From the NCBI GenBank assembly GCA_030586155.1, contig CP130741.1:3280680-3344679 (forward strand): a DNA stretch of 64,000 nt, in the 5' to 3' direction. Position 1 is the stretch's first letter. Every line of letters begins with the position of its first letter. Made by a program: the position numbers and the translations under genes. Shown one piece after another: positions 1 through 64,000 of this stretch. Below the pieces are notes generated by a model. It did not search any database. It was not told where the DNA came from and saw nothing but the letters and a program-made list of their open reading frames with translations. The stretch comes from Eubacteriaceae bacterium ES3. Its GTDB lineage: Bacteria; Bacillota; Clostridia; Eubacteriales; Eubacteriaceae.

Positions 1-3
1 AGT

Positions 4-1722
4 TTGATGCGTTCCAAAGTTGATGGAAAGAACCGGGTGACAACATGGAATGGCTATTTAGGCTTAGCTGAAATGTTAAAAGAATTGGAGAACAATCTTC
101 GTTCTGCCGCAGATAATCCTATTACCAGAGCGCAGCAAAGCATGATCGACAAGGGGCAATCATTCCTTAAATCATATGCCGGTTCGAATGGTCATTCGGT
201 CGACGCAACAGCAATCCGTATATTATTTAATGAAATAGAAACCTATTTAGCGAATGAGTCGAAACTATTAAAGGAAATAAATTACCCTGAAATCAGATTA
301 CTCGAGTCAAAGAATATTCATTTGATTGAGAAAATGAATAACTTCATTTTCCCATTAAGAGAAAAAGAAAATGACCTCAATGATATGAAGTTTTTTATTT
401 TTGGCGAGTCTGTCATTAATCATTTGCGCGAAAACAGCTATAAAACTAAATGGTTTATAAATAAGCATTTTAATAGCAGTACCTTTTTGAACCATGCGCC
501 ATCTGCCGCGAGCTACAAATCCATAAAGGCAATATTAGCTTCATTGGTTGAATCAATCGACCTTTATAATCACCTGCTTAAAAACCACCATCGGAACACT
601 ACCATCATCGCCTATCAACTGGGCATCAGATACGGCCTTGATTCAAAAAGGTTAGGCAATCTGATTATGGCAGCCTCAATTCATGACATCGGCGCTTTGT
701 CAGTTTCAGAACAGGAAAGACTCCTGTACATTGACGCTGTGGATACTGAGCCTCATGAAATACTTGGCGCGCAAATGCTCAGTGGTTTTAAACCCTTTAA
801 CAGCATTCGAAAAATTATTCGCCATCATCATATCACAATGACAGATATCGATTCAGAACGCTTCGCTTTAATAGACATCCCCTTTGAATGTTACCTCTTA
901 CATTTGGCCGACCGAATAGATGTCCTGTATAGCACCAACAAGGATGTGTATGACAAGAACGAAATGTTGAGTTTTCTGACAAACGAGGTTCATCAGCGAT
1001 TTGGCACAATCTTCAATCCAGCCCTGGTTAATGCCTTTGACAGCCTTATACTATCCGATCAGTTTTGGACTAACCTTGAACAGACCTCTTACTATGATCT
1101 CTTAATGTCAGCTGTTGAAGATGTTGTCGAAGCAACAGACGAAGAAGACATTGAGGGCTTAGCCAAAATATTTTCTCAGATTGTTGATGAAAAAAGTCCT
1201 TGGACCTATAAGCATTCAAAGCACGTCGGCCTTGTGGCATATAAACTGGGCGAACTGGCCGGGCTGGATGAAGAAACCTGTTTTCGGCTGAAGATCGCTG
1301 GTTATTTACATGATATTGGGAAAATTGCCGTCCCCAGCAAAATTTTAAACAAACCTGGCAAGCTCACCGATGAAGAAATGAGTGTCATGAGATCCCATGT
1401 CGAATTCAGCACAAAAATTTTATCAAAGGTTAGCGGCTTGAATGATATCGCCAAGTGGGCATCTTTCCACCATGAAAAGTATGATGGCACAGGCTATCCG
1501 CTGAATATGAACCAGCATTATTTTTCTAAAGAAATGGATGTTCTCGCTTTTGCCGATATATTTTCTGCCCTCTTTGAAGAGCGGCCATACCGAAAAGCCA
1601 TGAACAAGTACCAGATCATCGAAACTCTGGGCGACTTTGCCCCCGAACAATTGAACAAGGAGATTTATCTGTTAGTTATTGAACATTTTGATGAGCTGAG
1701 TCAACCTATAAATGACTTATGA
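4..1722 (+). CDS. Double HD-domain c-di-GMP phosphodiesterase (HD-GYP), possible degenerate hemerythrin-like N-terminus
   Basis: The C-terminal domain (about residues 400-550) carries HDIGK near 436-440 and HHEKYDGTGYP near 489-499, the metal site and signature of HD-GYP enzymes that hydrolyse cyclic di-GMP. A second HD domain (about 185-310; HD at 227-228, HHH at 274-276, D near 303) keeps metal ligands but has no GYP motif. Residues about 15-155 are helical, and a segment with an ESKLL...NYPE pattern resembles the second helix of bacteriohemerythrins. The expected iron-ligand histidines are replaced, so this is a tentative, degenerate match. The frame is already open at the window edge with TTG then ATG; no ribosome site can be seen, so the true start may lie upstream. 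The protein is cytoplasmic, with no membrane segment. The HD-GYP call is secure; the N-terminal call is inference. Confidence 0.9.
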   Translation: MMRSKVDGKNRVTTWNGYLGLAEMLKELENNLRSAADNPITRAQQSMIDKGQSFLKSYAGSNGHSVDATAIRILFNEIETYLANESKLLKEINYPEIRLLESKNIHLIEKMNNFIFPLREKENDLNDMKFFIFGESVINHLRENSYKTKWFINKHFNSSTFLNHAPSAASYKSIKAILASLVESIDLYNHLLKNHHRNTTIIAYQLGIRYGLDSKRLGNLIMAASIHDIGALSVSEQERLLYIDAVDTEPHEILGAQMLSGFKPFNSIRKIIRHHHITMTDIDSERFALIDIPFECYLLHLADRIDVLYSTNKDVYDKNEMLSFLTNEVHQRFGTIFNPALVNAFDSLILSDQFWTNLEQTSYYDLLMSAVEDVVEATDEEDIEGLAKIFSQIVDEKSPWTYKHSKHVGLVAYKLGELAGLDEETCFRLKIAGYLHDIGKIAVPSKILNKPGKLTDEEMSVMRSHVEFSTKILSKVSGLNDIAKWASFHHEKYDGTGYPLNMNQHYFSKEMDVLAFADIFSALFEERPYRKAMNKYQIIETLGDFAPEQLNKEIYLLVIEHFDELSQPINDL

Positions 1723-1775
1723 TGGAATTCTTTTGTTACTTAAAGTTTCCACAAATCTAAACTCTAATCGAAAAC

Positions 1776-1806
1776 GAAAAAAGAGAGCATTTCGCTCTCT
1801 TTTTTA
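1776..1806. terminator. Bidirectional rho-independent terminator
   Basis: A 7-bp stem AGAGAGC/GCTCTCT with a 5-nt loop is flanked by an A-run on the left and a T-run on the right. It can therefore stop both the HD-GYP gene and the convergent MoaD/AOR operon. Confidence 0.85.
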
Positions 1807-1816
1807 CGTTTCGCTA

Positions 1817-2065
1817 TTATCCACCGCAACAGACCGGTACAATCATCACCAGGTCAGAGTCTTTAAGCTTCATCCGAAAACCGCCATACAGTCCGGCATT
1901 TTCACCGTTGACCACCAGGTGGCTTTTTTTAGCCATCAGATAGGCTTCTTTTCCATGTTGTTGACGGATGACCTTTAACATTCCGCCAATCGTCCCGGCA
2001 TCTATGACTGCCTGCTCTCCTTTTGTCAGCTGTTTTAGCCGGCCTAAATATTTTACTCTTGCCAT
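1817..2065 (-). CDS. MoaD/ThiS-family sulfur-carrier-like protein
   Basis: This 82-residue beta-grasp-type protein ends in Cys-Cys-Gly-Gly. The C-terminal Gly-Gly is what MoaD/ThiS carriers use for adenylation and thiocarboxylation. The start ATG at 2065 comes one base after the stop of the AOR gene; longer in-frame starts would run inside AOR and are rejected. MoaD-like carriers are commonly encoded beside tungsten/molybdenum AORs and are thought to supply sulfur for pterin dithiolene formation (family knowledge). It is the last gene of the polyferredoxin-AOR-carrier operon and ends at the bidirectional terminator. Confidence 0.82.
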   Translation of the reverse strand: MARVKYLGRLKQLTKGEQAVIDAGTIGGMLKVIRQQHGKEAYLMAKKSHLVVNGENAGLYGGFRMKLKDSDLVMIVPVCCGG

Positions 2066-2066
2066 C

Positions 2067-3950
2067 TTAAACCCCCAGCTGTTGACGTTTTTTAGTCGTC
2101 GGAACGCCATTGTCATCCCATCCGCGAACCCGATAATAGACTGGCAACATGGCTTTAAGATTAACAACCGTGTCTTCTCTTCCAGCAATCTGAGGCGTTT
2201 TAGTCATTCGATCCGGTAAACTGTCATCTGCCCCGGTCAAGCCTTCCCGCAGATTATAAAGTCTTTCAATATTATAGCCCCGCTCGCCAATATGCAAGAA
2301 TAAACCACTGGTCATTTTCATTCCCGTTGCATAGGCAATGGCTTTACAATGGGGGAACAAGAACATTGAATTGATTGGCAGACCGCCTGGTGTAATTTTC
2401 CCAAGTTTTCCCAAGATTCCTCGAGCACCCAGTAAAGCAGATCCGGCAAATCGGTTGAGGCCACTGGCCGGACCAGAATTGAAAAGAAAAGCAGGAACCA
2501 TACTTTGAAGGGTAAACAGACAGAAGCCTGCTGCCGATGCCGCTTCCATCCCATTTTGCAGCATCACCGTCAGTTCCGGCTTACCTTTAGGTGTCTGGGC
2601 ATCCATTCCAACAACACCCACTGACTCCATCAGGGCCAGGTATCCGCCATTTAAATGACAGCCGCCACGGTTAGAGGTTGCGTAACCCAAACCCATACCA
2701 GTAGACCGCCGTGGTTCGTATGCCGCCAGTTCCAGGCCTTTGGCGTGAATGGCAAATTCTTTACCACCGTATTTTTCACTCAGCACTTTACTGCCTTCAG
2801 CCAGTTCAGCATAAATGCCTTCTTTATTCGCTATTTTTTCAATCACTTCAAGAATATTATCAGTGTTCCCAAAAGACAAACCGAAATCTTTAATCCCTTT
2901 TTCCTGAAGCTCCATGGCAAACGCCAGTGTCCCACCCAGGGAGATCGTATCCATACCCAAGAGGTCAGCATGATAATTAACAGTGTTGATAAATTCCAGA
3001 TTATTGTTGCCAATATTCGAACCAAATAAGCCTAACGTTTCAAATTCTGGTCCTTTAACTTCTTTATCACGAACCATAACCCGCCGTTCACACCGGATCG
3101 GACAGCTGACACAACCGCCATTGCGGGTCAATAAAGTTTCAGTCAGGGTTTCACCACAAAAATCTTCTGCCTTTTCAAAAACCCCATTGCTAAAATTTCG
3201 GGTTGGTAAAGCGTGCGAAGCATTTGCCTTGTTGACCAATCCACCACTGCCATAGCTGGGCAGTGCATGACCGGTCATCGGATGTTTCTTTAAAAATCTG
3301 ACCCATTTTTTGACATAATCATTAAATTTCTGGGGGTTGGCTACTTCGGTTTTTTGAGTTCCGTAAGCGACAATCGCTTTAATCTTCTTGGCCCCCAATA
3401 CAGCCCCGGCCCCACAACGACCGGCCACACGCTCACCAGATACTGCGCAGGCATAGCGGACCAGATTTTCCCCAGCTGGTCCAATAACCAGTTTACCATA
3501 GGTCTTAGGAAATTTTTCCTGAACTTCTTCCGAATCCAGTCCCCAAAGCTCTGGAGTTTTTTTAATCGCAATTTGGCCATCAATCACTTCAATGGTAACC
3601 GGTTCCTCGGCGCAACCAGTGATAATCAGACCATCAAAACCCGAGCGCTTAAGCATGACCCCGAACTGGCCCCCGCAGTTGGAGGAAGCAATCCCTCCTG
3701 TCAGCACATTTTTAAAGGTCATATTAAAACGGCTTGACGAAGGTGCTCCAGAACCGTTTAGAGGCCCGGTATTGACAATCACCATACTTTCAGGTGAAAA
3801 AACATCCAGTTTAGCCGGTGTTAAATCGGTTAACAGTTTTGCCCCCATAATTTTCCCACCCAGACACTCTTTAAAAAGCTTTTCGCTGATCGGATATGGG
3901 GTCACGCTATTGTCACTTAAATTGATGATTGCATACTTTGGCAGATTCAT
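2067..3950 (-). CDS. Aldehyde:ferredoxin oxidoreductase (tungsten/molybdenum pterin)
   Basis: This 627-residue AOR-family protein interconverts aldehydes and carboxylic acids using ferredoxin. Its N-terminal domain has the GGKIMGAKLL, NTGPLNGSGAPSSSRFN and GPAGEN-type segments of the bis-pterin domain. The [4Fe-4S] ligands appear as C-x2-C-x3-C near residue 290 (GGCVSCPIRCER), with a further Cys in the C-terminal third. I chose the ATG at 3950 because a GGAGGAG site lies just upstream and the ATG overlaps the polyferredoxin stop (ATGA). Length matches the roughly 600-620-residue family. In acetogens such enzymes let acids be reduced with ferredoxin (established); the substrate here is unknown. 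It is cytoplasmic and co-transcribed with the polyferredoxin and the MoaD-like carrier. Confidence 0.93.
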   Translation of the reverse strand: MNLPKYAIINLSDNSVTPYPISEKLFKECLGGKIMGAKLLTDLTPAKLDVFSPESMVIVNTGPLNGSGAPSSSRFNMTFKNVLTGGIASSNCGGQFGVMLKRSGFDGLIITGCAEEPVTIEVIDGQIAIKKTPELWGLDSEEVQEKFPKTYGKLVIGPAGENLVRYACAVSGERVAGRCGAGAVLGAKKIKAIVAYGTQKTEVANPQKFNDYVKKWVRFLKKHPMTGHALPSYGSGGLVNKANASHALPTRNFSNGVFEKAEDFCGETLTETLLTRNGGCVSCPIRCERRVMVRDKEVKGPEFETLGLFGSNIGNNNLEFINTVNYHADLLGMDTISLGGTLAFAMELQEKGIKDFGLSFGNTDNILEVIEKIANKEGIYAELAEGSKVLSEKYGGKEFAIHAKGLELAAYEPRRSTGMGLGYATSNRGGCHLNGGYLALMESVGVVGMDAQTPKGKPELTVMLQNGMEAASAAGFCLFTLQSMVPAFLFNSGPASGLNRFAGSALLGARGILGKLGKITPGGLPINSMFLFPHCKAIAYATGMKMTSGLFLHIGERGYNIERLYNLREGLTGADDSLPDRMTKTPQIAGREDTVVNLKAMLPVYYRVRGWDDNGVPTTKKRQQLGV

Positions 3951-4372
3951 ACACTTGCTCCTCCTGTCATGGTAATGGCCTGCAGTGGACAAATATCCTC
4001 GCACATTCCACATCCCACACATTTTTTCTCATCTTCCAGACAGGCGAATACATCAATATCTCCTGTAAATTGAGGCTTTGATATTGCCAGACAATCAAAC
4101 GAACAAATATCCACGCACATCGAACAGGCACTGCATGAATTTTTCTGAATTAACGGTTTTTTCCAGTCTTGTTTTGCCACCTTTTTCAAAATCTGATTAT
4201 TTTGATCTGAAACTGCGTTCTTTGGACAAACCTTGCCGCATACCCCGCAATCGACACATCTGATCTGATTAATGCGATGTATTTCTTTTTTCTCGCCATC
4301 AATCGCATTAACCGGGCATTTTGTTTTACATGCTCCGCAGCCGATGCATGCTTCACTGATACTATGAGCCAT
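3947..4372 (-). CDS. Four-cluster polyferredoxin, electron partner of AOR
   Basis: The 141 residues contain four C-x2-C-x2-C-x3-C sets: CIGCGACKTKCP near the N-terminus, CVDCGVCGKVCP, CSACSMCVDIC and CVGCGMCEDICP near the C-terminus. Four [4Fe-4S] clusters are therefore expected. It is the first gene of the AOR operon and its stop overlaps the AOR start by 4 nt, so translational coupling and a direct electron-transfer partnership are likely (inference from context). No membrane segment is present. A cytoplasmic HycB/CooF-like electron-transfer subunit is the closest description. Confidence 0.9.
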   Translation of the reverse strand: MAHSISEACIGCGACKTKCPVNAIDGEKKEIHRINQIRCVDCGVCGKVCPKNAVSDQNNQILKKVAKQDWKKPLIQKNSCSACSMCVDICSFDCLAISKPQFTGDIDVFACLEDEKKCVGCGMCEDICPLQAITMTGGASV

Positions 4373-4420
4373 TTTATTACTCCATTTCCATATAAAATCT
4401 GTTACTCATCTAAAAAACAC

Positions 4421-4486
4421 ACTTGTTATGATAACGTTGTTATTTTATTCTTTTGCTATTATATAATGTAATCGGTTATCAGTCAA
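4421..4486 (-). promoter_or_regulatory. Promoter and palindromic operator of the AOR operon
   Basis: On the minus strand TTGACT (4481-4486) and TATAAT (4458-4463) are separated by exactly 17 bp. Just downstream, in the expected 5' leader, 4421-4440 reads AC-N3-GTTAT-N-ATAAC-N3-GT, an imperfect palindrome with a perfect 11-bp core at 4425-4435. This is a good repressor site, possibly for the TetR encoded upstream (inference). Confidence 0.75.
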
Positions 4487-4619
4487 ATACTTTTCCCTAA
4501 ATCTTAAGCTTTTTGCAAAAAAATAACAGCTACCGTATCTGGACAATAAAAGCCTTTCAAACTTTTCCTTACCAGACAACTGCAGCTGCCACACTATTGA
4601 TTTCTTATTTGGACTGGAA

Positions 4620-5264
4620 TTATTTTACCACCGACAAATCAGCTTTTAAGAAAACAGCCATTTTGTCGATTACCAGTTCACTAAGGGTTTCAAATGCGAT
4701 ATCAATTTCGCGCAGATTATTACTATGTTCCAGATTAATTATCCCGTGGAGCAGGGCAAAAAAGGACACAATATCGTACTCATTTGCTTCAACCCCCTGA
4801 TAATCGGCAAGTTCACTGACGCACTTGCTCCAGAACTCGTAAAAGTGAATCCCTACCTCTTTCTCACGTTCAGCGATTTCTTCAAGTTCGCTTCCAACAT
4901 AATCCAGCCTACGCGGCGTTCTTGCACTTAGCATAATTTCATAATAATTGGCATTTTCAGTAGCGAAATGAATAAAAGCACGACATACTTTTTTAAACCG
5001 ATCCAGCGGATTGCTACCTTCACAATAGGCATCTTTAATCTCCTGATGAAGTAAAGCAAATCCATATTCAACTATATTAAAGTAAATTTCTTCTTTATTG
5101 GTAAAATAATAATAAATCTTAGTCGCAGAAATGCCACAACGGGACGCAACCAATCGCATCGTGAGATTATTGTAACCTTGTTCCGAAATTATATTAAGGG
5201 CTACTTTTAATATTTTTTTCTTTTCGATTTCAATCTCTTCTGGGGTTTTCGGTTTTGGCGGCAT
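4620..5264 (-). CDS. TetR-family transcriptional regulator
   Basis: This 214-residue protein has an N-terminal TetR helix-turn-helix at about residues 18-62 (ALNIISEQGYNNLTMRLVAS followed by GISATKIYYYFTNKEE). Its ligand-binding domain is all-helical and unassigned. The start has AAGGAGA seven bases upstream. It sits upstream of and on the same strand as the AOR operon, which has its own promoter, so it may control that operon, itself or both. Its own promoter carries a CTTAGT/ACTAAG inverted repeat, which argues for autorepression. The ligand cannot be inferred. Confidence 0.9.
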   Translation of the reverse strand: MPPKPKTPEEIEIEKKKILKVALNIISEQGYNNLTMRLVASRCGISATKIYYYFTNKEEIYFNIVEYGFALLHQEIKDAYCEGSNPLDRFKKVCRAFIHFATENANYYEIMLSARTPRRLDYVGSELEEIAEREKEVGIHFYEFWSKCVSELADYQGVEANEYDIVSFFALLHGIINLEHSNNLREIDIAFETLSELVIDKMAVFLKADLSVVK

Positions 5265-5292
5265 AATAATTCTCCTTTTGCTCTAATTGTAA

Positions 5293-5330
5293 CTTAGTTC
5301 TAGTATAAACACTAAGCTAATTATTGTCAA
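5293..5330 (-). promoter_or_regulatory. Promoter and operator of the TetR gene
   Basis: Minus-strand TTGACA (5325-5330), a 17-bp spacer and TATACT (5302-5307). The -10 lies between CTTAGT (5293-5298) and ACTAAG (5311-5316), an inverted repeat with a 12-bp centre typical of TetR-family operators. Bound repressor would occlude the -10. Confidence 0.75.
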
Positions 5331-5414
5331 CTTATGAGAAAGTAGAATTTGGATTTTTAGAGAAATATTATCAACGATTTATGTGCAATTGTCACAGAAG
5401 AATTTTTCGGTCTG

Positions 5415-5450
5415 TGCTATAATTAAAAAAATATACATACGAAAAAGGAG
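5415..5450 (+). promoter_or_regulatory. Extended -10 promoter and ribosome site of the Cys-rich gene
   Basis: TG-C-TATAAT (TATAAT at 5418-5423) has no convincing -35. It is followed by AAAAAGGAG ending at 5450, six bases before the ATG at 5457. The leader is about 25 nt. Confidence 0.6.
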
Positions 5451-5456
5451 ACTTAT

Positions 5457-5771
5457 ATGGCAAAAGCAACAATTCAAAGTGGAGTTTGTGGTTTCAAAAC
5501 AGAAGTAACCGCCCAAAAAACGGACGGCTTTGATGTTAAACTGGACATCGTATCCGAATGTCCGGCCTTTAAAGATTTATCAGATCAGTTAGGTGAAGTA
5601 GACGGCATGACATGCATTATGGATAAAATTGGCGAAGGCCCAGTTTATGAAGCCTGTCGCATTAATTGCAAACACAGTGCCTGCCCAGTTCCAATGGGCA
5701 TTTTAAAAGCGGTGGAAGTAGAAGCCGGCCTGGCTCTGCCGAAAGATGTAACGGTCAATATTACAAAATAA
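5457..5771 (+). CDS. Small cysteine-rich conserved protein (DUF6951-like)
   Basis: The 104 residues include six cysteines: VCGF near the start, ECPAF, TCIM, and a C-terminal cluster EACRINCKHSACPVP. The last is a C-x3-C-x4-C spacing suited to metal or Fe-S binding. No signal peptide or membrane segment is present. It resembles a small family I recall from anaerobic Firmicutes as an unnamed DUF; the family name is tentative and no function is known to me. It is monocistronic, with its own extended -10 promoter and a strong hairpin terminator. Codon use and ribosome site look like a well-expressed gene. Confidence 0.75.
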   Translation: MAKATIQSGVCGFKTEVTAQKTDGFDVKLDIVSECPAFKDLSDQLGEVDGMTCIMDKIGEGPVYEACRINCKHSACPVPMGILKAVEVEAGLALPKDVTVNITK

Positions 5772-5782
5772 TTTTTTAATCC

Positions 5783-5830
5783 AAAAGCGAATCAATCGTT
5801 CAGGACTTTCAGACCGATTGATTCGCTTTT
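5783..5830 (+). terminator. Strong hairpin terminator
   Basis: Perfect 16-bp arms (5783-5798 and 5815-5830), ending AAAA on the left and TTTT on the right, with a 16-nt loop. It follows the Cys-rich gene by 11 bases. Confidence 0.8.
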
Positions 5831-5964
5831 GTCCCCTTTATAAATCTTCAAAATCAGACAGCACACTTATCTAGCAATTTAAAAACTGTTCCGATAACAA
5901 AGACTTGGCAATCTGGATTTTTAAAGCATTATTCTAAAAGTATTCTCATAAAGAAATCTCAGAA

Positions 5965-6555
5965 CTATTGCAGATATTTTGACAATTCCTTTTGGACACC
6001 ATTGGTAGTAACTGAAAGCAGCAGCTTTATAAACTTTTCTTTTGGAATAACCTTTTTTTCCGCATACCACCTGCTGATCGTCGAAAGCATGGCTGCACTC
6101 TGATATTCCATCAGATAGCGAACCTCTATCACCTCTTCATCACTTAAATCCTTATATATCGATAAAACCACCGGTGTCAGTTTTTTAAGCAGTTTATTGC
6201 GAAAGAGCGGGTCCCCCTGTTCCCCTAAAAGAATCGGTAAATACTTGCTGTTTTTTTCAAATAATGTTAAGACTGAGTTTAACAGTACCTCCCCAATGGA
6301 GGCCCTATTTTGAATGATTTGCTCCAGTATCAGTTCTTTAAAATCTTCTGTACTCACCGTCCGTTCCTCAATTTCTTCCAGCACTTCATAAACATCTTTA
6401 AAATAGTCATAGAAAGTAGACCGGTTATAGCCGGATAGAAGACAAATTTCTTTAACAGTAATTTTTTCAATCCTCTTGTGACAATACAGACTCCAGAATG
6501 CTTCAATTATTTTCTCTTTTGTTGCCCATGCCTTTGGTGACAGCTTTTTTTCCAT
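5965..6555 (-). CDS. TetR-family regulator of the adjacent ABC exporter
   Basis: This 196-residue protein has an N-terminal helix-turn-helix (about residues 12-55; ITVKEICLLSGYNRSTFYDYF). Its C-terminal region resembles the TetR C-terminal domains of Firmicute multidrug regulators. It is divergent from the ABC-2 exporter genes that start at 6708. Between them a CCGACA-N13-TGTCGG inverted repeat overlaps the exporter -35. Local control of the exporter is the natural reading (inference). A GAGGAT ribosome site precedes the ATG. Confidence 0.88.
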   Translation of the reverse strand: MEKKLSPKAWATKEKIIEAFWSLYCHKRIEKITVKEICLLSGYNRSTFYDYFKDVYEVLEEIEERTVSTEDFKELILEQIIQNRASIGEVLLNSVLTLFEKNSKYLPILLGEQGDPLFRNKLLKKLTPVVLSIYKDLSDEEVIEVRYLMEYQSAAMLSTISRWYAEKKVIPKEKFIKLLLSVTTNGVQKELSKYLQ

Positions 6556-6624
6556 AGTATCCTCATCTTATTCATTACTTGATGATTTTATTATAGGTCC
6601 TAGCTGAATTTTTCACAAGAAAAT

Positions 6625-6678
6625 CCGACAGATCAGGGCAAGTTGTCGGTTGCAATTAAAAACCCTACTGCATAAAAT
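6625..6678 (+). promoter_or_regulatory. Exporter promoter with TetR-type operator
   Basis: TTGCAA (6650-6655), a 17-bp spacer and TAAAAT (6673-6678). An inverted repeat, CCGACA at 6625-6630 and TGTCGG at 6644-6649, abuts the -35. The ribosome site AAGGAGG is at about 6696-6702. Confidence 0.65.
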
Positions 6679-6707
6679 AATGATAGAAAAACTTTAAGGA
6701 GGCAAGT

Positions 6708-7433
6708 ATGCAAATAAAGGTCCATACTATCGAAAAATCATTTAAAAAACAAAAAGTCCTTCAAAATATTGACTTCACTATCGAAAGCGGTCATATCTTC
6801 TGCCTGCTGGGAGCATCGGGATCGGGAAAAACGACTCTATTAAGAATTATTATGGGAGCTTTAAAAGCCGATTCCGGCAACGTAACTATTGGTGAGTTGA
6901 GCGTTCCTGACAGAAGTCTTTTATCCACTATCGGTTATATGCCCCAAAACGATGCCCTATATGACGAACTGACTGTCTGGGAAAATCTCCGTTTCTTCGC
7001 CGGTCTTCATAAAATCAAACGGTCAGATTTTATGAAAGCAGCTCAGTCCCTGCTTGAAATCACAGAAATGACCGAGTTCCGGGATAAGCTGATCCGTGAT
7101 TGTTCCGGTGGGATGAAAAAACGGGCATCACTGATGGTCGCTCTCCTCCACCAGCCAAAACTGCTCCTTCTTGATGAGCCCACAGTGGGAGTCGATCCGG
7201 TCCTTCGACGAAAGATCTGGAATCATTTAAAAAGTCTGAAAGCGAATGGCGCTACAATTGTGGTCACGACCCATGTTATGGATGAGGTCTATCAGTGTGA
7301 TAATGCCGGCTTGATTCGCAACGGCCAGATTGTTGCCCTGGATACCGTCGACAACCTGATCGCTTCTACTAAAAACAGCAATATTGAAGAACTTTTCTTT
7401 ACCACTTTATCAGAAAGCGAGGCCTTATCATGA
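6708..7433 (+). CDS. ABC-2 type exporter, ATP-binding protein
   Basis: In 241 residues all ABC motifs are present: Walker A GASGSGKTT near 38-46, signature CSGGMKKRASL near 137, Walker B LLLLDEP near 155-161, and the H-loop His in VVTTHVMDE. It would energise the membrane protein encoded next, whose start overlaps this stop by four bases (ATGA). The pair forms a DrrAB-like drug or lipid exporter; the substrate is unknown. It is divergent from a TetR gene and likely de-repressed by the exported compound. Confidence 0.93.
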   Translation: MQIKVHTIEKSFKKQKVLQNIDFTIESGHIFCLLGASGSGKTTLLRIIMGALKADSGNVTIGELSVPDRSLLSTIGYMPQNDALYDELTVWENLRFFAGLHKIKRSDFMKAAQSLLEITEMTEFRDKLIRDCSGGMKKRASLMVALLHQPKLLLLDEPTVGVDPVLRRKIWNHLKSLKANGATIVVTTHVMDEVYQCDNAGLIRNGQIVALDTVDNLIASTKNSNIEELFFTTLSESEALS

Positions 7434-8443
7434 GCAGTATAATTAAACGAATATTAACCCAGATGAAAAACGATAAACGTTCAGTCGGCCTGCTTTTGTT
7501 TGCCCCCCTGCTGGTCATCACCTTATTGTACTTCATTCTGGATGACTCCTCTTATATCCCCCAGATTGCCGTTTTTGATATTAGTGACGCACTGATAACC
7601 GAACTTGCTCAAGATGCCGATCTAATTACTCTGAAAGAACTTCCAGAAAACGACAATTATCTGGAGGAAAATAACATCGATGCCCTTTTCTATACCGATG
7701 CCAATAGTCTTAATTTATTAATGTTGGAACAAAATTCTAAGTCTGCCGCGGCCCTTAAAGCCATTACTGATGCCAGTCAGGCCCTGCAAAAGAATTCTCC
7801 AAATCAGATTGACATCAGCTACGTCTACGAAACTGACAGCGGAAACCTTTTAGATTCCATGTCCTATGTAATTCTTGGTGTAATCTCTTTCTTCTTTGTC
7901 TTCATCCTTTCTGGGATGTCTTTTGTCCGGGAACGATTTGGCCAGACCCTGGAAAGAATGCTGATGACACCTATCAGCCGAATTGATATTATTGGAGGTT
8001 ATACCCTGGGCTACGGGATCCTGGCGGCAGTCCAAAGCGTCGTTATTATTCTGTATTCGTCTTACGTACTGACTATCCATAACCAGGGTTCTGTGGCTCT
8101 AAGTATTCTGGTTATGATCCTGATGGCTTTCTCCGCTGTATCCGTAGGCGCTTTGGTTTCAATTTTTTCCAATAACGAATTACAGCTGGTTCAGTTTATT
8201 CCGGTGGTGGTCATCCCTCAGATCTTCTTCTCAGGCCTGATCCCAATTGACACCATCCCCTTTGGGCTGGGTAATCTCTGCTATATCACCCCTATCTATT
8301 ACGGTTGTACCGCCCTGCAGAAAATTATGATTCAGGGCAAGGGGTTTTTTGAGATCTGGCCCTGGTTGTTAGGTTCATTTATTTATATTGTCGTTTTATT
8401 TACCGTCAATGTTATCGCACTTAAAAAATACCGGAGTATCTAG
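7430..8443 (+). CDS. ABC-2 type exporter, membrane permease
   Basis: This 337-residue protein has one N-terminal membrane helix (about 18-38), a large extracytoplasmic loop (about 40-145), then five hydrophobic helices (about 148-335). That is the YhgE/ABC2_membrane_3 layout. The cytoplasmic coupling motif region RERFGQTLERMLMTPISR follows the second helix, as in the family. It is translationally coupled to the ATPase. No terminator is obvious before the aldolase promoter, which begins about 65 bases downstream. Confidence 0.9.
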   Translation: MSSIIKRILTQMKNDKRSVGLLLFAPLLVITLLYFILDDSSYIPQIAVFDISDALITELAQDADLITLKELPENDNYLEENNIDALFYTDANSLNLLMLEQNSKSAAALKAITDASQALQKNSPNQIDISYVYETDSGNLLDSMSYVILGVISFFFVFILSGMSFVRERFGQTLERMLMTPISRIDIIGGYTLGYGILAAVQSVVIILYSSYVLTIHNQGSVALSILVMILMAFSAVSVGALVSIFSNNELQLVQFIPVVVIPQIFFSGLIPIDTIPFGLGNLCYITPIYYGCTALQKIMIQGKGFFEIWPWLLGSFIYIVVLFTVNVIALKKYRSI

Positions 8444-8507
8444 ACCAAGCCTTTTACAGATAAAAATGATTTGCGTTTTTCCACACCAAATTATAGACGC
8501 GCCTTTT

Positions 8508-8536
8508 TTAACAATGGCCTCTATCTGTGCTATAAT
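8508..8536 (+). promoter_or_regulatory. Promoter of the class II aldolase gene
   Basis: TTAACA (8508-8513), a 17-bp spacer and TATAAT (8531-8536) with an upstream TG, so also an extended -10. The leader is about 65 nt and ends with AAGGAGG at 8594-8600. Confidence 0.65.
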
Positions 8537-8605
8537 GGCAAAAAGATATTTAGTAGCCATAATCCAGTTTGCTATACTGAAAACCCAGGCTCTAAGGAGG
8601 AAAAA

Positions 8606-9274
8606 ATGCTCTTACAAAAGGAAAGAGAAGACGTGGTCCGCTATTGCCGGAAACTGATAGAAGCCGGACTGACCAAAGGAACAGGCGGCAATATCTCTAT
8701 TTTAAACCGAGAAAAAAGCCTGATGGCCATGAGCCCCAGCGGCATGGATTATTTTGAAACCGATCCCGAAGACATCGTAGTAATGGATGTAAAAGAAGGC
8801 CGCATCGTCGATGGCAAAAGAAAGCCTTCCAGCGAACATGAACTGCACCGGATTTTTTATATCAAACGAGATGACATCAATGCAGTAGTCCACACCCATT
8901 CGGTCTATTCAACCGTTCTGGCAACTCTCAGAGAAGGTCTTCCGGCCAGCAGCTACCTGGTTGCCCTGGCTGGTCTTGATGTTCGCTGTGCAGATTATGT
9001 AACCTTTGGCACCAACCAACTGGCCAAAGTCACTTTTGAAGCAATGATTGACCGGTACGCTGTTTTTATGGCCAACCACGGTCTTTTAACCGGCAGCAGG
9101 GATATTCTCAACGCTTTTAATATCGCCGAAGAAATTGAGCACTGCGCCGAAATTTATGTCAAAGCCCGGTCTATCGGTACTCCGGTCATTCTCGATGAAG
9201 CGGAAATGACTAAAATGATTCAGATTTTTAACAAGTCTTACGGGCAGAAAGTTGCCAAGGCGGATATGGAATAG
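8606..9274 (+). CDS. fucA: Class II aldolase (L-fuculose-phosphate aldolase-like)
   Basis: The 222 residues match the zinc aldolase/epimerase fold. Visible motifs are KGTGGNIS (phosphate loop), SPSG near 40, SSEHELH with the catalytic Glu, HTHS giving two zinc His, and ANHG with the third. FucA cleaves fuculose-1-phosphate to DHAP and lactaldehyde; related enzymes act on ribulose or methylthioribulose phosphates, so the substrate is not certain. The ATG at 8606 is chosen because AAGGAGG lies six bases upstream; a longer frame from 8471 overlaps the promoter. No sugar kinase or isomerase is adjacent. Confidence 0.88.
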   Translation: MLLQKEREDVVRYCRKLIEAGLTKGTGGNISILNREKSLMAMSPSGMDYFETDPEDIVVMDVKEGRIVDGKRKPSSEHELHRIFYIKRDDINAVVHTHSVYSTVLATLREGLPASSYLVALAGLDVRCADYVTFGTNQLAKVTFEAMIDRYAVFMANHGLLTGSRDILNAFNIAEEIEHCAEIYVKARSIGTPVILDEAEMTKMIQIFNKSYGQKVAKADME

Positions 9275-9284
9275 GAAAATTTTA

Positions 9285-9317
9285 AGAGCAGTTCAGCGCC
9301 TCGGCCTGGACTGCTCT
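9285..9317 (+). terminator. Weak hairpin after the aldolase
   Basis: AGAGCAGT (9285-9292) pairs with ACTGCTCT (9310-9317) around a GC-rich loop. There is only a short pyrimidine tail, so termination efficiency is doubtful. Confidence 0.5.
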
Positions 9318-9501
9318 CTTATGTAATGCATTTATTTTATGAATCCATAAAAACAATCTTTATTCATACTATAAAACTTTCTGACTTGGGTATATATCCC
9401 TTATCAGCCAACCGGAGGTATTTAGATGAAACATTCCAATGAACCTGATATAAATCTTTTGAAAAATCTCCTAGGGTGTGTCTGAAAAGTCAAAACACCA
9501 A

Positions 9502-9927
9502 TTATTTTGACAAAAGCCAGATGCCAGCAATGTAAACAAAGCTACAAAACGAAGATGCCAGCTTGTCATAACGAGTCGCAACTCTACGAAAATGTTTGAT
9601 TTTATTGAAAAAGCATTCAACCAGATGGCGTTCTTTATAAAGCCACCAGTCACAGTCCCAGGGTTCTTTGGTGTTTGACTTTGGCGGAATTGTATAGGTT
9701 GCACCCTGTGAAGTGATATAAGTCCGGATCTCTTTAGTTCCATAAGCTTTATCACCCAAAATGTTGGCATTTTTGATTTCAATGTTTGCCAGTAGACCAA
9801 TTGCAGCGGTATTATCGCTAATCTGGCCGCCTGAAAGTTCAAAGTGAATCGGATTACCCAGAGCGTCGACGACTGCGTGAATTTTAGTCGTGTTACCGCC
9901 CCGGCTTTTACCGATGTATTGATTCAC
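9502..9927 (-). CDS. IS427-type transposase, C-terminal part (orfB)
   Basis: The 141-residue frame holds the DDE catalytic end: the second Asp in ILGDKAYG, and the Glu in ERHLVECFFNKIKHFRRVATRYD, the family's C-terminal signature. It is expressed as a fusion with orfA by -1 frameshifting. The GTG at its start lies in the overlap zone and need not be used independently. Confidence 0.88.
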   Translation of the reverse strand: MNQYIGKSRGGNTTKIHAVVDALGNPIHFELSGGQISDNTAAIGLLANIEIKNANILGDKAYGTKEIRTYITSQGATYTIPPKSNTKEPWDCDWWLYKERHLVECFFNKIKHFRRVATRYDKLASSFCSFVYIAGIWLLSK

Positions 9928-9935
9928 TTCTGCAT

Positions 9936-10271
9936 TTACAGCCCCTTTTTAGCACCAGCACTGTGCTGATGCGCTTTTACAATGGTTGAATCAATGCTGA
10001 GATTTTCAAAGTCAGCATCGGTATTTAAGGCATGAAAAATATTTGCCAGTGTTTCGTCATCACGCCATTTACAGAAACGGCTGTAGACCGTTTTCCACGA
10101 ACCAAAACGTTCGGGAAGATCTCGCCACGCAGCACCACTTCGCGCAATCCATAAAATTGCGTTGAAGATTAACCGATTATCTTTTGGCGGTCGACCAGTT
10201 TTCGCTTTGGGAAATAAAGCTTTAATCTGTTCCCATTGTTCGTCTGTAATTTCATAGCGTTTTGATGGCAT
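9936..10271 (-). CDS. IS427-type transposase, N-terminal part (orfA) with -1 frameshift site
   Basis: The 111 residues include the DUF4096-type N-terminal domain (YEITDEQWEQIKALFPKAKTGRPP, RLIFNAILWIARSGAAWRDLP) and the first catalytic Asp in SIDSTIVKAHQHSAGAKKG. Near the end the minus strand reads A AAG GGG in frame, a canonical X XXY YYZ slippery heptamer. Slipping back one base continues into orfB without a stop (…GAKKGAVNAEVNQYIGKSRGG). Confidence 0.88.
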   Translation of the reverse strand: MPSKRYEITDEQWEQIKALFPKAKTGRPPKDNRLIFNAILWIARSGAAWRDLPERFGSWKTVYSRFCKWRDDETLANIFHALNTDADFENLSIDSTIVKAHQHSAGAKKGL

Positions 10272-10527
10272 TATCGTGCTCCCAACGTTTTGGTTTTATT
10301 TTAAAACGCATTGTGGTGATTGTAAAGATTTTGTTTTCAGACACGCCCTAGCTTTTTACATCACTGTTCGATTCAAAATATTATAGTCACTCAAGCGTTC
10401 TTTTAATCTATTTATATTATATTTAATGTTATTTATAAACTTTTACAGGATAATCCACCTTCTCACACCATTATAGTTTGCATGATAAACCAAATACCAT
10501 AGTTATCCTCCTCGTTCTTTCCTCGTA

Positions 10528-11880
10528 GATAAAGTCCGTATAATGGTGTAAAAAGAAAATGAGCCAAGAGCTCAAACCTCGGTTAAAATAAAAGTACCAC
10601 CCAATACCTAATCGAGGAGATGAACAAATGGCTCAATTAAATATTACACTGGACACAGAACTTTTGCACGGACTTTTTACAAAAGATTCCCGGGATGAGG
10701 CTTTTTCAAAGCTTCTGGAAACAATTCTTAACCAGGTGCTTGTAGCGCAATCGGCTGAGCAACTTGGTGCTGAACGCTATGAGCGATGCGAGGATCGGAC
10801 AGCTTACCGTAACGGTTTTAGGGATCGTGAATTAACAACGCGAATCGGTGGTATCACCCTGCGGATCCCTCGTCATCGTAACGGCGAATTCAGCACGACG
10901 ATGTTTCAGCGCTACCAGCGGAGCGAGCAGGCTCTGATGCTGGCAATGATCGAAATGGTCATTAATGGGGTTTCAACCCGCAAAATCGAAAACATTACAG
11001 AAGAACTTTGTGGCCAGAGCTTTTCAAAATCAACAGTTTCAAAGCTGTGTGAAAATCTGGATCCGGTAGTAAACGGTTTTCGTAACCGAACGCTTGAAAA
11101 GCATTATCCATTTATAATTGTGGATGCTTTATATCTCAAAGTTCGCGAAGACAGCAGAGTCCGGTCAAAAGGTCTATTGGTAGCAACCGCAGTCAACGAA
11201 AATGGCAATCGTGAAGTAATTGGTTTTCAGCTGAATGATACCGAAACAGAATCAAGCTGGGGAGATTTTTTTCAAAATCTCAAAGAGCGTGGTCTGACAG
11301 CCGTTGATCTGATAGTATCCGATAATCACAAAGGACTTGTAAATGCGATTAAAAAACATTTTCAGGGATCCACCTGGCAGAGATGCCAGACACATTTCTC
11401 AAGAAATGTACTGGATAAAACGCCCAAAAATCAGCAGTCCGAATTGAAATCCTATCTGAAACGCATCTACAATGCAGTAAATATTGAAGATGCCCGCAAC
11501 CTGCTGAAAGACACACTGAGACATTTTGAATCCAAAGCACCAAAAGCGATTGAAATACTCGAAGAAGGTTTTGATGATGTGATGGCTGTAATGAGTCTTC
11601 CTGAGAAATACCGGAAAAGACTGCGCACAACCAACAGTATCGAACGACTCAACGAGGAAATCAGGCGTCGTGATCGCGTGATCCGCATTTATCCCAACGA
11701 AAAATCGGTTATCCGTTTACTGGGTGCGCTGCTTATGGAACAGGATGAAAAATGGTCTTCCGGCAGAAAATATCTGGATATGCAGGATTACTATGAATTT
11801 TTAAAAGAACAGACGGCTGCTGTTTCATCAGCAGCCTAGTTAAACCCACCGAGGTTTTTACACACTATTTTGGACTTGAC
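10528..11880 (+). mobile_element. IS256-family insertion sequence
   Basis: Left end (from about 10528) and right end (to about 11880) form imperfect inverted repeats of about 26 bp (18 of 26 matching), both ending inward with GTGTAAAAA. The 10-bp direct repeat TTTCCTCGTA occurs immediately outside each end (10518-10527, 11881-11890), consistent with the 8-9-bp target duplication of IS256 elements. The exact boundary is uncertain by one or two bases. Confidence 0.9.
10628..11839 (+). CDS. IS256-family (MULE) transposase
   Basis: This 403-residue full-length transposase carries a DDE triad: Asp in IIVDALYLKVRE (about residue 168), Asp in VSDNHKGL (about 232) and Glu in TTNSIERLNEEIRRRDRVIR (about 340). 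The C-x2-H-type motif WQRCQTHFSRNV is present between them. The ribosome site GAGGAG is seven bases upstream. Nothing is broken, so it is probably functional. Confidence 0.95.
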   Translation: MAQLNITLDTELLHGLFTKDSRDEAFSKLLETILNQVLVAQSAEQLGAERYERCEDRTAYRNGFRDRELTTRIGGITLRIPRHRNGEFSTTMFQRYQRSEQALMLAMIEMVINGVSTRKIENITEELCGQSFSKSTVSKLCENLDPVVNGFRNRTLEKHYPFIIVDALYLKVREDSRVRSKGLLVATAVNENGNREVIGFQLNDTETESSWGDFFQNLKERGLTAVDLIVSDNHKGLVNAIKKHFQGSTWQRCQTHFSRNVLDKTPKNQQSELKSYLKRIYNAVNIEDARNLLKDTLRHFESKAPKAIEILEEGFDDVMAVMSLPEKYRKRLRTTNSIERLNEEIRRRDRVIRIYPNEKSVIRLLGALLMEQDEKWSSGRKYLDMQDYYEFLKEQTAAVSSAA

Positions 11881-12069
11881 TTTCCTCGTATGAACAGATA
11901 TTTAAAAAATAGTACTTAAACATCTGTAAATACTCTGTTTAAGATCAAATAAATCGGGAATATTAAAATAAACCATTCAAACAAGCATCTTTAAACTTTT
12001 CATACATTTGCACTTTTATAATAGTTAACGATGCTAAATTAAAAATTCTTTAAAAAAGGAGTGAGAATA

Positions 12070-15000
12070 ATGGAAGAAAAAGACTTCAAAATGGGAATGA
12101 GACTGTCAACAAAGCTCATTCTAATGACACTGCTGATTGCGTTCGGTATGGCAGCTGTACTAGGAATTTTTGCCGTCATTCGCGGCAGTGATACCGTTAC
12201 AAGCCAATATGAAATTCAATCTAGTATGTACGTTGAAGAAAGCGCCGCCCATATTGGGGCATTAATCACTGGTAATTTAACGACTCTGGATCAAATCGCT
12301 AAACAAAGTGGCATAGTCGGTATGGACTTTGCCACACAATCAGCATCATTGACACAAGAAGTGACAAATCTCGGCTATGAGGATATGGCTGTTGTCGGTC
12401 TTGACCGCCATGGTCAATACATCATCAGTGGTGGTGAATTTGATCTGGGTGATGAATTCTGGTACGAGGAAGCTTATGCCGGTAATTTAAGCATTTCTGA
12501 TGTATCGATCAGTCTGGTTACAGGACAGCCTGCTGTTTTTGAAGTAGCTCCAATTAAAAATAACGGGTCTGTAGTCGGTATCCTGCTCGGTCGCCGAAGC
12601 CCAGATTTTATGACAGATGTTGTCACCAGTCTCGGTGATGGCGAAACTCAATACGGAATGGTCATCAGCCAGAACGGCGTAATGATGGCCCACCCCAACC
12701 CGGAGCTGGTTATCAATCAAACCAATGTCTATGACAATATTGAGGTTGACGGTCCTCAAGGTATGGGTGCACAGCTTCAGGCTCTCGACTCCAGCGTAAT
12801 CTCTTCTTTTGAATATATTTATAACGGCGACATAAAACTTGCCAACGTAGCCCCAATTCCGGGAACCAGCTGGCAGTTGATCATTACTCAATCAGAAGAA
12901 TCCATGCTGGCGCCAATTAACGCACTGAAAAATGGGATTCTTCTAATTGTGGGCCTAGCCTGTATTATTGCTGCGATAATCTCATTTATCGTTTCCCGAA
13001 GAATCGCTAAACCGGTTATTGCTGCCAATGATATGATTAAGGAAGTCAATCTCGGCCATTTAAGCCATCGTGTTCAGGTAACAACTCGGGATGAAGTTGG
13101 TGAGTTAAGCACCTCGCTTAATCACCTGACTGATTATTTGCAATTCCAGGTTCTGGGGCTAATGAACAAAATTTCTGCGGGCGATGTCATCGGTCTTCAG
13201 TTTGAAGCTGCAGATTCTCAAGATGAGGTTGCTCCAGCACTTAAAAATACCGTTGATACTATTCAAGCCCTGATTAGCGAAGCAACCGGTCTTTCCGATG
13301 CTGCCAAAGCTGGTCAATGGGAAACCCGGGGTAATGCCGATGCCTTTGAAGGCGGGTTTAAGGATATTGTTCAGGGCGTTAATGAAACCCTGGATATTGT
13401 CGTTGATCAGATGGTCTGGTATGAATCTATTCTGGATGCTGTTCCCTTCCCAATCCACGTTACCGATAATGATATGAAATGGACCTTCATGAATGCCGCC
13501 TTTGAAGACACGATGATCAGAAACAACGTTTTAACCGATCGTAAATCTGGTTATGGCATGGATTGCTACAACGCCAACGCCGATATCTGTCAGACTGAGG
13601 GCTGTGGTATCAGACGACTGGTTGATCAGGGGTTGACCGACAGCTATTTTGAATGGGACGGACGTTATAACAAGCAGGACACAGCATATCTTAAAGATAA
13701 AAACGGTAAAAATGTCGGCTTCGTAGAAACTGTCACGGATTTGACTCAGATGATCTCAGTCAGCAATTTCACCAATGCTGAAGTCAAAAAGCTGGCTCAA
13801 AACCTTGATGGTCTGGCCAAAGGAAATCTTGACTTTGACCTTTCCTTAGAAGAAAGCAATGAATACACAACTGAAGTCAGTGCACAGTTTTTAGAAATTC
13901 AAAACAATCTGGGTGAAGTCAAAAATTCAGTTGAAAGACTGATTAACGATGCTACCATGATGGCGCTTGCCGGTATCCAGGGGGATTTAGATACTCGAGC
14001 TGATGCCAGTGCCCATCAGGGCGAATTTGCAGAGATTGTTGTCGGTCTCAATGGTATTATGGATGCAGTGGTGGCTCCGATCAAAGAAGCCAGTGCGACG
14101 CTCAAAGAACTGTCACAGGGAAATTTAAATACTGGCATGACCGGTCACTACAATGGAGATTACGTTCAGATAAAAGACGATATGAATCAGACTGTCAGCT
14201 TCCTCAAACGCTATGTGGATGAAATTACCACCACCCTATCAGAAATCGGTCAGGGTAATCTGGATATCGAAATAACCGCTGAATACCTCGGTGACTTCCA
14301 ATCCATCAAAGATTCTTTAAACCGTATTGCCAACGAATTAAGCACCACCCTCTCAGCTATCGGTGATGCCTCCAGTCAGGTGGAAGCCGGTGCCAATCAA
14401 ATCTCAGATGGTGGTCAGGCATTGTCGCAAGGGGCCACTGAACAGGCTGCCGCCATTGAACAACTCAACGCTTCGATGGATGAAGTAGCCAGCGATACAG
14501 GACGGAATGCCACCAATGCCAACCAGGCCAATACTCTATCCAACGATGTGAAAGATAGTGCTGAGGCGGGTAATAATCAGATGAATGAAATGGTTGGAGC
14601 CATGACAGAAATCAATGAATCTTCCAATAACATTTCAAAAATTATTAAGGTCATTGATGACATCGCCTTCCAGACCAATATTCTGGCTCTCAACGCCGCT
14701 GTCGAAGCAGCACGAGCCGGTCAGCATGGTAAAGGATTTGCTGTTGTAGCAGAAGAAGTCCGAACCTTGGCTGCCAGAAGCGCCGAAGCCGCCCGGGAAA
14801 CCACTGATCTCATTGAAGGCTCAATTCATTCAGTTGAATCCGGTACCGCTATTGCCAATCAAACTGCCGAAAGCCTGAAAGAAATCCTTGATAAGATCGA
14901 ATCCATGAGCAAATTGGTTGGCGAAATCGCCAACGCATCCAATGCTCAGGCGACCAAGATCAATGAAATCAACCAGGGTATCGATCAGGTCTCCACGGTC

Positions 15001-15231
15001 GTCCAGACCAACTCGGCAACAGCCCAGGAAAGCGCCGCCGCCAGCGAAGAACTCTCTGGTCAGGCTGAACTTTTAATGAGTCGGGTTGCCGCTTTTAAAC
15101 TAAAATCAAACACTAAAAATACTGCCTATAGCTCCGTATCAAGGCAAGCGTCATCTGTAAAAACCGCTCCCCTGGAGTATGAAGAAGAACCCAGTATAAA
15201 GCTTGATGATTTTGATTTTGACAAATATTAA
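12070..15231 (+). CDS. Methyl-accepting chemotaxis protein with dCache, PAS and multiple HAMP segments
   Basis: The order over 1053 residues is: TM1 (about 13-37), extracytoplasmic double-Cache sensor (about 45-280), TM2 (about 288-310), HAMP, a PAS domain (about 448-560) with a Cys triad (C-x7-C-x4-C), two or three further HAMP-like repeats (DLDTRAD, GNLNTGM, GNLDIEI), then the signalling hairpin whose tip contains [20 protein letters not shown]. It sits in the membrane and signals to CheA/CheW, which are not in this window. I start at the ATG (12070) because the AGGAG ends at 12061; a GTG at 12061 is too close. A strong hairpin follows. The Cache ligand is unknown. Confidence 0.93.
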
Positions 15232-15233
15232 GA

Positions 15234-15271
15234 AAAAGGACGATTCTGAAATATTTCAGAATCGTCCTTTT
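15234..15271. terminator. Strong terminator after the first receptor
   Basis: Near-perfect inverted repeat of about 17 bp (AAAAGGACGATTCTGAAA with its complement) around a 3-nt loop, A-rich on the left and T-rich on the right. It may also serve the convergent receptor gene ending at 15368. Confidence 0.88.
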
Positions 15272-15367
15272 CTCTTGTTTTAACTCACTTATGCGTCTTG
15301 GCATCAGATAGAAAACTACCAACCTGATTATTTTACTAGTCAGAAAGTGGTCACTACTCAGAACTCA

Positions 15368-18133
15368 TTATTTAAGTTTAAAATCCGATACCATGCTTTC
15401 CAGGATTTGCGCTTGCGAGGCAATTTGCTGACTGGCTGAAGCACTTTCTTCAGCCGTTGCGGTATTTCTTTGTGTTACTTCGGCAATCTGATCCACCCCA
15501 ATGTTAATCTCATTAATAGCTGTCGCCTGCTCATTTGAAGCTTGGGCGATCTGGCCTACAATATCTACTGCATCCGAGATCCCTTTGACAATTTCTTCTA
15601 ATGATTCAGCTGTAATTTGGGCCATCTTGTTGCCTTCTTCAACTGTCTCTACTGAAGATTCAATTAATTCAGTCGTTTCCTTGGCTGCCTGAGCACTTCT
15701 AGCCGCCAGCGTTCTGACTTCCTCAGCGACTACCGCAAACCCTTTACCATGTTCACCAGCACGGGCAGCTTCGACGGCTGCATTGAGGGCCAGAATATTA
15801 GTCTGAAAAGCAATATCGTCGATTACTTTTATAATCTTGGCAATGCCCTGAGAAGACTCACTGATCTGATCCATTGCCGCAAGCATCTCACTCATCTGCT
15901 CATTCCCGCTTTGCGCCTCTTTCCGAGCCTTCTCCGACAACTCATTGGCTTTATTGGCATTAACCGCATTTTCCCTGGTTTGAGATGCAATTTCAGTGAT
16001 GGTAGCAGAGATTTCCTGAATGGAACTGGCCTGTTCAGACGATCCTTCCGCCAGACTCGAGCTGGCATCAGCGATCTGTTCTGTTCCTGCTTCAACCTGG
16101 CCCGACGCCGACTGTATCTCTGAAAGCACCTGATTCATCTGTTCCAATATATGATTGATGGAATCTTTCAGCCTCATAAAATCGCCCATAAACAGTCCGT
16201 TTATTTCGCCGGTAAAATCCTTTTCCGCCATCTGTCCTACCGTTTGGGTGATTTCTTCAATATAACCGTTAATGGCTCTAACACTATTTCCCAAGCTCAT
16301 ATTAATCATCTGATACATCATCGCAATGGATTCCGTATCTTCATCATATTCTGCGTCATCAATCGAAATACTCAAATCACCAACTGCCAGACGGGACAGA
16401 TTAGATACCAGTTTTTCTACTTCACGTTCCTGATAATCTGAAACTTTTTTAGCCAGTTCAACCTGCTTTTGAACCTCTTTGGCCTGTTCATCAGCCTGGT
16501 CGGCAATCCGTTTTTGGATATCCGCCTGTTTCTCAGCTTCAAGCATCTGGTCTTCAATCAGTTTTGCCTGGTCTTCAGCTTTGAGCTGAGCCTGCTGGGA
16601 TTCCAGCTGGGCATTTTTAATTTCAGTCTGATCGACAAGAATTTCCATCTGGCCAACCAGGTTTCCATCATAATCCTCGACCGGTGTGTTGAAAGTTGCA
16701 TAGTTGGCATTTCTAATTACGACTTCATCTTCCACAGTTTCTCTTTCCGCCAGCGCCTTTCGGCCCGGACAGGATTCGGAATCACAAAGGTCTGTCTGCA
16801 GCAGCTCGTAACATTTCTGGCCCAGGATTTGCTCTGCGCTTGTTCCCACCGCTTTAACTCCCGCCTGATTAACAAATTTAATCTGATAATCGGTATCCAT
16901 TAGGATAGTCGGGAAGGGAATAGCATCCAGCCGCTTGACAAAGACATCCACCAGACCGTTTATATCTGTAATCAAATGCCCATAAGCACCTTCATACTGA
17001 CTTATATCCCCACGTTTCGTATGATCTCCAACCATGGTCGCTTGAGTAATCGTCTCTACATCATTGATCACACCTTTGAGTACATTTACTGTTTCTGAAA
17101 AAGCGTTCGCAACTACACCAATTTCATCATTAGACTGCATATCCATGGCAATATCAAAGTCACCTCTTGCCACACTGCCAGCAATCTCTGAAATCTTTTT
17201 AAGCGGTCTTCTAACCATCTGATTAATCAATAGTGTTAATAAGATAAAGACTATAACCGCTATGGCGGCTGCAATCCCATAAATCACTGTTCTGGTCTGC
17301 TGTATCTGGGCCAAAACTTCCGTCCGATCATTGATTACCTTAATATAGCCTTTTACCTCTCCACTGTAATCGGTAAAGGGGATCAGAACAACTCCTGCAC
17401 TGCTTCCCTCTTCCACAATATATTCAATTTCTCCATTATAAAGACTTTCAGTTACAGCTGGCTCCAGGGGCCAGTTATCGGTCTCCTGAGTACCTGCCAG
17501 AAAAGGAATCGTTCCATCTTCTACTGCTTCAGTATCAAAGAGATAGATAAAATAAGCCTCACCGCCGAATTGCTCCTGAGTTGAGGTCAGGAACGTATCA
17601 TCAAAGCGGTTGCCAAATTCAACGGACCCAATCGCTTCGCCATTATAAAACATAGGTACAACCACCCGGACGCCATAACCGGCAACACCACCTTCAAGAC
17701 CCATGACAGTTTGACCAGTTGCATTAGCTTCATTAACTGTCTGACGAATATCATAGAGACTGTCTCCGTACTTTTCCGGGCTGTGCAGCCGTAAAAAGGA
17801 GGTAGAATCCGGTAGATGAAACTGAAACTGATAGATCTCATCTTTGAGCAGGTCATATCTGGCACTGTATAATTCAAGCAGCCCCTCTCTGTCCCGTTCA
17901 TAAAACAGCCGCTGGGTTTCCGGATCATTGGCAATCACTTCCACCGCAATCTTAATGGCATCTACTTCACTATCCAGAGCGCTTAAAACTGACTGCCCCA
18001 AAAGAAGACCGGCCTCTTCTTCCCGTTCTGACAGAAGATTTGTGGTATATGTATTACTGATTACTGCCAAAATCAGTACCCCTACCAGAACCACAATGGA
18101 TACAATTAATGATAGTTTTCTGCTTAAACTCAT
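15368..18133 (-). CDS. Methyl-accepting chemotaxis protein with Cache-type sensor, PAS and long coiled coil
   Basis: The order over 921 residues is: TM1 (about 8-28), a Cache-like periplasmic sensor (about 30-285) with the [20 protein letters not shown] segment seen in dCache_3-like sensors, TM2 (about 288-312), HAMP, a PAS domain (about 395-510) with C-x8-C-x4-C, a Gln/Glu/Lys/Ala-rich coiled coil (about 510-585), a HAMP-like repeat, and a signalling tip with [19 protein letters not shown]. Its PAS is clearly related to that of the receptor at 12070 (DAIPFP versus DAVPFP, same Cys triad). It has its own 17-bp-spaced promoter upstream. Confidence 0.93.
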
Positions 18134-18201
18134 TTTCGTCCCCTTAAATATTATTATTTATTCTTTTCTAAGAATTAATATCCTACTTTCATTTCGATTT
18201 A

Positions 18202-18230
18202 ATTATAATAAATATAAATAACTATTGCAA
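18202..18230 (-). promoter_or_regulatory. Promoter of the minus-strand receptor gene
   Basis: Minus strand TTGCAA (18225-18230), a 17-bp spacer and TATAAT (18202-18207), about 70 bases before the ATG at 18133. Confidence 0.65.
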
Positions 18231-18555
18231 CAGAACAATTTTAAATAAGACTCACATTATCTTTTCAGTTAAATTCAATTATATTGATCTATTCTTATAA
18301 TTAAGCGCCTTATCTCTAAATAAAAGCCACCAGCAGTTTTTCAATCCAGCAAATAGCTAGATCTAACCGTTAATATCCATGCTTATTTTTTACATATTTT
18401 TAACCTTTGAAGCGATGTTTTTACTCTTTTTTACTATATAATTAGAGAAATTGCATCTATTGAAGAATACTTCAATCTTTTTCACTATTCAATGTTATTT
18501 TATCAATTCATACGGTATACACATATTATCAATGAAAATAAAGGGAGGCCTTATC
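18231..18555. other. AT-rich intergenic region between divergent receptor genes
   Basis: There is no gene here. It holds upstream sequence for both receptors. A TATAAT at 18437-18442 could be the -10 of the plus-strand receptor but has no convincing -35. An AAGGGAGG ribosome site ends at 18548. Confidence 0.5.
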
Positions 18556-21531
18556 ATGAAGCTATTTGATAAAAACTCAATCGGATATAAAATCCTCGGC
18601 CCGGTGATGATTACCGTCACGCTAGCTCTGCTACTGATCAGTATTGCTGTAACCATTCTAAATATCAATACCGTTAATACGCAAATCGAAATGCAAAGTT
18701 CTATGCGTCTCGATCAGATCATGGCTGATTTGGAAAACACGCTTGACAGCCATGGTCAAATGGTTAACAGTTTCGGAACTTCCTTAGGCCTTACTGGCTC
18801 CTCCATTCCTACAGGAGACTACGAACAGCTTCTCTCCAGTCAGGTTGAACTGACCGATGATACCTTTGGTGTCGGGGTTTTTTATGACTACTACGCTTAC
18901 AACCCGGAAATAAAATTCTTTGGACCCTATGCTTATCGCGATGGCGATTCCGTTGCCTATGCAGAAGATTTGTATAGTACCGATGAATATGATTATCCAA
19001 ATCAGGACTGGTTTTTGGTCGGGGAAAATGCTGGCGGCGAGCTAGCCTGGTCTGAACCTTTTTATGATGAACTCTCTGGTATAACCATGGTAACTGCGGC
19101 CAAGGCCTTTTATGATAGTTCCGGGAATTTTTCAGGGGTTGTAACCGGTGATATCGATTTATCCAATCTTCAGCAAATCATCTCAGATATTAATATTGGC
19201 AATACCGGTCATGCCTTTTTGCTTGACAGTTCCGGTCTTTATATTGCCGATCAGGATAGCTCTAAAATTATGAGTGTGAATATTACGGAAGATCCAAACT
19301 CAAGTCTGGCCGCACTGGGTGATGCCATTTTAAGCGGTGAGCCAGGATCATCGACCTTCACCAATGATGAAGGATCCAACCGCCTCCACTATGCTTCCCT
19401 TGGAGATACCGGCTGGATATTGGCTATTACCCAGGCCGAAAGCGAAATTAACGAGCCAATTATGACCATGATTTATCAGTTGATTGGCCTGATCCTCATC
19501 ACGCTGGTCATTTTAAGCTTAATTGTCATCAAAGTTATCCGCGGCGTTGTTAAACCGATTGTGGTCGTTACCGATCTTTTTGCCCATACTGAACAGGGGG
19601 ATTTTGATAATGAAGTGCCTGCAGAAATCTTAAATCGTAAAGACGAACTGGGCAAGCTGGGACAATCCTTCCAATCCCTATCAGAAAATATTCGGGGCAA
19701 TATTTCTACGCTGCAATCCATTTCGCAAGGGAACCTGGATGTCACTGTGGATGTTCGATCAGACAAAGATATCCAGTCTCAGAGTTTTATTCAACTGATT
19801 GATACCCTAAAGAATCTGGATATGGAAATCAAAAAACTTTCTGAATCTGCGACCAATGGACATCTTTCAGATCGTGGCAATGCGGACCTCTTTAAGGGCC
19901 AATTCCGCGACCTTGTTTTAGAAATTAATGCCATCCTTGATGCCGTCATCAACCCGCTTAATGTAGCGGCCGACTATGTGGATAAGATCAGCCGCGGGAT
20001 GATCCCTGAAAAAATATCCGATCCTTATCAGGGTGATTTTAACACCATAAAAAACAACCTCAATCAGTGTATCGATAATATCAATGCCTTGATCGAAGAT
20101 GTCAATCTACTGGCTTCAGCTGCAACCGAGGGAGACCTGGCGGTTCGTGCCGAAGAATCCCGCCACAGTGGAGACTACCAAAGAATCATCAAAGGCTTTA
20201 ATGATACCCTCAATTCGATTCTTGCTCCTATTGATGAAGCCAAGGGAATTATGGCAAAAATGGCAGTCAATGATTATGCCGTTTCCATGCAGGGTTCTTA
20301 TAAGGGGGATATGCAGGATTTTGCCAATGAAATCAACAATGTTCACTCACGATTACAAAATGTCCAGCGGGTCTTTAATGAAATTGCCGCCGGCGATACC
20401 AGTCGATTGGATGACTTTGCTGCCATCGGCAAGCGGTCAGAAAATGATCAGATGGTACCTGCTATTGTCGCCACCTTCACCACCATCAATGCTCTAATTG
20501 CTGAATCCCGTCATATGGCCCAGGCGGGTATTAACGGTGACCTTGCCCTCCGCAGCGATATCACGCAATTTGAAGGCGGTTACCAGGAAATTATGGAGGG
20601 CTTCAATCAAACCCTTGATGCCATCGAAGGCCCGATTAATGAAGCGGCAACCGTACTTAAAGAAATGGCTGACGGTAATTTAACCTTAACCATGAACGGT
20701 AATTATCAGGGCAGCTACGCTATTATCAAGGATTCCCTTAACCACACTCTGGGAGAACTAAACGGTATTCTCGGCAGCATCAACCATTCTTCCGATGAAG
20801 TTGCCTCCGGTTCAAAACAGGTATCCGACGGTTCCCAGGCCCTGGCTCAAGGTGCCACTGAACAGGCTGGCTCAATGCAGGAATTAAATGCCTCCATTAG
20901 CGAAGTCGCCAACCAGACCAGGGATAATGCCCTTAATGCGGACCGCGCCAACAAACTGACTGAGACAGCTCAGGAAAATGCTAAAAAGGGTAATACCCAG
21001 ATGAATGAAATGCTGACTTCGATGGATGAAATCAATGCGTCTTCCAACAAGATTTCTAATATTATCCGGGTGATCGATGATATTGCCTTCCAAACTAACA
21101 TTCTGGCACTTAATGCAGCCGTTGAGGCCGCCCGGGCCGGTGAACACGGTAAAGGCTTTGCCGTTGTTGCTGAAGAAGTCAGAACTCTGGCCGGTCGATC
21201 TGCTGAAGCGGCTCGGGAAACCACTGAGCTCATTGAAAGTTCGATTTTGAGCGTTAATGAAGGGACGGTAATTGCAAACAGCACTGCTGATTCACTTAAC
21301 GAAATTGTCGGTAATATTGAACAGATTGCCGATCTGGTTCATAGAATTGACCAGGCTTCCAACGAACAGACAGTATCAATTAATCAAATTAATGTCGGTT
21401 TTGAACAGGTCTCACAAGTGGTCCAGAATAACTCGGCAACCGCTGAAGAAAGTGCTGCTGCCAGTGAAGAACTCTACAGCCAGGCTGAACTTTTAAAGAG
21501 TATGGTCAGTCGCTTTGATTTAAAACGATAA
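18556..21531 (+). CDS. Methyl-accepting chemotaxis protein with dCache sensor and repeated HAMP modules
   Basis: The order over 991 residues is: TM1 (about 12-35), dCache sensor (about 38-295; [21 protein letters not shown] and the [21 protein letters not shown] ligand-pocket region), TM2 (about 305-330), HAMP, then a series of HAMP-like repeats with [40 protein letters not shown] and GNLTLTMN, ending in the signalling tip [19 protein letters not shown]. It lacks the PAS of the other two receptors. The ATG at 18556 follows GGGAGG by seven bases; a longer frame from 18451 has no ribosome site. Confidence 0.93.
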
Positions 21532-21536
21532 TTATA

Positions 21537-21590
21537 AAAAAACCACCGTCATTATCAAGCAAGCGCTGATAAATGACGGTGGTTTTTTTA
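21537..21590 (+). terminator. Terminator after the third receptor
   Basis: Arms AACCACCGTCATT (21541-21553) and AATGACGGTGGTT (21572-21584), followed by seven T residues and preceded by A residues. It is possibly bidirectional with the convergent TraX-like gene. Confidence 0.88.
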
Positions 21591-21632
21591 AATTTTACGT
21601 CTTGATACTTTTAGATATAGTCTTTATCTGTC

Positions 21633-22406
21633 TTATAATAAAACATTGCCGATCAGAAATAGAATAGCGATGTGAAGCGGATAGAAGAAATAAAACAGAT
21701 ACTTTAACCCCCTGCCTTTCTCGCCATTATATAAGAGCATTAATGGCAGTGCGCCAATCATCATCCACTGAAAATTGATGAAGAATATGGCATAGAGGTT
21801 GGAACTATATAGAAACTCCATTAAAAAATAGCTGACCGTAAAGGCCGAATAAGCAATGATCAGATTTCGTTTATTCTCTTTAGTGAAATATATCAGGACT
21901 CCCAGCAATACAAAAATAAAACTGCCTTCGTTAAACAAAAGATTGGCAGTAAAAGCCCCAACTATCAGTTCAATACCATAATAAGGTAACAACTGACCGG
22001 CAAAAGCACAAAGGGCTGTAGTTACCAGTTGTATACCAACAAAAGCCATAATAAGAGGCAAGCCTTTTAGCTTATCTTTGCGATAAATTTCTATCATCCA
22101 GGAAACAAGGCCCACCAGCAGAAGCGTGACAAAGATATTATTATAGGCATATGTTGTCACATTTGGGATCGTATTGTTGAGAACAAAATCGATTATCGCC
22201 ATCAAAACCCCAAACAAATACATTCGCAGTAGATATTTTTTTCGATCATGGGTATAATGAAAACCCCAGGCCATGGCAAACATAAAAAGCGGAGCAGAAA
22301 TCCTGCCTATCCAGTGAAAAAATACTGGTGTTCCGGGAATAAATTCAGCAATATGATCAAAGAACATCAGAACCAGGGCAATAAGTTTTATGGTTGTAGT
22401 TGACAA
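21633..22406 (-). CDS. TraX-family integral membrane protein
   Basis: This 257-residue protein has about eight hydrophobic helices. The N-terminus (IKLIALVLMFFDHIAEFIPG) and the motif RISAPLFMFAMAWGFHYTHDRKKYL match the TraX/acyltransferase-3-like family, whose founding member acetylates pilin in F-plasmid transfer. Chromosomal TraX-like proteins in Firmicutes have no settled role. It starts with TTG at 22406 behind AGGGGG. It stands alone, with no transfer genes nearby. Confidence 0.85.
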   Translation of the reverse strand: MSTTTIKLIALVLMFFDHIAEFIPGTPVFFHWIGRISAPLFMFAMAWGFHYTHDRKKYLLRMYLFGVLMAIIDFVLNNTIPNVTTYAYNNIFVTLLLVGLVSWMIEIYRKDKLKGLPLIMAFVGIQLVTTALCAFAGQLLPYYGIELIVGAFTANLLFNEGSFIFVLLGVLIYFTKENKRNLIIAYSAFTVSYFLMEFLYSSNLYAIFFINFQWMMIGALPLMLLYNGEKGRGLKYLFYFFYPLHIAILFLIGNVLL

Positions 22407-22526
22407 TGTTTTCCCCCTAAAAGCTTTTTTTCATTTTATCCGCTTTTTAAAAAAATTGCAACTAACCATATCAGCTAAAAAAATCCGACAGACTTTGAGT
22501 GCAAGCCATAATTTCAGGGTTTCTCT

Positions 22527-22544
22527 ATTACAGCCGGCTGTAAT
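22527..22544. promoter_or_regulatory. Perfect 18-bp palindrome between divergent genes
   Basis: ATTACAGCCGGCTGTAAT is perfectly self-complementary, lies in a 300-bp gene-free stretch (22407-22706), and has no T-tract, so a dimeric regulator site is likelier than a terminator. A TATAAT at 22666-22671 is a possible -10 for the gene at 22707. I see nothing else in the stretch. Confidence 0.5.
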
Positions 22545-22706
22545 TTAAAATCCTCATATCTCGAGCTATAAAAAATCAGTTTTAAAATTTTTCGCATTAC
22601 TGATTTCCACACAATTTTATTTAGTTCTATTTCCAAAAAACAGATGCATAATTTTCAAAAAAATGTATAATGAAGAAATAATAAACTAGGAAAAGGTGAA
22701 TTTATC

Positions 22707-23030
22707 TTGATAGAATCCTCTTTTGAAGTGCTGACTGCACTATTAACATTCATGATCAGATGGGAAAAGAATACCCAGAACCTACCGGAAAATTTCCTGC
22801 AGGTTCTGGATCTCTTTAATCGACATCTAGCTGAAAATTCAAACGTACAACCCGGTATTAATTTTCGGGAATTTATTCAACAGATGAAATTATTTACTCT
22901 CGATGAACTGGGCTTTGAACTGGGCGACCCAATTGGCCCACTAAAAGTAATCAATCGTGACGGCTATATTGATCCGGTAATCAAAGCCTGGTATCAAAAA
23001 CATTGTCTGTACATGCTAAACGATTGTTAA
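22707..23030 (+). CDS. Hypothetical protein, 107 residues
   Basis: It uses a TTG start at 22707 with AAAGGTG eight bases upstream. It is predicted soluble and mostly helical, acidic, with no cysteine cluster except two at the very C-terminus and no membrane segment. I do not recognise the family. It lies alone between the TraX-like and pirin genes. The codon pattern and ribosome site support a real gene; function is unknown. Confidence 0.6.
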   Translation: MIESSFEVLTALLTFMIRWEKNTQNLPENFLQVLDLFNRHLAENSNVQPGINFREFIQQMKLFTLDELGFELGDPIGPLKVINRDGYIDPVIKAWYQKHCLYMLNDC

Positions 23031-23070
23031 GCAAGCATTTTCCGAAAACTGCTAACTAGAGAAAAATAGA

Positions 23071-23910
23071 CTAATAGCTTATTTCCTTTTTCAGGAAAGT
23101 TCCTTGCCGCAAATCCTCAAAAGCCTGATCCAGTTCTTCGCTGGTATTCATCACTATTGGGCCTCCCCAAGCCACTGGCTCATCAAGGCGTCTTGAAGAG
23201 ACAAATAAAATCTGGGCCTTTTTATCCGGTGCTTTTAACTTAACTATATCACCGGCCCCCACTTTAATGGCAGTCTTCTCTTTGATGAGTTCTCCGCCAA
23301 TATAACAATCTCCCAGCAGGGTAAAGAGCATAACTGAACGAGACTCATCGGTATTTACGCTAAATTCAGTATCAGGATTTAGGTGAATATCATAATAATC
23401 CAAGGGTAGATACTTGCTTAAATAGCCTTGTCGGCCTTCATATTGACCGGCTAAAAGTCTTAGTTTCCCACCTTCAATCTCAATTTCTTCAATATCAGCA
23501 TTCTTCACACTGTGATAAGCCGGCGGTACCCATTTGTCACTAGCCGAAAGATTGAGCCACAGCTGGACTCCCAGTAGTCTTTCTGAGGCTGGCAGTTTCT
23601 CTTCATGCAAGATTCCTGATCCTGCCGTCATCCACTGTACTTCGCCATCCGAAATAGTATCTTCGTTACCTAAACTATCCCGATGGGTCATTTTCCCGCG
23701 ATAAACATAACTGATGGTTTCAATTCCCCGATGGGGATGCATGGGAAAACCTGCAGTATAGTCGTCCGGGTTAGTGCTATCGAAGGAATCCAACATTAAA
23801 ATTGGATCATAAGTCGTGACAGTATCATGACCTAAAACTCTGACCAGATTAACACCAGCACCGTCCTGGGTTCTAAAACCTCTGATTTGTTTAACAATTT
23901 TTCGCTCCAT
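23071..23910 (-). CDS. Pirin-family bicupin protein
   Basis: The 279 residues match pirin. The N-terminal cupin has HPHRGIETISYVYRG and later HEEK, giving the metal ligands His-x-His, His and Glu. The C-terminal cupin carries the family segment RRLDEPVAWGGPIVMNT. Bacterial pirins can act as quercetin 2,3-dioxygenase-like enzymes or stress-linked regulators; the role here is open. The ATG at 23910 follows GGAG by six bases; a longer frame runs into the upstream gene. It is the second gene of a two-gene unit with the LigB-like gene, 11 bases apart. Confidence 0.92.
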   Translation of the reverse strand: MERKIVKQIRGFRTQDGAGVNLVRVLGHDTVTTYDPILMLDSFDSTNPDDYTAGFPMHPHRGIETISYVYRGKMTHRDSLGNEDTISDGEVQWMTAGSGILHEEKLPASERLLGVQLWLNLSASDKWVPPAYHSVKNADIEEIEIEGGKLRLLAGQYEGRQGYLSKYLPLDYYDIHLNPDTEFSVNTDESRSVMLFTLLGDCYIGGELIKEKTAIKVGAGDIVKLKAPDKKAQILFVSSRRLDEPVAWGGPIVMNTSEELDQAFEDLRQGTFLKKEISY

Positions 23911-23921
23911 TTTATTCTCCT

Positions 23922-24692
23922 TTACTCGAAAAGATATGAAGTCATCGATACCGAACCGAGGGTACAAGAATCATTAAAAACCGTTAACTTGTCATCCGGC
24001 CTAGTCGCCCCTAAAACATATAAGAGCGGATTAAAATGTTCAGTGGTCTGAAAAGCCAATTTTGCCGAATCTCCAGCCAAATGGTACTTAATGACCTGAC
24101 CGTAATCCCGGCTAACAATATTATCCTTAATATATGTGTCAAATTCATCAGCCCAGGGAAACCCATCGTCCATTCCAAAGTTGACTCTGGACAAATTGTG
24201 GACGACGTTGCCGCTGCCTAAAATCAGTACATCTTTTTCTCTTAAAGCACTTAATTCCTTTCCCATCTGAAAATGGGCTTCTGCCGGTGCACGATAATCC
24301 AGGCTTAATTGAAGAACTGGAATATCTGCATTTGGAAACATCCGGCAAAGCACTGACCAGGTTCCGTGATCAATTCCCCAGCTGTTATCAATCTTAACCT
24401 CCCGGTCCAGCAGTGAAATTACTTCATTAGCGGTTGCCGGAGCTCCAGGCGCATTGTAAACAACCTCATACAACTCCTGGGGAAAGCCATACATATCATA
24501 TATCATTTTTGGATGTTCCTGATTATTCACACTGCTATCATCCGTAACCCAATGGGCTGAGACCGATAAAATAACCTTCGGCTTTTCAATCTTTTGACCA
24601 ATCTCCACCACCCATTTTTCAACATATTTATTCTCTTCAATCGCATTCATCGGCGATCCATGACCAACAAACATTACTGGCATTTTTGCCAT
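23922..24692 (-). CDS. LigB/DODA-type extradiol ring-cleavage dioxygenase-like protein
   Basis: The 256 residues match the 4,5-DOPA extradiol dioxygenase (YgiD) family: FVGHGSPMNAIE, SAHW, IDHGTWSVL and TTEHFNPLLY hold the metal-binding histidines. Family members use O2 on catechols, odd for a strict anaerobe, so a detoxification or non-oxygenase role is possible (inference). It is first in an operon with pirin and is preceded by GAGGTG and a perfect 19-bp palindrome, which fits quinone/phenol-responsive control as seen for MarR-family regulators elsewhere. Confidence 0.88.
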   Translation of the reverse strand: MAKMPVMFVGHGSPMNAIEENKYVEKWVVEIGQKIEKPKVILSVSAHWVTDDSSVNNQEHPKMIYDMYGFPQELYEVVYNAPGAPATANEVISLLDREVKIDNSWGIDHGTWSVLCRMFPNADIPVLQLSLDYRAPAEAHFQMGKELSALREKDVLILGSGNVVHNLSRVNFGMDDGFPWADEFDTYIKDNIVSRDYGQVIKYHLAGDSAKLAFQTTEHFNPLLYVLGATRPDDKLTVFNDSCTLGSVSMTSYLFE

Positions 24693-24710
24693 AACTTTCA
24701 CCTCAAATCT

Positions 24711-24729
24711 CATTTTGAATTTCAAAATG
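24711..24729. promoter_or_regulatory. Perfect palindromic operator of the LigB-pirin operon
   Basis: CATTTTGAA-T-TTCAAAATG, 9-bp perfect arms, starts 18 bases upstream of the ATG at 24692. Size and symmetry fit a MarR/HxlR-type dimer site. No regulator gene is adjacent. Confidence 0.65.
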
Positions 24730-24869
24730 TTATGCTACACTTATTCTACACCTTTAAACTCAAAGAAATATTAAGAAATATTCGTTAAAAGTACAAATTA
24801 TGTCTACTGTGATCGATATTATTTATTTTCAAATGATGTGCAGAAGGCTTATAATAAGAGAAGAATTTA

Positions 24870-25607
24870 AAATGGTCGCAATGGCCGCAGAACAGGCCAG
24901 CGGATTCCCGCCAAAAGTCGGTGAACCCAACAACCATGGATTGTCAATCAATTCCTCAACCCAGATTTGCGGGCGACAGATGAGCCCGGTAATGGGCATG
25001 ATGCCGCCGCCAAAAGCTTTACCATAAGTCATGATATCCGGCACAACACCTTCAGCTTCACATCGCCACATGGCACCGGTTCTTCCCATTCCAGTCTGAA
25101 TTTCATCAAAAATCAGAACAACCCCTGCTTCATCACAAATTTCTCTGACTTCTTTTAAATATCCTTCAGGGGGAATGATGACCCCTGCTTCACCCTGAAT
25201 TGGCTCCAGGATAACCGCAGCCACTTTTTCTCCAACAGCCTGAAGATTATTAATGGCTTTTCGCATATCTTGGGCATTACCAAATTCAACATGCTGAACC
25301 TGCTGAACCATCGGCACATAAGGAGTACGATAAGTACTTTTACCTCCCATGGAAACAGCTCCCATGGATTTCCCATGAAAGGCGCCAACGGTCGAAATAT
25401 ACCATCTGCCACCGGTTGCGATACGGGCCAGCTTTAAGGCCATCTCTACCGCTTCAGCACCACCATTGGTGAAGAAACAGTATTGCAGATCCCCCGGGGT
25501 AATATCAGCCATAGCTTTAGCCAGATATCCACGCAGTGGATCCAGCAGCTCCTGGGAATGCAGGGCCTGATGATCCAGCTGTGCCTTAACCACATCAAGG
25601 CTTCTTT
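24870..25607 (-). pseudogene. Class III aminotransferase remnant (putrescine/ornithine type)
   Basis: The readable part covers about 245 residues of the middle of a YgjG-like aminotransferase: ALHSQELLDPLRGYLA, FFTNGGAEAVEMALKLAR, ILEPIQGEAGVI, IFDEIQTGMGRTG, and the PLP lysine in YGKAFGGGIMP. The N-terminal ~100 residues are gone: homology stops near 25607. The C-terminal third is missing after SAAIATI near 24870, where unrelated sequence continues to a stop at 24829. Both ends are lost, so it is non-functional. Confidence 0.85.
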
Positions 25608-25614
25608 CTGGACT

Positions 25615-26183
25615 CGCCGATCTGCGTTCCGGATTTTTTTACTGATGCCGAAAAGGAATATATTAAGCGGATGGATGAAGATCATTTATTATGGATTATC
25701 AATGGCAAAGAATCCAATCTGGTTCGGGAAAGTGACCTGATGGCTGAGGAAAGCCGACTGACTTCGTCTTTATATCTCAATTGTTATCAGCAATATAATA
25801 TCTTCGACACCCTTCAGTTCAGTATTGTATATAACCAGCATCTCCTCGGTATTCTCACTCTTTTTCGAACTCGAGCCGATGGCGAATTCAATGAGGATGA
25901 TATGTTCTATCTGCGATCTCTCGGCATCCATTTAAATATGATTATGAACACTATTCTCCTTGAAGAAAAACCGGCGGTAAAATTCAATCTCGAAGACCTG
26001 GTCAACGAATATCATCTTACCTCCCGCGAAAGTCAAGTCCTTAATCTTGTGGCTGCCTTTCGCAATAACGATGAAATCGGCAGTGAACTTTCCATCAGTG
26101 AAAACACCATTCAAAAACATCTGCAAAATATTTTTCGCAAGCTGAATGTTTCATCAAAGTGGGATTTACTTAGGCTTTTATAA
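25615..26183 (+). pseudogene. LuxR-family regulator lacking its N-terminus
   Basis: The frame is open from about 25615 (reading PICVPDFFTDAEKEYIKRMD) with no start codon or ribosome site until an internal ATG at 25671. A GAF-like segment (about 25740-25980) is followed by a LuxR helix-turn-helix (LTSRESQVLNLVAAF, SISENTIQKHLQNIFRKLNV). Its 5' end abuts the truncated 5' end of the oppositely oriented aminotransferase, so one deletion removed both starts and the shared promoter region. The regulator probably once controlled the aminotransferase. Confidence 0.75.
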
Positions 26184-26240
26184 CATCTCAGACACTTTAG
26201 TGGCAATATCCGTTTCTAACATTCCTGTAAATAATCACAA

Positions 26241-26290
26241 AAAAGTTCGGAAGATAAAATAACTTTTCTTATATCATCTTCCGAACTTTT
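26241..26290. terminator. Strong hairpin, probably bidirectional
   Basis: Perfect 15-bp arms AAAAGTTCGGAAGAT (26241-26255) and ATCTTCCGAACTTTT (26276-26290) with a 20-nt loop, between the convergent LuxR remnant and the sulfur-relay operon. Confidence 0.85.
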
Positions 26291-26368
26291 CTACTGCAAG
26301 CTACTTTTTTCGTTTACCATCAGGCTTCTTTTACTATAAGATGGACCTCAAAATAGGAAAATCCCCAT

Positions 26369-27004
26369 TTACTCTGTAAAAGCAACCTCAACGTGTTCGA
26401 TATCCCAAAGGGATTCGATTTTTTCGATGGCGTCTTCTTTAATCGAATTGGCAAACTGATGGGTTTCCGGCAAATCAATCAGGATACTGACATTGCCATC
26501 ATCAATTTTAATTTCTTTTACCAGATGGGTAGCAATCATATCCAAACCTTTAATGGGATTCATAACTTTTTTCAGCCGTTTTCTCACAATTTCTTCCGTT
26601 GTTTTCTCTTTTTTACTGGACATACCATGCTTCTCTTCATAATTTAAAATCGCCGAACGCAGTACTTCCACAGCGAGTACTGAACAGTGGGCTTTAATCT
26701 TTGGCAAACCGCCTAGCGCTTCTGCTGCCTCCTGCCAGGTAATTTTTTTAGCCTCATCAATGGTTTTGCCTTTTGCAAGCTCAGTAATTATAGATCCAGT
26801 TGCAATATTTGAAGCACAACCATAAGACTCGAACTTTATATCAGTAATAATCTTTGTCTCCGGATCTACTTTCAGATAAAGTGAAACCATATCTCCACAG
26901 GCCGGACTGCCTTCTGTTGCCTTTGCATCAGCATCTTCAATACGCCCGGTATTTCGCGGATTCTTGAAATGTTCAATCACAATATCGCTATATTGACCAG
27001 CCAC
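26369..27004 (-). CDS. IscU-type Fe-S scaffold fused to a MIP18/DUF59-like domain
   Basis: Residues 1-125 are IscU/NifU-N: the three cluster-binding Cys appear in SPACGD, YGCASN and KAHCSVLA, with the neighbouring Asp and His of the scaffold site kept. Residues about 135-211 resemble the DUF59 domain found at the start of Mrp/ApbC carriers (KKVMNPIKGLDMIATHLVKEI), without the Cys that some members have. This fusion would assemble and possibly hand over Fe-S clusters. It is the last gene of tusA-dsrE2-nifS-like-iscU; the NifS-like stop is three bases upstream of its ATG. Confidence 0.9.
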   Translation of the reverse strand: MAGQYSDIVIEHFKNPRNTGRIEDADAKATEGSPACGDMVSLYLKVDPETKIITDIKFESYGCASNIATGSIITELAKGKTIDEAKKITWQEAAEALGGLPKIKAHCSVLAVEVLRSAILNYEEKHGMSSKKEKTTEEIVRKRLKKVMNPIKGLDMIATHLVKEIKIDDGNVSILIDLPETHQFANSIKEDAIEKIESLWDIEHVEVAFTE

Positions 27005-27006
27005 TT

Positions 27007-28179
27007 TTAATCCTCCTTATCTTTTCCCAGCGGACTGATTTTCCGCAAATTTCCAACCACTTTGGCAAGGGTATCGACTAAAAAATCCAACTCTTCAATG
27101 GTATTATAACGCCCCAATGTCACCCGGATAGACCCATGGGCCCGTTCATGATCTCCGCCTATAGCGGCAATAACATGACTGGCTTCCAGTGAGCGGCTAA
27201 AACAGGCCGAGCCGGTGCTGACGGCAATGCCGTACATATCGAGATGCAGGGTAATGGATTCACCTTCAACATAATGAAAGGTGATGTTGGCATTTTGCGG
27301 CGTTCGCTCAGTGTCATGACCATTTAATGTAACATCCGGAATTTCATTCATAACTCTGGCAATATAGTGGTCACGCATTTTTTTCAGCACAATATTTTCT
27401 TCTTCTGTGACCTGACTGATTGCCTTGGCAAAACCGACAGCCCCGGGAATATTATCCATCCCGCCTCTTAAGTCGAATTCCTGAAAACCGCCATCCATAA
27501 TCTTAGAAAGGGGGGTCCCTTTGCGGACATACAATCCACCGATTCCTTTAGGTCCATGCAGAGTATGGGCTGAAACAGTGAGCAGATCGACCTTTGTTTT
27601 TTTGACATCAATTGGGATTCGCATAAAGGTATGGGTTGCATCGGTATGAAAGAGGGTTTCTTTTTTTCGACAAATTTCAGCAATTTTATCTATCTCCTGA
27701 ACGGTGCCAATTTCCTGGTTGCCATGCTGGATAGAGACCAGAATCGTTTCCGGACGAATCAGGCTTTCAAGCTTAGCAAGATCGATTCGACCCTGCTCAT
27801 CTACATCAAGATAATCGACCATAAACCCCTGTTTTTGCAGAGTTCTAGCGCTGTATAGGACGGGAAAATCCTCGATCTTTGAAACAATCAGGTGATTCCC
27901 CTTTTTAGATTCCAAAGCTTTTGCAATGCCTTTCAGAGCCAGATTAGAGGATTCGGTGCTGCCGGAAGTAAAGATAAACTCTTCTGTCTCTGCCCCCAAT
28001 GCCCCGGCAATTTTTTCCCGGGCGCCCTCCATAGCTTCCCGAGCTTCGACACCCGGTGAATAACCAAATTCAGAAGTGGCAACAGAATATTTTTCTCTAA
28101 AATAGGGGGTCATCACCTCAAATACCTGGTCGTCAAGACGGGTTGCGGAAGCGTTATCAAAATAATATATTTTTTCCAC
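27007..28179 (-). CDS. NifS/IscS-fold protein lacking the PLP lysine
   Basis: The 390-residue class V aminotransferase-fold protein aligns along its whole length with IscS. The mobile-loop cysteine is kept (TGSACFS) and so is the cofactor Asp (HTDATH). At the position of the Schiff-base lysine (IscS SGHKIYGPKG) it reads SAHTLHGPKG, codon ACT, so Lys is Thr. The PLP-stacking His is Asp (SKIEDFPVL), the cofactor Gln is His, and the neighbouring-subunit RSGT is RGGM. A normal PLP-dependent desulfurase reaction is therefore unlikely. The frame is intact and the gene sits inside a tight sulfur-relay operon, so it is a maintained protein, not debris. Start GTG at 28179 behind AAGGAG. Confidence 0.88.
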   Translation of the reverse strand: MEKIYYFDNASATRLDDQVFEVMTPYFREKYSVATSEFGYSPGVEAREAMEGAREKIAGALGAETEEFIFTSGSTESSNLALKGIAKALESKKGNHLIVSKIEDFPVLYSARTLQKQGFMVDYLDVDEQGRIDLAKLESLIRPETILVSIQHGNQEIGTVQEIDKIAEICRKKETLFHTDATHTFMRIPIDVKKTKVDLLTVSAHTLHGPKGIGGLYVRKGTPLSKIMDGGFQEFDLRGGMDNIPGAVGFAKAISQVTEEENIVLKKMRDHYIARVMNEIPDVTLNGHDTERTPQNANITFHYVEGESITLHLDMYGIAVSTGSACFSRSLEASHVIAAIGGDHERAHGSIRVTLGRYNTIEELDFLVDTLAKVVGNLRKISPLGKDKED

Positions 28180-28192
28180 TTGATTCTCCTTC

Positions 28193-28612
28193 CTAAATAA
28201 ACAGGGTAATGGTTGATTCTCTGGCTTCTTTAATATAGGTTCCCACCGCACCATACTCATCAATATAGGACTCCATCAGATCCTTTCGTTTCAATCCCAT
28301 GATGTTCATAGTCATTTCACAGGCAATGATTTTTCCACCCAGCTCTTTATAATCATCCATCAGCCTCTCCAATGAAGCCACATTCTTTTTTTGCATTCGC
28401 CTCAGCATCATTCTCTTTCCCAATCCGAGAAAATTCATTTTCGACAGAGGCCCTTTGTCGAGGCTGCCTTTTTTAAGTCGCAATAGTCCCCAGAAGGTAA
28501 AAAACATGGACGTTTCCATCCCCATTGCCAGGGAGCCATTTGATACAATCAGAGCGCTGTAGAGTTTATCCATATCGCCGCTCTGAACGATAATCGTCGT
28601 TTTTTCGGCCAT
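28193..28612 (-). CDS. DsrE2-family sulfur-relay protein
   Basis: The 139 residues match DsrE2-like proteins: IVQSGDMDKLYSALIVSNG, AMGMETSMFFTFWGL, and the Cys motif ACEMTMNIMG, where the conserved cysteine carries persulfide sulfur in characterised relatives. The protein is partly hydrophobic, as usual in the family, and may associate with membranes. It lies between tusA and the NifS-like gene. Its ribosome site AAGGAG overlaps the tusA stop, so the two are coupled. Confidence 0.9.
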   Translation of the reverse strand: MAEKTTIIVQSGDMDKLYSALIVSNGSLAMGMETSMFFTFWGLLRLKKGSLDKGPLSKMNFLGLGKRMMLRRMQKKNVASLERLMDDYKELGGKIIACEMTMNIMGLKRKDLMESYIDEYGAVGTYIKEARESTITLFI

Positions 28613-28623
28613 TTTTAATCTCC

Positions 28624-28845
28624 TTATTTGCGAACTCTGATTTTCCAGATGCCTTCTTCTTCGTTGTCAAGCTCCACTGTCATCGACAATGCATCTGCCG
28701 CCATAGGAATTTCTTTTCGGGAAGCGGCATTGTCTCCAACAATTTCGATCACATCTCCTGCTTCTGCTTTTCGAACGGCTTTTCGCATTTCTACAAGCGG
28801 AACCGGACAGACTTGCCCTCTTACATCCACCTTGATTTCTGCCAT
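28624..28845 (-). CDS. tusA: TusA/SirA-like sulfur carrier
   Basis: At 73 residues it has the family's CPVPLV motif at about residues 13-18; its first Cys carries sulfur as a persulfide. Family length is about 75-80. First gene of the operon; a very strong AAAGGAGG precedes it. TusA passes sulfur to DsrE-type partners in tRNA thiolation, Mo-cofactor synthesis and sulfur oxidation elsewhere; the acceptor here is not shown. Confidence 0.92.
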   Translation of the reverse strand: MAEIKVDVRGQVCPVPLVEMRKAVRKAEAGDVIEIVGDNAASRKEIPMAADALSMTVELDNEEEGIWKIRVRK

Positions 28846-28877
28846 TGTAATCCTCCTTTCAAGACTTAACTGTTACC

Positions 28878-28907
28878 ATTATCATACCCTTAATTTAAAG
28901 TATTTAA
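28878..28907 (-). promoter_or_regulatory. Candidate promoter of the sulfur-relay operon
   Basis: Minus strand TTAAAT (28902-28907), an 18-bp spacer and GATAAT (28878-28883), about 33 bases before the tusA ATG. The -35 is weak. Confidence 0.3.
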
Positions 28908-28914
28908 TCCAGAA

Positions 28915-28947
28915 ATAAAAAAATGCAGCCGCATATTTGCGACTGCA
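28915..28947 (-). terminator. Terminator of the marR-exporter-tag operon
   Basis: On the minus strand TGCAGTCGC and GCGGCTGCA (one G-T pair) enclose a 6-nt loop and are followed by seven T residues. Confidence 0.85.
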
Positions 28948-28957
28948 CCGTTTGAGA

Positions 28958-29515
28958 TTATTCAGATTCTAAAAAACATCCTTCTTCATGGGAGTTAATA
29001 AGTCCTACTGCCTGCAGATAGGCATAGATAATAACCGGCCCCACAAATTTCATGCCTCGTTTCTTCAGGTCTTTAGAGATTTTTTCCGATAGTGGTGAGC
29101 TTGATAAGCCATTTTCAAATATTATTTTACCATCAGTCCAATGCCAGAGGTATTTTGAAAAAGTCCCAAACTCTTCCTGAATCTTTTTGAAAATAATGGC
29201 ATTGTTGATAGCCGCATGAATCTTTAATTTATTCCGAACAATCCCTGACGTTTTTTGAAGTTCCTGCTCTTTCTGTAAATCATAACTACAGACCTTTTCC
29301 AGATCGAAGTCATCAAAAGCCTTTTGAAATGCATCACGTTTATTAAGGATACACTCCCAAGACAAACCGGCCTGAAAGGACTCCAGGACCAGCATCTCAA
29401 ATAGCTTGTGATCATCATAAACCGGTTGTCCCCATTCTTCATCATGGTAGCGGATATAATCCTCATTGTTCGGATTTGCCCATGAACAGCGACATTTACC
29501 ATCACTCCAAATCAT
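28958..29515 (-). CDS. tag: DNA-3-methyladenine glycosylase I
   Basis: This 185-residue full-length Tag removes 3-methyladenine from alkylated DNA. It has the N-terminal CRCSWANPNNEDYIRYHDEEWG signature region, ESFQAGLSWE, and the C-terminal KRGMKFVGPVIIYAYLQAVG helix-hairpin region. The zinc ligands (N-terminal Cys and C-terminal His/Cys in INSHEEGC) are present. It follows the ABC exporter by 17 bases with its own GGAGG, so it is probably the last gene of that operon. Confidence 0.93.
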   Translation of the reverse strand: MIWSDGKCRCSWANPNNEDYIRYHDEEWGQPVYDDHKLFEMLVLESFQAGLSWECILNKRDAFQKAFDDFDLEKVCSYDLQKEQELQKTSGIVRNKLKIHAAINNAIIFKKIQEEFGTFSKYLWHWTDGKIIFENGLSSSPLSEKISKDLKKRGMKFVGPVIIYAYLQAVGLINSHEEGCFLESE

Positions 29516-29532
29516 AAGTTATCCTCCACTTA

Positions 29533-31425
29533 TCATTCTGCTTCTTCAAAGGCACCAGTATATAACTGATGATATTTACCTTTTACTGCAATCAGCTCAT
29601 CGTGATCTCCCCGTTCAATAATCCTTCCCTGATCCATAACCATGATGGCATTGGAATTTTGCACGGTTGAAATACGGTGGGCAATAACAAAGACGGTTCG
29701 ACCTTCCATTAAAGCATCCATCCCCTGGGATACAATGGCCTCAGTTCGGGTATCGATGCTTGAAGTCGCTTCATCCAAAATCATAACCGGCGTATCGGCA
29801 ACTTCTGCCCGGGCAATCGACAAGAGCTGCCTCTGTCCCTGGGAAAGGCCGGACGCATCGCCTTCCAGTCTGGTATGATAGCCTTCTGGCAAGAGCGAAA
29901 TAAAATAATCTGCATTTGCCCGTTTGGCTGCTTCAATGACTTCTTCATCAGTTGCATTAAGATTTCCGTAACGGATATTTTCCATGACTGTACCAGTAAA
30001 CAAATTGGTGTCCTGCAAAACAATTCCTAATGACCGTCTTAAATCCGCTTTTTTAATCTTATTGATATTAATGCCGTCATAGCGAATTTTTCCATCCGCT
30101 ATATCGTAAAAGCGGTTGATCAGATTGGTAATGGTCGTTTTACCGGCTCCGGTAGCGCCAACAAAGGCTACTTTCTGACCCGGTTTAGCATAAAGGCTGA
30201 TATCATAAAGGATTTGTTTATCCGGCGTATAGGAAAAGTCCACATGGTCGAAAACCACGTCCCCCTTTAACTGGGTCAGGGTTGTGGTGCCATCATGATG
30301 GGGATGTTTCCAGGCCCAAAGTCCCGTTCGCGCTTCAGATTCCACCAGTTCATTATTTTCCCACCTGGCATTAATCAGGGTTACATAGCCTTCATCCACT
30401 TCCAGATTTTCATCCATCAGCTCAAAAATTCGCTGTGCTCCGGCCAAAGCCATTACCACCGCATTGAGCTGCTGGGAAACCTGACTGACCGGCATGGTAA
30501 AGGACCGGCTAAGCTGCAGGAAGGCAACCAATGCGCCCAGCGTTAAGGAACTGACGCCTGATACTGCCAGAGCCCCACCGACGATAGCTAACAGAACATA
30601 CTGAAAATATCCCATATTACCCATAAAAGGCATCAGGAAATTGGCAAAACGATTGGCCTGGGTAGAAGCATGGCAAAGTTCTTCATTTAATTCGTTAAAA
30701 CCGACTTTTGATTCTTCTTCATGGCAGAATACTTTTACGACGCGCTGTCCGTTAATCATCTCTTCAATATAGCCGTTGGTTTTCCCCAATGACTGCTGCT
30801 GTTCAAAAAAGTATTTAGCGCTTTTTCCGGTAATGGAGGCGGCCACTCGAAGCATAAAGAGGACCGTCAGCATAACCACGATGGTTAAAATCCAGCTGGT
30901 GGTCAGCATGGCAAAGAAGACCGTAACAATGGTAAAAATTGAAGAAATGATTTGCGGAAAACTTTGCGCAAGCATCTGTCTTAAAGTATCGGTATCGTTG
31001 GTATAGCGGCTCATGGTATCGCCATGGGTATGTGTATCAAAATAAGAAATTGGCATTTTCTGCATATGCACAAACATCTCATCCCGGATATCTTTAAGCA
31101 CGCCCTGGGCGATAACGACCATGGTCCGGTTATAGACATACGTTGCCACTACACCCAGCAGATAAATGGCAGCCATGGTCAATATTGCTTGTGCCAATTC
31201 ATCAAAAACCGGGTTTGGCATTGTCAAAAGCGGAGTAATATAATCGTCAATCAGAACTTGAAGGAAAAGTGAACCGGCCACCCCGGCAACAGCACTGACC
31301 ACAATCGCAAACATCACGAAAATAAAGGCTCCCAGATGTTTCCGTCTGATATAGGAAAACAAACGCTTGGCACTGCTTATCGTTGATTTTGAAAAACGCG
31401 GCTTATTGTTGTTGGTCAAAGTCAT
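29533..31425 (-). CDS. ABC exporter half-transporter with canonical ATP site
   Basis: The 630 residues consist of six membrane helices (about 30-330) followed by a nucleotide-binding domain. That domain has Walker A GATGAGKTT, signature LSQGQRQ and Walker B MILDEATSS, with the catalytic Glu. It has a longer linker (about 350-385) than its partner. Its start overlaps the end of the upstream half-transporter by 23 bases, so the two form a heterodimer of the BmrCD/TM287-288 kind. Lipid, peptide or drug export is likely; the substrate is unknown. Confidence 0.94.
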   Translation of the reverse strand: MTLTNNNKPRFSKSTISSAKRLFSYIRRKHLGAFIFVMFAIVVSAVAGVAGSLFLQVLIDDYITPLLTMPNPVFDELAQAILTMAAIYLLGVVATYVYNRTMVVIAQGVLKDIRDEMFVHMQKMPISYFDTHTHGDTMSRYTNDTDTLRQMLAQSFPQIISSIFTIVTVFFAMLTTSWILTIVVMLTVLFMLRVAASITGKSAKYFFEQQQSLGKTNGYIEEMINGQRVVKVFCHEEESKVGFNELNEELCHASTQANRFANFLMPFMGNMGYFQYVLLAIVGGALAVSGVSSLTLGALVAFLQLSRSFTMPVSQVSQQLNAVVMALAGAQRIFELMDENLEVDEGYVTLINARWENNELVESEARTGLWAWKHPHHDGTTTLTQLKGDVVFDHVDFSYTPDKQILYDISLYAKPGQKVAFVGATGAGKTTITNLINRFYDIADGKIRYDGININKIKKADLRRSLGIVLQDTNLFTGTVMENIRYGNLNATDEEVIEAAKRANADYFISLLPEGYHTRLEGDASGLSQGQRQLLSIARAEVADTPVMILDEATSSIDTRTEAIVSQGMDALMEGRTVFVIAHRISTVQNSNAIMVMDQGRIIERGDHDELIAVKGKYHQLYTGAFEEAE

Positions 31426-33145
31426 TCCCTCCTTTCAACTGAGAATAATACACTTCCTGATAAATTTCATTAGCTGCAAGCAGTTCATCGTGGCTGCCCA
31501 TAGCATTGATTTTCCCTTCATCCATCACAATAATCGCATCAGCTTCCATAACCGAAGCAATTCGCTGGGCAATAATAAATTTGGTGATGTGGGGAATCTC
31601 CTTTAGAAAAGCCTCCCTGATTAAAGCATCGGTCCGGGTATCAACGGCACTGGTAGAATCATCAAGAATCAGAATTTGAGGATTTTTTAATAGCGCTCTG
31701 GCAATACACAACCGCTGTTTCTGGCCGCCGGATACATTACTGCCGCCCTGCTCAATATAAGTGTCATATCCCTTAGGAAAGCTCTTAATAAATTCATCGG
31801 CCTGGGCCAGTTTGCAGGCATGAATGATCTCCTCATCGGTAGCTGCTTTGTTTCCCCACCGCAGATTATCTTTGATGGTTCCCGAAAACAGAATATTTTT
31901 CTGCAAGACCACTGACACCGAATCTCTAAGGGTTTTAAGGTCGTAATTTCGAACATCGACATCGCCGACCTCAACAATCCCAGTCGTAACATCATACAGT
32001 CTGGGAATCAGCTGCACCAGGGTCGATTTAGAAGACCCTGTCCCCCCGATAATTCCAATTGTCTGACCGGATTTGATACTCAAATTAACATCCTGAAGGC
32101 ATAGTTTATCTAAACTGTTCGAATAGGAAAAGCCCACATTAGTAAAGGTGACATTGCCGTTTTTAACCGTCGTAACCGGATTTTTCGGATTTTCCAGATC
32201 AATAGATTCGTTAAAAACTTCCACCACACGCTCAGCTGATGCCCGGGAAATGGTAATCATCACAAAGACAAAGGATAGCATCATCAGGCTCATCAGAATT
32301 GATGTCGCATAGGTAATCAGACTGGCCAGTTGACCAGTTGTCATATAGCCGGATACAATCATCTGCGCTCCAAACCAGGAAATTAAAAGAATAGAACTGT
32401 AGATGGCGAACTGCATCAGGGGTGCATTAAAAGCCAGTATTTTCTCCGCTTTGGAAAACTGCTGATAAATTTTCTCCGATACATCCTTGAACTTATCTTG
32501 CTCAAAGTCTTCCCGAACAAAGGATTTAACCACCCGGATACCTCTCAGATTTTCCTGAACTACATTATTCAAATGATCATAAGTTCTAAATACCTTTTCG
32601 AAAATCGGATGGGCTTTTGTTATAATCACATAAAGACCGATTCCTAACAGTGGAATCACCGCCAGAAAAATAAGTGAAAGCTGAGGGTTTATATTAAACG
32701 CCATAAAAAGCGAAAAAATCAGCATAATCGGTGCTCTGACCGCTACCCGTATAATCATCTGATAGGCATTTTGGATATTAGTGATATCAGTTGTCTGCCT
32801 GGTGATCAGGCTGGCGGTTGAGAATTTATCGATATTGAGAAAGGAAAATTCCTGAACCTTATAAAAAATCGCCTGCCGCAAATTTTTTGCATAACCGGCA
32901 GATGCTTTGGCTGCATAATGGGCAGATAACAGTCCAAAAAACAAGGATAAGAGCGCTGCCAAAATCATGCCCAAGCCCAAGCCAATAATCAGACTCATAT
33001 TTCCGGCCTCAATTCCATAATCAATCAGATATGCCATCAGAAAGGGAATCGCCACTTCCATAACAACTTCCATTGCCACATATACACCAGTCTTAATAGA
33101 ATCTGACTTATAGTCTTTAATATAACTGGCTAATTGTTTAATCAT
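31403..33145 (-). CDS. ABC exporter half-transporter with degenerate ATP site
   Basis: The 580 residues consist of six membrane helices (about 15-310) and a nucleotide-binding domain. Walker A reads GGTGSSKST, the signature VSGGQKQR, and Walker B ILDDSTSAVD, where the catalytic Glu is Asp. This is the typical non-catalytic half of heterodimeric exporters (family knowledge). The ATG at 33145 follows AAAGGAGG. An operator-like repeat lies just upstream, between this gene and marR. Confidence 0.94.
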   Translation of the reverse strand: MIKQLASYIKDYKSDSIKTGVYVAMEVVMEVAIPFLMAYLIDYGIEAGNMSLIIGLGLGMILAALLSLFFGLLSAHYAAKASAGYAKNLRQAIFYKVQEFSFLNIDKFSTASLITRQTTDITNIQNAYQMIIRVAVRAPIMLIFSLFMAFNINPQLSLIFLAVIPLLGIGLYVIITKAHPIFEKVFRTYDHLNNVVQENLRGIRVVKSFVREDFEQDKFKDVSEKIYQQFSKAEKILAFNAPLMQFAIYSSILLISWFGAQMIVSGYMTTGQLASLITYATSILMSLMMLSFVFVMITISRASAERVVEVFNESIDLENPKNPVTTVKNGNVTFTNVGFSYSNSLDKLCLQDVNLSIKSGQTIGIIGGTGSSKSTLVQLIPRLYDVTTGIVEVGDVDVRNYDLKTLRDSVSVVLQKNILFSGTIKDNLRWGNKAATDEEIIHACKLAQADEFIKSFPKGYDTYIEQGGSNVSGGQKQRLCIARALLKNPQILILDDSTSAVDTRTDALIREAFLKEIPHITKFIIAQRIASVMEADAIIVMDEGKINAMGSHDELLAANEIYQEVYYSQLKGGNDFDQQQ

Positions 33146-33160
33146 ATAGACCTCCTTTAT

Positions 33161-33176
33161 TGTTCGTTTCCTAACA
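33161..33176. promoter_or_regulatory. Second MarR-type operator, before the exporter
   Basis: TGTTCGTTTCCTAACA shares the TGTTnG-N4-CTAACA pattern with the site at 33657-33672. It lies between marR and the first exporter gene. Confidence 0.6.
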
Positions 33177-33210
33177 TTATCTTTATTTTTTAACCACACT
33201 TTCGTGTGGC

Positions 33211-33642
33211 TCACTTAATATTTTTATTTATTTTTTCCAGAGTTAAAAAGAACTGTGTTAACTCCTCTTCACTCAACCCTTTTTTTAACTGTTCTTCTAT
33301 GATCTGCAACTTTTCAAGAATCAGCTGATGGCAGGTAACCGCTTTATCTGTTAATGTAATTTTTTTCAGCCTGGCATCAAAATCAACCGCCTCGCGAATA
33401 ATTAAACCTTTTTTTTCCATGGTGTTTAAAATCCCAGAAACGGTGGAACGCCGGACATTGAATTCCTTCTCGATATCCCGCTGAAAGACTTCCTGGCTAT
33501 TCTGATGCCTGAAAATATAGCCGATAATCCAACCCTGAAGACCGGTGATATCGGGTTCCTTTTCCATTACTTCATTGATATACTGCCGAATCCGATTAGA
33601 TGTAGTTTTTATTTCAAATCCGATTCGCTGTGTATTTTTCAT
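33211..33642 (-). CDS. MarR-family repressor of the exporter operon
   Basis: The 143-residue winged-helix protein has the MarR core (QRDIEKEFNVRRSTVSGILN recognition region and wing near KKGLIIREAVDFDARLKK, including the conserved D-x-R). It is first in a marR-ABC-ABC-tag operon with AAGGAGG at its start. Two matching 16-bp palindromes, one on its own -10 and one before the exporter, indicate autoregulation relieved by a small ligand (inference). Confidence 0.92.
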   Translation of the reverse strand: MKNTQRIGFEIKTTSNRIRQYINEVMEKEPDITGLQGWIIGYIFRHQNSQEVFQRDIEKEFNVRRSTVSGILNTMEKKGLIIREAVDFDARLKKITLTDKAVTCHQLILEKLQIIEEQLKKGLSEEELTQFFLTLEKINKNIK

Positions 33643-33656
33643 CTTTCCTCCTTAAT

Positions 33657-33700
33657 TGTTAGGACACTAACATTATAGCCAAAACGATACTTCTGGTCAA
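33657..33700 (-). promoter_or_regulatory. marR promoter overlapped by its operator
   Basis: Minus strand TTGACC (33695-33700), a 17-bp spacer and TATAAT (33672-33677), followed immediately by TGTTAG-N4-CTAACA (33657-33672), which shares one base with the -10. Repressor binding would block initiation. Confidence 0.8.
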
Positions 33701-33756
33701 TCCATGCGCAAAAATTTAAGCTAGATTAAGTTTTGCACGCCTCGTCAATTACTTAT

Positions 33757-34875
33757 TCAAATCCGCATGGGCTGGTAGGCCACCGGCAAATCCTCCTCTT
33801 CCAAAAATGAAAAGCTTTGGTCCCGCAAAATCGGCAAAAAGACCGCATAGGGAATGCGTGAAAATTCACAGGCGTAATTGCTGGCGCCAAACCAGCTGCC
33901 GTTTTTACCGCTGATATTAAGTCCTCTGGCAAATTTGGTGTCATTGGAACAATCGTGAACGACCAGATCCCAACCTTCATCATCTGCCATTTTCATCAGT
34001 TTCAAAGTCAGCTCACGGCTCCAGATCGGTGAGATATAACCGCGTCTTGCAATATACATCTTTTCGCCTGCATAGTTGTCAATATTATTGGGATTTAAGT
34101 GCAGTTCCGCACAATTGATAAAGTCCAGTCCGGTCGCCAGAATCGCTTCCTTTTTTTGCTGAAAGGCTGCAAAAAATTCCGGTGTCATCGGGGTTTCAAT
34201 CCCCACCTTATTAATATATCTTTTGGCCACCCCAATCATTTCAATGACCTTGTCTGCACAATTGGAAGCACCCAGATTAAAGCGAATTTCATTTAGGCCG
34301 GCAGCCCCCAGAGCTTTTAAATTTTCCTCGGTCGCCAGCGTTCCGTTAGTATAAAGATGCTGATAGATGCCTGCTTCACTGAATTTTTTAATGACTGGAT
34401 AGTAGATTTCAATTTCCATAAAAGGTTCCAGCAAAACATAAGCCAGACCGGTTGGCAGCTCTTGAATCGACAGCAGGAGCTCCAGATCTCTTTCATAAAA
34501 CTTAGTGCCGCCAATTTCCCATAAGCCCTCACCCACGGGAGCGATGTCATCCAATTCACCGTAGTTATAACAGAATTTGCACTCAATGTTGCATTTATTG
34601 GTTTTGCGAACCGCACTTAAGCCACTGCCTAGAAGGCAGGAGCGGCAACCCTGAGGAAACTTATCTTCCGGACCAACATAAAGGGTGCGATTAGCAAGTG
34701 ATTTCATATTTGTGATCGCTTTTTTCAATTTACTGTTCCGCTCTTCAATCGCTGTTTCAATCTGGGCAAAAGTTGCATAAACAATTTCCTGCTGATTCAC
34801 CATCAGTTCCTCGTCCTCCGGCAGCATGGCAAAAAATTCAAACCACATCAGGGCATCTTTTTTTGATATTTTCAA
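33757..34875 (-). CDS. Radical SAM protein
   Basis: The 372-residue protein has the SAM-cleaving motif C-x3-C-x2-C (CNIECKFCYNYG) at about residues 95-106, preceded by CRSCLLGSG that may hold another cluster. A TIM-barrel continues with EPFMEIEIYYPVI and LYTNGTLATEE. Substrate and product are unknown; it resembles uncharacterised Firmicute radical SAM proteins, not a named cofactor enzyme. TTG start at 34875 with AGGAGA upstream. It is probably transcribed with the reductase gene upstream. Confidence 0.85.
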   Translation of the reverse strand: MKISKKDALMWFEFFAMLPEDEELMVNQQEIVYATFAQIETAIEERNSKLKKAITNMKSLANRTLYVGPEDKFPQGCRSCLLGSGLSAVRKTNKCNIECKFCYNYGELDDIAPVGEGLWEIGGTKFYERDLELLLSIQELPTGLAYVLLEPFMEIEIYYPVIKKFSEAGIYQHLYTNGTLATEENLKALGAAGLNEIRFNLGASNCADKVIEMIGVAKRYINKVGIETPMTPEFFAAFQQKKEAILATGLDFINCAELHLNPNNIDNYAGEKMYIARRGYISPIWSRELTLKLMKMADDEGWDLVVHDCSNDTKFARGLNISGKNGSWFGASNYACEFSRIPYAVFLPILRDQSFSFLEEEDLPVAYQPMRI

Positions 34876-34926
34876 ATGTATCTCCTAACCTTTCTTTTCA
34901 ATTATTTCCTGGCGGTTTCAAGCGTT

Positions 34927-35460
34927 TTATTTTCTTTTCTCAAAAACCAGATCAGTCATCCCGTTGTAGGTGCGCGTTGAAACAAACTTTAACAGTCGCT
35001 GGTCCTCTTGTTTTGTAAAAAGACGAATGCCGTCACCCAATAAGATCGGGATGACCGTAATGCAAAATCTGTCAATTAAGTCTGCTGCCAAAACCTGATT
35101 AATGATGGCAGAACCGCCGCAAATCCAGATATTTTGGCCTCCTTCAGCTTTTAATCGCCTTATCAGTTCGGCAAGATTCTCATCGGTAAAGCTGATTTCA
35201 GGACAGTTCTGAAGCTTTTGGTGGGTCATCACGTAGGTTTTTTTATCGGGATAGACCCATCCCTCAGGCGCCAGTTCAGTAACCAGCTGATGATAAGTTG
35301 TATAGCCTAAAATAATGGTATCGACTGTTTCAATAAATTCAGGATATGAGCCCTGATTGTCAGGCTCGCTTCCATCACCACCAAGCCAGCTGATATTGCC
35401 ATTTGATTCTGCAATGTAGCCATCCAGACTCATTGCGATATATAATACGACTTCGCTCAT
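34927..35460 (-). CDS. Dihydrofolate reductase-like (RibD C-terminal family) protein
   Basis: The 177 residues match the YyaP/RibD_C group: LYIAMSLDGYIAESNG at the start, a GYTTYHQL segment, WICGGSAIINQVL for the NADPH site and FCITVIPILLGDGIRLF. True folate activity is unproven in this group. AAGGAG lies before the ATG, overlapping the stop of an upstream VOC remnant, suggesting the two were once one operon. Confidence 0.85.
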   Translation of the reverse strand: MSEVVLYIAMSLDGYIAESNGNISWLGGDGSEPDNQGSYPEFIETVDTIILGYTTYHQLVTELAPEGWVYPDKKTYVMTHQKLQNCPEISFTDENLAELIRRLKAEGGQNIWICGGSAIINQVLAADLIDRFCITVIPILLGDGIRLFTKQEDQRLLKFVSTRTYNGMTDLVFEKRK

Positions 35461-35469
35461 TTTGGCTCC

Positions 35470-35580
35470 TTAAAATTTTGTATTTATGAGATCATTAAAC
35501 TCCTGTTCCAGCACATCATGATAAAACTGCTTAGATTTCTCAAGATCTTTTACAGCTATAAGAATACATAGTATTTCGTA
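35470..35580 (-). pseudogene. Glyoxalase/VOC-family N-terminal remnant
   Basis: The frame reads IAVKDLEKSKQFYHDVLEQEF, the classic first beta-alpha unit of a VOC domain, then stops at 35470. There is an in-frame stop just upstream and no start codon. About 80 percent of the gene is missing. Confidence 0.65.
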
Positions 35581-35607
35581 TTCCCCTCATTGTACTGTTT
35601 ATTCTGA

Positions 35608-36036
35608 TTATTCTAAACCATTCTCATCAAATCTTTTTAAAATATTTATTAGGCAAGTGGCCCATTCAGTTGGCTGATCCATAAAAGAAGCATGATGGCC
35701 TGGGAAGTTAGTCACCAAATCCAGTGCAATAACCGCGCTACTACTGTTGCCAACAACAAAGGCTGTCTTTTCCCCTACCGCATTCAGAACAGCAATAGCA
35801 TCCCTGGATTGCTGCGCGATTGAAAATTGATCAGGAGAATGTCTGGAGCTTCTTGCATTTGCCCGTCTGTCGTAGGTAATCACTTTGTAATCTTCTGCCA
35901 GAATATCTGCAACTGGAAGATAATTATCACCGTCTCCGCCCCCTGGGGCGATAAATAATATCGGAAGACCTTGGCCACGGACCTTATAAAAAAGCTCATC
36001 TCCTTCCGTTTCTGTATAACCACACTGAACTTTCAA
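35608..36036 (-). pseudogene. Alpha/beta hydrolase with large internal deletion
   Basis: The 142-residue frame begins like a normal hydrolase: oxyanion region FIAPGGGDGDNYLPVADIL, VITYDRRANARSS, and the nucleophile elbow VGNSSSAVIALDL. It then jumps from TNFPG directly to the C-terminal HHASFMDQPTEWATCL that normally follows the catalytic His. Roughly 100-130 residues, including cap and acid residue, are missing in frame. It starts with TTG behind GGAGGTG. It may be translated but is unlikely to be active. Confidence 0.75.
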
Positions 36037-36432
36037 ATTTGCACCTCCATAATCCTTTGTTTAATGATTTGAATGATCGCCTTCACGCGACTGTAAAAGA
36101 GCTGGCCATCTCTAGATATTCTAAAAAGCCTTCTTGCCCCTTCTCTGTCTTGCTGAGCTCCTTATTTTCGGGTCGTGATGAATAGGCTGTTATCCTTTTC
36201 CATCAGCTATAATATACACTTTTTTATTATACCATTCAGTGCAATTTACTTAATATCACATTTCTCCTCTAGTTTATTGTCAATTGGACGGTATATAATA
36301 AAGTATTGTTTTATAGCCCTTTAAGAATCTTCATTTAAAATGATTATAAACAACTGCGAATTTCAGAAGCGGATTCAGGAAGCGCAGAAGTTAATAATCG
36401 GATCTGATAGATCTAGAAATGGAGAAAAAAAC
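36037..36432. other. Gene-free stretch with weak coding traces
   Basis: No intact gene is seen. On the minus strand about 36110-36190 shows a short open segment (ELSKTEKGQEGFLEYLEMASSF) that looks like decayed coding sequence but is unassigned. Two TATAAT-like -10 elements occur (about 36220-36235 minus strand, 36292-36297 plus strand), without good -35 boxes. Confidence 0.4.
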
Positions 36433-36810
36433 ATGAAAACAGTTGAAATATATGATACCCAGAAGTTGTCAGATGCAGTGGGCTGCGGCTCCAGTGCTGA
36501 CCGCGAGAAGTTTCGCCTGGCCACTATTATCAAAGCCTTGTCCCGGGATGGAAAAAATATTAAACAATATGGACTGGATCTAAACCCGGAATCCTTTACT
36601 GAAAATAAGGCTGTTCAGGAAGTGATGCAAACCGGCGGCCAAGCGGCCCTGCCAATCATTCTAGTTGATGGTGAACTTCAGCAAACCGGCATTTATCCTA
36701 GCAATCTGGAAATGGCCAACTGGTTCGGGATTAGTAAAGATGAACTGGTCCTCATTCTAATGAAGGAAAAAATGGCCAGTAAAAGCTTTTGCGGCGGTGA
36801 CTGCTGCTAA
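36433..36810 (+). CDS. ArsD-like protein lacking the N-terminal Cys pair
   Basis: The 125 residues follow ArsD, the arsenic metallochaperone/co-repressor: TVEIYD start, FRLATIIKALSRDGKNIKQY, VDGELQQTGIYPSNLEMANWF, and C-terminal SFCGGDCC. At the metalloid site typical ArsD has vicinal Cys about residues 12-13 plus Cys18; here that segment is TQKLSDAVGCG, so only one Cys remains. No arsA, arsB, arsC or arsR is adjacent. The ATG at 36433 follows GGAG by eight bases. Confidence 0.8.
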   Translation: MKTVEIYDTQKLSDAVGCGSSADREKFRLATIIKALSRDGKNIKQYGLDLNPESFTENKAVQEVMQTGGQAALPIILVDGELQQTGIYPSNLEMANWFGISKDELVLILMKEKMASKSFCGGDCC

Positions 36811-36850
36811 GTTCTAAACTGATTTAGAACCTGATATGAAAACCTGTTGA

Positions 36851-36893
36851 AGAGCGGAGGGCATTCAGTATCGATTGATGCCCTCCTCTTTTA
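36851..36893 (+). terminator. Terminator after the ArsD-like gene
   Basis: GGAGGGCAT (36856-36864) pairs with ATGCCCTCC (36878-36886), followed by TCTTTT. A second stem GTTCTAAA/TTTAGAAC (36811-36830) precedes it without a T-tract. Confidence 0.7.
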
Positions 36894-36975
36894 TCCTGTC
36901 TTGCATATAGTTTCTTCTCTCACAAACAAAATCTACCTGTTCAAACAGCTCCTAATTCCCCCTTAATCAATTTTT

Positions 36976-37437
36976 TCAGAATGATAAACACTTTCTTACA
37001 AACTCTATAGGATGCTGGGTTTTCTCTGCTGTTTCTGCAACTGTCATCCCTTGCGAAAGAAATCTTTTAACCACCGTCGTCATGCTTTCGCCAACTTCTA
37101 TAATGTGCCCATCAGGATCATAAAAGCGGGTTACTCTTTGTCCCCAGGGATACTCTACAACATCATGGAGATAATCTATGGAAAAGTTTTTTAAATGCGT
37201 CATGAATTTATCAAATGCTTCCTCTTCAAAATAGAGTTCAAAATTATTTGGTTTATTTAAAATCTCACTTTTTTTAATAAAATCCCTCCATGAATCTTTC
37301 GTCTGCAAAGCAAAGTCTCCGGCAAAAGTTATATTTGCGCCAAAATCCAGAATCACTTTCTGTCTTAGAACATCTTCATAAAAGGTTCTTGAAACTGCCA
37401 TATCAGCAACTACAATCAGTGGGCACTTGAAATTCAT
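36976..37437 (-). CDS. VOC/glyoxalase-family protein
   Basis: In 153 residues a single vicinal-oxygen-chelate unit is seen: PLIVVADMAVSRTFYEDVL at the start, NFELYFEEEAFDKFM, and RVTRFYDPDGHIIEVGE with the metal Glu at the end of the barrel. A roughly 35-residue helical tail (MTVAETAEKTQHPIEFVRKCL) looks like a small helix-turn-helix. Substrate unknown. I start at 37437, where GGAGG is well placed; the longer frame to 37485 includes the ribosome site. Confidence 0.85.
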   Translation of the reverse strand: MNFKCPLIVVADMAVSRTFYEDVLRQKVILDFGANITFAGDFALQTKDSWRDFIKKSEILNKPNNFELYFEEEAFDKFMTHLKNFSIDYLHDVVEYPWGQRVTRFYDPDGHIIEVGESMTTVVKRFLSQGMTVAETAEKTQHPIEFVRKCLSF

Positions 37438-37534
37438 ACTTTCCTCCATTTTTCTTAACCTTTTTCTATAAAATGATAAGTCCATGACCTGACTTTCTTA
37501 GAAAGTTCTATTTCCATTCGCTTTAAATAACAGT

Positions 37535-38263
37535 TCATATCATATTGACTGCAATCAGTGATAAGCCGGAAATAATCAGCATCATGATAATAATAATTTT
37601 AACTACTTTTTCATCCAGCACTTTTGATAACCTTATGCCCAAAGCTAGACCAAGGAGCATAAAGGGAAATAAAATAATGGCATTTTTGAGCACTTTTAAA
37701 GTAATTATGCCGGTTATCAGATACATAATAAGGCGAAAAAAATTATCAGCCAGAAGTACCATACACAAGTTTCCGCGAAAAGAATCTGTCGACTCTGTTG
37801 TTCTGCCAATGTAGGCAACCAGCAGGGCCCCAATCCCAAACAGACCGCTTATAAAACCTGATATCAAGCCAATCAATAGCAACATGACTGGCGATGATTT
37901 CTCTTTTGACGACTGCAATTCTCGTAACAGCATTTCAATTCCAATACAGGTGATTACAATCCCTAAAAATATTTTTATGACTATAACATCACCGTATTTA
38001 AGAAGAAATATTCCCGGCACACTTCCCATCACGACTAGAACCGCAAGGGGAAGCCAGATTTTAAGTTTAATCGCTTTACGCTCGCGAACCGCCAGTAAGA
38101 TATTGGATGGAATTCCAATTAGCAAGTCAACAGGTGTAATATTGATGTTATCATTCTGAAAGCTTAGAATAGAAGTAAAAACAATGGTATTGGCAAAACC
38201 GCACATTCCTTTTACCACATAAGCACAAATGACAGCAACAATCATGAGTGGAGTAACATCCAT
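37535..38263 (-). CDS. TauE/SafE-family membrane transporter
   Basis: The 242 residues form about eight membrane helices in two repeats, each with the family's glycine-rich opening (VVKGMCGFANTIV near 17-29; GFISGLFGIGALLVAYIG near 135-152). Members export sulfite, sulfoacetate or other organic anions; the substrate here is unknown. It is monocistronic. Confidence 0.85.
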   Translation of the reverse strand: MDVTPLMIVAVICAYVVKGMCGFANTIVFTSILSFQNDNINITPVDLLIGIPSNILLAVRERKAIKLKIWLPLAVLVVMGSVPGIFLLKYGDVIVIKIFLGIVITCIGIEMLLRELQSSKEKSSPVMLLLIGLISGFISGLFGIGALLVAYIGRTTESTDSFRGNLCMVLLADNFFRLIMYLITGIITLKVLKNAIILFPFMLLGLALGIRLSKVLDEKVVKIIIIMMLIISGLSLIAVNMI

Positions 38264-38352
38264 AAATTATCGTGTCGTTCCTTTCTTTGATTAATAATGA
38301 TTGATTAGTAATCTTTTTATGCTAAAAATCTTAAGATCTTACTCTGTTTCTG

Positions 38353-39504
38353 TCAAAGAGGCTTTGCCTCCATTCTGATCGTTTTTCTCTGCAGCTTTTC
38401 TTCATACATCCATTTGTCCAGCTCTGCAAAAAAGACTCGCAATGATTCTTCATCGTCAGGCGAAAAAATCCCGCTGCCACAACTGATGCTTAACTGATAA
38501 CTCGCCTTATTTTCCTGATTAAAGCATTCAATCTTCTGGTCCAGTCGTTTTCTTATATTTTCAATCTCCTGCGGATCAGTAACCTCGACAATAGCGGCAA
38601 ACTCATCTCCACCCAGACGGGCCAAAAAATCATCTCTTGAAAAACTTTCTCTTAAAATCCGGCTCATCTCAATGAGTGCCTGATCTCCAATTTGATGGCC
38701 ATAGTTATCATTAATTGCTTTAAAACCATCCATATCCATCATAAAACCGGCAACCTTTTTGCCATCTTTTTGCCATTTCCGCCAGTCTTCCAGATAATAA
38801 TCAAATTCCCGCCGATTATTAAGACCTGTCAAAAAATCAGTATTAATTGTCTTGGATTGGATAAAGACATAAATAATCAAGAGCGAAACCGTCAGTGATG
38901 GCCATAATACCACCAGTCCGTAAAAATAAGTTTGCAAAAATCCGCCAATCGCCGGGGGGATGGCAAAGGTCAGCAGCGGCAGCCAGTCCTGGCGTTGAAT
39001 TCGCTTCCGATTTAGCAGAATCACGACAAAAGCAATTATCGTATAGCCAAAGGCAAAAAATGGCATTAATAAAAACCATTCTCCCCGCTGATAATGGTTG
39101 TCTGTGCTCAAAATAAAAAGATAACCGCCCCAGATACTTGCTACTGCCAAAACAGCGTTAACCAGTATAGGAATAATACCAATTTTAAACAATCGATTTA
39201 GTCCTTCCGGGTTATGAAAAATAAAATCATAGACATAAAGAATCCATAAAAATCCTGGCAGGGGATTTAATATATAAAAAGTCATTTTCAACAATGACTG
39301 GATCACATGAACCGGCTGGCCGGGTACATCATAGAAGAGGATTGAAACACTGTCTATTGCCAGAATTAGGGCATTTACATACAGTAGATACATAAATATC
39401 CGGTCTCTGTAACGCGATAAATCAATGTGTTTTTTAGCGCCTTTATAAACAATAAGCAAAATGATAATTGCTGTTATATTTGTCTGTAGTGTATAAGCGA
39501 TCAT
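38353..39504 (-). CDS. Membrane diguanylate cyclase (GGDEF)
   Basis: The 383 residues consist of seven or so N-terminal membrane helices (about 5-210), a layout like the 7TM sensor found ahead of histidine kinases, then a GGDEF domain (about 220-378) with DFLTGLNNRREFDYYL, MDMDGFKAINDNYGH and RLGGDEF. The active site is intact, so it should make c-di-GMP. The inhibitory RxxD site is not kept (SRDDF before the loop), so product feedback may be absent. AAAGGAG precedes the ATG. Confidence 0.92.
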   Translation of the reverse strand: MIAYTLQTNITAIIILLIVYKGAKKHIDLSRYRDRIFMYLLYVNALILAIDSVSILFYDVPGQPVHVIQSLLKMTFYILNPLPGFLWILYVYDFIFHNPEGLNRLFKIGIIPILVNAVLAVASIWGGYLFILSTDNHYQRGEWFLLMPFFAFGYTIIAFVVILLNRKRIQRQDWLPLLTFAIPPAIGGFLQTYFYGLVVLWPSLTVSLLIIYVFIQSKTINTDFLTGLNNRREFDYYLEDWRKWQKDGKKVAGFMMDMDGFKAINDNYGHQIGDQALIEMSRILRESFSRDDFLARLGGDEFAAIVEVTDPQEIENIRKRLDQKIECFNQENKASYQLSISCGSGIFSPDDEESLRVFFAELDKWMYEEKLQRKTIRMEAKPL

Positions 39505-39574
39505 CTAAAGCTCCTTTATTAATGTTTTTACTGTATCACCATCTGTTAAAACTGCTTTATCTTCCTTGTTAATT

Positions 39575-39703
39575 TTATAGAAGATGCCTTTGCAAATATG
39601 CCCTGGCTTTTATCTGTGGGTGATGATAGGGAACCTGGTCTAAATCTCCCTTTGACAGTAAAGCTCTGCTTGGACAATATGCCAGGCAGCGAACACCAAT
39701 GCT
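39575..39703 (-). pseudogene. C-terminal remnant of an EFR1-type ferredoxin
   Basis: The minus-strand frame reads RCLAYCPSRALLSKGDLDQ and then VPYHHPQIKARAYL to a stop at 39575. The Cys-Pro of a [4Fe-4S] motif followed by a YHHP segment matches the end of EFR1 ferredoxin/flavodoxin proteins. An in-frame stop sits just upstream. The rest of the 345-bp gap (39505-39849) shows nothing else. Confidence 0.55.
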
Positions 39704-39849
39704 TTAAACCGATCTTCCAGCATTTACAATAATATTGTCAACAGGCAAACTTTGCAGTCATTTTTCTAGCCACATATAAGGCATTACAGTCCCTGAAAAA
39801 CAATAGATTGTATGACTCAGATGCTCTCCTTCAATTCACATCAATCCCT

Positions 39850-41001
39850 TTAGCAAGCCGTGCTGGCAATTTCCACTCTGTTGCGGCCATTGTTTTTGGC
39901 TGCATACAAGGCTTCATCGGCATTTTTGATCAGTTCTTCAGCTGTTTCACTCTCTGAATGAACTTTTAACCCAATACTAACGGTCACCTTGACCTCATTA
40001 TCAAATTCTATTTCTTCAATTATTTGTCTAAGTCTTTCACTCAATTCATATCCTTGTTCCAGCGTCGTATTTGGCATAACGATCAGGAACTCCTCCCCGC
40101 CATATCTGCCTACGTGATCAGTCACTCTGGAATTCTCTTTAATCACATTGGCAATCTTCTTGATCACAACGTCTCCGAACTTGTGTCCATGTTGATCATT
40201 GACTGATTTAAAAAAATCAATATCCAGCATTAGTGCGCACAAAGATTGACCATAAGTCTTTGACAAGATGATTTCATCTCTTAAAGACTGATTGATATTG
40301 ACATGATTTAGAAGCATGGTCATTGAGTCCCGATAGCTTAGATGCTCTAACTGTTTCATTTCGCGATGCAGATGAAGTCTAAGCTGAATGATAAATAAAC
40401 CCACCACACAGGATACAATCAGAATCAAAAATGAGTGGCTAAGATATACATGCAATCTGTTTCCACCATTGGCTATATCTGGTAAATTGGGATTATTAAG
40501 AGCATTGCCATTAATCAGCTGCCAGGCCAGATAACTATACAGCAAAGTATTTGTGGCAATCATAATTATCGCTCTTCTGAGAATCATCGTTGATGTAATT
40601 GCCAGAACAATTGTATACATAGTCAAGGCACTGGGAGTTGACGCCTTAATTAAAGTCAGTCTGATCGACCAGTAAAGAAAAATTATGCAGTAAACAGATA
40701 AGATTGACTGAGACATATTTCCCGAAATTTTTATCATTTTCAGCCGATATAAAATGGCAATAGCTACAGCTGAGCCATGAAAAAACAACAGAAACCATGA
40801 AAAATTTTTCTCGAAAACACTTCGATTAACAGCTGTCACCATAATAAATGCTTCAAAGATAAAAAAAATCAATGAGATGATCATCATTCTGGTCATATTC
40901 TCACTGACTATATCATCATAAAATTCATTTCTTCCTTCTTTTGATAGGGGAATAAACTTTTCCTGAACAGTTTTTATTTTATCTGCCCACTGTTTTTTCA
41001 T
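39850..41001 (-). CDS. Membrane diguanylate cyclase (GGEEF)
   Basis: The 383 residues consist of about six membrane helices (about 38-210) followed by a GGDEF domain (about 220-380) with LDIDFFKSVNDQHGHKFGD and RYGGEEF. The inhibitory site RVTD is nine residues before the loop, so product inhibition is expected. Start ATG at 41001 with GGAGAG upstream; the longer frame lacks a ribosome site. Confidence 0.92.
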   Translation of the reverse strand: MKKQWADKIKTVQEKFIPLSKEGRNEFYDDIVSENMTRMMIISLIFFIFEAFIMVTAVNRSVFEKNFSWFLLFFHGSAVAIAILYRLKMIKISGNMSQSILSVYCIIFLYWSIRLTLIKASTPSALTMYTIVLAITSTMILRRAIIMIATNTLLYSYLAWQLINGNALNNPNLPDIANGGNRLHVYLSHSFLILIVSCVVGLFIIQLRLHLHREMKQLEHLSYRDSMTMLLNHVNINQSLRDEIILSKTYGQSLCALMLDIDFFKSVNDQHGHKFGDVVIKKIANVIKENSRVTDHVGRYGGEEFLIVMPNTTLEQGYELSERLRQIIEEIEFDNEVKVTVSIGLKVHSESETAEELIKNADEALYAAKNNGRNRVEIASTAC

Positions 41002-41182
41002 ATTCTCTCTCCACTTAACGATAAATCTACCGAACGTTATATTATATTTAATATAACACATTTGCAAATGATTCACTATCGGTATTTTTGAAGTGCATAA
41101 AAAACCTAACGCTTTAAATCATAAAAAAAGATATAAAAAAAGAGCTCCTGAGGCATTTCCGTGACATGCTCGAGAATATAAT

Positions 41183-41217
41183 TTAAAAACCCACAAGAAA
41201 GTTATTATTCTCGTGGG
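41183..41217 (-). terminator. Terminator of the kinase/regulator/GGDEF-EAL operon
   Basis: Minus strand CCCACGAGAA and TTCTTGTGGG (one mismatch) enclose an 8-nt loop and lead into TTTTTAAATT. Confidence 0.82.
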
Positions 41218-41227
41218 ACCTTATTTT

Positions 41228-42964
41228 TTATAGTTGCTTTAATTGCCTTTTTCGTGATAATGAAACTTTCTCAATGAATGGTTTTGTGGATAATTCCGTT
41301 AACCTCACAGGCTTTGAAAAATAATAGCCCTGTATTAAATCACATCCCTCTAACTGAAGAAAAGCTAACTGACGGGCAGTCTCCACACCTTCAGCGACGG
41401 TTTTTAAATTTAGCGATTGGGCTAAGGAAATAACCGACTTGATCATTCTGCTGTCAAAGTTATCCGTTTCTATTTCATCGACAAAAGTTTTATCGATCTT
41501 TAAAACATCAATGGGCAGAATCTGAATCTGTTTAATTGACGAATAACCGGAGCCGAAGTCGTCGATGGACAATCTAACCCCCTGATCCCCAATACTGCTG
41601 AGCATACTGGTAACATTTTCAATGCTTCTTGCAGAAATACTTTCTGTTATTTCCAGCACCAGGTACCTGGGATCCAAGTTCGTTTCTTTTAAAATATTAC
41701 ACAGTACTTCAGAGAAGTCTGGCTTCATCAGCTGATACAGGGAGACATTGACACTGAAGTACATCTGGTAATCATTGTCTGCCATCCATTTGGTCATTGT
41801 TTTGCAGGCCTCACCCAGAACCCATTCACCAATCGAAATAATTTGTCCGGTCTTTTCAGCTATTGGAATGAAAACAGCGGGTGAAATGTTGCCCAGCTCC
41901 GAATGCACCCACCTTAAAAGCACCTCAACCGCCTCCATATCTCCGGTAATCGTGTTAACGATGGGCTGATAATTTAATAACAGCTCATTGCGGTCGATCG
42001 CGTTGACCAGATCATTACTCAATCTGAACTCAAAAAGATGCTCATCCCGCATTTCCTTGGTAAAGTACTGATAACTCTGACTGGATACCGATTTGACATA
42101 GGTTAAAGCAATCCCTGCGTTCTGAAGCAATTCTTCGATTGATGAACCATGTTCCGGAAAAACTGCGATCCCATATGTACAGCTTACAAATATTTCAAAG
42201 TTGTCAAAAACAAAGGGCGCCCGAGAGAAGGATTCGATCGATAATATAATTGTTTGAATATATTCGTCATCGCCGATGCCGTTTATAAACAGGACAAATT
42301 CCGAGTTACTGAGGTTACCCACAAACCCTTTATTCCCAACAATGTCCTTCAATTTTTGGGCAACCGCTTTTAGGACATTATCACCTAAGATATGTCCCAG
42401 TGAATCATAGATTTCTTCAATCCCATGCAGTTTAACTTTGATCAGGCTGTGCTCGGCTATTTCGGCTTCATGAGCAAGCTGCTTACCAAGAATCTCATAG
42501 ACTGCTCTGCGGTTAAACAGCTTTGAAGCCGAGTCCTGATAGACAAGCTGTCGGATTTTTTCCTTTAAAAGGCTTCTCTCCCGTGCATAAAGGACAGCCT
42601 TTTCAATGACTGCTGTAGAAAGGTCATCTTTAACAAGATAGTCTTCTGCACCCATACGGATTGCTTCAATCCCCATATGTTTATCAGAAAGACCCGTCAT
42701 CACTATGACAGGGATCTCATCAACCATTTCCATCAGTTTCTTTAGCGTATTCAAGCCATTTGAATCTGGAAGATTCAGATCCGCAAAAATTAAGTCTAAT
42801 TTTTGGTTTTTAATAACCGCTTTTGCCCCACTAATCGTTTCGGCAAAAAACGGCTCTACCGTGAAGACATCAACGGTCTCCAGATAATACTCCACCAGGT
42901 CTTTATCACCGGGATTATCCTCGATAATCAGTATCCGAACTGCCTTATTTGTAACTGTCTCCAT
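41228..42964 (-). CDS. Response regulator with degenerate GGDEF and active-looking EAL domain
   Basis: The order over 578 residues is: REC (about 10-130; phospho-acceptor Asp in FADLNLPDSNG, Lys in LVKDDL), GGDEF (about 140-300) in which the loop reads SNSEF and so should be inactive, and EAL (about 310-560) with EVLLRW, ITES, DDFGSGYSS, KIDKTFV, EGVE and QGYYFSKP. It should degrade c-di-GMP when phosphorylated by the kinase of the same operon (inference). Last gene of a three-gene operon; AGGAGAG precedes the ATG. Confidence 0.93.
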   Translation of the reverse strand: METVTNKAVRILIIEDNPGDKDLVEYYLETVDVFTVEPFFAETISGAKAVIKNQKLDLIFADLNLPDSNGLNTLKKLMEMVDEIPVIVMTGLSDKHMGIEAIRMGAEDYLVKDDLSTAVIEKAVLYARERSLLKEKIRQLVYQDSASKLFNRRAVYEILGKQLAHEAEIAEHSLIKVKLHGIEEIYDSLGHILGDNVLKAVAQKLKDIVGNKGFVGNLSNSEFVLFINGIGDDEYIQTIILSIESFSRAPFVFDNFEIFVSCTYGIAVFPEHGSSIEELLQNAGIALTYVKSVSSQSYQYFTKEMRDEHLFEFRLSNDLVNAIDRNELLLNYQPIVNTITGDMEAVEVLLRWVHSELGNISPAVFIPIAEKTGQIISIGEWVLGEACKTMTKWMADNDYQMYFSVNVSLYQLMKPDFSEVLCNILKETNLDPRYLVLEITESISARSIENVTSMLSSIGDQGVRLSIDDFGSGYSSIKQIQILPIDVLKIDKTFVDEIETDNFDSRMIKSVISLAQSLNLKTVAEGVETARQLAFLQLEGCDLIQGYYFSKPVRLTELSTKPFIEKVSLSRKRQLKQL

Positions 42965-42985
42965 CTTACTCTCCTGTAAACAACA

Positions 42986-43426
42986 TTAGGATGCTGGTAG
43001 TTTTACCGCTTCAAACCAAAAATGATTCAAATTTTTTATAAGCTGTAGAAAATCGTTGAAATCAATGGGCTTGTTCAGATAAGCATTGACGTAATTATTA
43101 TAAGCTGCAAAAATATCTTTGTCCGAATTGGAGGTGGTTAAGATGACAACAGGAATTCTACGTGTATCCGGATTCGATTTAACCCTAGTCAAAATATCAA
43201 GGCCGCTTAACTTTGGCAAATTGATATCAAGCAGAACCAGATCCGGTGTTACTGCATTCGTGAAAGGTTCATTTTTCATCAGATAGGCTAAGGCTGATTT
43301 ACCATCTTCCAAAACTTCTATCTCACAATTGAGTTCACTTTCTTCGAAGGCCATCAGCGTCAAATCAATATCACCCATATTATCTTCGACGAGAAGAATG
43401 TTAATGCACTGATTCCTGTTATTCAT
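42986..43426 (-). CDS. Single-domain response regulator (Rcp1-like)
   Basis: The 146-residue stand-alone receiver has the acidic pair in LLVEDNMGDIDL, acceptor Asp in VLLDINLPKLSG, Thr in ILTTSN and Lys in YLNKPIDF. The N-x-GD start and long alpha4 are typical of Rcp1-type receivers paired with phytochrome-like kinases. Its ATG directly follows the kinase stop (TAG-ATG), so expression is coupled. It may shuttle phosphate between kinase and the GGDEF-EAL regulator. Confidence 0.93.
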   Translation of the reverse strand: MNNRNQCINILLVEDNMGDIDLTLMAFEESELNCEIEVLEDGKSALAYLMKNEPFTNAVTPDLVLLDINLPKLSGLDILTRVKSNPDTRRIPVVILTTSNSDKDIFAAYNNYVNAYLNKPIDFNDFLQLIKNLNHFWFEAVKLPAS

Positions 43427-45226
43427 CTAATTCTCCTTATTTTTAAATGATAAGTGTATGATTGTTCCATTTATTCCATCAGATTCTGCCTGTATTGTCG
43501 CTTGGTGCTTGTTTGCTATCTTTTTACAGATAGCCAGACCAATTCCGGTTCCTTCATATTCTCCGCGACTATGAAGACGCTTGAAAACCTGGAAAACCGT
43601 CTCCAGATATTCTGGTTCAATCCCAATCCCGTTATCTTGAACCATGATGTCAATAGTAGTATCTTTTTCTTCCGACCATATGCGGATATGCGGCGGTTTT
43701 TCAGACCTGTATTTGACCGCATTTGAAATGAGATTCAAGAACAGCTGCTCAAGCCTGACCGCATTGCCTTTGATTGTCGGAAGGTCGGCAAACTCGATGG
43801 TCACATCCTCTTCTTTAATCACCATTCGCATGTTCTTCATTACATTTTCAATAACCCTATTCAGATCAACCGATTCATCCAAGTAATAATCATTAGCCAG
43901 TCTTGAATAGATCAGTAAATCCTGTATCAGCTGCTTCATCCGGTTTGATCCGTCTACAGCGTAAAACATATACTTTTTCTCTTTGTCGGTCAGCCTGTCT
44001 CCCATCGACTTTTCCAGAATCTGCAGGTAGCTGGTTACCATCCTCAAGGGTTCCTGAAGATCATGGGAGGCCACATAGGCGAATTGCTGCAGTTCATTTT
44101 CCCGTTCCCGGACTTTGTCGACCATCACCTTAAAGTCGTTAGCCAGATAGTCATGCTCAATAAACAGACTTTTGCTTTTAAGCTCAACATCGTAATCACC
44201 TTTAGCAATTTTCCAGGTCGCTGCCGACAGGGTGCTTAATGGTTTAATGACTGATTCGGCAATAATCATTCTTAAAAGGAACAATTGCAATATAAAAATA
44301 AATACAAAGGCAATTCCGATATATAATAAAATCTGATTACGTAAACCTAAGGCCTCACTGACCTCTTGCTGAGTCACAATATACCAGCCTGTCACGTCCT
44401 CCTGGGTGACATTCAGGATTATTTTTTTCCCAGTTACTGGATCTTTAATGATGCTGCTTTCCCTGGCACCTGCAATTTGACCAAGCTGGTCAACAAATTC
44501 AGTGTCAAATGCCAACTCCTCCTCTTCATTTAAGTAAGGATATGCGATTGCTACACCTTTATCAGTCACAAGGTAGGTGATACCTGTTATGCCGAATGAC
44601 TGGTTTTCAAGCTGCGCAATCATTTCAGTCAAAGAAATGGCTACGCCTAGGGTAGTGATCCAATTGCCGTCATTATCGTAGACTGGCGTCATCACTACCA
44701 TCTGTTTTTCCAGCGTTATAGTACTGGTATAGATTTCACTGAAAGCGGTAGCATTTGATGCCACCATCTTTTGATAATAGTCTCGATAAGCATAACCTTC
44801 CTGATATATTTCCAAATCAGCGTTTTGCTGGAAGGCGTAAGGCTCCATAAGAACAGCCTGCGATTTATCAGCAGTTTGAATGCCAGAGAGTAACAGAAAA
44901 GGATACTGTTTTAAAAGTGTTCTAAAATACATTCTTTGCTCTACCATGGCGTTCTCAGGAAGGCCTCTGTATTCATCACTCATCAGACCATACTCCGAAG
45001 TGTCCTTGAACATATCCAGCTGGCTTGTTACCTCAACAACACCCTTGATTTCTTTAAAAAACTGAGAAACCGTATAGGCCGAGTTCTGGCTGATCAAACT
45101 GTTCTTATCGTTGGCATCCTGAATAAGTGCATTGGTCAAAACAAAATAAACTATACCGCCGGTCAGCAGCAGACCCGCCATCAGAATCCCTGTTATAATA
45201 AGCAGCAGTTTTTTTTGGGAACTCAT
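43427..45226 (-). CDS. Membrane histidine kinase with dCache sensor
   Basis: The order over 599 residues is: TM1 (about 6-28), extracytoplasmic dCache domain (about 35-285), TM2 (about 292-315), HAMP, HisKA with the phosphorylated His in YVASHDLQEPLRMV (about 383-396), and HATPase with N-box LISNAVKYRS, DNGIGIE and GTGIGLAICKKI. The sensor detects an external small molecule, possibly an amino acid or carboxylate as in other dCache proteins. The ATG at 45226 follows AAAGGA; a TTG 24 bases upstream is less well placed. It heads the operon with two response regulators. Confidence 0.94.
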   Translation of the reverse strand: MSSQKKLLLIITGILMAGLLLTGGIVYFVLTNALIQDANDKNSLISQNSAYTVSQFFKEIKGVVEVTSQLDMFKDTSEYGLMSDEYRGLPENAMVEQRMYFRTLLKQYPFLLLSGIQTADKSQAVLMEPYAFQQNADLEIYQEGYAYRDYYQKMVASNATAFSEIYTSTITLEKQMVVMTPVYDNDGNWITTLGVAISLTEMIAQLENQSFGITGITYLVTDKGVAIAYPYLNEEEELAFDTEFVDQLGQIAGARESSIIKDPVTGKKIILNVTQEDVTGWYIVTQQEVSEALGLRNQILLYIGIAFVFIFILQLFLLRMIIAESVIKPLSTLSAATWKIAKGDYDVELKSKSLFIEHDYLANDFKVMVDKVRERENELQQFAYVASHDLQEPLRMVTSYLQILEKSMGDRLTDKEKKYMFYAVDGSNRMKQLIQDLLIYSRLANDYYLDESVDLNRVIENVMKNMRMVIKEEDVTIEFADLPTIKGNAVRLEQLFLNLISNAVKYRSEKPPHIRIWSEEKDTTIDIMVQDNGIGIEPEYLETVFQVFKRLHSRGEYEGTGIGLAICKKIANKHQATIQAESDGINGTIIHLSFKNKEN

Positions 45227-45504
45227 CCTTAATCCTTTCCGATTACTCAATAACCTCGGATACTAGTTGAATCGTAAACTCTCGTTTCTACAAAATCAAT
45301 TTAATTATTACCTTTATAAAGGCGTAAAGCTGTCATCGACTATTATTTCCACTTAATTCAATTATATACTTGCGATAAAAAAATTTCCAGCAAAAAAATT
45401 GAATAAATTTCCACTAAACTATAGAACGCATCCTTCGATTTCAATATTTTGACTACCATTTAGACTTAATAAAATGCAATTGTCCTATCTATGTAGAAGT
45501 TTAT

Positions 45505-46935
45505 TTAACTGGCAACAAAACAATTTTTACCCTTTGCTTTTGCTTCATATAATCTCTTATCAACCAATTTGATAAAGTCATCGATATCCTGTCCGTTATA
45601 TTCAGCAATTCCGCAGCTTGCAGTAACTATAAAATCCCCTTCATTATACAGTTTATTTATACTCTCCACAAAGCGCCAGTATATGCCGGTTGCACTTTCC
45701 GCTGTATTTCTTGGTGTGATCACAAGGAACTCCTCTCCCCCATATCGCCCGACAAAGTCAGATTCCCTGACCGCCTGTTTCAAACTTTCAGCAATATTTT
45801 TGATAACTTTATCCCCCTCTGCATGTCCATATTGGTCATTTATTCTCTTGAAATCATCAATATCAAAAAGTAAAATCGTTAGCGGCTCACCATAACGTTT
45901 GCTCGCCGTTATTTCCGTATTCAATATTTCAAATATCGCCCCATGATTAAAAAGACCTGTCATCTGATCTGTCATCGAAAGTCTCTTGAGCCTGCGATTC
46001 CTCCTGTAAAAAAAGAAAAATCCTACACCCACCGCAATAAATGCAAGAAAAGACCACTTGATAATATCAAATAACCTGATTCCATGCTCATAACGCACAC
46101 TCATCCATTGACTATAAAGATTATTTCTCTCGCTTTCATCCACCGTTTCCAACTCTTTATTAATAATTGAAACCAGCTCCGGCCAATCTGACCGAATCCC
46201 CATGGCATTCTCATGGTTACCGTATTCAGTTGGCGCTGCCACTTTGACATTATTGTAGCCTCTTGTATTGATAATATAACTTCCCACAGTCAAATTCCCA
46301 ACATAGGCATCCACTTGACCGGTAGAGAGTAATTGCAGACAATTCCCTCCCATATTACCGCCGGAAATTACTTTTAATTCAATATCAGGATAATCTTCCT
46401 GAATAAGATCTGTAATCACATACCCTTCGGGCACGGCTACTGTTTTTCCCCGGAGATCTTCTAATGAGCTGATAAATTCTTCGTTTTGAGTAAAAATAAC
46501 CCAGGGTGAACTAATATAAATATCCGTAAAGAGCATGTAAGTCATACGCTCTTCTGTAATAGCCACTGTCGGCATCATGTCTATAGAGCCTTTATCCCTT
46601 ATTTCCCCGAGAGCGTCTGTAAAGCTGTACCGATCTACAACCCATTCATATTGAATATCATACTTGTTAAAAATCCCTTCAATGTAATCTACTGAAATAC
46701 CCGAAACATTTTCCTCATCATCAATGATCATAAAGGGCATCCACTGACCAATCCGAATACGTACCACATGACCTTCAGCCAGCCAGTCCTGCTCTTCCTG
46801 AGAAAGAATAATCTCCTCATCGAAAGAAAGCCCCTGATCAGAAGTACTTAATAGTTCTTCCCCCCTAACAGGAACTGACGATAAGCATACTACTAATACC
46901 AAAATTAATGTGGCAATCGCTTCTTTTGCTCGCAT
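45505..46935 (-). CDS. Diguanylate cyclase with periplasmic solute-binding sensor
   Basis: The order over 476 residues is: signal/anchor (about 4-27), SBP_bac_3 type binding domain (about 50-285; VRIRIGQWMPFMIIDDEENVSG then IDMMPTVAITEERM), one membrane helix (about 295-318), and GGDEF (about 325-475) with LLFDIDDFKRINDQYGH and RYGGEEF. RESD gives an inhibitory site. It would tune c-di-GMP to an external amino-acid-like ligand. ATG at 46935 uses AAAGGA, which is part of the 8-bp duplication made by the adjacent IS66, so the native promoter now lies 2.65 kb away beyond the element. Confidence 0.9.
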   Translation of the reverse strand: MRAKEAIATLILVLVVCLSSVPVRGEELLSTSDQGLSFDEEIILSQEEQDWLAEGHVVRIRIGQWMPFMIIDDEENVSGISVDYIEGIFNKYDIQYEWVVDRYSFTDALGEIRDKGSIDMMPTVAITEERMTYMLFTDIYISSPWVIFTQNEEFISSLEDLRGKTVAVPEGYVITDLIQEDYPDIELKVISGGNMGGNCLQLLSTGQVDAYVGNLTVGSYIINTRGYNNVKVAAPTEYGNHENAMGIRSDWPELVSIINKELETVDESERNNLYSQWMSVRYEHGIRLFDIIKWSFLAFIAVGVGFFFFYRRNRRLKRLSMTDQMTGLFNHGAIFEILNTEITASKRYGEPLTILLFDIDDFKRINDQYGHAEGDKVIKNIAESLKQAVRESDFVGRYGGEEFLVITPRNTAESATGIYWRFVESINKLYNEGDFIVTASCGIAEYNGQDIDDFIKLVDKRLYEAKAKGKNCFVAS

Positions 46936-47038
46936 TTTACACTGTTCCTTTGTAAGCGTCAATTACAGACCACATACCAACCAAATAAAAAAACTGATAC
47001 AATTCTTTCAAACTATTAAAGGAAGGATTGTATTTTTT

Positions 47039-47398
47039 ATGGAGAAAAGTGAAAATCGGATACTCTGGGAAGAGCGGATCAAAGCACAATTGGCAAGTGG
47101 ACTGACGCAGCGGCAGTGGTGCGAAAAGAATAATCTTGCTTTGAGTGCATTCCGATACTGGAAACTGAGAATCAGCAAAGCAAACCGGGATCTAAATGAT
47201 CTGGAACCCCAGGAGTTTGCCGAAGAAACAGTCAACTTTGCCGGAATTGTTATTGCGCCGGAAATATCATTTAAAAAACCTTTATCTGGAACCCCAAAAG
47301 TAATAGAAATCCGGATTTCAGATGTGGTTGTTATGATACCGCCTGAATTTTCAGAGAATCATCTTACAAATATAATTAGCGCAATCAGAAAGGCCTGA
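47039..47398 (+). CDS. tnpA: IS66 accessory protein TnpA
   Basis: The 119 residues have the IS66 TnpA helix-turn-helix start (WEERIKAQLASGLTQRQWCE, LALSAFRYWKLRI). It starts at 47039 behind AAGGAAGG; the frame is open further upstream only through the element's end. tnpB begins three bases after its stop. Confidence 0.9.
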   Translation: MEKSENRILWEERIKAQLASGLTQRQWCEKNNLALSAFRYWKLRISKANRDLNDLEPQEFAEETVNFAGIVIAPEISFKKPLSGTPKVIEIRISDVVVMIPPEFSENHLTNIISAIRKA

Positions 47399-47401
47399 TC
47401 C

Positions 47402-47758
47402 ATGTTGACAGGCCTCAACTCCGGAAATGTGCATATAGCTCTGGGAGCCACCGATCTCAGAAAAAGTATCGATGGACTGTCCCTGATTGTCAGGGAAGTT
47501 CTGAAAGAAGATCCCTTTTCCATGCACCTGTTTGCATTCTGCAATAAACGCAGGAATCTGATTAAAATCCTGGTATGGGATCAGACCGGCTTCTGGATTC
47601 ATTATAAACGTCTGGAAAACGGCTGTTTCCAGTGGCCGGAAAAAAGTGGCGCCCCTTCCATTGTTGTGACTGAAAGAAGTTTCCGGTGGTTGCTGGATGG
47701 ACTGACCCTTGATGAAAAACAGGCGCATCCGCCAGTGAAACAGCGGATTTTAATCTGA
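47402..47758 (+). CDS. tnpB: IS66 accessory protein TnpB
   Basis: The 118 residues carry the signature VHIALGATDLRKSIDGLSLIV and FAFCNKRRNLIKILVWDQTGFW. Required for transposition in studied IS66 elements though its biochemical role is unclear (family knowledge). Confidence 0.94.
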   Translation: MLTGLNSGNVHIALGATDLRKSIDGLSLIVREVLKEDPFSMHLFAFCNKRRNLIKILVWDQTGFWIHYKRLENGCFQWPEKSGAPSIVVTERSFRWLLDGLTLDEKQAHPPVKQRILI

Positions 47759-47797
47759 AAAATAAGGTTGAAAAAGCTTTTTTTGTCAGCTGATCTA

Positions 47798-47806
47798 TGG
47801 TATAAT
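47798..47806 (+). promoter_or_regulatory. Extended -10 promoter before tnpC
   Basis: TGGTATAAT, with TATAAT at 47801-47806, lies about 50 bases upstream of tnpC. Confidence 0.45.
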
Positions 47807-47857
47807 AGCATCATAAAACGGCGATATTATGCCAATCATAAGTAATTGGAGTGGATA

Positions 47858-49513
47858 ATGACAGGAAAGCGGTATAAGCATCAGATGGGTAAAGAAAACA
47901 GTTTAACAGAAACAGAAACACAAGATCCGGCACTGGATTTTTTATCTGTCATCACTGAACTTCAGAGTGAAAACACTCGGCTGAATTCAGAACTTGAAGA
48001 AGCGCAGGCAAAAATTAAATGGTACGAAGAACAGTTGCGTCTGAATGCCCAGAAGCGCTTCGGCAAATCCGCTGACACTGTCATAATTGAAAACCAGATC
48101 TCTTTTTTTAATGAGCCGGAGGTGACGAAACGCCCTGAGCAGGAAGAACCATCCATCGAAGTGGCTACCCACCGCCGTAAAAAGCGGGGACTGAACCGGG
48201 ATTCTTTTGATGATCTGCCGGTTGAACGCATTGTTTATGATCTTAATGAAGATGAGAAAGTATGCCCTGTGTGTGACCATTCACTGCATCAGATGAAGGA
48301 GGAAGTGCGCCAGGAGCTCAAAGTGATTCCCGCCAAAGTGGTGCGGGTGGAACATGTCAGAAAAGTGTATGCCTGCCGACACTGTCAGGATCATGAGATC
48401 AAAACGCCGATTATTACAGCTAAAGCGCCCAATCCGGTTATTTCGGGCAGCTTTGTTTCGCCAAGTCTGCTTGCTTATATTCTATACCAGAAATTTGCGG
48501 CAGCCCTGCCTCTTTACCGGCAGGAGCAGACCTTTAAACACTTTGGCATTGAACTGTCCCGCGCGACGATGTCCAACTGGATCATCAAAGGCAGTGAGCG
48601 TTACCTTGAACCCCTCTACCGGCTGATGAAAAAACATCTGGAAAAAGAAAGCTTTCTGATGGCTGATGAGACATCACTGAAAGTTCTGACTAAAGATGGG
48701 GAAGCCTGTACCAGCAAGGCCTATATGTGGCTGTATCGTCCCGGGAAATACGGAAAACCCATGGCGTTGTTTGAATATCAGCCGTCCCGGAGTGGCAAAC
48801 ACCCCAAAAATTTCCTTGAAAATTTCAAAGGAATCCTTCAAACGGACGGTTATGACGGCTATAACAGCGTAACCGATATTACCCGGGTCTGCTGCTTTGC
48901 CCATGCCAGACGTCAATACACTGATGCGCTAAAAGCATTGCCAAAAGGGACTATAAAAACCGAAACCGAAGCCTGGCAGGCCGTTCAGATGATAGGTGAA
49001 ATGTTTGTCTTTGAGAAAGCGCTGTTAAAAGAAGACCTGACCCCGAAAGAGCGTAAGGAGCGACGGGAAAAAGAGCTTAAACCGCTGATGACAGCTTATT
49101 TCGCATGGGTAAAATTAATGTCGCAGAATACCCTTCCCAAAAGCGCCTTTGGAAAAGCGCTCAACTACAGTCTCAAACACCAGACTGTACTGGAAAACAT
49201 TTTGCTTGACGGCCAATGTGAACTTTCCACCAACATTGCCGAACAACAGATCAAGCCTTTTGTTGTGGCCAGAAAAAACTTTCTTTTCTGTAAAACAGCC
49301 AATGGTGCCAAAGCTTCCGCCACTGCCTTCAGCCTGATCCAGAGTGCCAAACTTAATGAGCTCAACCCTTATGAATATCTCAAATTTCTCTTTGAACGTC
49401 TGCCGGATATAAACTGCGATGACGAGGTCGCACTGGAACCTTTTCTTCCCTGGTCCGATCAGCTGCCCGAGATCTGCCGCCAGTCCTTGGCCCAAACTAA
49501 TCAGCATCAATAA
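47858..49513 (+). CDS. tnpC: IS66 transposase TnpC
   Basis: The order over 551 residues is: leucine-zipper-like coil (about 35-60), zinc-binding segment (CPVCDHSL and CRHCQDH, about 135-175), then the DDE domain (MADETSLKVL, LQTDGYDGYN, and the Glu in STNIAEQQIKPFVVARKNFLF), with the IS66 C-terminal tail. Start ATG at 47858 with GGAGTG six bases upstream. Intact. Confidence 0.94.
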   Translation: MTGKRYKHQMGKENSLTETETQDPALDFLSVITELQSENTRLNSELEEAQAKIKWYEEQLRLNAQKRFGKSADTVIIENQISFFNEPEVTKRPEQEEPSIEVATHRRKKRGLNRDSFDDLPVERIVYDLNEDEKVCPVCDHSLHQMKEEVRQELKVIPAKVVRVEHVRKVYACRHCQDHEIKTPIITAKAPNPVISGSFVSPSLLAYILYQKFAAALPLYRQEQTFKHFGIELSRATMSNWIIKGSERYLEPLYRLMKKHLEKESFLMADETSLKVLTKDGEACTSKAYMWLYRPGKYGKPMALFEYQPSRSGKHPKNFLENFKGILQTDGYDGYNSVTDITRVCCFAHARRQYTDALKALPKGTIKTETEAWQAVQMIGEMFVFEKALLKEDLTPKERKERREKELKPLMTAYFAWVKLMSQNTLPKSAFGKALNYSLKHQTVLENILLDGQCELSTNIAEQQIKPFVVARKNFLFCKTANGAKASATAFSLIQSAKLNELNPYEYLKFLFERLPDINCDDEVALEPFLPWSDQLPEICRQSLAQTNQHQ

Positions 49514-49611
49514 ACCAATAAAGAAGTTCGACTTGCGAGATGATTTTTATCATTATCTCATATGTCGAGCTTCTTTTCTATGTGGTTTGTATTTGACGCT
49601 TACGTTCCTTT

Positions 49612-49820
49612 ACAAAACTTAATTATTCGCCCATTTATCTAACTGTTACTGTATTATATATCTTTGCTTTAAGTAAACACCTCTTCGCATATTATTATCT
49701 TCATCGTCCTTATAGATATTTGAAATTTATAGCTTCAACTCCTAACAAACTATATAGCCATTTACAGTTTTAATAAACAAGAATATTTCTGACTGCCTAA
49801 TTGGAATAACCGCTGAACTT
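49612..49820. other. Displaced upstream region of the SBP-GGDEF gene
   Basis: Before the IS66 insertion this was immediately upstream of the gene ending at 45505. On the minus strand a TATAAT lies at about 49653-49658 with a poor -35, a candidate orphaned promoter. No gene is seen. Confidence 0.45.
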
Positions 49821-49846
49821 AAAAAAACAGCCGCAAATGGACTGTT
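49821..49846 (-). terminator. Terminator of the 49860 cyclase gene
   Basis: Minus strand AACAG-x-CC, a 6-nt loop, GG-CTGTT, then TTTTT. Confidence 0.6.
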
Positions 49847-49859
49847 CCGTTAAAATATT

Positions 49860-50939
49860 TTAAATCGTATTCTTATCATAAACAATTTGGTCTCTTCCGG
49901 AAGTTTTCGCTTGATAAAGCAAAGCATCTGCCTTCTTGACTAACTCATCAAAGTGAACCACATCTTCATTACAAGTCACTACTCCGGCTGAAAAAGTTAG
50001 CTTTAGATAGCTCTCCTCATCGACCATAAACTTATGATCTTTGACCTTCTTTTTGATTGTCTCTATATTTTCGCGATGATTCTGATCCATATTTTTATAT
50101 AAAACCGCAAATTCCTCACCGCCATAGCGGCAAACCAGATCTTCTTTGCGAATATTCTCGGAAATTATTTTTGAAATTTCCTTAAGCACCACATCTCCGG
50201 CAGGATGTCCATATTTGTCATTTACTTCCTTAAAGTGATCAATATCTAAAATCATCAGCGTAAATGTTTTTCGATATTTAGCGTGTATACTCACCAGTTT
50301 TTCACCCTGTTCAAACAATACCCGCCGATTAGATACATTGGTCAACGCGTCTGTGTTAGCCAGCAGTCGCAATTCTGCATGGGTTTTCGCCAAACTGTTG
50401 GCATAAAAGTAAAATACCAGTATCTCCGTAACTAATGTCGAGATCGTAGACATAATTCGCAGTACAATAATATATTCATTTTCCAGCTCTATCAGTTCCA
50501 GAGGCCAGATTATGCTACTCAATAAAACTACTATAGCCGCCAGACTATTAAGGAAAATAAGAACTTTCAGCTCGGTCGGATCTTCTATATCCAAAATAAA
50601 AAATGAAATAGGCGGAACCAGGAAAAAGAAAAAGGTAAAATAGGTTTCAGCCGGAAACCAGAGGATAACCAGCAAAAACACCTGAATCATCAAGGCTATT
50701 ACTGCTAAAGCCTTTGCCGCCGTATAATATTTTTTCTTAAGAAAAACAAACACAAGCAGGTACATGATGATGATTACTAAAGTCTCAACCACCAAAAGTG
50801 ACGATTTTGCTATAATAATATAAAAAATCAGGAATAGCAGCAATTGCGATAATCCTACCCCCGCCATAATAAATGCTAATTTATTTTTCTCCTCGAGTTG
50901 ATTCGAATAACCAAGCATTATCAACAGCTTCTCCATCAT
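49860..50939 (-). CDS. Membrane diguanylate cyclase (GGEEF)
   Basis: The 359 residues consist of six membrane helices (about 22-190) followed by a GGDEF domain (about 200-355) with LDIDHFKEVNDKYGHPAGD and RYGGEEF. An inhibitory RxxD (RKED) sits nine residues before the loop. AAAGGAG precedes two tandem ATGs. It is transcribed alone, with a hairpin and T-run behind it. Confidence 0.92.
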   Translation of the reverse strand: MMEKLLIMLGYSNQLEEKNKLAFIMAGVGLSQLLLFLIFYIIIAKSSLLVVETLVIIIMYLLVFVFLKKKYYTAAKALAVIALMIQVFLLVILWFPAETYFTFFFFLVPPISFFILDIEDPTELKVLIFLNSLAAIVVLLSSIIWPLELIELENEYIIVLRIMSTISTLVTEILVFYFYANSLAKTHAELRLLANTDALTNVSNRRVLFEQGEKLVSIHAKYRKTFTLMILDIDHFKEVNDKYGHPAGDVVLKEISKIISENIRKEDLVCRYGGEEFAVLYKNMDQNHRENIETIKKKVKDHKFMVDEESYLKLTFSAGVVTCNEDVVHFDELVKKADALLYQAKTSGRDQIVYDKNTI

Positions 50940-51250
50940 TAACTCCTTTAATCATAAGAAATTCTACCCAGCATGACCTTTTAAGATCACATGATAAATT
51001 TTTTCGTGCCTTCTTGGTTATTCTTGCCCGCTCTTGCCTATTTTAAACAAGTATATCATGATTTTTGAGGGTATAACAAACAGATCGTCTCCTGGTTATC
51101 TCCCCTAACCATTTAGCCTTTAAAGAACAATTAATTGGTCATCTGTAAATTTTAATAAAATATCATTGCTTTTTTGCTTAATATCAATGTTTGTCGATCC
51201 AATATGCTTGTCTAAACTTCATATTTAATAAATCTTATTCAATTCTTTGA

Positions 51251-51296
51251 TTGATTTTCTTCTAAACATATGTTACTGTAAACATATGTTTAGAAG
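51251..51296 (+). promoter_or_regulatory. PadR promoter and 38-bp inverted-repeat operator
   Basis: Perfect 16-bp arms at 51259-51274 and 51281-51296 with a 6-bp centre. Each arm contains AACATATGTT, itself a perfect 10-bp palindrome. TTGATT (51251-51256), a 17-bp spacer and TACTGT (51274-51279) form a plausible promoter inside the repeat. The operator ends 13 bases before the ATG. Confidence 0.8.
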
Positions 51297-51309
51297 AAAG
51301 GAATCCATT

Positions 51310-52236
51310 ATGAACATTCAACACGTTATATTAGGCTTGCTCAGCTTCGAGCCACTGACAGGCTACGATATGAAAAAGCTTATGCAAAAATCACCTCTTA
51401 TCTATTGGTCGGGAAACAACAGCCAGATCTATAAAGCTCTTGCCGCACTAGAGAGTGATGGCTTAGTTACCGTCGAGATCGAGCATGATAGTGCTTCGCC
51501 GACAAAAAAACGATATTCTCTGTCAGACCGAGGCCGAATTGAACTTATCACCAGCTCCAAATCTTTCCCCGAACTACCGGAACTAAAAAAACCCTTTCTA
51601 TTACAGCTTACCTTCGGGCAGGGTTTATCCCGTCAGGAATTTGAACATCTTTTAAACCAGTACGAGGGAGAACTTCGCGGTGTTCTGCTGACGATTAATG
51701 ACCAGTCATTTCCAAAATCTCAAACAAAGTTGGAAAGTGTTATAAACAATTTAACACTGGATAATATCCGTCAATTCTATGAAGCAGAACTTTCGTGGGT
51801 TCAGAGAGTGCGACAGGAAGCACTGCCACTTGCGGAAATCAAGGACCATGCAAAAAAACAGCCAATCAACACATTAGAATATGCGATCACAGATAAAGAT
51901 GGTCAGAGCTACCTTACTGTAACCGCCGGACAAATACATACTGAACAGGATGGACTTGCTTTAGTATCGGCTTGCGCCGAAAATGGAACGAACATGCTTA
52001 TGCTTCCCTCCGCTTGCCTGTCCGAAGAATTCCTACTCCTTTCTACTGGTCTGGCGCAAATGATCCTTCAAAAAATTGGTAATTACAACATTAAAACAGT
52101 TGCAGTTTATGCTGTGAATAAGACAAGTGGAAGATTTAAAGACTTTCTATTGGAAGCTAATCAGGGACAGTCCTTCAAAGCCTGCGATAACTTTAAAGAT
52201 GCGGAAAACTGGCTGTTAGGAGGTAATCTGCGATGA
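51310..52236 (+). CDS. PadR-family regulator fused to a DUF4180 domain
   Basis: In 308 residues the N-terminal PadR winged helix (VILGLLSFEPLTGYDMKKLM, YWSGNNSQIYKALAALESDGLV) is followed by the PadR C-terminal helical domain (about 90-185). A C-terminal part (about 195-305) matches DUF4180 (AGQIHTEQDGLALVSACAENGTNMLMLPS, FKDFLLEANQGQSF). A large palindrome at its promoter argues for autoregulation. Its stop overlaps the hydrolase start by four bases (ATGA), so the hydrolase is in the same regulated unit. Confidence 0.9.
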   Translation: MNIQHVILGLLSFEPLTGYDMKKLMQKSPLIYWSGNNSQIYKALAALESDGLVTVEIEHDSASPTKKRYSLSDRGRIELITSSKSFPELPELKKPFLLQLTFGQGLSRQEFEHLLNQYEGELRGVLLTINDQSFPKSQTKLESVINNLTLDNIRQFYEAELSWVQRVRQEALPLAEIKDHAKKQPINTLEYAITDKDGQSYLTVTAGQIHTEQDGLALVSACAENGTNMLMLPSACLSEEFLLLSTGLAQMILQKIGNYNIKTVAVYAVNKTSGRFKDFLLEANQGQSFKACDNFKDAENWLLGGNLR

Positions 52237-53096
52237 CAACAATTTATAAATCAGAAGAAGGAAAACTGGCTGTTCTTTCGGCCTATCAGAATATTCTTGC
52301 TGCCTGGCCTTTAGCTAATAAGCAATACAAAGTCAAGACCACCTATGGCGACACCTTTGTCATCGAAACCGGTAACCCGGAAAATCCGCCTTTAGTGCTG
52401 CTCCATGGAAGTTTATCTAACTCTTTCAGCTGGTTTAGCGATGTTCCGCTGCTGAGTGAGCAATATCATGTGTTTGCAATCGACTTAATTGGCGAGGCGG
52501 GATTTTCAGCAGAAAGCCGGCCTCATTACAAAAGCGGCGCTTATGAACAATGGCTGGATGAAGTGGTAGGAGCTCTCGACATAGAGCAATGCTCAATTGT
52601 CGGCCTTTCTCTAGGGGGATGGATGGCACTGCGTTATGCGACTGTCAACCCTGGAAAGGTTCAAAACCTTATCCTTCTTTGCCCTGGCGGTCTGGCGACA
52701 CAAAGACGGGATTTCATGCCTAGGATGTTATTAAAAAATATTTTTGCACATGGCAACAGGACTAAAGCCATTGGCGGTGCGCTGGGCATGGATGTTAAAG
52801 CTCCTGATAAGATGGCCGCCATGCGCAAAGCCTTTGAATTCATCCAATTAATCACCAAAAACGAAAAACCGCGTTTTGGAAAGCTTCCTGTATTCGGTGA
52901 CGCCGAACTCAATAAACTCACCATGCCGATACTTGTCGTCTTCGGAGACAGCGATATACTCCTAAAAGCCGAAAAGAGCATTGAGCGAATTAAGCGTCTT
53001 ACCCCCAATTCGACAACCGTTCTTTTACCAGGTGTTGGTCATGGTGTTCTTGGTCAGGCGCAACGGATCTTAAACTTCCTTTCTGAGCACAAGTAA
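52233..53096 (+). CDS. Alpha/beta hydrolase
   Basis: The 287-residue fold-family hydrolase has oxyanion region VLLHGSLSNSFSW, nucleophile elbow VGLSLGGWMALRY (Ser about 122), acid in VVFGDSDILL and catalytic His in GVGHGVL. No signal peptide. The substrate is probably an ester or lactone and might be the PadR-sensed compound (inference). A strong terminator follows about 95 bases downstream. Confidence 0.9.
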   Translation: MTTIYKSEEGKLAVLSAYQNILAAWPLANKQYKVKTTYGDTFVIETGNPENPPLVLLHGSLSNSFSWFSDVPLLSEQYHVFAIDLIGEAGFSAESRPHYKSGAYEQWLDEVVGALDIEQCSIVGLSLGGWMALRYATVNPGKVQNLILLCPGGLATQRRDFMPRMLLKNIFAHGNRTKAIGGALGMDVKAPDKMAAMRKAFEFIQLITKNEKPRFGKLPVFGDAELNKLTMPILVVFGDSDILLKAEKSIERIKRLTPNSTTVLLPGVGHGVLGQAQRILNFLSEHK

Positions 53097-53189
53097 TTGA
53101 ACTCTTCTGCTGTAATTAAATTTTTACCGCATCGTCTATTTAAGAATAACTTCACTGCCAATCATCTCTAAATTTTTTTTAGCTGCTAA

Positions 53190-53231
53190 AAAACCGGGTG
53201 TAGCTTTTTAATACTCGCTACACCCGGTTTT
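53190..53231 (+). terminator. Strong terminator of the padR-hydrolase operon
   Basis: Perfect 15-bp arms AAAACCGGGTGTAGC and GCTACACCCGGTTTT with a 12-nt loop. Confidence 0.9.
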
Positions 53232-53303
53232 ATCGTTTAAGCAACATATTATATACTTGAAAACAAGCATATATGGAAGAATCTAATTATAAACTGTCCT
53301 AAA

Positions 53304-53555
53304 TTAATAATTGATAAAAGTTAATTTTTGGCCATTCTGAGCAGCTTCATTCAGTTGATTAATTCCTACCGAAGATATATCCACTCCAATGACTTTATGT
53401 CCCAGTCGCCCCCCAAAAATGATTCTGCCCTAGCCACAACCAAGATCTAAAACAGTTGATTTGTTCGGGTATGATTCAAAGAATTTAACAAGTCCTTGAT
53501 AGGGATTTCCAAAATAATTCTGTTCCTTATAATATTTGTTATATGATGGGCTCAT
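53304..53555 (-). pseudogene. SAM-dependent methyltransferase remnant with a nonsense codon
   Basis: From ATG at 53555 the frame reads YFGNPYQGLVKFFESYPNK and motif I VLDLGCG, then TAG at 53430-53432 where Gln is usual (DLGCGQGR). It continues GRIIFGGRLGHKVIGVDIS to a stop at 53304, only about 83 codons in all. Both the nonsense mutation and the missing two thirds mark it as dead. Confidence 0.75.
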
Positions 53556-53618
53556 TTCACTTTTTTATTCTTATTCCTCATATCTATTTTTAAAATCCGA
53601 AAGTTGAAATCTCAATAA

Positions 53619-54101
53619 TTAGTACATCTTTCCTGATTTTTTTGCTTCCTTCTCCTTAGCGGAACCTAATGCCACCCCCAGAGAAAGACCAATACCAATC
53701 CCAAGGGATATAAATGCCGGATTAACGCTCAATAATGCAACACCTAAACCTGTACCTATGGATAAACCAACCGCTAAATACTGACTTACGATTGCCCCTG
53801 CAGGTTCGATCCCATAAATCTTTTTAATATCAACGGTCATCGCTTTATAAGCTTTCTGGTAGGCCCGTATACTTGCTTTATCTAAACCACCTTCGATAAC
53901 AGCTTCGAGCATTTCTTCAACTTCAGCCACCAATTGCTGAACTTCAGAAACTGCAGAATCTTCTTTTGGATTTAGCGGTTCCAAACCATTTTCCAATAAA
54001 CTCATAAGGCCAACCATTGGCTCAACTTCCAGCTTAACAACAACTTTTTTATCAAGATCCTTTTTGAGAATATTAAGCCTTTTGATTTGGTCTTCATACA
54101 T
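53619..54101 (-). CDS. Hypothetical protein with glycine-zipper membrane segment
   Basis: In 160 residues the N-terminal 100 are acidic, helical and probably coiled coil. Residues about 102-150 are hydrophobic with dense Gly/small spacing (GLSIGTGLGVALL, LGIGIGLSLGVALG), forming two short membrane helices; the tail is Lys-rich. The ATG at 54101 follows GGAGGTG. I recognise no named family; Gly-zipper segments can oligomerise in membranes. Confidence 0.7.
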   Translation of the reverse strand: MYEDQIKRLNILKKDLDKKVVVKLEVEPMVGLMSLLENGLEPLNPKEDSAVSEVQQLVAEVEEMLEAVIEGGLDKASIRAYQKAYKAMTVDIKKIYGIEPAGAIVSQYLAVGLSIGTGLGVALLSVNPAFISLGIGIGLSLGVALGSAKEKEAKKSGKMY

Positions 54102-54194
54102 CTTTTCACCTCCAATATCACACATATTATTCGCCTCTTACAAATTTAAAATACTCTAGGCTGCTTTGATCCACTGGACCTGCGACATGTCTCC

Positions 54195-55259
54195 TTACTG
54201 TCGAATCATCCTGATAACCCGATTATATATCGCATTCGATACCATCACCTTTGTTCCACCCTGCGTGTCAAAAATATCGATTAAGGGTGTTCCTCCATTT
54301 GTATTCACAAACTGAACGACAACGGTATCAATATCCTCGTGATAACGCGCAATGCTATAATATCCCAAAACCCAGCCAGTGTGTTCATATTCGTAAATAG
54401 AAGTATAAATAGCTTGCTCTTCATCAGAGAATAAGGAACCATCATTCAATGCTCGAATGAATAACCCCACGTCCTCGGCTGTCGCAACCATACCAGTATT
54501 TATTTCCTTGAAATCAGTGTCTGAGCCAACATAATATCCGCTCATCACATCATTAATATCCACTTCCTCCAATGAAAAGAAAGTAGATTCCAGGCCAAGA
54601 GGTCCTAATATCTCTTCTTTTATATATTGAGTGTGGCTATAACCTAAAACTTTATCAAGAATATCTCTCAGCAATAAATAGTTGGTGTTTGAATAGCTAT
54701 AATCCCCATCCGGCACAAACTCAGCAGGCTTATCAAAGATTAAGTCGAGGGATTCCTTGCTGGTTTTTGTCGGATCGTCCCACCGAAAACCTGGCTGGTC
54801 AGTATAATTCAAAATGCCACTGCGATGCTTTAGCATCATTCTCAGTGTTATCTGATCTGCGTATTCAATTCTTCCTGAATACTCCGGAAAATAATCTGTC
54901 AATTTATCATCAAGGGAAAGGCGGTCTGCATCAATCAGTTTGGCATAAGCCGAAGCAACATACAACTTGCTGATGCTTCCAATTTTGAAGTATGATTCTG
55001 CATCGGCAGGGATTTGTTTGTCTCGATCCTTCCATCCTGCGGTGTAAAATGCTGGAGTTTCTCCGGCTTTGTCCACATACACAATGATCCCATCTAAGCC
55101 AAGTTCAGTTGCGTTACTAACTTCTTCTTGAATCGTATCAGGCAATGGTCTCATCCAAGCCCAAATGCCATCCCAGGGCGGCAGACCTATAATACAGATT
55201 ATGCCGAATGAAATCGTAATAAGTCTAAGTATTAATACTGCTTTTTTCCTTTTATCCAT
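54195..55259 (-). CDS. Beta-lactamase-fold serine hydrolase
   Basis: In 354 residues an N-terminal membrane anchor (about 8-26) is followed by a class C beta-lactamase/DD-peptidase-like domain: S-x-x-K in IGSISKLYVA (about 98-101) and Y-x-N in YSNTNYLLL (about 196-198). The third motif is unclear. Such proteins act outside the membrane on peptides or esters; resistance function is not implied. Monocistronic. Confidence 0.85.
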   Translation of the reverse strand: MDKRKKAVLILRLITISFGIICIIGLPPWDGIWAWMRPLPDTIQEEVSNATELGLDGIIVYVDKAGETPAFYTAGWKDRDKQIPADAESYFKIGSISKLYVASAYAKLIDADRLSLDDKLTDYFPEYSGRIEYADQITLRMMLKHRSGILNYTDQPGFRWDDPTKTSKESLDLIFDKPAEFVPDGDYSYSNTNYLLLRDILDKVLGYSHTQYIKEEILGPLGLESTFFSLEEVDINDVMSGYYVGSDTDFKEINTGMVATAEDVGLFIRALNDGSLFSDEEQAIYTSIYEYEHTGWVLGYYSIARYHEDIDTVVVQFVNTNGGTPLIDIFDTQGGTKVMVSNAIYNRVIRMIRQ

Positions 55260-55343
55260 TGAACGCTCTCTTTCACTTAGCTTTTGGAACCCAAAATAAG
55301 CTTTTTACGATATCATACCCTGATTAAAAAAAATACCATTTTC

Positions 55344-56504
55344 TCAACCTTTAATTGTTTTCTGCTTTTTTTTACCGGCAATCCATTTTGAAATTGCTGG
55401 TGCTTTCTGAAAGAAGATCACACCAATAAAGGCGCTGACAATAATATATACGCTGCTAAAAGCCATTAGTTGCGGCAGGGCGATACTCGCAATGATAACC
55501 GAAAACTCTCCTCTTTGGATCAACGATAAACCAGCCCGATAAGAGGGCCGTTTTGACAGTCCAAAAGCTTTTCCACCCCAGATGCCGACCAGTATCTTGC
55601 CAATCATTGACCAGACAATTAAACTGATCAATAAAGGCAACATTGGAATTCCGCCACCAAAACTGATTGTCGTTCCAAACCACAGAAAAAAGAAGGGTAA
55701 AACAAAATCTCTGATCGGCAGCAGCAAATGTTCCAGTTCGGCCGAATTTCCGGTCTCTGAAAGTATCACTCCTGCTAAAAATGCCCCCAAAATTTCTGAT
55801 AAACCAAGATAAATTGCCAAGCCTGAATATATAAAAGCAATCCCCACCATTAGAAAAGTTAAAAAATCACTTTCAATATAGTTGTCGATAAAGTCCTTAA
55901 GCTTACTGAAGCCATAATGCCCGATAATAATTGCCCCTAACGTTAAAGTTGAAACTTTTAGAAGTATAAGCAGAATTAATTGGCCGGACATGGCCTGATC
56001 GGAACTCATAGCCGCTAAAAAGGAAATGAGAATCGGTGAAACTAAATCCTCAAAGATCAACAAGGCCAGCATAAACTCCGTTTCAACATTCGCCAGTCTT
56101 TTGTTATCTTCCAATAGCTTTGCCGTAATCGATGAACTTGAGGCATAAACAATCCCACCAATAATAGCAGCTGACAGCAAATCAAGATTAAAGATCAAAG
56201 CCAGTACAAAAGCCCCGCCAAAGTTTAATACAACATCTATTAAACCCGCAGCCCAAATCGTTTTTGAGATTCTTAATATCTTAGCGACCGGAAATTCCAA
56301 ACCCAAGACAAAAAACATCAACACAATTCCAATCTCAGCAAGCAGATGGATTGCCTCATTTCCCCCTAGAACGGGCACTAAAAGCAATCCTAGGATGATA
56401 AAAGCCAATACTGAGGGGATATTTAACTTATGTGAAAGAAAACTGATGACAAAGAAAATGATCAGCAGTAATCCAGCTGTAAAGAGTTCAGGTAAATTTT
56501 CCAT
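55344..56504 (-). CDS. CPA2-family K+(Na+)/H+ antiporter, KhtU-like
   Basis: The 386 residues form about 12 membrane helices. The antiporter core shows LAEIGIVLMFFVLGLEF and the discontinuous-helix region IFEDLVSPILISFLA. It lacks the cytoplasmic RCK domain of KefB; instead a separate regulatory subunit is encoded just upstream, as in Bacillus KhtTU. ATG at 56504 is favoured because AGGTGG is eight bases upstream. Confidence 0.9.
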   Translation of the reverse strand: MENLPELFTAGLLLIIFFVISFLSHKLNIPSVLAFIILGLLLVPVLGGNEAIHLLAEIGIVLMFFVLGLEFPVAKILRISKTIWAAGLIDVVLNFGGAFVLALIFNLDLLSAAIIGGIVYASSSSITAKLLEDNKRLANVETEFMLALLIFEDLVSPILISFLAAMSSDQAMSGQLILLILLKVSTLTLGAIIIGHYGFSKLKDFIDNYIESDFLTFLMVGIAFIYSGLAIYLGLSEILGAFLAGVILSETGNSAELEHLLLPIRDFVLPFFFLWFGTTISFGGGIPMLPLLISLIVWSMIGKILVGIWGGKAFGLSKRPSYRAGLSLIQRGEFSVIIASIALPQLMAFSSVYIIVSAFIGVIFFQKAPAISKWIAGKKKQKTIKG

Positions 56505-56528
56505 AATCATTCCCACCTGAGTTTTTTA

Positions 56529-57023
56529 TTATTCCGGATCTTTTGAACAACACATATATTCCAGTAGTTTGATCGGATCCTTCTTTCCCGTAACCATAAG
56601 CTTGTCTTTTGGCAGAATCAATTCTGTCGAATCAGGACTACCAATAAAATCGTTTTCTCGCTTGATTCCCAGAACGGTTACACCAGTTCTTGTTCTGATT
56701 TGTGCCTCTTTTATCGTCTTATTGGCAAGATAACTATTCGGCTTTACATCAAACCAATGAATACGAATTTCCTGAGATAAGCACTCTTCTTTTTCTTCCG
56801 TCACCGGCTGGTAATCAACACCCAACAGAATTGTCCCGATTTTTCTAGCCTCATCATCATTTAATTCAACCGAAAAAGTAGGCAGATCATCTTCCAGGTC
56901 ATCAAAATGATAGATATCTCTTTGTCCATGGTAATGGGTTAAAATTATAATATTATCGCCAGAAGCCGTTGTGACCGTATGCTTCATCCCTATCCCAGGG
57001 AGATCTGATGTTTTGATTTGCAT
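56529..57023 (-). CDS. TrkA-C domain regulatory subunit, KhtT-like
   Basis: The 164-residue soluble protein has an N-terminal beta-rich domain starting KTSDLPGIGMKHTV and a C-terminal RCK-C/TrkA-C domain (about 85-155; RTGVTVLGIKRENDFIGSPDSTELILPKDKL). It pairs with the antiporter encoded 24 bases downstream. In Bacillus KhtT links the antiporter to nucleotides and electrophile stress (established). AGGAGG precedes the ATG. Confidence 0.9.
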   Translation of the reverse strand: MQIKTSDLPGIGMKHTVTTASGDNIIILTHYHGQRDIYHFDDLEDDLPTFSVELNDDEARKIGTILLGVDYQPVTEEKEECLSQEIRIHWFDVKPNSYLANKTIKEAQIRTRTGVTVLGIKRENDFIGSPDSTELILPKDKLMVTGKKDPIKLLEYMCCSKDPE

Positions 57024-57180
57024 AATATCCTCCTATTAAACTCTTTATTTTAATTATTATTCTTTTTATGTATCTTATCTATTATAACATCAGGAGCAAC
57101 CGCCGAAAGAACTAATTGAAATAAATTCTTATGGATCATTTTCTTGACAGAAGATATATGATAAGGGGACGTTTCAAACA

Positions 57181-58758
57181 TCAGGGTTTTCTTTCAAAAC
57201 CTGCTCCACAATCATTTTCTCTAACACCAGCACGCGTTGCTTCCGTACCAATCCCAATATGGCTGGTATCTTCTTCAATAAATTCTTTTCCCGCACGCTT
57301 CATGGCATCAAGCAAGGTCTTATCTGTATACCGTTTTGGCGGCGATGTTAAGTGATCGGCTATTTGTGATTCACCTTTATAGACTTGCCCTTCTTCCACA
57401 TCTGGCAGAACATGATCTTTGTCTTTTTCTTCTTTTCCAGATTTTAACGTTCCCTGGTATTCGTCTAACAATCTTTTCCATCCCGGTTCAATAATGACTT
57501 TTCCTTTTGCCTTGAATGGATAGTCTCGCTCCCCACTTGATTCTATCACCACAATGGTTTCCGAATACTGCTGCGGACTGTCTACCGCGCATATTAAACG
57601 GACACAAACCAGTGTTAATATGTGCTGTTCATTCATTGGCAGATTCGACAGGTTTTGGCTTTTCCCAATTTCTCTAGTCGGGATTAATGCCGTATGACTT
57701 TCCACTTTTTTATCGTCTACAACCTTATCAATATTGATTTTTTCTTGTGATATACCACCTAGAAATTTGCAATAGGCTTTGGCCATTGGGACAACATCAA
57801 GCGTAGAATCTCTCATTTCACTGGTAATATACTGACTGCTCGTTCGCGGATAGGTCATTAGTTTTTTCTCGTATAGTTTTTGAACAATGTCTAATGTCTC
57901 CTGCGCCGTATATCCATAATACTGGTTGGCATCTCCCTGCAGGTCCGACAAACTATATAGCTTTGGTGGATTATTGTTCTTAATATTTTTTTCTACGCTC
58001 AATATTTTTGCATCTTGAAGGTGAGTCACAGCCTGTATTCGTTTTGCCTCATTAACATCATCGATGCGTTCGCCCTCACCGTCTAGTCCACCACATTGAA
58101 GATGAACCGTATAATAAGTCTGCTTAACAAAATTTTCAATCTGTAGATCCCGTTCAACAATCATCGCCAGTGTCGGTGTTTGAACTCGTCCAACCGTTAG
58201 CTTATTTCGGTGCAACGTTGAAAACAGTCGAGTGCCATTCATGCCAATGAGCCAGTCCGCAACCGCCCGACAATGACTGGCTTCGTGGAGGTGGTCATAG
58301 TCCTGATCAGGTTTTAAATTGCCTAATGCCTTCTCTACTTCCTGATTCTCCATTGAATCGCACCAGAGCCGTTTTACGGGCTTTTTGCATCCAGCCATGT
58401 TGTGAATCCTGCGATAGATTAATTCGCCCTCACGGTCCGCATCTGTCGCACAAATGACATATTCAATGTCGTTTCCATTCATCAGCTTTTTTAAAGTATT
58501 AAACTGACTTTTGGCTATGTCCGGTTTGGTTCTAACCTTATGTTGAATTGTTCCTGGGATTATTGGCAAGGTTTCATAAGACCAATTTTTAAGCGCCGGG
58601 TCATAGTCATCCGGATTTTTAAGTTCAACCAGATGTCCATAGCACCAGCTTATATAATACTTATCATTCTGCCAATACTGGCCTTTACTTTTTTTTACTT
58701 TTAATACCTCGGCCAAAACCTCCGCAAAGCTTTTCTTTTCCGCCACTATTAATATCAA
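57181..58758 (-). pseudogene. topB: Truncated DNA topoisomerase III of a conjugative element
   Basis: The 525 readable residues include the TOPRIM metal motif CATDADREGELIYR and the active-site Tyr in MTYPRTSSQYI, both intact. After GIGTEATRAGV (near residue 508) the expected domain (about 150 or more residues) is replaced by a short out-of-frame tail. A -1/+1 shift gives EKMIVEQVL for a few codons, suggesting a frameshift then truncation. TTG start at 58758 with GGAGAG. The sequence type is that of TopB in Tn916/Tn1549-like elements, so the locus is probably an ICE remnant. Confidence 0.8.
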
Positions 58759-58776
58759 TTTATTCTCTCCTTCCAG

Positions 58777-58914
58777 TTAGTCTCTAGTACCTATTTGCAT
58801 AATATTATTTGTTGTTTCTTCCCCCTGTACGGAATCAATTTCATACGGATGAAGATATTGCCATATAATTGTAATGGCAACGATAACAACTACGATAATT
58901 CCTGCATGAACCAT
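58777..58914 (-). CDS. 45-residue single-helix membrane peptide
   Basis: ATG at 58914 with GAAGGA eight bases upstream; the hydrophobic helix AGIIVVVIVAITIIW (about 4-18) is followed by a polar tail. It ends 18 bases before the topB start, so it is co-transcribed with topB. It is too short for routine gene calling. Probably a component of the ancestral mobile element; function unknown. Confidence 0.55.
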   Translation of the reverse strand: MVHAGIIVVVIVAITIIWQYLHPYEIDSVQGEETTNNIMQIGTRD

Positions 58915-58971
58915 GTATTCCTTCTTTCTCGATTAAGTCTCAGGCTATTGTTTTTCATTGCTGATTAAACA

Positions 58972-59088
58972 TCATTCGCCTTTCTTGTATCTGCTTTCTA
59001 AAGACCATCGTAGCTGCTCTCCGTTTGTTTCGGAAAGCAATACCATTGCCCTTCGTGACGTTGCGTTAATAATGTCAATATGTAGTGT
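58972..59088 (-). pseudogene. C-terminal gene fragment cut by the transposon
   Basis: The open frame ends INATSRRAMVLLSETNGEQ then LRWSLESRYKKGE and stops at 58972. Upstream it hits a stop at about 59089, inside what looks like the left end of the neighbouring transposon. It resembles the tail of a larger protein of the same element as topB. Family not recognised. Confidence 0.45.
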
Positions 59089-59206
59089 TAATTAGCAAAT
59101 TATAAATGTCAAAAGAGCCCTGAACTAATCAAATTATTCCGGCAAACCTGGCTTTTCAATTATGGTATAATGATTAATCATTAGTCACTTTAAGGAAGCA
59201 CAAACC

Positions 59207-59743
59207 ATGGTTCATCTGGAACACTTTTCTGACCACCCGCTGGATTATATCACCGAATTCTACACCACTGAAAGAGTTCGTATTGACAGCTGTCCACATT
59301 GTTACACCCGCCATCGACTTCATCTTCATGGTATCTATCACCGGCATGTGATCTGGTATGAGGATGTCTTCTCCATTCCGGTCCAACGTCATTACTGTAT
59401 TCATTGCGGTAAGACAGTCAGTGTCCTGCCTTCTTTCTGTCATCCAGGATTTCAGCTGGCGCTTCCATTTCTGCTGGAACTGCTTTGGGCCTTCTTTAAC
59501 GGGGCTCATTATGCCAATACTTTAGCGCATCAGCATCGTCGCTTTATCACCCGGCGTTTTTTACTTTGTCTGAACCGGCTGATTGAATTTTTTCGCATCT
59601 GCCATGATCCTTTAATCGACTTTCCTGATTTTTGGCATAAAAAAGCCATAAAGCTTCTTGAAATGGTCTACTCGGTGGGCAAGCCCCCCATCTTCGGCAA
59701 AAGATATCACGATCATTTTAAGAAAGGATTTATGGCACATTAA
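59207..59743 (+). CDS. Zinc-motif protein of the transposon (DUF6431-like)
   Basis: The 178 residues begin with a probable zinc-binding region: CPHC at about 26-29 and CIHC at about 64-67, with several His between. A helical domain follows (about 80-175; LPFLLELLWAFFNGAHYA, HRRFITRRFLLCLNRLIEF). It resembles an unnamed family often found ahead of IS481-like transposases; the family label is from memory. TGG-TATAAT (59163-59171) is its likely promoter. Perhaps a DNA-binding targeting or accessory factor. Confidence 0.75.
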   Translation: MVHLEHFSDHPLDYITEFYTTERVRIDSCPHCYTRHRLHLHGIYHRHVIWYEDVFSIPVQRHYCIHCGKTVSVLPSFCHPGFQLALPFLLELLWAFFNGAHYANTLAHQHRRFITRRFLLCLNRLIEFFRICHDPLIDFPDFWHKKAIKLLEMVYSVGKPPIFGKRYHDHFKKGFMAH

Positions 59744-59891
59744 TTGTACCATCCTTCCGCATTTTTTTGAAGAACTATTTAGCCCACAGAGCTTTTGCTT
59801 TGCCTTTTATCCATTGATCCGTTATGCTCTATTTACTGAGTTTTATGGATCCTTAAAACCTCAATTCTTTAAAAACGGAGGTTTTTTTACA

Positions 59892-61151
59892 ATGACTGAA
59901 AAAGACAAAGAACTGATTGCTTTATTTCGCTATGGCCTGATTGCGCCATTGCTTACGGATACCGTCTCGTCCCACGCCGCTTATCTGGATGAGATCAGTG
60001 CCAAAACCCATGATGTTCCGCATTATGGCACGCGCACCTACAACCGCAAAACCCTGCTGGAATGGCTCCGTCTGTACCGGCGTCATGGTTTTGATGCGCT
60101 CAAGCCCAAGGTTCGGACAGACAAGGGTTCTTCCCGGGCTTTATCAGCGGAATCGACTAAACTGCTCCTTACGTTACGAACGGAAAACATCCATTTATCG
60201 GTGAAGTTGTTCCATGAGTGGCTCATTCATGAAGGGCACTTCACCAGCTCTGACTGTTCCTATTCCACAGTGTATCGGCTGCTGAAAAAACATCAGCTGT
60301 TAAAGCCATCCCAGACGGATACGGCTGACCGCCGCCGTTTTGCCCATGTTGATATCAACACCCTGTGGCAGACCGATGTTTCCCACGGCCCATATCTGAC
60401 TCTTAACGGTAAAAAGCGCAAAACCTATCTGATCGCTTTTATCGATGATGCTTCCCGGCGAATTACCGGGGCTCAGTTCATGCTGGCTGAAAAGAATGAA
60501 GATCTCCTTCATGTCCTTAAATCTGCTTTACTTACCTGTGGCAAGCCCACCATGCTTTATGCTGATAATGGCAAGATTTTCCGTTCTCACCAACTGAATA
60601 CTTCCTGTGCCACTCTGGGCATTGCACTGGTCAATACCAGACCTTACGATCCCAAAAGCAAAGGCAAAATCGAGCGCTTTTTCAAAACCGTCCGCAGTCG
60701 TTTTTATCCGCTTTTGACGGATTCCGACCTGATGGATCTGGATGTCCTCAACCAGCGCTTTGAGGCCTGGCTGGCCCGGGATTATCATCATAAGCTTCAT
60801 TCAAGTCTCAATGAAGCACCGATGGTCTTTTATATGCGGGGGAGCGACCGAATCAAACATTTCTCTGATCCCCGGATCATTGATGAAGCCTTTCTGATCC
60901 GGGCAACCAGAAAGGTCAAGTCGGATGCCACCATTTCGCTGCACAACGCCCTTTTCGAAGCTTCGCCAATGTTTATCGGCAAGAGCGTGGATATCCGCTA
61001 TCCCAATGAATGCCCTGATGAGATCTATCTTTATGAAAACAGTGTCCGGATTCTTACCTGCAAAAAAGTCATCATGGCGGACAATGCCATTGCCAAACGC
61101 AATAACAATGTTATCAGCTACAGCACGTTAGGCGGTGTTCCTCATGTATAA
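59892..61151 (+). CDS. DDE transposase with retroviral-integrase fold
   Basis: The order over 419 residues is: two N-terminal helix-turn-helix segments (about 10-75 and 85-150), integrase core with Asp in WQTDVSHGPYL (about 156), Asp in LYADNGKIF (about 223), and Glu in SKGKIERFFKTVRSRFY (about 259), then a beta-rich Mu-C-like domain (about 335-405). That layout is shared by TnsB, MuA and TniA-type transposases. ATG at 59892 follows CGGAGG; the 8-base overlap of its stop with the ATPase start couples them. Confidence 0.88.
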   Translation: MTEKDKELIALFRYGLIAPLLTDTVSSHAAYLDEISAKTHDVPHYGTRTYNRKTLLEWLRLYRRHGFDALKPKVRTDKGSSRALSAESTKLLLTLRTENIHLSVKLFHEWLIHEGHFTSSDCSYSTVYRLLKKHQLLKPSQTDTADRRRFAHVDINTLWQTDVSHGPYLTLNGKKRKTYLIAFIDDASRRITGAQFMLAEKNEDLLHVLKSALLTCGKPTMLYADNGKIFRSHQLNTSCATLGIALVNTRPYDPKSKGKIERFFKTVRSRFYPLLTDSDLMDLDVLNQRFEAWLARDYHHKLHSSLNEAPMVFYMRGSDRIKHFSDPRIIDEAFLIRATRKVKSDATISLHNALFEASPMFIGKSVDIRYPNECPDEIYLYENSVRILTCKKVIMADNAIAKRNNNVISYSTLGGVPHV

Positions 61152-61944
61152 ATCATTTTTCGGGTTCCGGCAGGCACCCTTTGACAAAAGCATTGATTCA
61201 TCGATGCTCTTTCAGTCCGAAGCTTACAGGGAAGTTCTGGCCCGACTGGATTATCTCAAAACCACCAAAGGTTTTGGTCTGATTACCGGTGACCCCGGGG
61301 TTGGTAAAACATCGACCCTGCGGGTCTTTGCCGACAATTTGAATCCGTCCTTATATAAGGTCATGTATTTCCCGATGTCTTCCGGAACAACTATGGACTT
61401 TTACCGGGGTCTGGCCTTTTCGCTCGGGGAACAGCCGAAATTCCGCAAAGTGGAGCTGTTCTTTCAGATTCAGAACGCGATTATCGATCTTTATGATAAG
61501 CGCCGCATCACGCCTGTCTTTATCCTCGATGAGATGCAGTCGGCTTCAGCTCAGTTTCTTCACGATCTGAGCATCATTTTTAACTTTGACATGGACAAAC
61601 GCAATCCTTTTATTCTGATACTCACCGGTTTACCAACGCTGGCCAACCGCCTGGCTTTAAACCAGAACCGTTCGCTGGATCAGCGGCTGGTGACCCGTTT
61701 TCATTTTTCACCACTGACACCGGATGAGGTCAGAGACTATATCAAACACCGCTTTAAACATGCCGGTGTTTCACGAAATCTGATCAACGAGAATGCTTAT
61801 GCAGCTATTTCGTCTTCGACTGGCGGTTATCCTCGATTAGTCGGCAATCTCGTTACCCAATGTCTGATTCTCGCCTTTCAAAAGCAAACTGATCTCATCG
61901 ATGAAGAGATTGTTTTTGCCGCTTCGGCAGAAGCCGGGATTTAA
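61144..61944 (+). CDS. ExeA/TnsC-like AAA+ ATPase of the transposon
   Basis: The 266 residues begin with YKSFFGFRQAPFDKSIDSSMLF, typical of the ExeA/GspA and TnsC/TniB type. Walker A is GDPGVGKTS (about 49-57), Walker B PVFILDEMQ (about 132-140), sensor-1 LILTGLP and the arginine-rich DQRLVTRFHF. In Tn7 and Tn5053-like elements this class selects targets and activates the transposase. I start at ATG 61144; GTG at 61135 is badly spaced. Confidence 0.88.
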   Translation: MYKSFFGFRQAPFDKSIDSSMLFQSEAYREVLARLDYLKTTKGFGLITGDPGVGKTSTLRVFADNLNPSLYKVMYFPMSSGTTMDFYRGLAFSLGEQPKFRKVELFFQIQNAIIDLYDKRRITPVFILDEMQSASAQFLHDLSIIFNFDMDKRNPFILILTGLPTLANRLALNQNRSLDQRLVTRFHFSPLTPDEVRDYIKHRFKHAGVSRNLINENAYAAISSSTGGYPRLVGNLVTQCLILAFQKQTDLIDEEIVFAASAEAGI

Positions 61945-62033
61945 CGCCTGACAGCGTTATCTCCCTTTTTTTCTGGAAAAATGGAACGTGATTATGTGAT
62001 TAAAAACGAGATTTATATTCTTAATAAGCCATT

Positions 62034-62103
62034 ATTTTCGCATTATTTCTTCCTTTTTCATCCGATTTATTGTGACTAATTCAGTCCGAAATAATGTGAA
62101 AAT
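62034..62103. repeat. Inverted repeat between transposon and IS21
   Basis: Arms 62034-62049 and 62088-62103 (GAAATAATGYGAAAAT, 15 of 16 matching) are separated by 38 bp. Part of a 331-bp gene-free stretch (61945-62275) that otherwise holds only the IS21 end repeats. Confidence 0.6.
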
Positions 62104-62160
62104 TTACAATGTAGAATAATACGTGTTTAGTGTAAGCTATAAATACAGAAAGTTGCAAAA

Positions 62161-62204
62161 GCAAAATCCAGAGTATTGCAAGCTGCAAAATCCAGAATAA
62201 TGCA
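62161..62204 (+). repeat. IS21 terminal tandem sites
   Basis: GCAAAATCCAGAGTATTGCA (62161-62180) and GCAAAATCCAGAATAATGCA (62185-62204) are direct repeats, 18 of 20 identical and 24 bp apart. IS21 elements carry such multiple transposase sites at the left end. A further TTGCAAAAGC lies at 62153-62162. Confidence 0.7.
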
Positions 62205-62275
62205 AAAATCCATTGCGGGCAAAACTCAAATCAAATATCCTTGTATCTGACCAAAGAACAAGGAGGAAATGGAGA

Positions 62276-63808
62276 ATGCTCACAATGGATCAAATACATG
62301 ATATCAGATTTCGGTTTTATGAGAAAGGGGAAAATATTTCACAAATCGCTGAAGCACTGCACATGGACTGGCGGACTGTCCGCAAATATATTGATCAGAC
62401 GGATTTCAACGAACCGGCACCCAGGCCGGCAGTTGAAAAAAAATTCTGTCCCAAGTTAGAACCTTATAAAGCGATCATCGATGAATGGCTGCTCAATGAC
62501 AAATCTGCTCCCAGAAAACAGCGTCATACCGCCAAACGGGTGTTTGAACGTCTGCAGAAAGAAACACCCGGTTTTGACTGTTCCTATCGGACCGTTGCCA
62601 GTTATTATGCAGAAAAACACAAAGAAATTTTTAAACAGAACCCAAAAGCATTTCTGCCACTGGTACATCAACCAGGCGAAGCGCAGGTCGATTTTGGCAC
62701 TGCTGAATTTTATGAAAATGGCCGCAAGCTGACCGGAAAATACCTGGAGGTCTCTTTTCCGTACAGCAACAAAGGTTATCTTCAGCTGTTCTACGGCGAA
62801 AACATGGAATGCCTGCTGGAAGGACTTGATGCCATCTTTCGGCATATCGGGTGTGTTCCGGCTGAACTCTGGTTTGACAACACAAAAGTTATTGTTACGG
62901 ACATTATCCGTGGCGGTGGGCGTAAACTCACCGAAAAATTCGAGCGTTTCCGGGAACATTACGGTTTCAAGGCAGTCTTCATGAATCCAAACGAAGGCCA
63001 TGAAAAAGGCAATGTTGAGAACAAGGTCGGCTATCAGCGCCGTAACTTTCTGGTGCCGGTTCCGCACTTTCTGTCACTGCCGGATTATAATCGTGGTTTG
63101 TTTAATCAATGCGAGGAGGATGCACAGCGGGATCATTACCGGTACGATGAGACGATTGAATCGCGTTTTCAGGCTGATCTGAAGGCATCGCGCGAATTGC
63201 CGTCTGTTCCTTTTAATCTTAATGGGCATAAGACCCTGAAAGCCGACAAATGGGCAAAGGTTTATCTGAATAAAGGCAGGCATGCCTATTCAGTGGCCCC
63301 TAAATATGCCCAGTGTTCGGTTCATCTGGTACTGACGTCAGCTGCTGTTATCATTCAGGATGAAAACTTTAGAGAAATCGTCCGCCATCGACGATTATAC
63401 GGTGACAGCAAACAGGAACAGATGGACTGGCTGCCCTATCTGAAGCAGTTATCTCAGCGACCACGAGCGGTCAAATATTCGGGAATTTATGAAATGATGC
63501 CCGAAACCATGCGGTCTTTTTTGGCCTCCTGCTCAGACAGTGAAACCGCTCAGGTCATCAGACTGCTTTCAGAACTGACCAATCGATCCGGTTTTGAGAG
63601 CGCTCTGAATACAGTCGATCATGCCATTGCCTGTCAGGTAAAGGATGCTGACAGTCTTGCAAGTCTCTACCGGAGGCTGTATGCCGATGTTCCTGAACTT
63701 CCGGCCATGAATCTGCAGCCCGGAATTCCTCAAATGCAGCCGCTGATGCCGAATCTGGATGCTTATGACCGGCTACTTAATCAGAAGGAGGTTAGCCCCC
63801 ATGCTTGA
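62276..63808 (+). CDS. istA: IS21-family transposase IstA
   Basis: The order over 510 residues is: N-terminal helix-turn-helix (IRFRFYEKGENISQIAEALHMDWRTVRKYI), DDE core with Asp in GEAQVDFGTAEF, Asp in LWFDNTKVIV and Glu in GHEKGNVENKVGYQRRNFLVP, and the C-terminal beta domain. ATG at 62276 follows AGGAGGA. Its stop overlaps istB by eight bases, the usual IS21 arrangement. Confidence 0.94.
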   Translation: MLTMDQIHDIRFRFYEKGENISQIAEALHMDWRTVRKYIDQTDFNEPAPRPAVEKKFCPKLEPYKAIIDEWLLNDKSAPRKQRHTAKRVFERLQKETPGFDCSYRTVASYYAEKHKEIFKQNPKAFLPLVHQPGEAQVDFGTAEFYENGRKLTGKYLEVSFPYSNKGYLQLFYGENMECLLEGLDAIFRHIGCVPAELWFDNTKVIVTDIIRGGGRKLTEKFERFREHYGFKAVFMNPNEGHEKGNVENKVGYQRRNFLVPVPHFLSLPDYNRGLFNQCEEDAQRDHYRYDETIESRFQADLKASRELPSVPFNLNGHKTLKADKWAKVYLNKGRHAYSVAPKYAQCSVHLVLTSAAVIIQDENFREIVRHRRLYGDSKQEQMDWLPYLKQLSQRPRAVKYSGIYEMMPETMRSFLASCSDSETAQVIRLLSELTNRSGFESALNTVDHAIACQVKDADSLASLYRRLYADVPELPAMNLQPGIPQMQPLMPNLDAYDRLLNQKEVSPHA

Positions 63809-64000
63809 CAATGAAATCTCTGAATGCTGCCGGAAACTGCGTCTCAGCCGGAACCTGGCCGAATTGGCTCAGACTGCCGAAGGTGACAGTCATCAGGAAT
63901 ATCTGTACCGGATTCTCAGCGAGGAACTCCAGTATCGGGAGATCTCCCGGACTGAAAAGCTGGTCAACAGTGCCGGATTCTACAGCCGTCAGACTTTTGA
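63801..64000 (+). CDS. istB: IS21 helper ATPase IstB, cut by the window end
   Basis: Sixty-six codons are visible, open to the edge: MLDNEISECCRKLRLSRNLA and EDLQYRE-like ILSEELQYREISRTEKLV, the N-terminal helical domain of IstB that precedes the AAA+ core. AAGGAGG is ten bases upstream. The Walker motifs lie beyond the window. Confidence 0.88.
   Translation, partial: MLDNEISECCRKLRLSRNLAELAQTAEGDSHQEYLYRILSEELQYREISRTEKLVNSAGFYSRQTF

Follow-up and report, generated by a model that had tools for sequence, protein, structure and literature searches.

A lysine-less NifS-like protein in a conserved tusA-dsrE2-nifS-nifU operon suggests a cysteine-free sulfur supply to iron-sulfur clusters

In textbook iron-sulfur cluster assembly, a PLP enzyme first withdraws sulfur from cysteine. 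A lysine-less IscS paired with IscU is already known in Archaeoglobus fulgidus (AfIscS), where its proposed role is that of a structural partner of IscU (PMC7585200). The same paper notes that Methanosarcina acetivorans IscS1 is lysine-less and calls the organism genetically tractable; its characterisation of IscS1 appears limited to insoluble expression, and its main text carries no mention of TusA, DsrE or MIP18. IscS1, which forms the MA0808-MA0807 pair with IscU1, appears to be a member of the clade described below, into which other Methanosarcina sequences fall.

Three further systems share parts with the locus studied here. The MIS system (MisS-MisU) of methanogens is likewise a two-gene IscS/IscU pair, but its MisS is listed as a Lys-bearing type I cysteine desulfurase, whereas our protein is a type I homologue without the Lys; Methanococcus maripaludis is reported in the same source to use sulfide instead of cysteine (PMC12442378). 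The tusA-dsrE2 pair of sulfur carriers also occurs in the rhd-tusA-dsrE2 clusters of sulfur oxidisers (PMC4175335), which are tied to Hdr or Dsr energy metabolism, while the operon here is tied to NifS-like and NifU proteins, and no hdr or dsr genes were found among the five neighbour genes scanned. Finally, E. coli IscS resembles the NifS-like protein in fold (Z about 54), partner types, loop Cys and a chemically compatible TusA face, but it is an active PLP desulfurase that passes sulfur to TusA, the opposite of the direction we propose. The tusA-dsrE2-nifS-nifU module is undescribed in the titles and abstract starts of the open-access papers that our searches listed, and we found no paper combining DsrE2, TusA, a cysteine desulfurase and NifU; since only open-access literature was covered, this silence is weak evidence of novelty.

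The window analysed, a stretch of 64,000 nucleotides from Eubacteriaceae bacterium ES3 (contig CP130741.1, positions 3,280,680 to 3,344,679), contains four genes on the minus strand in the order tusA, dsrE2, nifS-like and nifU-MIP18, with gaps of 11, 13 and 2 bases (Table 1), so that the tightly packed operon of the initial annotation stands in both coordinates and content. The nifS-like gene starts with GTG, preceded by GGAAGGAG; the listed open reading frame is longer and extends upstream of this GTG to a TTG at 28263. Residue numbers follow the sequence P0001, which starts two codons before the GTG, and numbers in the real protein are lower by two. The likely terminator sits between the operon and a converging GerE-domain gene and is absent from the list returned by a consensus terminator scan; a scan for a sigma-70 promoter upstream of tusA returned none. 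NifU-MIP18 carries Cys36, Asp38, Cys63 and Cys107 in its NifU_N part, the three cluster cysteines and the aspartate of an IscU-type scaffold, and its FeS_assembly_P domain is without conserved Cys. The fusion has 211 aa, compared with 153 aa for the solved A. fulgidus NifU chain.

Table 1 Features of the operon, with positions in the window.
Feature	Position	Strand	Description
tusA	28624..28845	-	TusA-family sulfur carrier, 73 aa, CPxP Cys13 kept; PF01206 5.7e-19
dsrE2	28193..28612	-	DsrE2-like sulfur carrier, 139 aa, single conserved Cys98; PF13686 (DrsE_2) 2.6e-36
nifS-like	27007..28179	-	NifS/IscS-fold, probable pseudo-desulfurase (Acetobacterium); PF00266 (Aminotran_5) 3.5e-71
nifU-MIP18	26369..27004	-	IscU-type scaffold (NifU_N) + FeS_assembly_P fusion; PF01592 5.1e-45, PF01883 3.5e-14
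Inverted repeat + T-run, likely transcription terminator	26235..26300		RNA fold -28.6 kcal/mol, z -7.7 vs shuffles
Thr for PLP Schiff-base Lys, T208 = E. coli K206	27562..27564 (ACT)	-	alignment
Asp for PLP-stacking His, D106 = E. coli H104	27868..27870 (GAT)	-	alignment
His for cofactor Gln, H185 = E. coli Q183	27631..27633 (CAT)	-	alignment
Conserved loop Cys328 in GSACFSRS = E. coli C328	27202..27204 (TGT)	-	80/80 named loci

The NifS-like protein belongs to the aminotransferase class V fold by its Pfam match (Table 1) and by an AlphaFold2 model (mean pLDDT 91.3; pLDDT < 50 in loop residues 327-332) that aligns with IscS/NFS1 structures (Z about 52-55), in keeping with the full fold read earlier from the sequence. 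It lies below the NCBIfam equivalog cut-offs for NifS (429.9 vs 530.75) and IscS (363.4 vs 643.2, 376.1 vs 548). The Schiff-base Lys, stacking His and cofactor Gln that mark cysteine desulfurases (EC 2.8.1.7) are all replaced, the mobile-loop Cys is present, and M243 aligns with T243 of the RSGT motif; alignment thus bears out each of the substitutions, and the retained loop Cys, that the initial annotation had named. Bulky F107 and F234 also substitute for other residues and are presumably placed near the old PLP site.

In E. coli IscS, K206A, H104Q and Q183E each abolish desulfurase activity (PMC9978102), and we infer that the NifS-like protein no longer performs PLP desulfurase chemistry and has probably lost PLP. 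The cofactor or PMP could still occupy the protein, because the phosphate-site residues T77, S205 and H207 together with D182 are mostly retained in the clade and because E. coli K206A keeps some PLP binding (PMC9978102).

The altered active site is a property of a whole clade. Among 80 named loci from bacteria and archaea, scored out of 163 relatives in genome contigs, the PLP Lys is missing in every one (Thr 74, Leu 5, Ser 1), and all 80 keep Cys328 and show three further replacements, of the His by Asp, of the Gln by His and of Asn155 by Gln; Thr243 is gone in 78. Lys, His, Gln and Asn are present in 54/54 distinct canonical control sequences, all from Bacillota searches and with E. coli IscS excluded. 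Initial counts, made on 85 clade rows and on 58 control rows together with E. coli IscS, included two repeated clade and four repeated control sequences, and a recount on the 83 and 54 distinct sequences left the outcome unchanged. H185, Q157, T184 and H210 are frozen in 83/83 distinct clade sequences and D106 in 82/83, the Lys position being more tolerant than the other substituted sites. The scan patterns MDGGFQE and YSVATSEF bias the columns they cover, F234 included, and leave the Lys, His, Gln and Asn sites unaffected. The 80 relatives do not form a Lys-bearing family in which this strain alone is mutated, and the conservation of the clade rules out a strain mutation or an assembly error.

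Close orthologues show a dN/dS of 0.05-0.10 (17 of 55 pairs, with dS < 1.5, drawn from seven Acetobacterium orthologues; the window sequence, L017, L018 and L019, whose row ran one codon too far and contains its stop, fall outside the 17 pairs). The NifS-like protein is under purifying selection, and this ratio together with the invariant new residues rules out a pseudogene. Within Acetobacterium the gene occurs in 11/19 genomes, all 11 with the Thr, Asp and His substitutions, and the NifS-like protein, the module DsrE2 and the NifU-MIP18 fusion are confined to the same 11 genomes. Since the other eight lack an intact copy (four of them are < 90% complete), the module is dispensable in this genus; one genome, G014, holds an eroded copy.

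The gene neighbourhood ties the clade to sulfur carriers. TusA, DsrE2 and NifU-MIP18 all adjoin the NifS-like gene in 74/80 loci, in identical order in 66, whereas tusA and dsrE2 adjoin 0/57 control loci, 52 of which have a nifU match (one control gene is counted twice, as L001 and L034, and L003 is a more distant Aminotran_5 gene). The existence of a pseudo-desulfurase family linked with TusA, with DsrE2 and with a scaffold of the IscU type is supported. The loci of Methanococcoides vulcani and of an Anaerolineae MAG are without dsrE2, which is located elsewhere in the genome (71% identity). NifU-MIP18 is the most constant partner (79/80 loci), with C36, C63 and C107 in 79/80 rows (one gap) and D38 in >= 95%; TusA Cys13 is found in 76/77 rows (one gap) and DsrE2 Cys98 in 77/77. 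Linked genes and related rows are non-independent evidence.

An in-frame TAG lies near the nifS-like end in 9/10 Acetobacterium orthologues, and in the L010 orthologue it falls within the nifU ribosome-binding site. We reject a read-through NifS-NifU fusion via pyrrolysine because this TAG is an ordinary stop codon and because PylS gave no match above the family cut-off, with one model, in six Acetobacterium genomes.

We then compared the protein's interaction faces. TusA binding by E. coli IscS is abolished by W45R and E49A (PMC2854127); the corresponding positions of the NifS-like protein are V46 and E50. The W45 position is hydrophobic in 83/83 distinct clade sequences vs 1/54 controls, and the E49 position acidic in 81/83 vs 1/54, the face being charge-reversed in most controls; the D52 position does not favour the clade (69/83 vs 52/54). 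Lys-bearing second copies are acidic at E49 in 7/20 and hydrophobic at W45 in 0/20. On the TusA of the module, the two partner positions, located by ungapped offset from its Cys, both carry basic residues in 77/77 rows. On the IscU side, S326, A327, L333 and S336 are found in 85/85 rows. Judged from these residues, the NifS-like face that corresponds to the TusA-binding face of E. coli IscS is TusA-compatible.

Taken together, the design of the operon suggests a cysteine-free sulfur supply to iron-sulfur clusters, and we lean, with modest confidence, towards a cysteine-independent relay from TusA/DsrE2 through Cys328 of the NifS-like protein to NifU. TusA and DsrE2 would hold sulfane sulfur on their single conserved cysteines. 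TusA would dock on the NifS-like protein via the face used on E. coli IscS and would hand the sulfur to the mobile-loop Cys328. The NifS-like protein would present the persulfide to the NifU_N domain and possibly supply a cluster ligand as well. A [2Fe-2S] cluster would be built on that domain, and the fused MIP18 domain may aid its hand-on. Presumed parts of this scheme are the direction in which sulfur flows, the synthesis of clusters and a source in sulfide, polysulfide or thiosulfate. A second type I homologue in 28/38 module genomes (E <= 1e-40) counts against the relay; the 20 such copies fetched, from 18 genomes, all carry Lys. The interpretation first put forward for this locus is, as a whole, partly supported.

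The AfIscS precedent provides a rival role, that of cluster ligand rather than sulfur carrier. Here the NifS-like protein would have a structural part to play beside IscU and would lend its loop Cys as a ligand to a [2Fe-2S] cluster there; sulfur would arrive as free sulfide, and TusA/DsrE2 would serve elsewhere. The closest solved relatives of the NifS-like protein and of its NifU are the partners in a single complex, that of A. fulgidus IscS (4EB5, 4EB7, 4HVK) with IscU (NifU-1), and share with them a Lys-less type I fold, a Cys loop and an IscU scaffold partner. In the tree the NifS-like protein is sister to AfIscS (support 100/92), whose branch is long (0.88). The function described for AfIscS (PMC7585200) agrees with such a role, as does the report that an iscS mutant of E. 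coli regains growth with H2S, an effect that depends on IscU (PMC13015791). The TusA-compatible face is not decisive between the two readings, since AfIscS itself has Phe at the W45 position and Glu at the E49 position. Nevertheless, the structural role leaves the linkage to tusA and dsrE2 unexplained, and the present pocket is the more remodelled: besides Lys loss and shared ancestry, A. fulgidus-type pseudo-IscS is defined by an Asp in place of the Lys and by retention of His104 and Asn155, and AfIscS has Ala for the Gln, whereas our protein has Thr and His at the Lys and Gln positions and has replaced both His104 and Asn155. We regard this role as rather unlikely, though serious.

The rebuilt pocket could alternatively bind another ligand or PMP and carry out a different reaction, with Asp106, His185, Gln157 and His210 as new catalytic or binding residues. 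The substituted residues are indeed frozen while the Lys position varies among Thr, Leu and Ser; on the other hand, the Lys for an internal aldimine is missing, and the replacements F107 and F234 are bulky and presumably near the old PLP site. We find a new reaction improbable. We give equally little credence to a relay that feeds another acceptor, by sulfuration of the formate dehydrogenase cofactor or tRNA thiolation, with NifU as a side branch. In E. coli, IscS and TusA have ties to the molybdenum cofactor (PMC3831636) and to tRNA thiolation (PMC2854127), and an FdhD-group gene (one member scanned) lies near 4/80 loci; this rarity of FdhD contrasts with NifU-MIP18, which is at 79/80 loci and keeps its Asp and its full set of three Cys. 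A functionless, decaying paralogue is scarcely conceivable: the module is missing or eroded in some Acetobacterium, but the low dN/dS, the new residues invariant across two domains of life and the conserved operon all argue against decay.

If the relay from TusA/DsrE2 to NifU operates, it might in some anaerobes replace the cysteine desulfurase altogether. In the Methanofastidiosum MAGs G446 and G451 and the Atribacteria MAG G445, the NifS-like protein is the only NifS/IscS/SufS-type protein among the readable Aminotran_5 matches, a count that covers the stronger matches, in MAGs that may be incomplete. The other stronger matches in these MAGs are transaminase-like, their best matches lying below family cut-offs (L215, L216, L217), and the fragments L226 and L227 are SepCysS-like and transaminase-like by eye. 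SepCysS is over its cut-off in G446 (L225), which we take to fit a cell that makes cysteine on tRNA from inorganic sulfur. Two isolates, Methanococcoides vulcani and Methanohalophilus sp. RSK, are without a second type I homologue; they have SufS-like Lys-bearing proteins by motif reading, so a sole desulfurase is rejected there and the claim is restricted to the three MAGs. A widespread, anaerobe-specific route, in which TusA/DsrE2 charge the pseudo-desulfurase with inorganic sulfur and it serves IscU as sulfur hub in place of a cysteine desulfurase, is a tentative proposal about which we are more doubtful than confident.

The operon offers a concrete and testable candidate machine for desulfurase-free entry of sulfur to an IscU scaffold. 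It is also a caution that part of the proteins with a cysteine desulfurase annotation may be non-enzymes. As to distribution, the NifS-like protein is present in 72/100 sampled genomes of the Methanosarcina family, and the operon occurs in many oxygen-shunning bacteria and archaea.

The four genes tusA, dsrE2, nifS* (encoding the lysine-less NifS-like protein, NifS*) and nifU-MIP18 are tightly packed, as the initial annotation had described, and lie on one strand with intergenic gaps of 11, 13 and 2 bases. The upstream neighbour of the operon is a methyladenine glycosylase gene. Among five related genomes compared, the neighbours are common to loci L049 and L053, while those of the other three differ from both and from the window; since the flanking genes vary, we regard the four genes as the unit.

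Coordinates of the operon and the downstream repeat in the window
Feature	Position	Strand	Remarks
tusA	28624-28845	minus	ORF
dsrE2	28193-28612	minus	ORF
nifS*	27007-28179	minus	GTG start
nifU-MIP18	26369-27004	minus	fusion of a NifU_N scaffold domain and a MIP18-type FeS_assembly_P domain
Inverted repeat with T-run, strong	26235-26300		between the operon and the converging GerE-domain gene; fold z -7.7

The residue changes first noticed in NifS* are confirmed by comparison with E. coli IscS (numbering follows the NifS-like sequence P0001; subtract 2 for the real protein). Thr208 occupies the site of the PLP lysine, Asp106 that of the stacking His, His185 that of the cofactor Gln and Met243 that of the Thr in RSGT, while Cys328 of the loop and Asp182 are retained. 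In E. coli IscS, each of K206A, H104Q and Q183E loses desulfurase activity, with some PLP still held by K206A (PMC9978102, accessible part).

NifS* is encoded in 11 of 19 Acetobacterium genomes, with Thr, Asp and His in all 11. Searched against the named genome collection, a profile built from these sequences retrieved 163 relatives, the best 80 of which were analysed. Their PLP lysine position holds Thr (74), Leu (5) or Ser (1) and never Lys, so the change is not peculiar to this strain. Asp106, His185, Gln157 (corresponding to Asn155 of E. coli IscS), Thr184, His210 and Cys328 are invariant in these 80, and Thr243 is retained in two. When the 80 were joined by the window and further Bacillota loci and repeats were merged (83 distinct sequences), Asn replaced Asp106 in one row. 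The canonical Lys-bearing controls, all taken from Bacillota searches, present Lys, His, Gln and Asn in 54/54 distinct rows. At the level of sequence, this contrast indicates that the former PLP residues are replaced together and the replacements fixed, the lysine position itself being freer. Cys172 is present in 80 of the 83 sequences; this site is Cys in E. coli IscS and mostly another residue in the controls.

Close orthologues show dN/dS of 0.05-0.10 in the 17 of 55 pairs whose dS is below 1.5. Scores fall into two bands with nothing between, at least 593 against at most 438 bits in 398 Bacillota genomes (up to four candidates scored per genome) and at least 552.9 against at most 394.7 in 38 genomes bearing this family (the clade). 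It is rare in Bacillota, with upper-band matches in 5 of the 398 sampled genomes including the window's own, and NifS* occurs in 72 of 100 sampled genomes of the Methanosarcina family. The bacterial hosts of the best 80 of 163 loci are Acetobacterium and other Clostridia, Syntrophales and other Deltaproteobacteria, Thermodesulfovibrionales, Dehalococcoidia, Anaerolineae and Atribacteria; the archaeal ones are Methanosarcinaceae, Methanofastidiosum, Theionarchaea, Thermoplasmata, Altiarchaeales and one Methanobacteriaceae MAG. The lysine-less NifS* is real, widespread and conserved.

At the same 80 loci, nifS* lies beside a NifU with a MIP18 domain (79), dsrE2 (76) and tusA (76); the order tusA-dsrE2-nifS*-nifU is kept at 66. 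The expected co-occurrence holds at the 74 loci with all three partners and is not universal, as six are incomplete: three abut a contig edge (L098, L111, L129), for L088 and L114 (Methanococcoides vulcani) a copy of this DsrE2 (71% identity) is encoded at another place in the genome, and L083 has dsrE2 with tusA not matched. Control loci of the nifS family present a nifU match at 52/57 and tusA or dsrE2 at 0/57 within flanks of about 1.5 kb, against 5 kb requested for the clade, where at most loci the partner genes start within 1.5 kb of nifS*. The 11 of 19 Acetobacterium genomes that encode NifS* are also those with the module-type DsrE2 and the NifU fusion. Conserved cysteines are found in TusA (C13, 76/77 rows), DsrE2 (C98, 77/77), NifS* (C328, 83/83 distinct sequences) and NifU (three, 79/80). 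The MIP18-type domain has no conserved Cys in 80 aligned rows; other MIP18/SufT proteins carry one.

Asp/Glu racemase-family genes directly follow nifS* at five Dehalococcoidia loci (L084, L096, L098, L102 and L132), and a radical SAM gene is nearby at four (L098, L102, L106 and L132), each group being identified from one scanned member. An FdhD-NarQ group gene near the module at four loci (L082, 6915-7703; L091, L095, L100; one member scanned) hints at a link with formate dehydrogenase sulfuration.

The best solved relatives of NifS* and of the NifU domain are IscS (3.6e-100) and IscU (4.2e-43) of the same Archaeoglobus fulgidus complex. A tree of 63 rows places the 29 from the clade in one group (100/100), with AfIscS, on a long branch, as sister (100/92). 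The AlphaFold2 model of NifS* (pLDDT 91.3) reaches a Z of about 52-55 against NFS1, E. coli IscS and AfIscS alike, and the fold therefore gives no finer placement. AfIscS has Asp at the PLP lysine site and Ala at the Gln site and retains His104 and Asn155, as opposed to Thr, His, Asp and Gln in NifS*. According to the accessible part of PMC7585200, AfIscS lacks desulfurase activity and supplies a Cys ligand to the [2Fe-2S] cluster on IscU; M. acetivorans IscS1 (MA0808) lacks the PLP lysine and has the loop STGSACFS, and its IscU1 is 24.2 kDa. This IscS1-IscU1 pair probably belongs to the NifS* clade. The operon extends a known lysine-less kind of IscS, and its apparent novelty is the partner set tusA-dsrE2-nifS*-nifU, of which we found no description in the literature searched.

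The TusA site on E. coli IscS comprises W45, E49 and D52; W45R and E49A abolish binding of TusA and not of IscU, and Arg27 and Arg31 of TusA bridge to E49 and D52 (PMC2854127, accessible part). The W45 position is Ile, Val or Leu in 83/83 distinct NifS* sequences and in controls hydrophobic in 1/54 and basic in 47/54; the E49 position is acidic in 81/83 against 1/54 (basic in 40/54 controls), these rows being related by descent and not independent trials. D52 does not separate the groups (69/83 against 52/54), and the complete triad type occurs in 67/83 against 0/54. In the TusA of the module, both partner positions are Arg or Lys in 77/77 rows. The 20 Lys-bearing copies from clade-bearing genomes are hydrophobic at W45 in none and acidic at E49 in seven; AfIscS has Phe and Glu. 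The IscU-contact residues S326, A327, L333 and S336 are invariant in NifS* rows.

In the simplest reading, a persulfide would pass from TusA/DsrE2 to Cys328 of NifS* and then to NifU, NifS* acting as docking hub. We infer that sulfur moves from TusA to NifS*, the reverse of the IscS-to-TusA direction of E. coli. A second DsrE2 of the window's own genome is part of a single polypeptide that also comprises TusA, rhodanese and the dimerisation domain of a pyridine-nucleotide-disulfide reductase (L253, 2241-3974; contig C1 near 1954741-1956474, the frame extending past the listed ORF), and this fusion supports TusA and DsrE2 working in one sulfane-sulfur chain. Against the relay we count the Metallosphaera DsrE2B, which in the accessible part of PMC4175335 showed no reaction with the sulfur compounds assayed, the NifS* phosphate-site residues, mostly retained in aligned rows, and the ability of H2S to feed clusters on IscU in E. 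coli when iscS is mutated (PMC13015791, accessible part). The last also suits a rival role in which NifS* serves as a ligand of the cluster and nothing more.

A second type I homologue is present in 28 of the 38 clade-bearing genomes, and the 20 copies checked by sequence (18 genomes) all carry Lys. Among the ten genomes without it, motif reading identifies SufS-like proteins in two isolates and others. The readable matches of two Methanofastidiosum MAGs and one Atribacteria MAG contain no NifS, IscS or SufS-type protein besides NifS*, the remaining stronger ones being transaminase-like or SepCysS; MAG gaps could explain this. In Altiarchaeales WOR_SM1_SCG (L082/L228), the contig with the module also encodes a further IscS, which has Lys and shares 51% identity with NifS*, and another NifU, and the Lys-bearing and Lys-less copies are thus close neighbours.

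Within Acetobacterium, genome G014 carries an eroded module (L255, 1758-2424) in which dsrE2 is gone and tusA, nifS* and nifU have large internal losses. Since the flanks still match a relative at 94-96% identity, this genome seems able to do without the module, provided that the draft assembly is right. The nifS* stop codon is TAG in 9 of 10 Acetobacterium orthologues (L010-L019), and in 7 of those 9 the frame continues across nifU to 584-634 codons; no PylS was above cut-off in 6 Acetobacterium genomes, and at L010 the TAG sits within the nifU ribosome-binding site. A 633-aa protein encoded in genome G010 (L254, 442-2343) joins NifU_N to ThiF and has another residue in place of the first NifU Cys (GNPIDGD); its gene is adjoined by two that we take to encode proteins resembling PLP enzymes.
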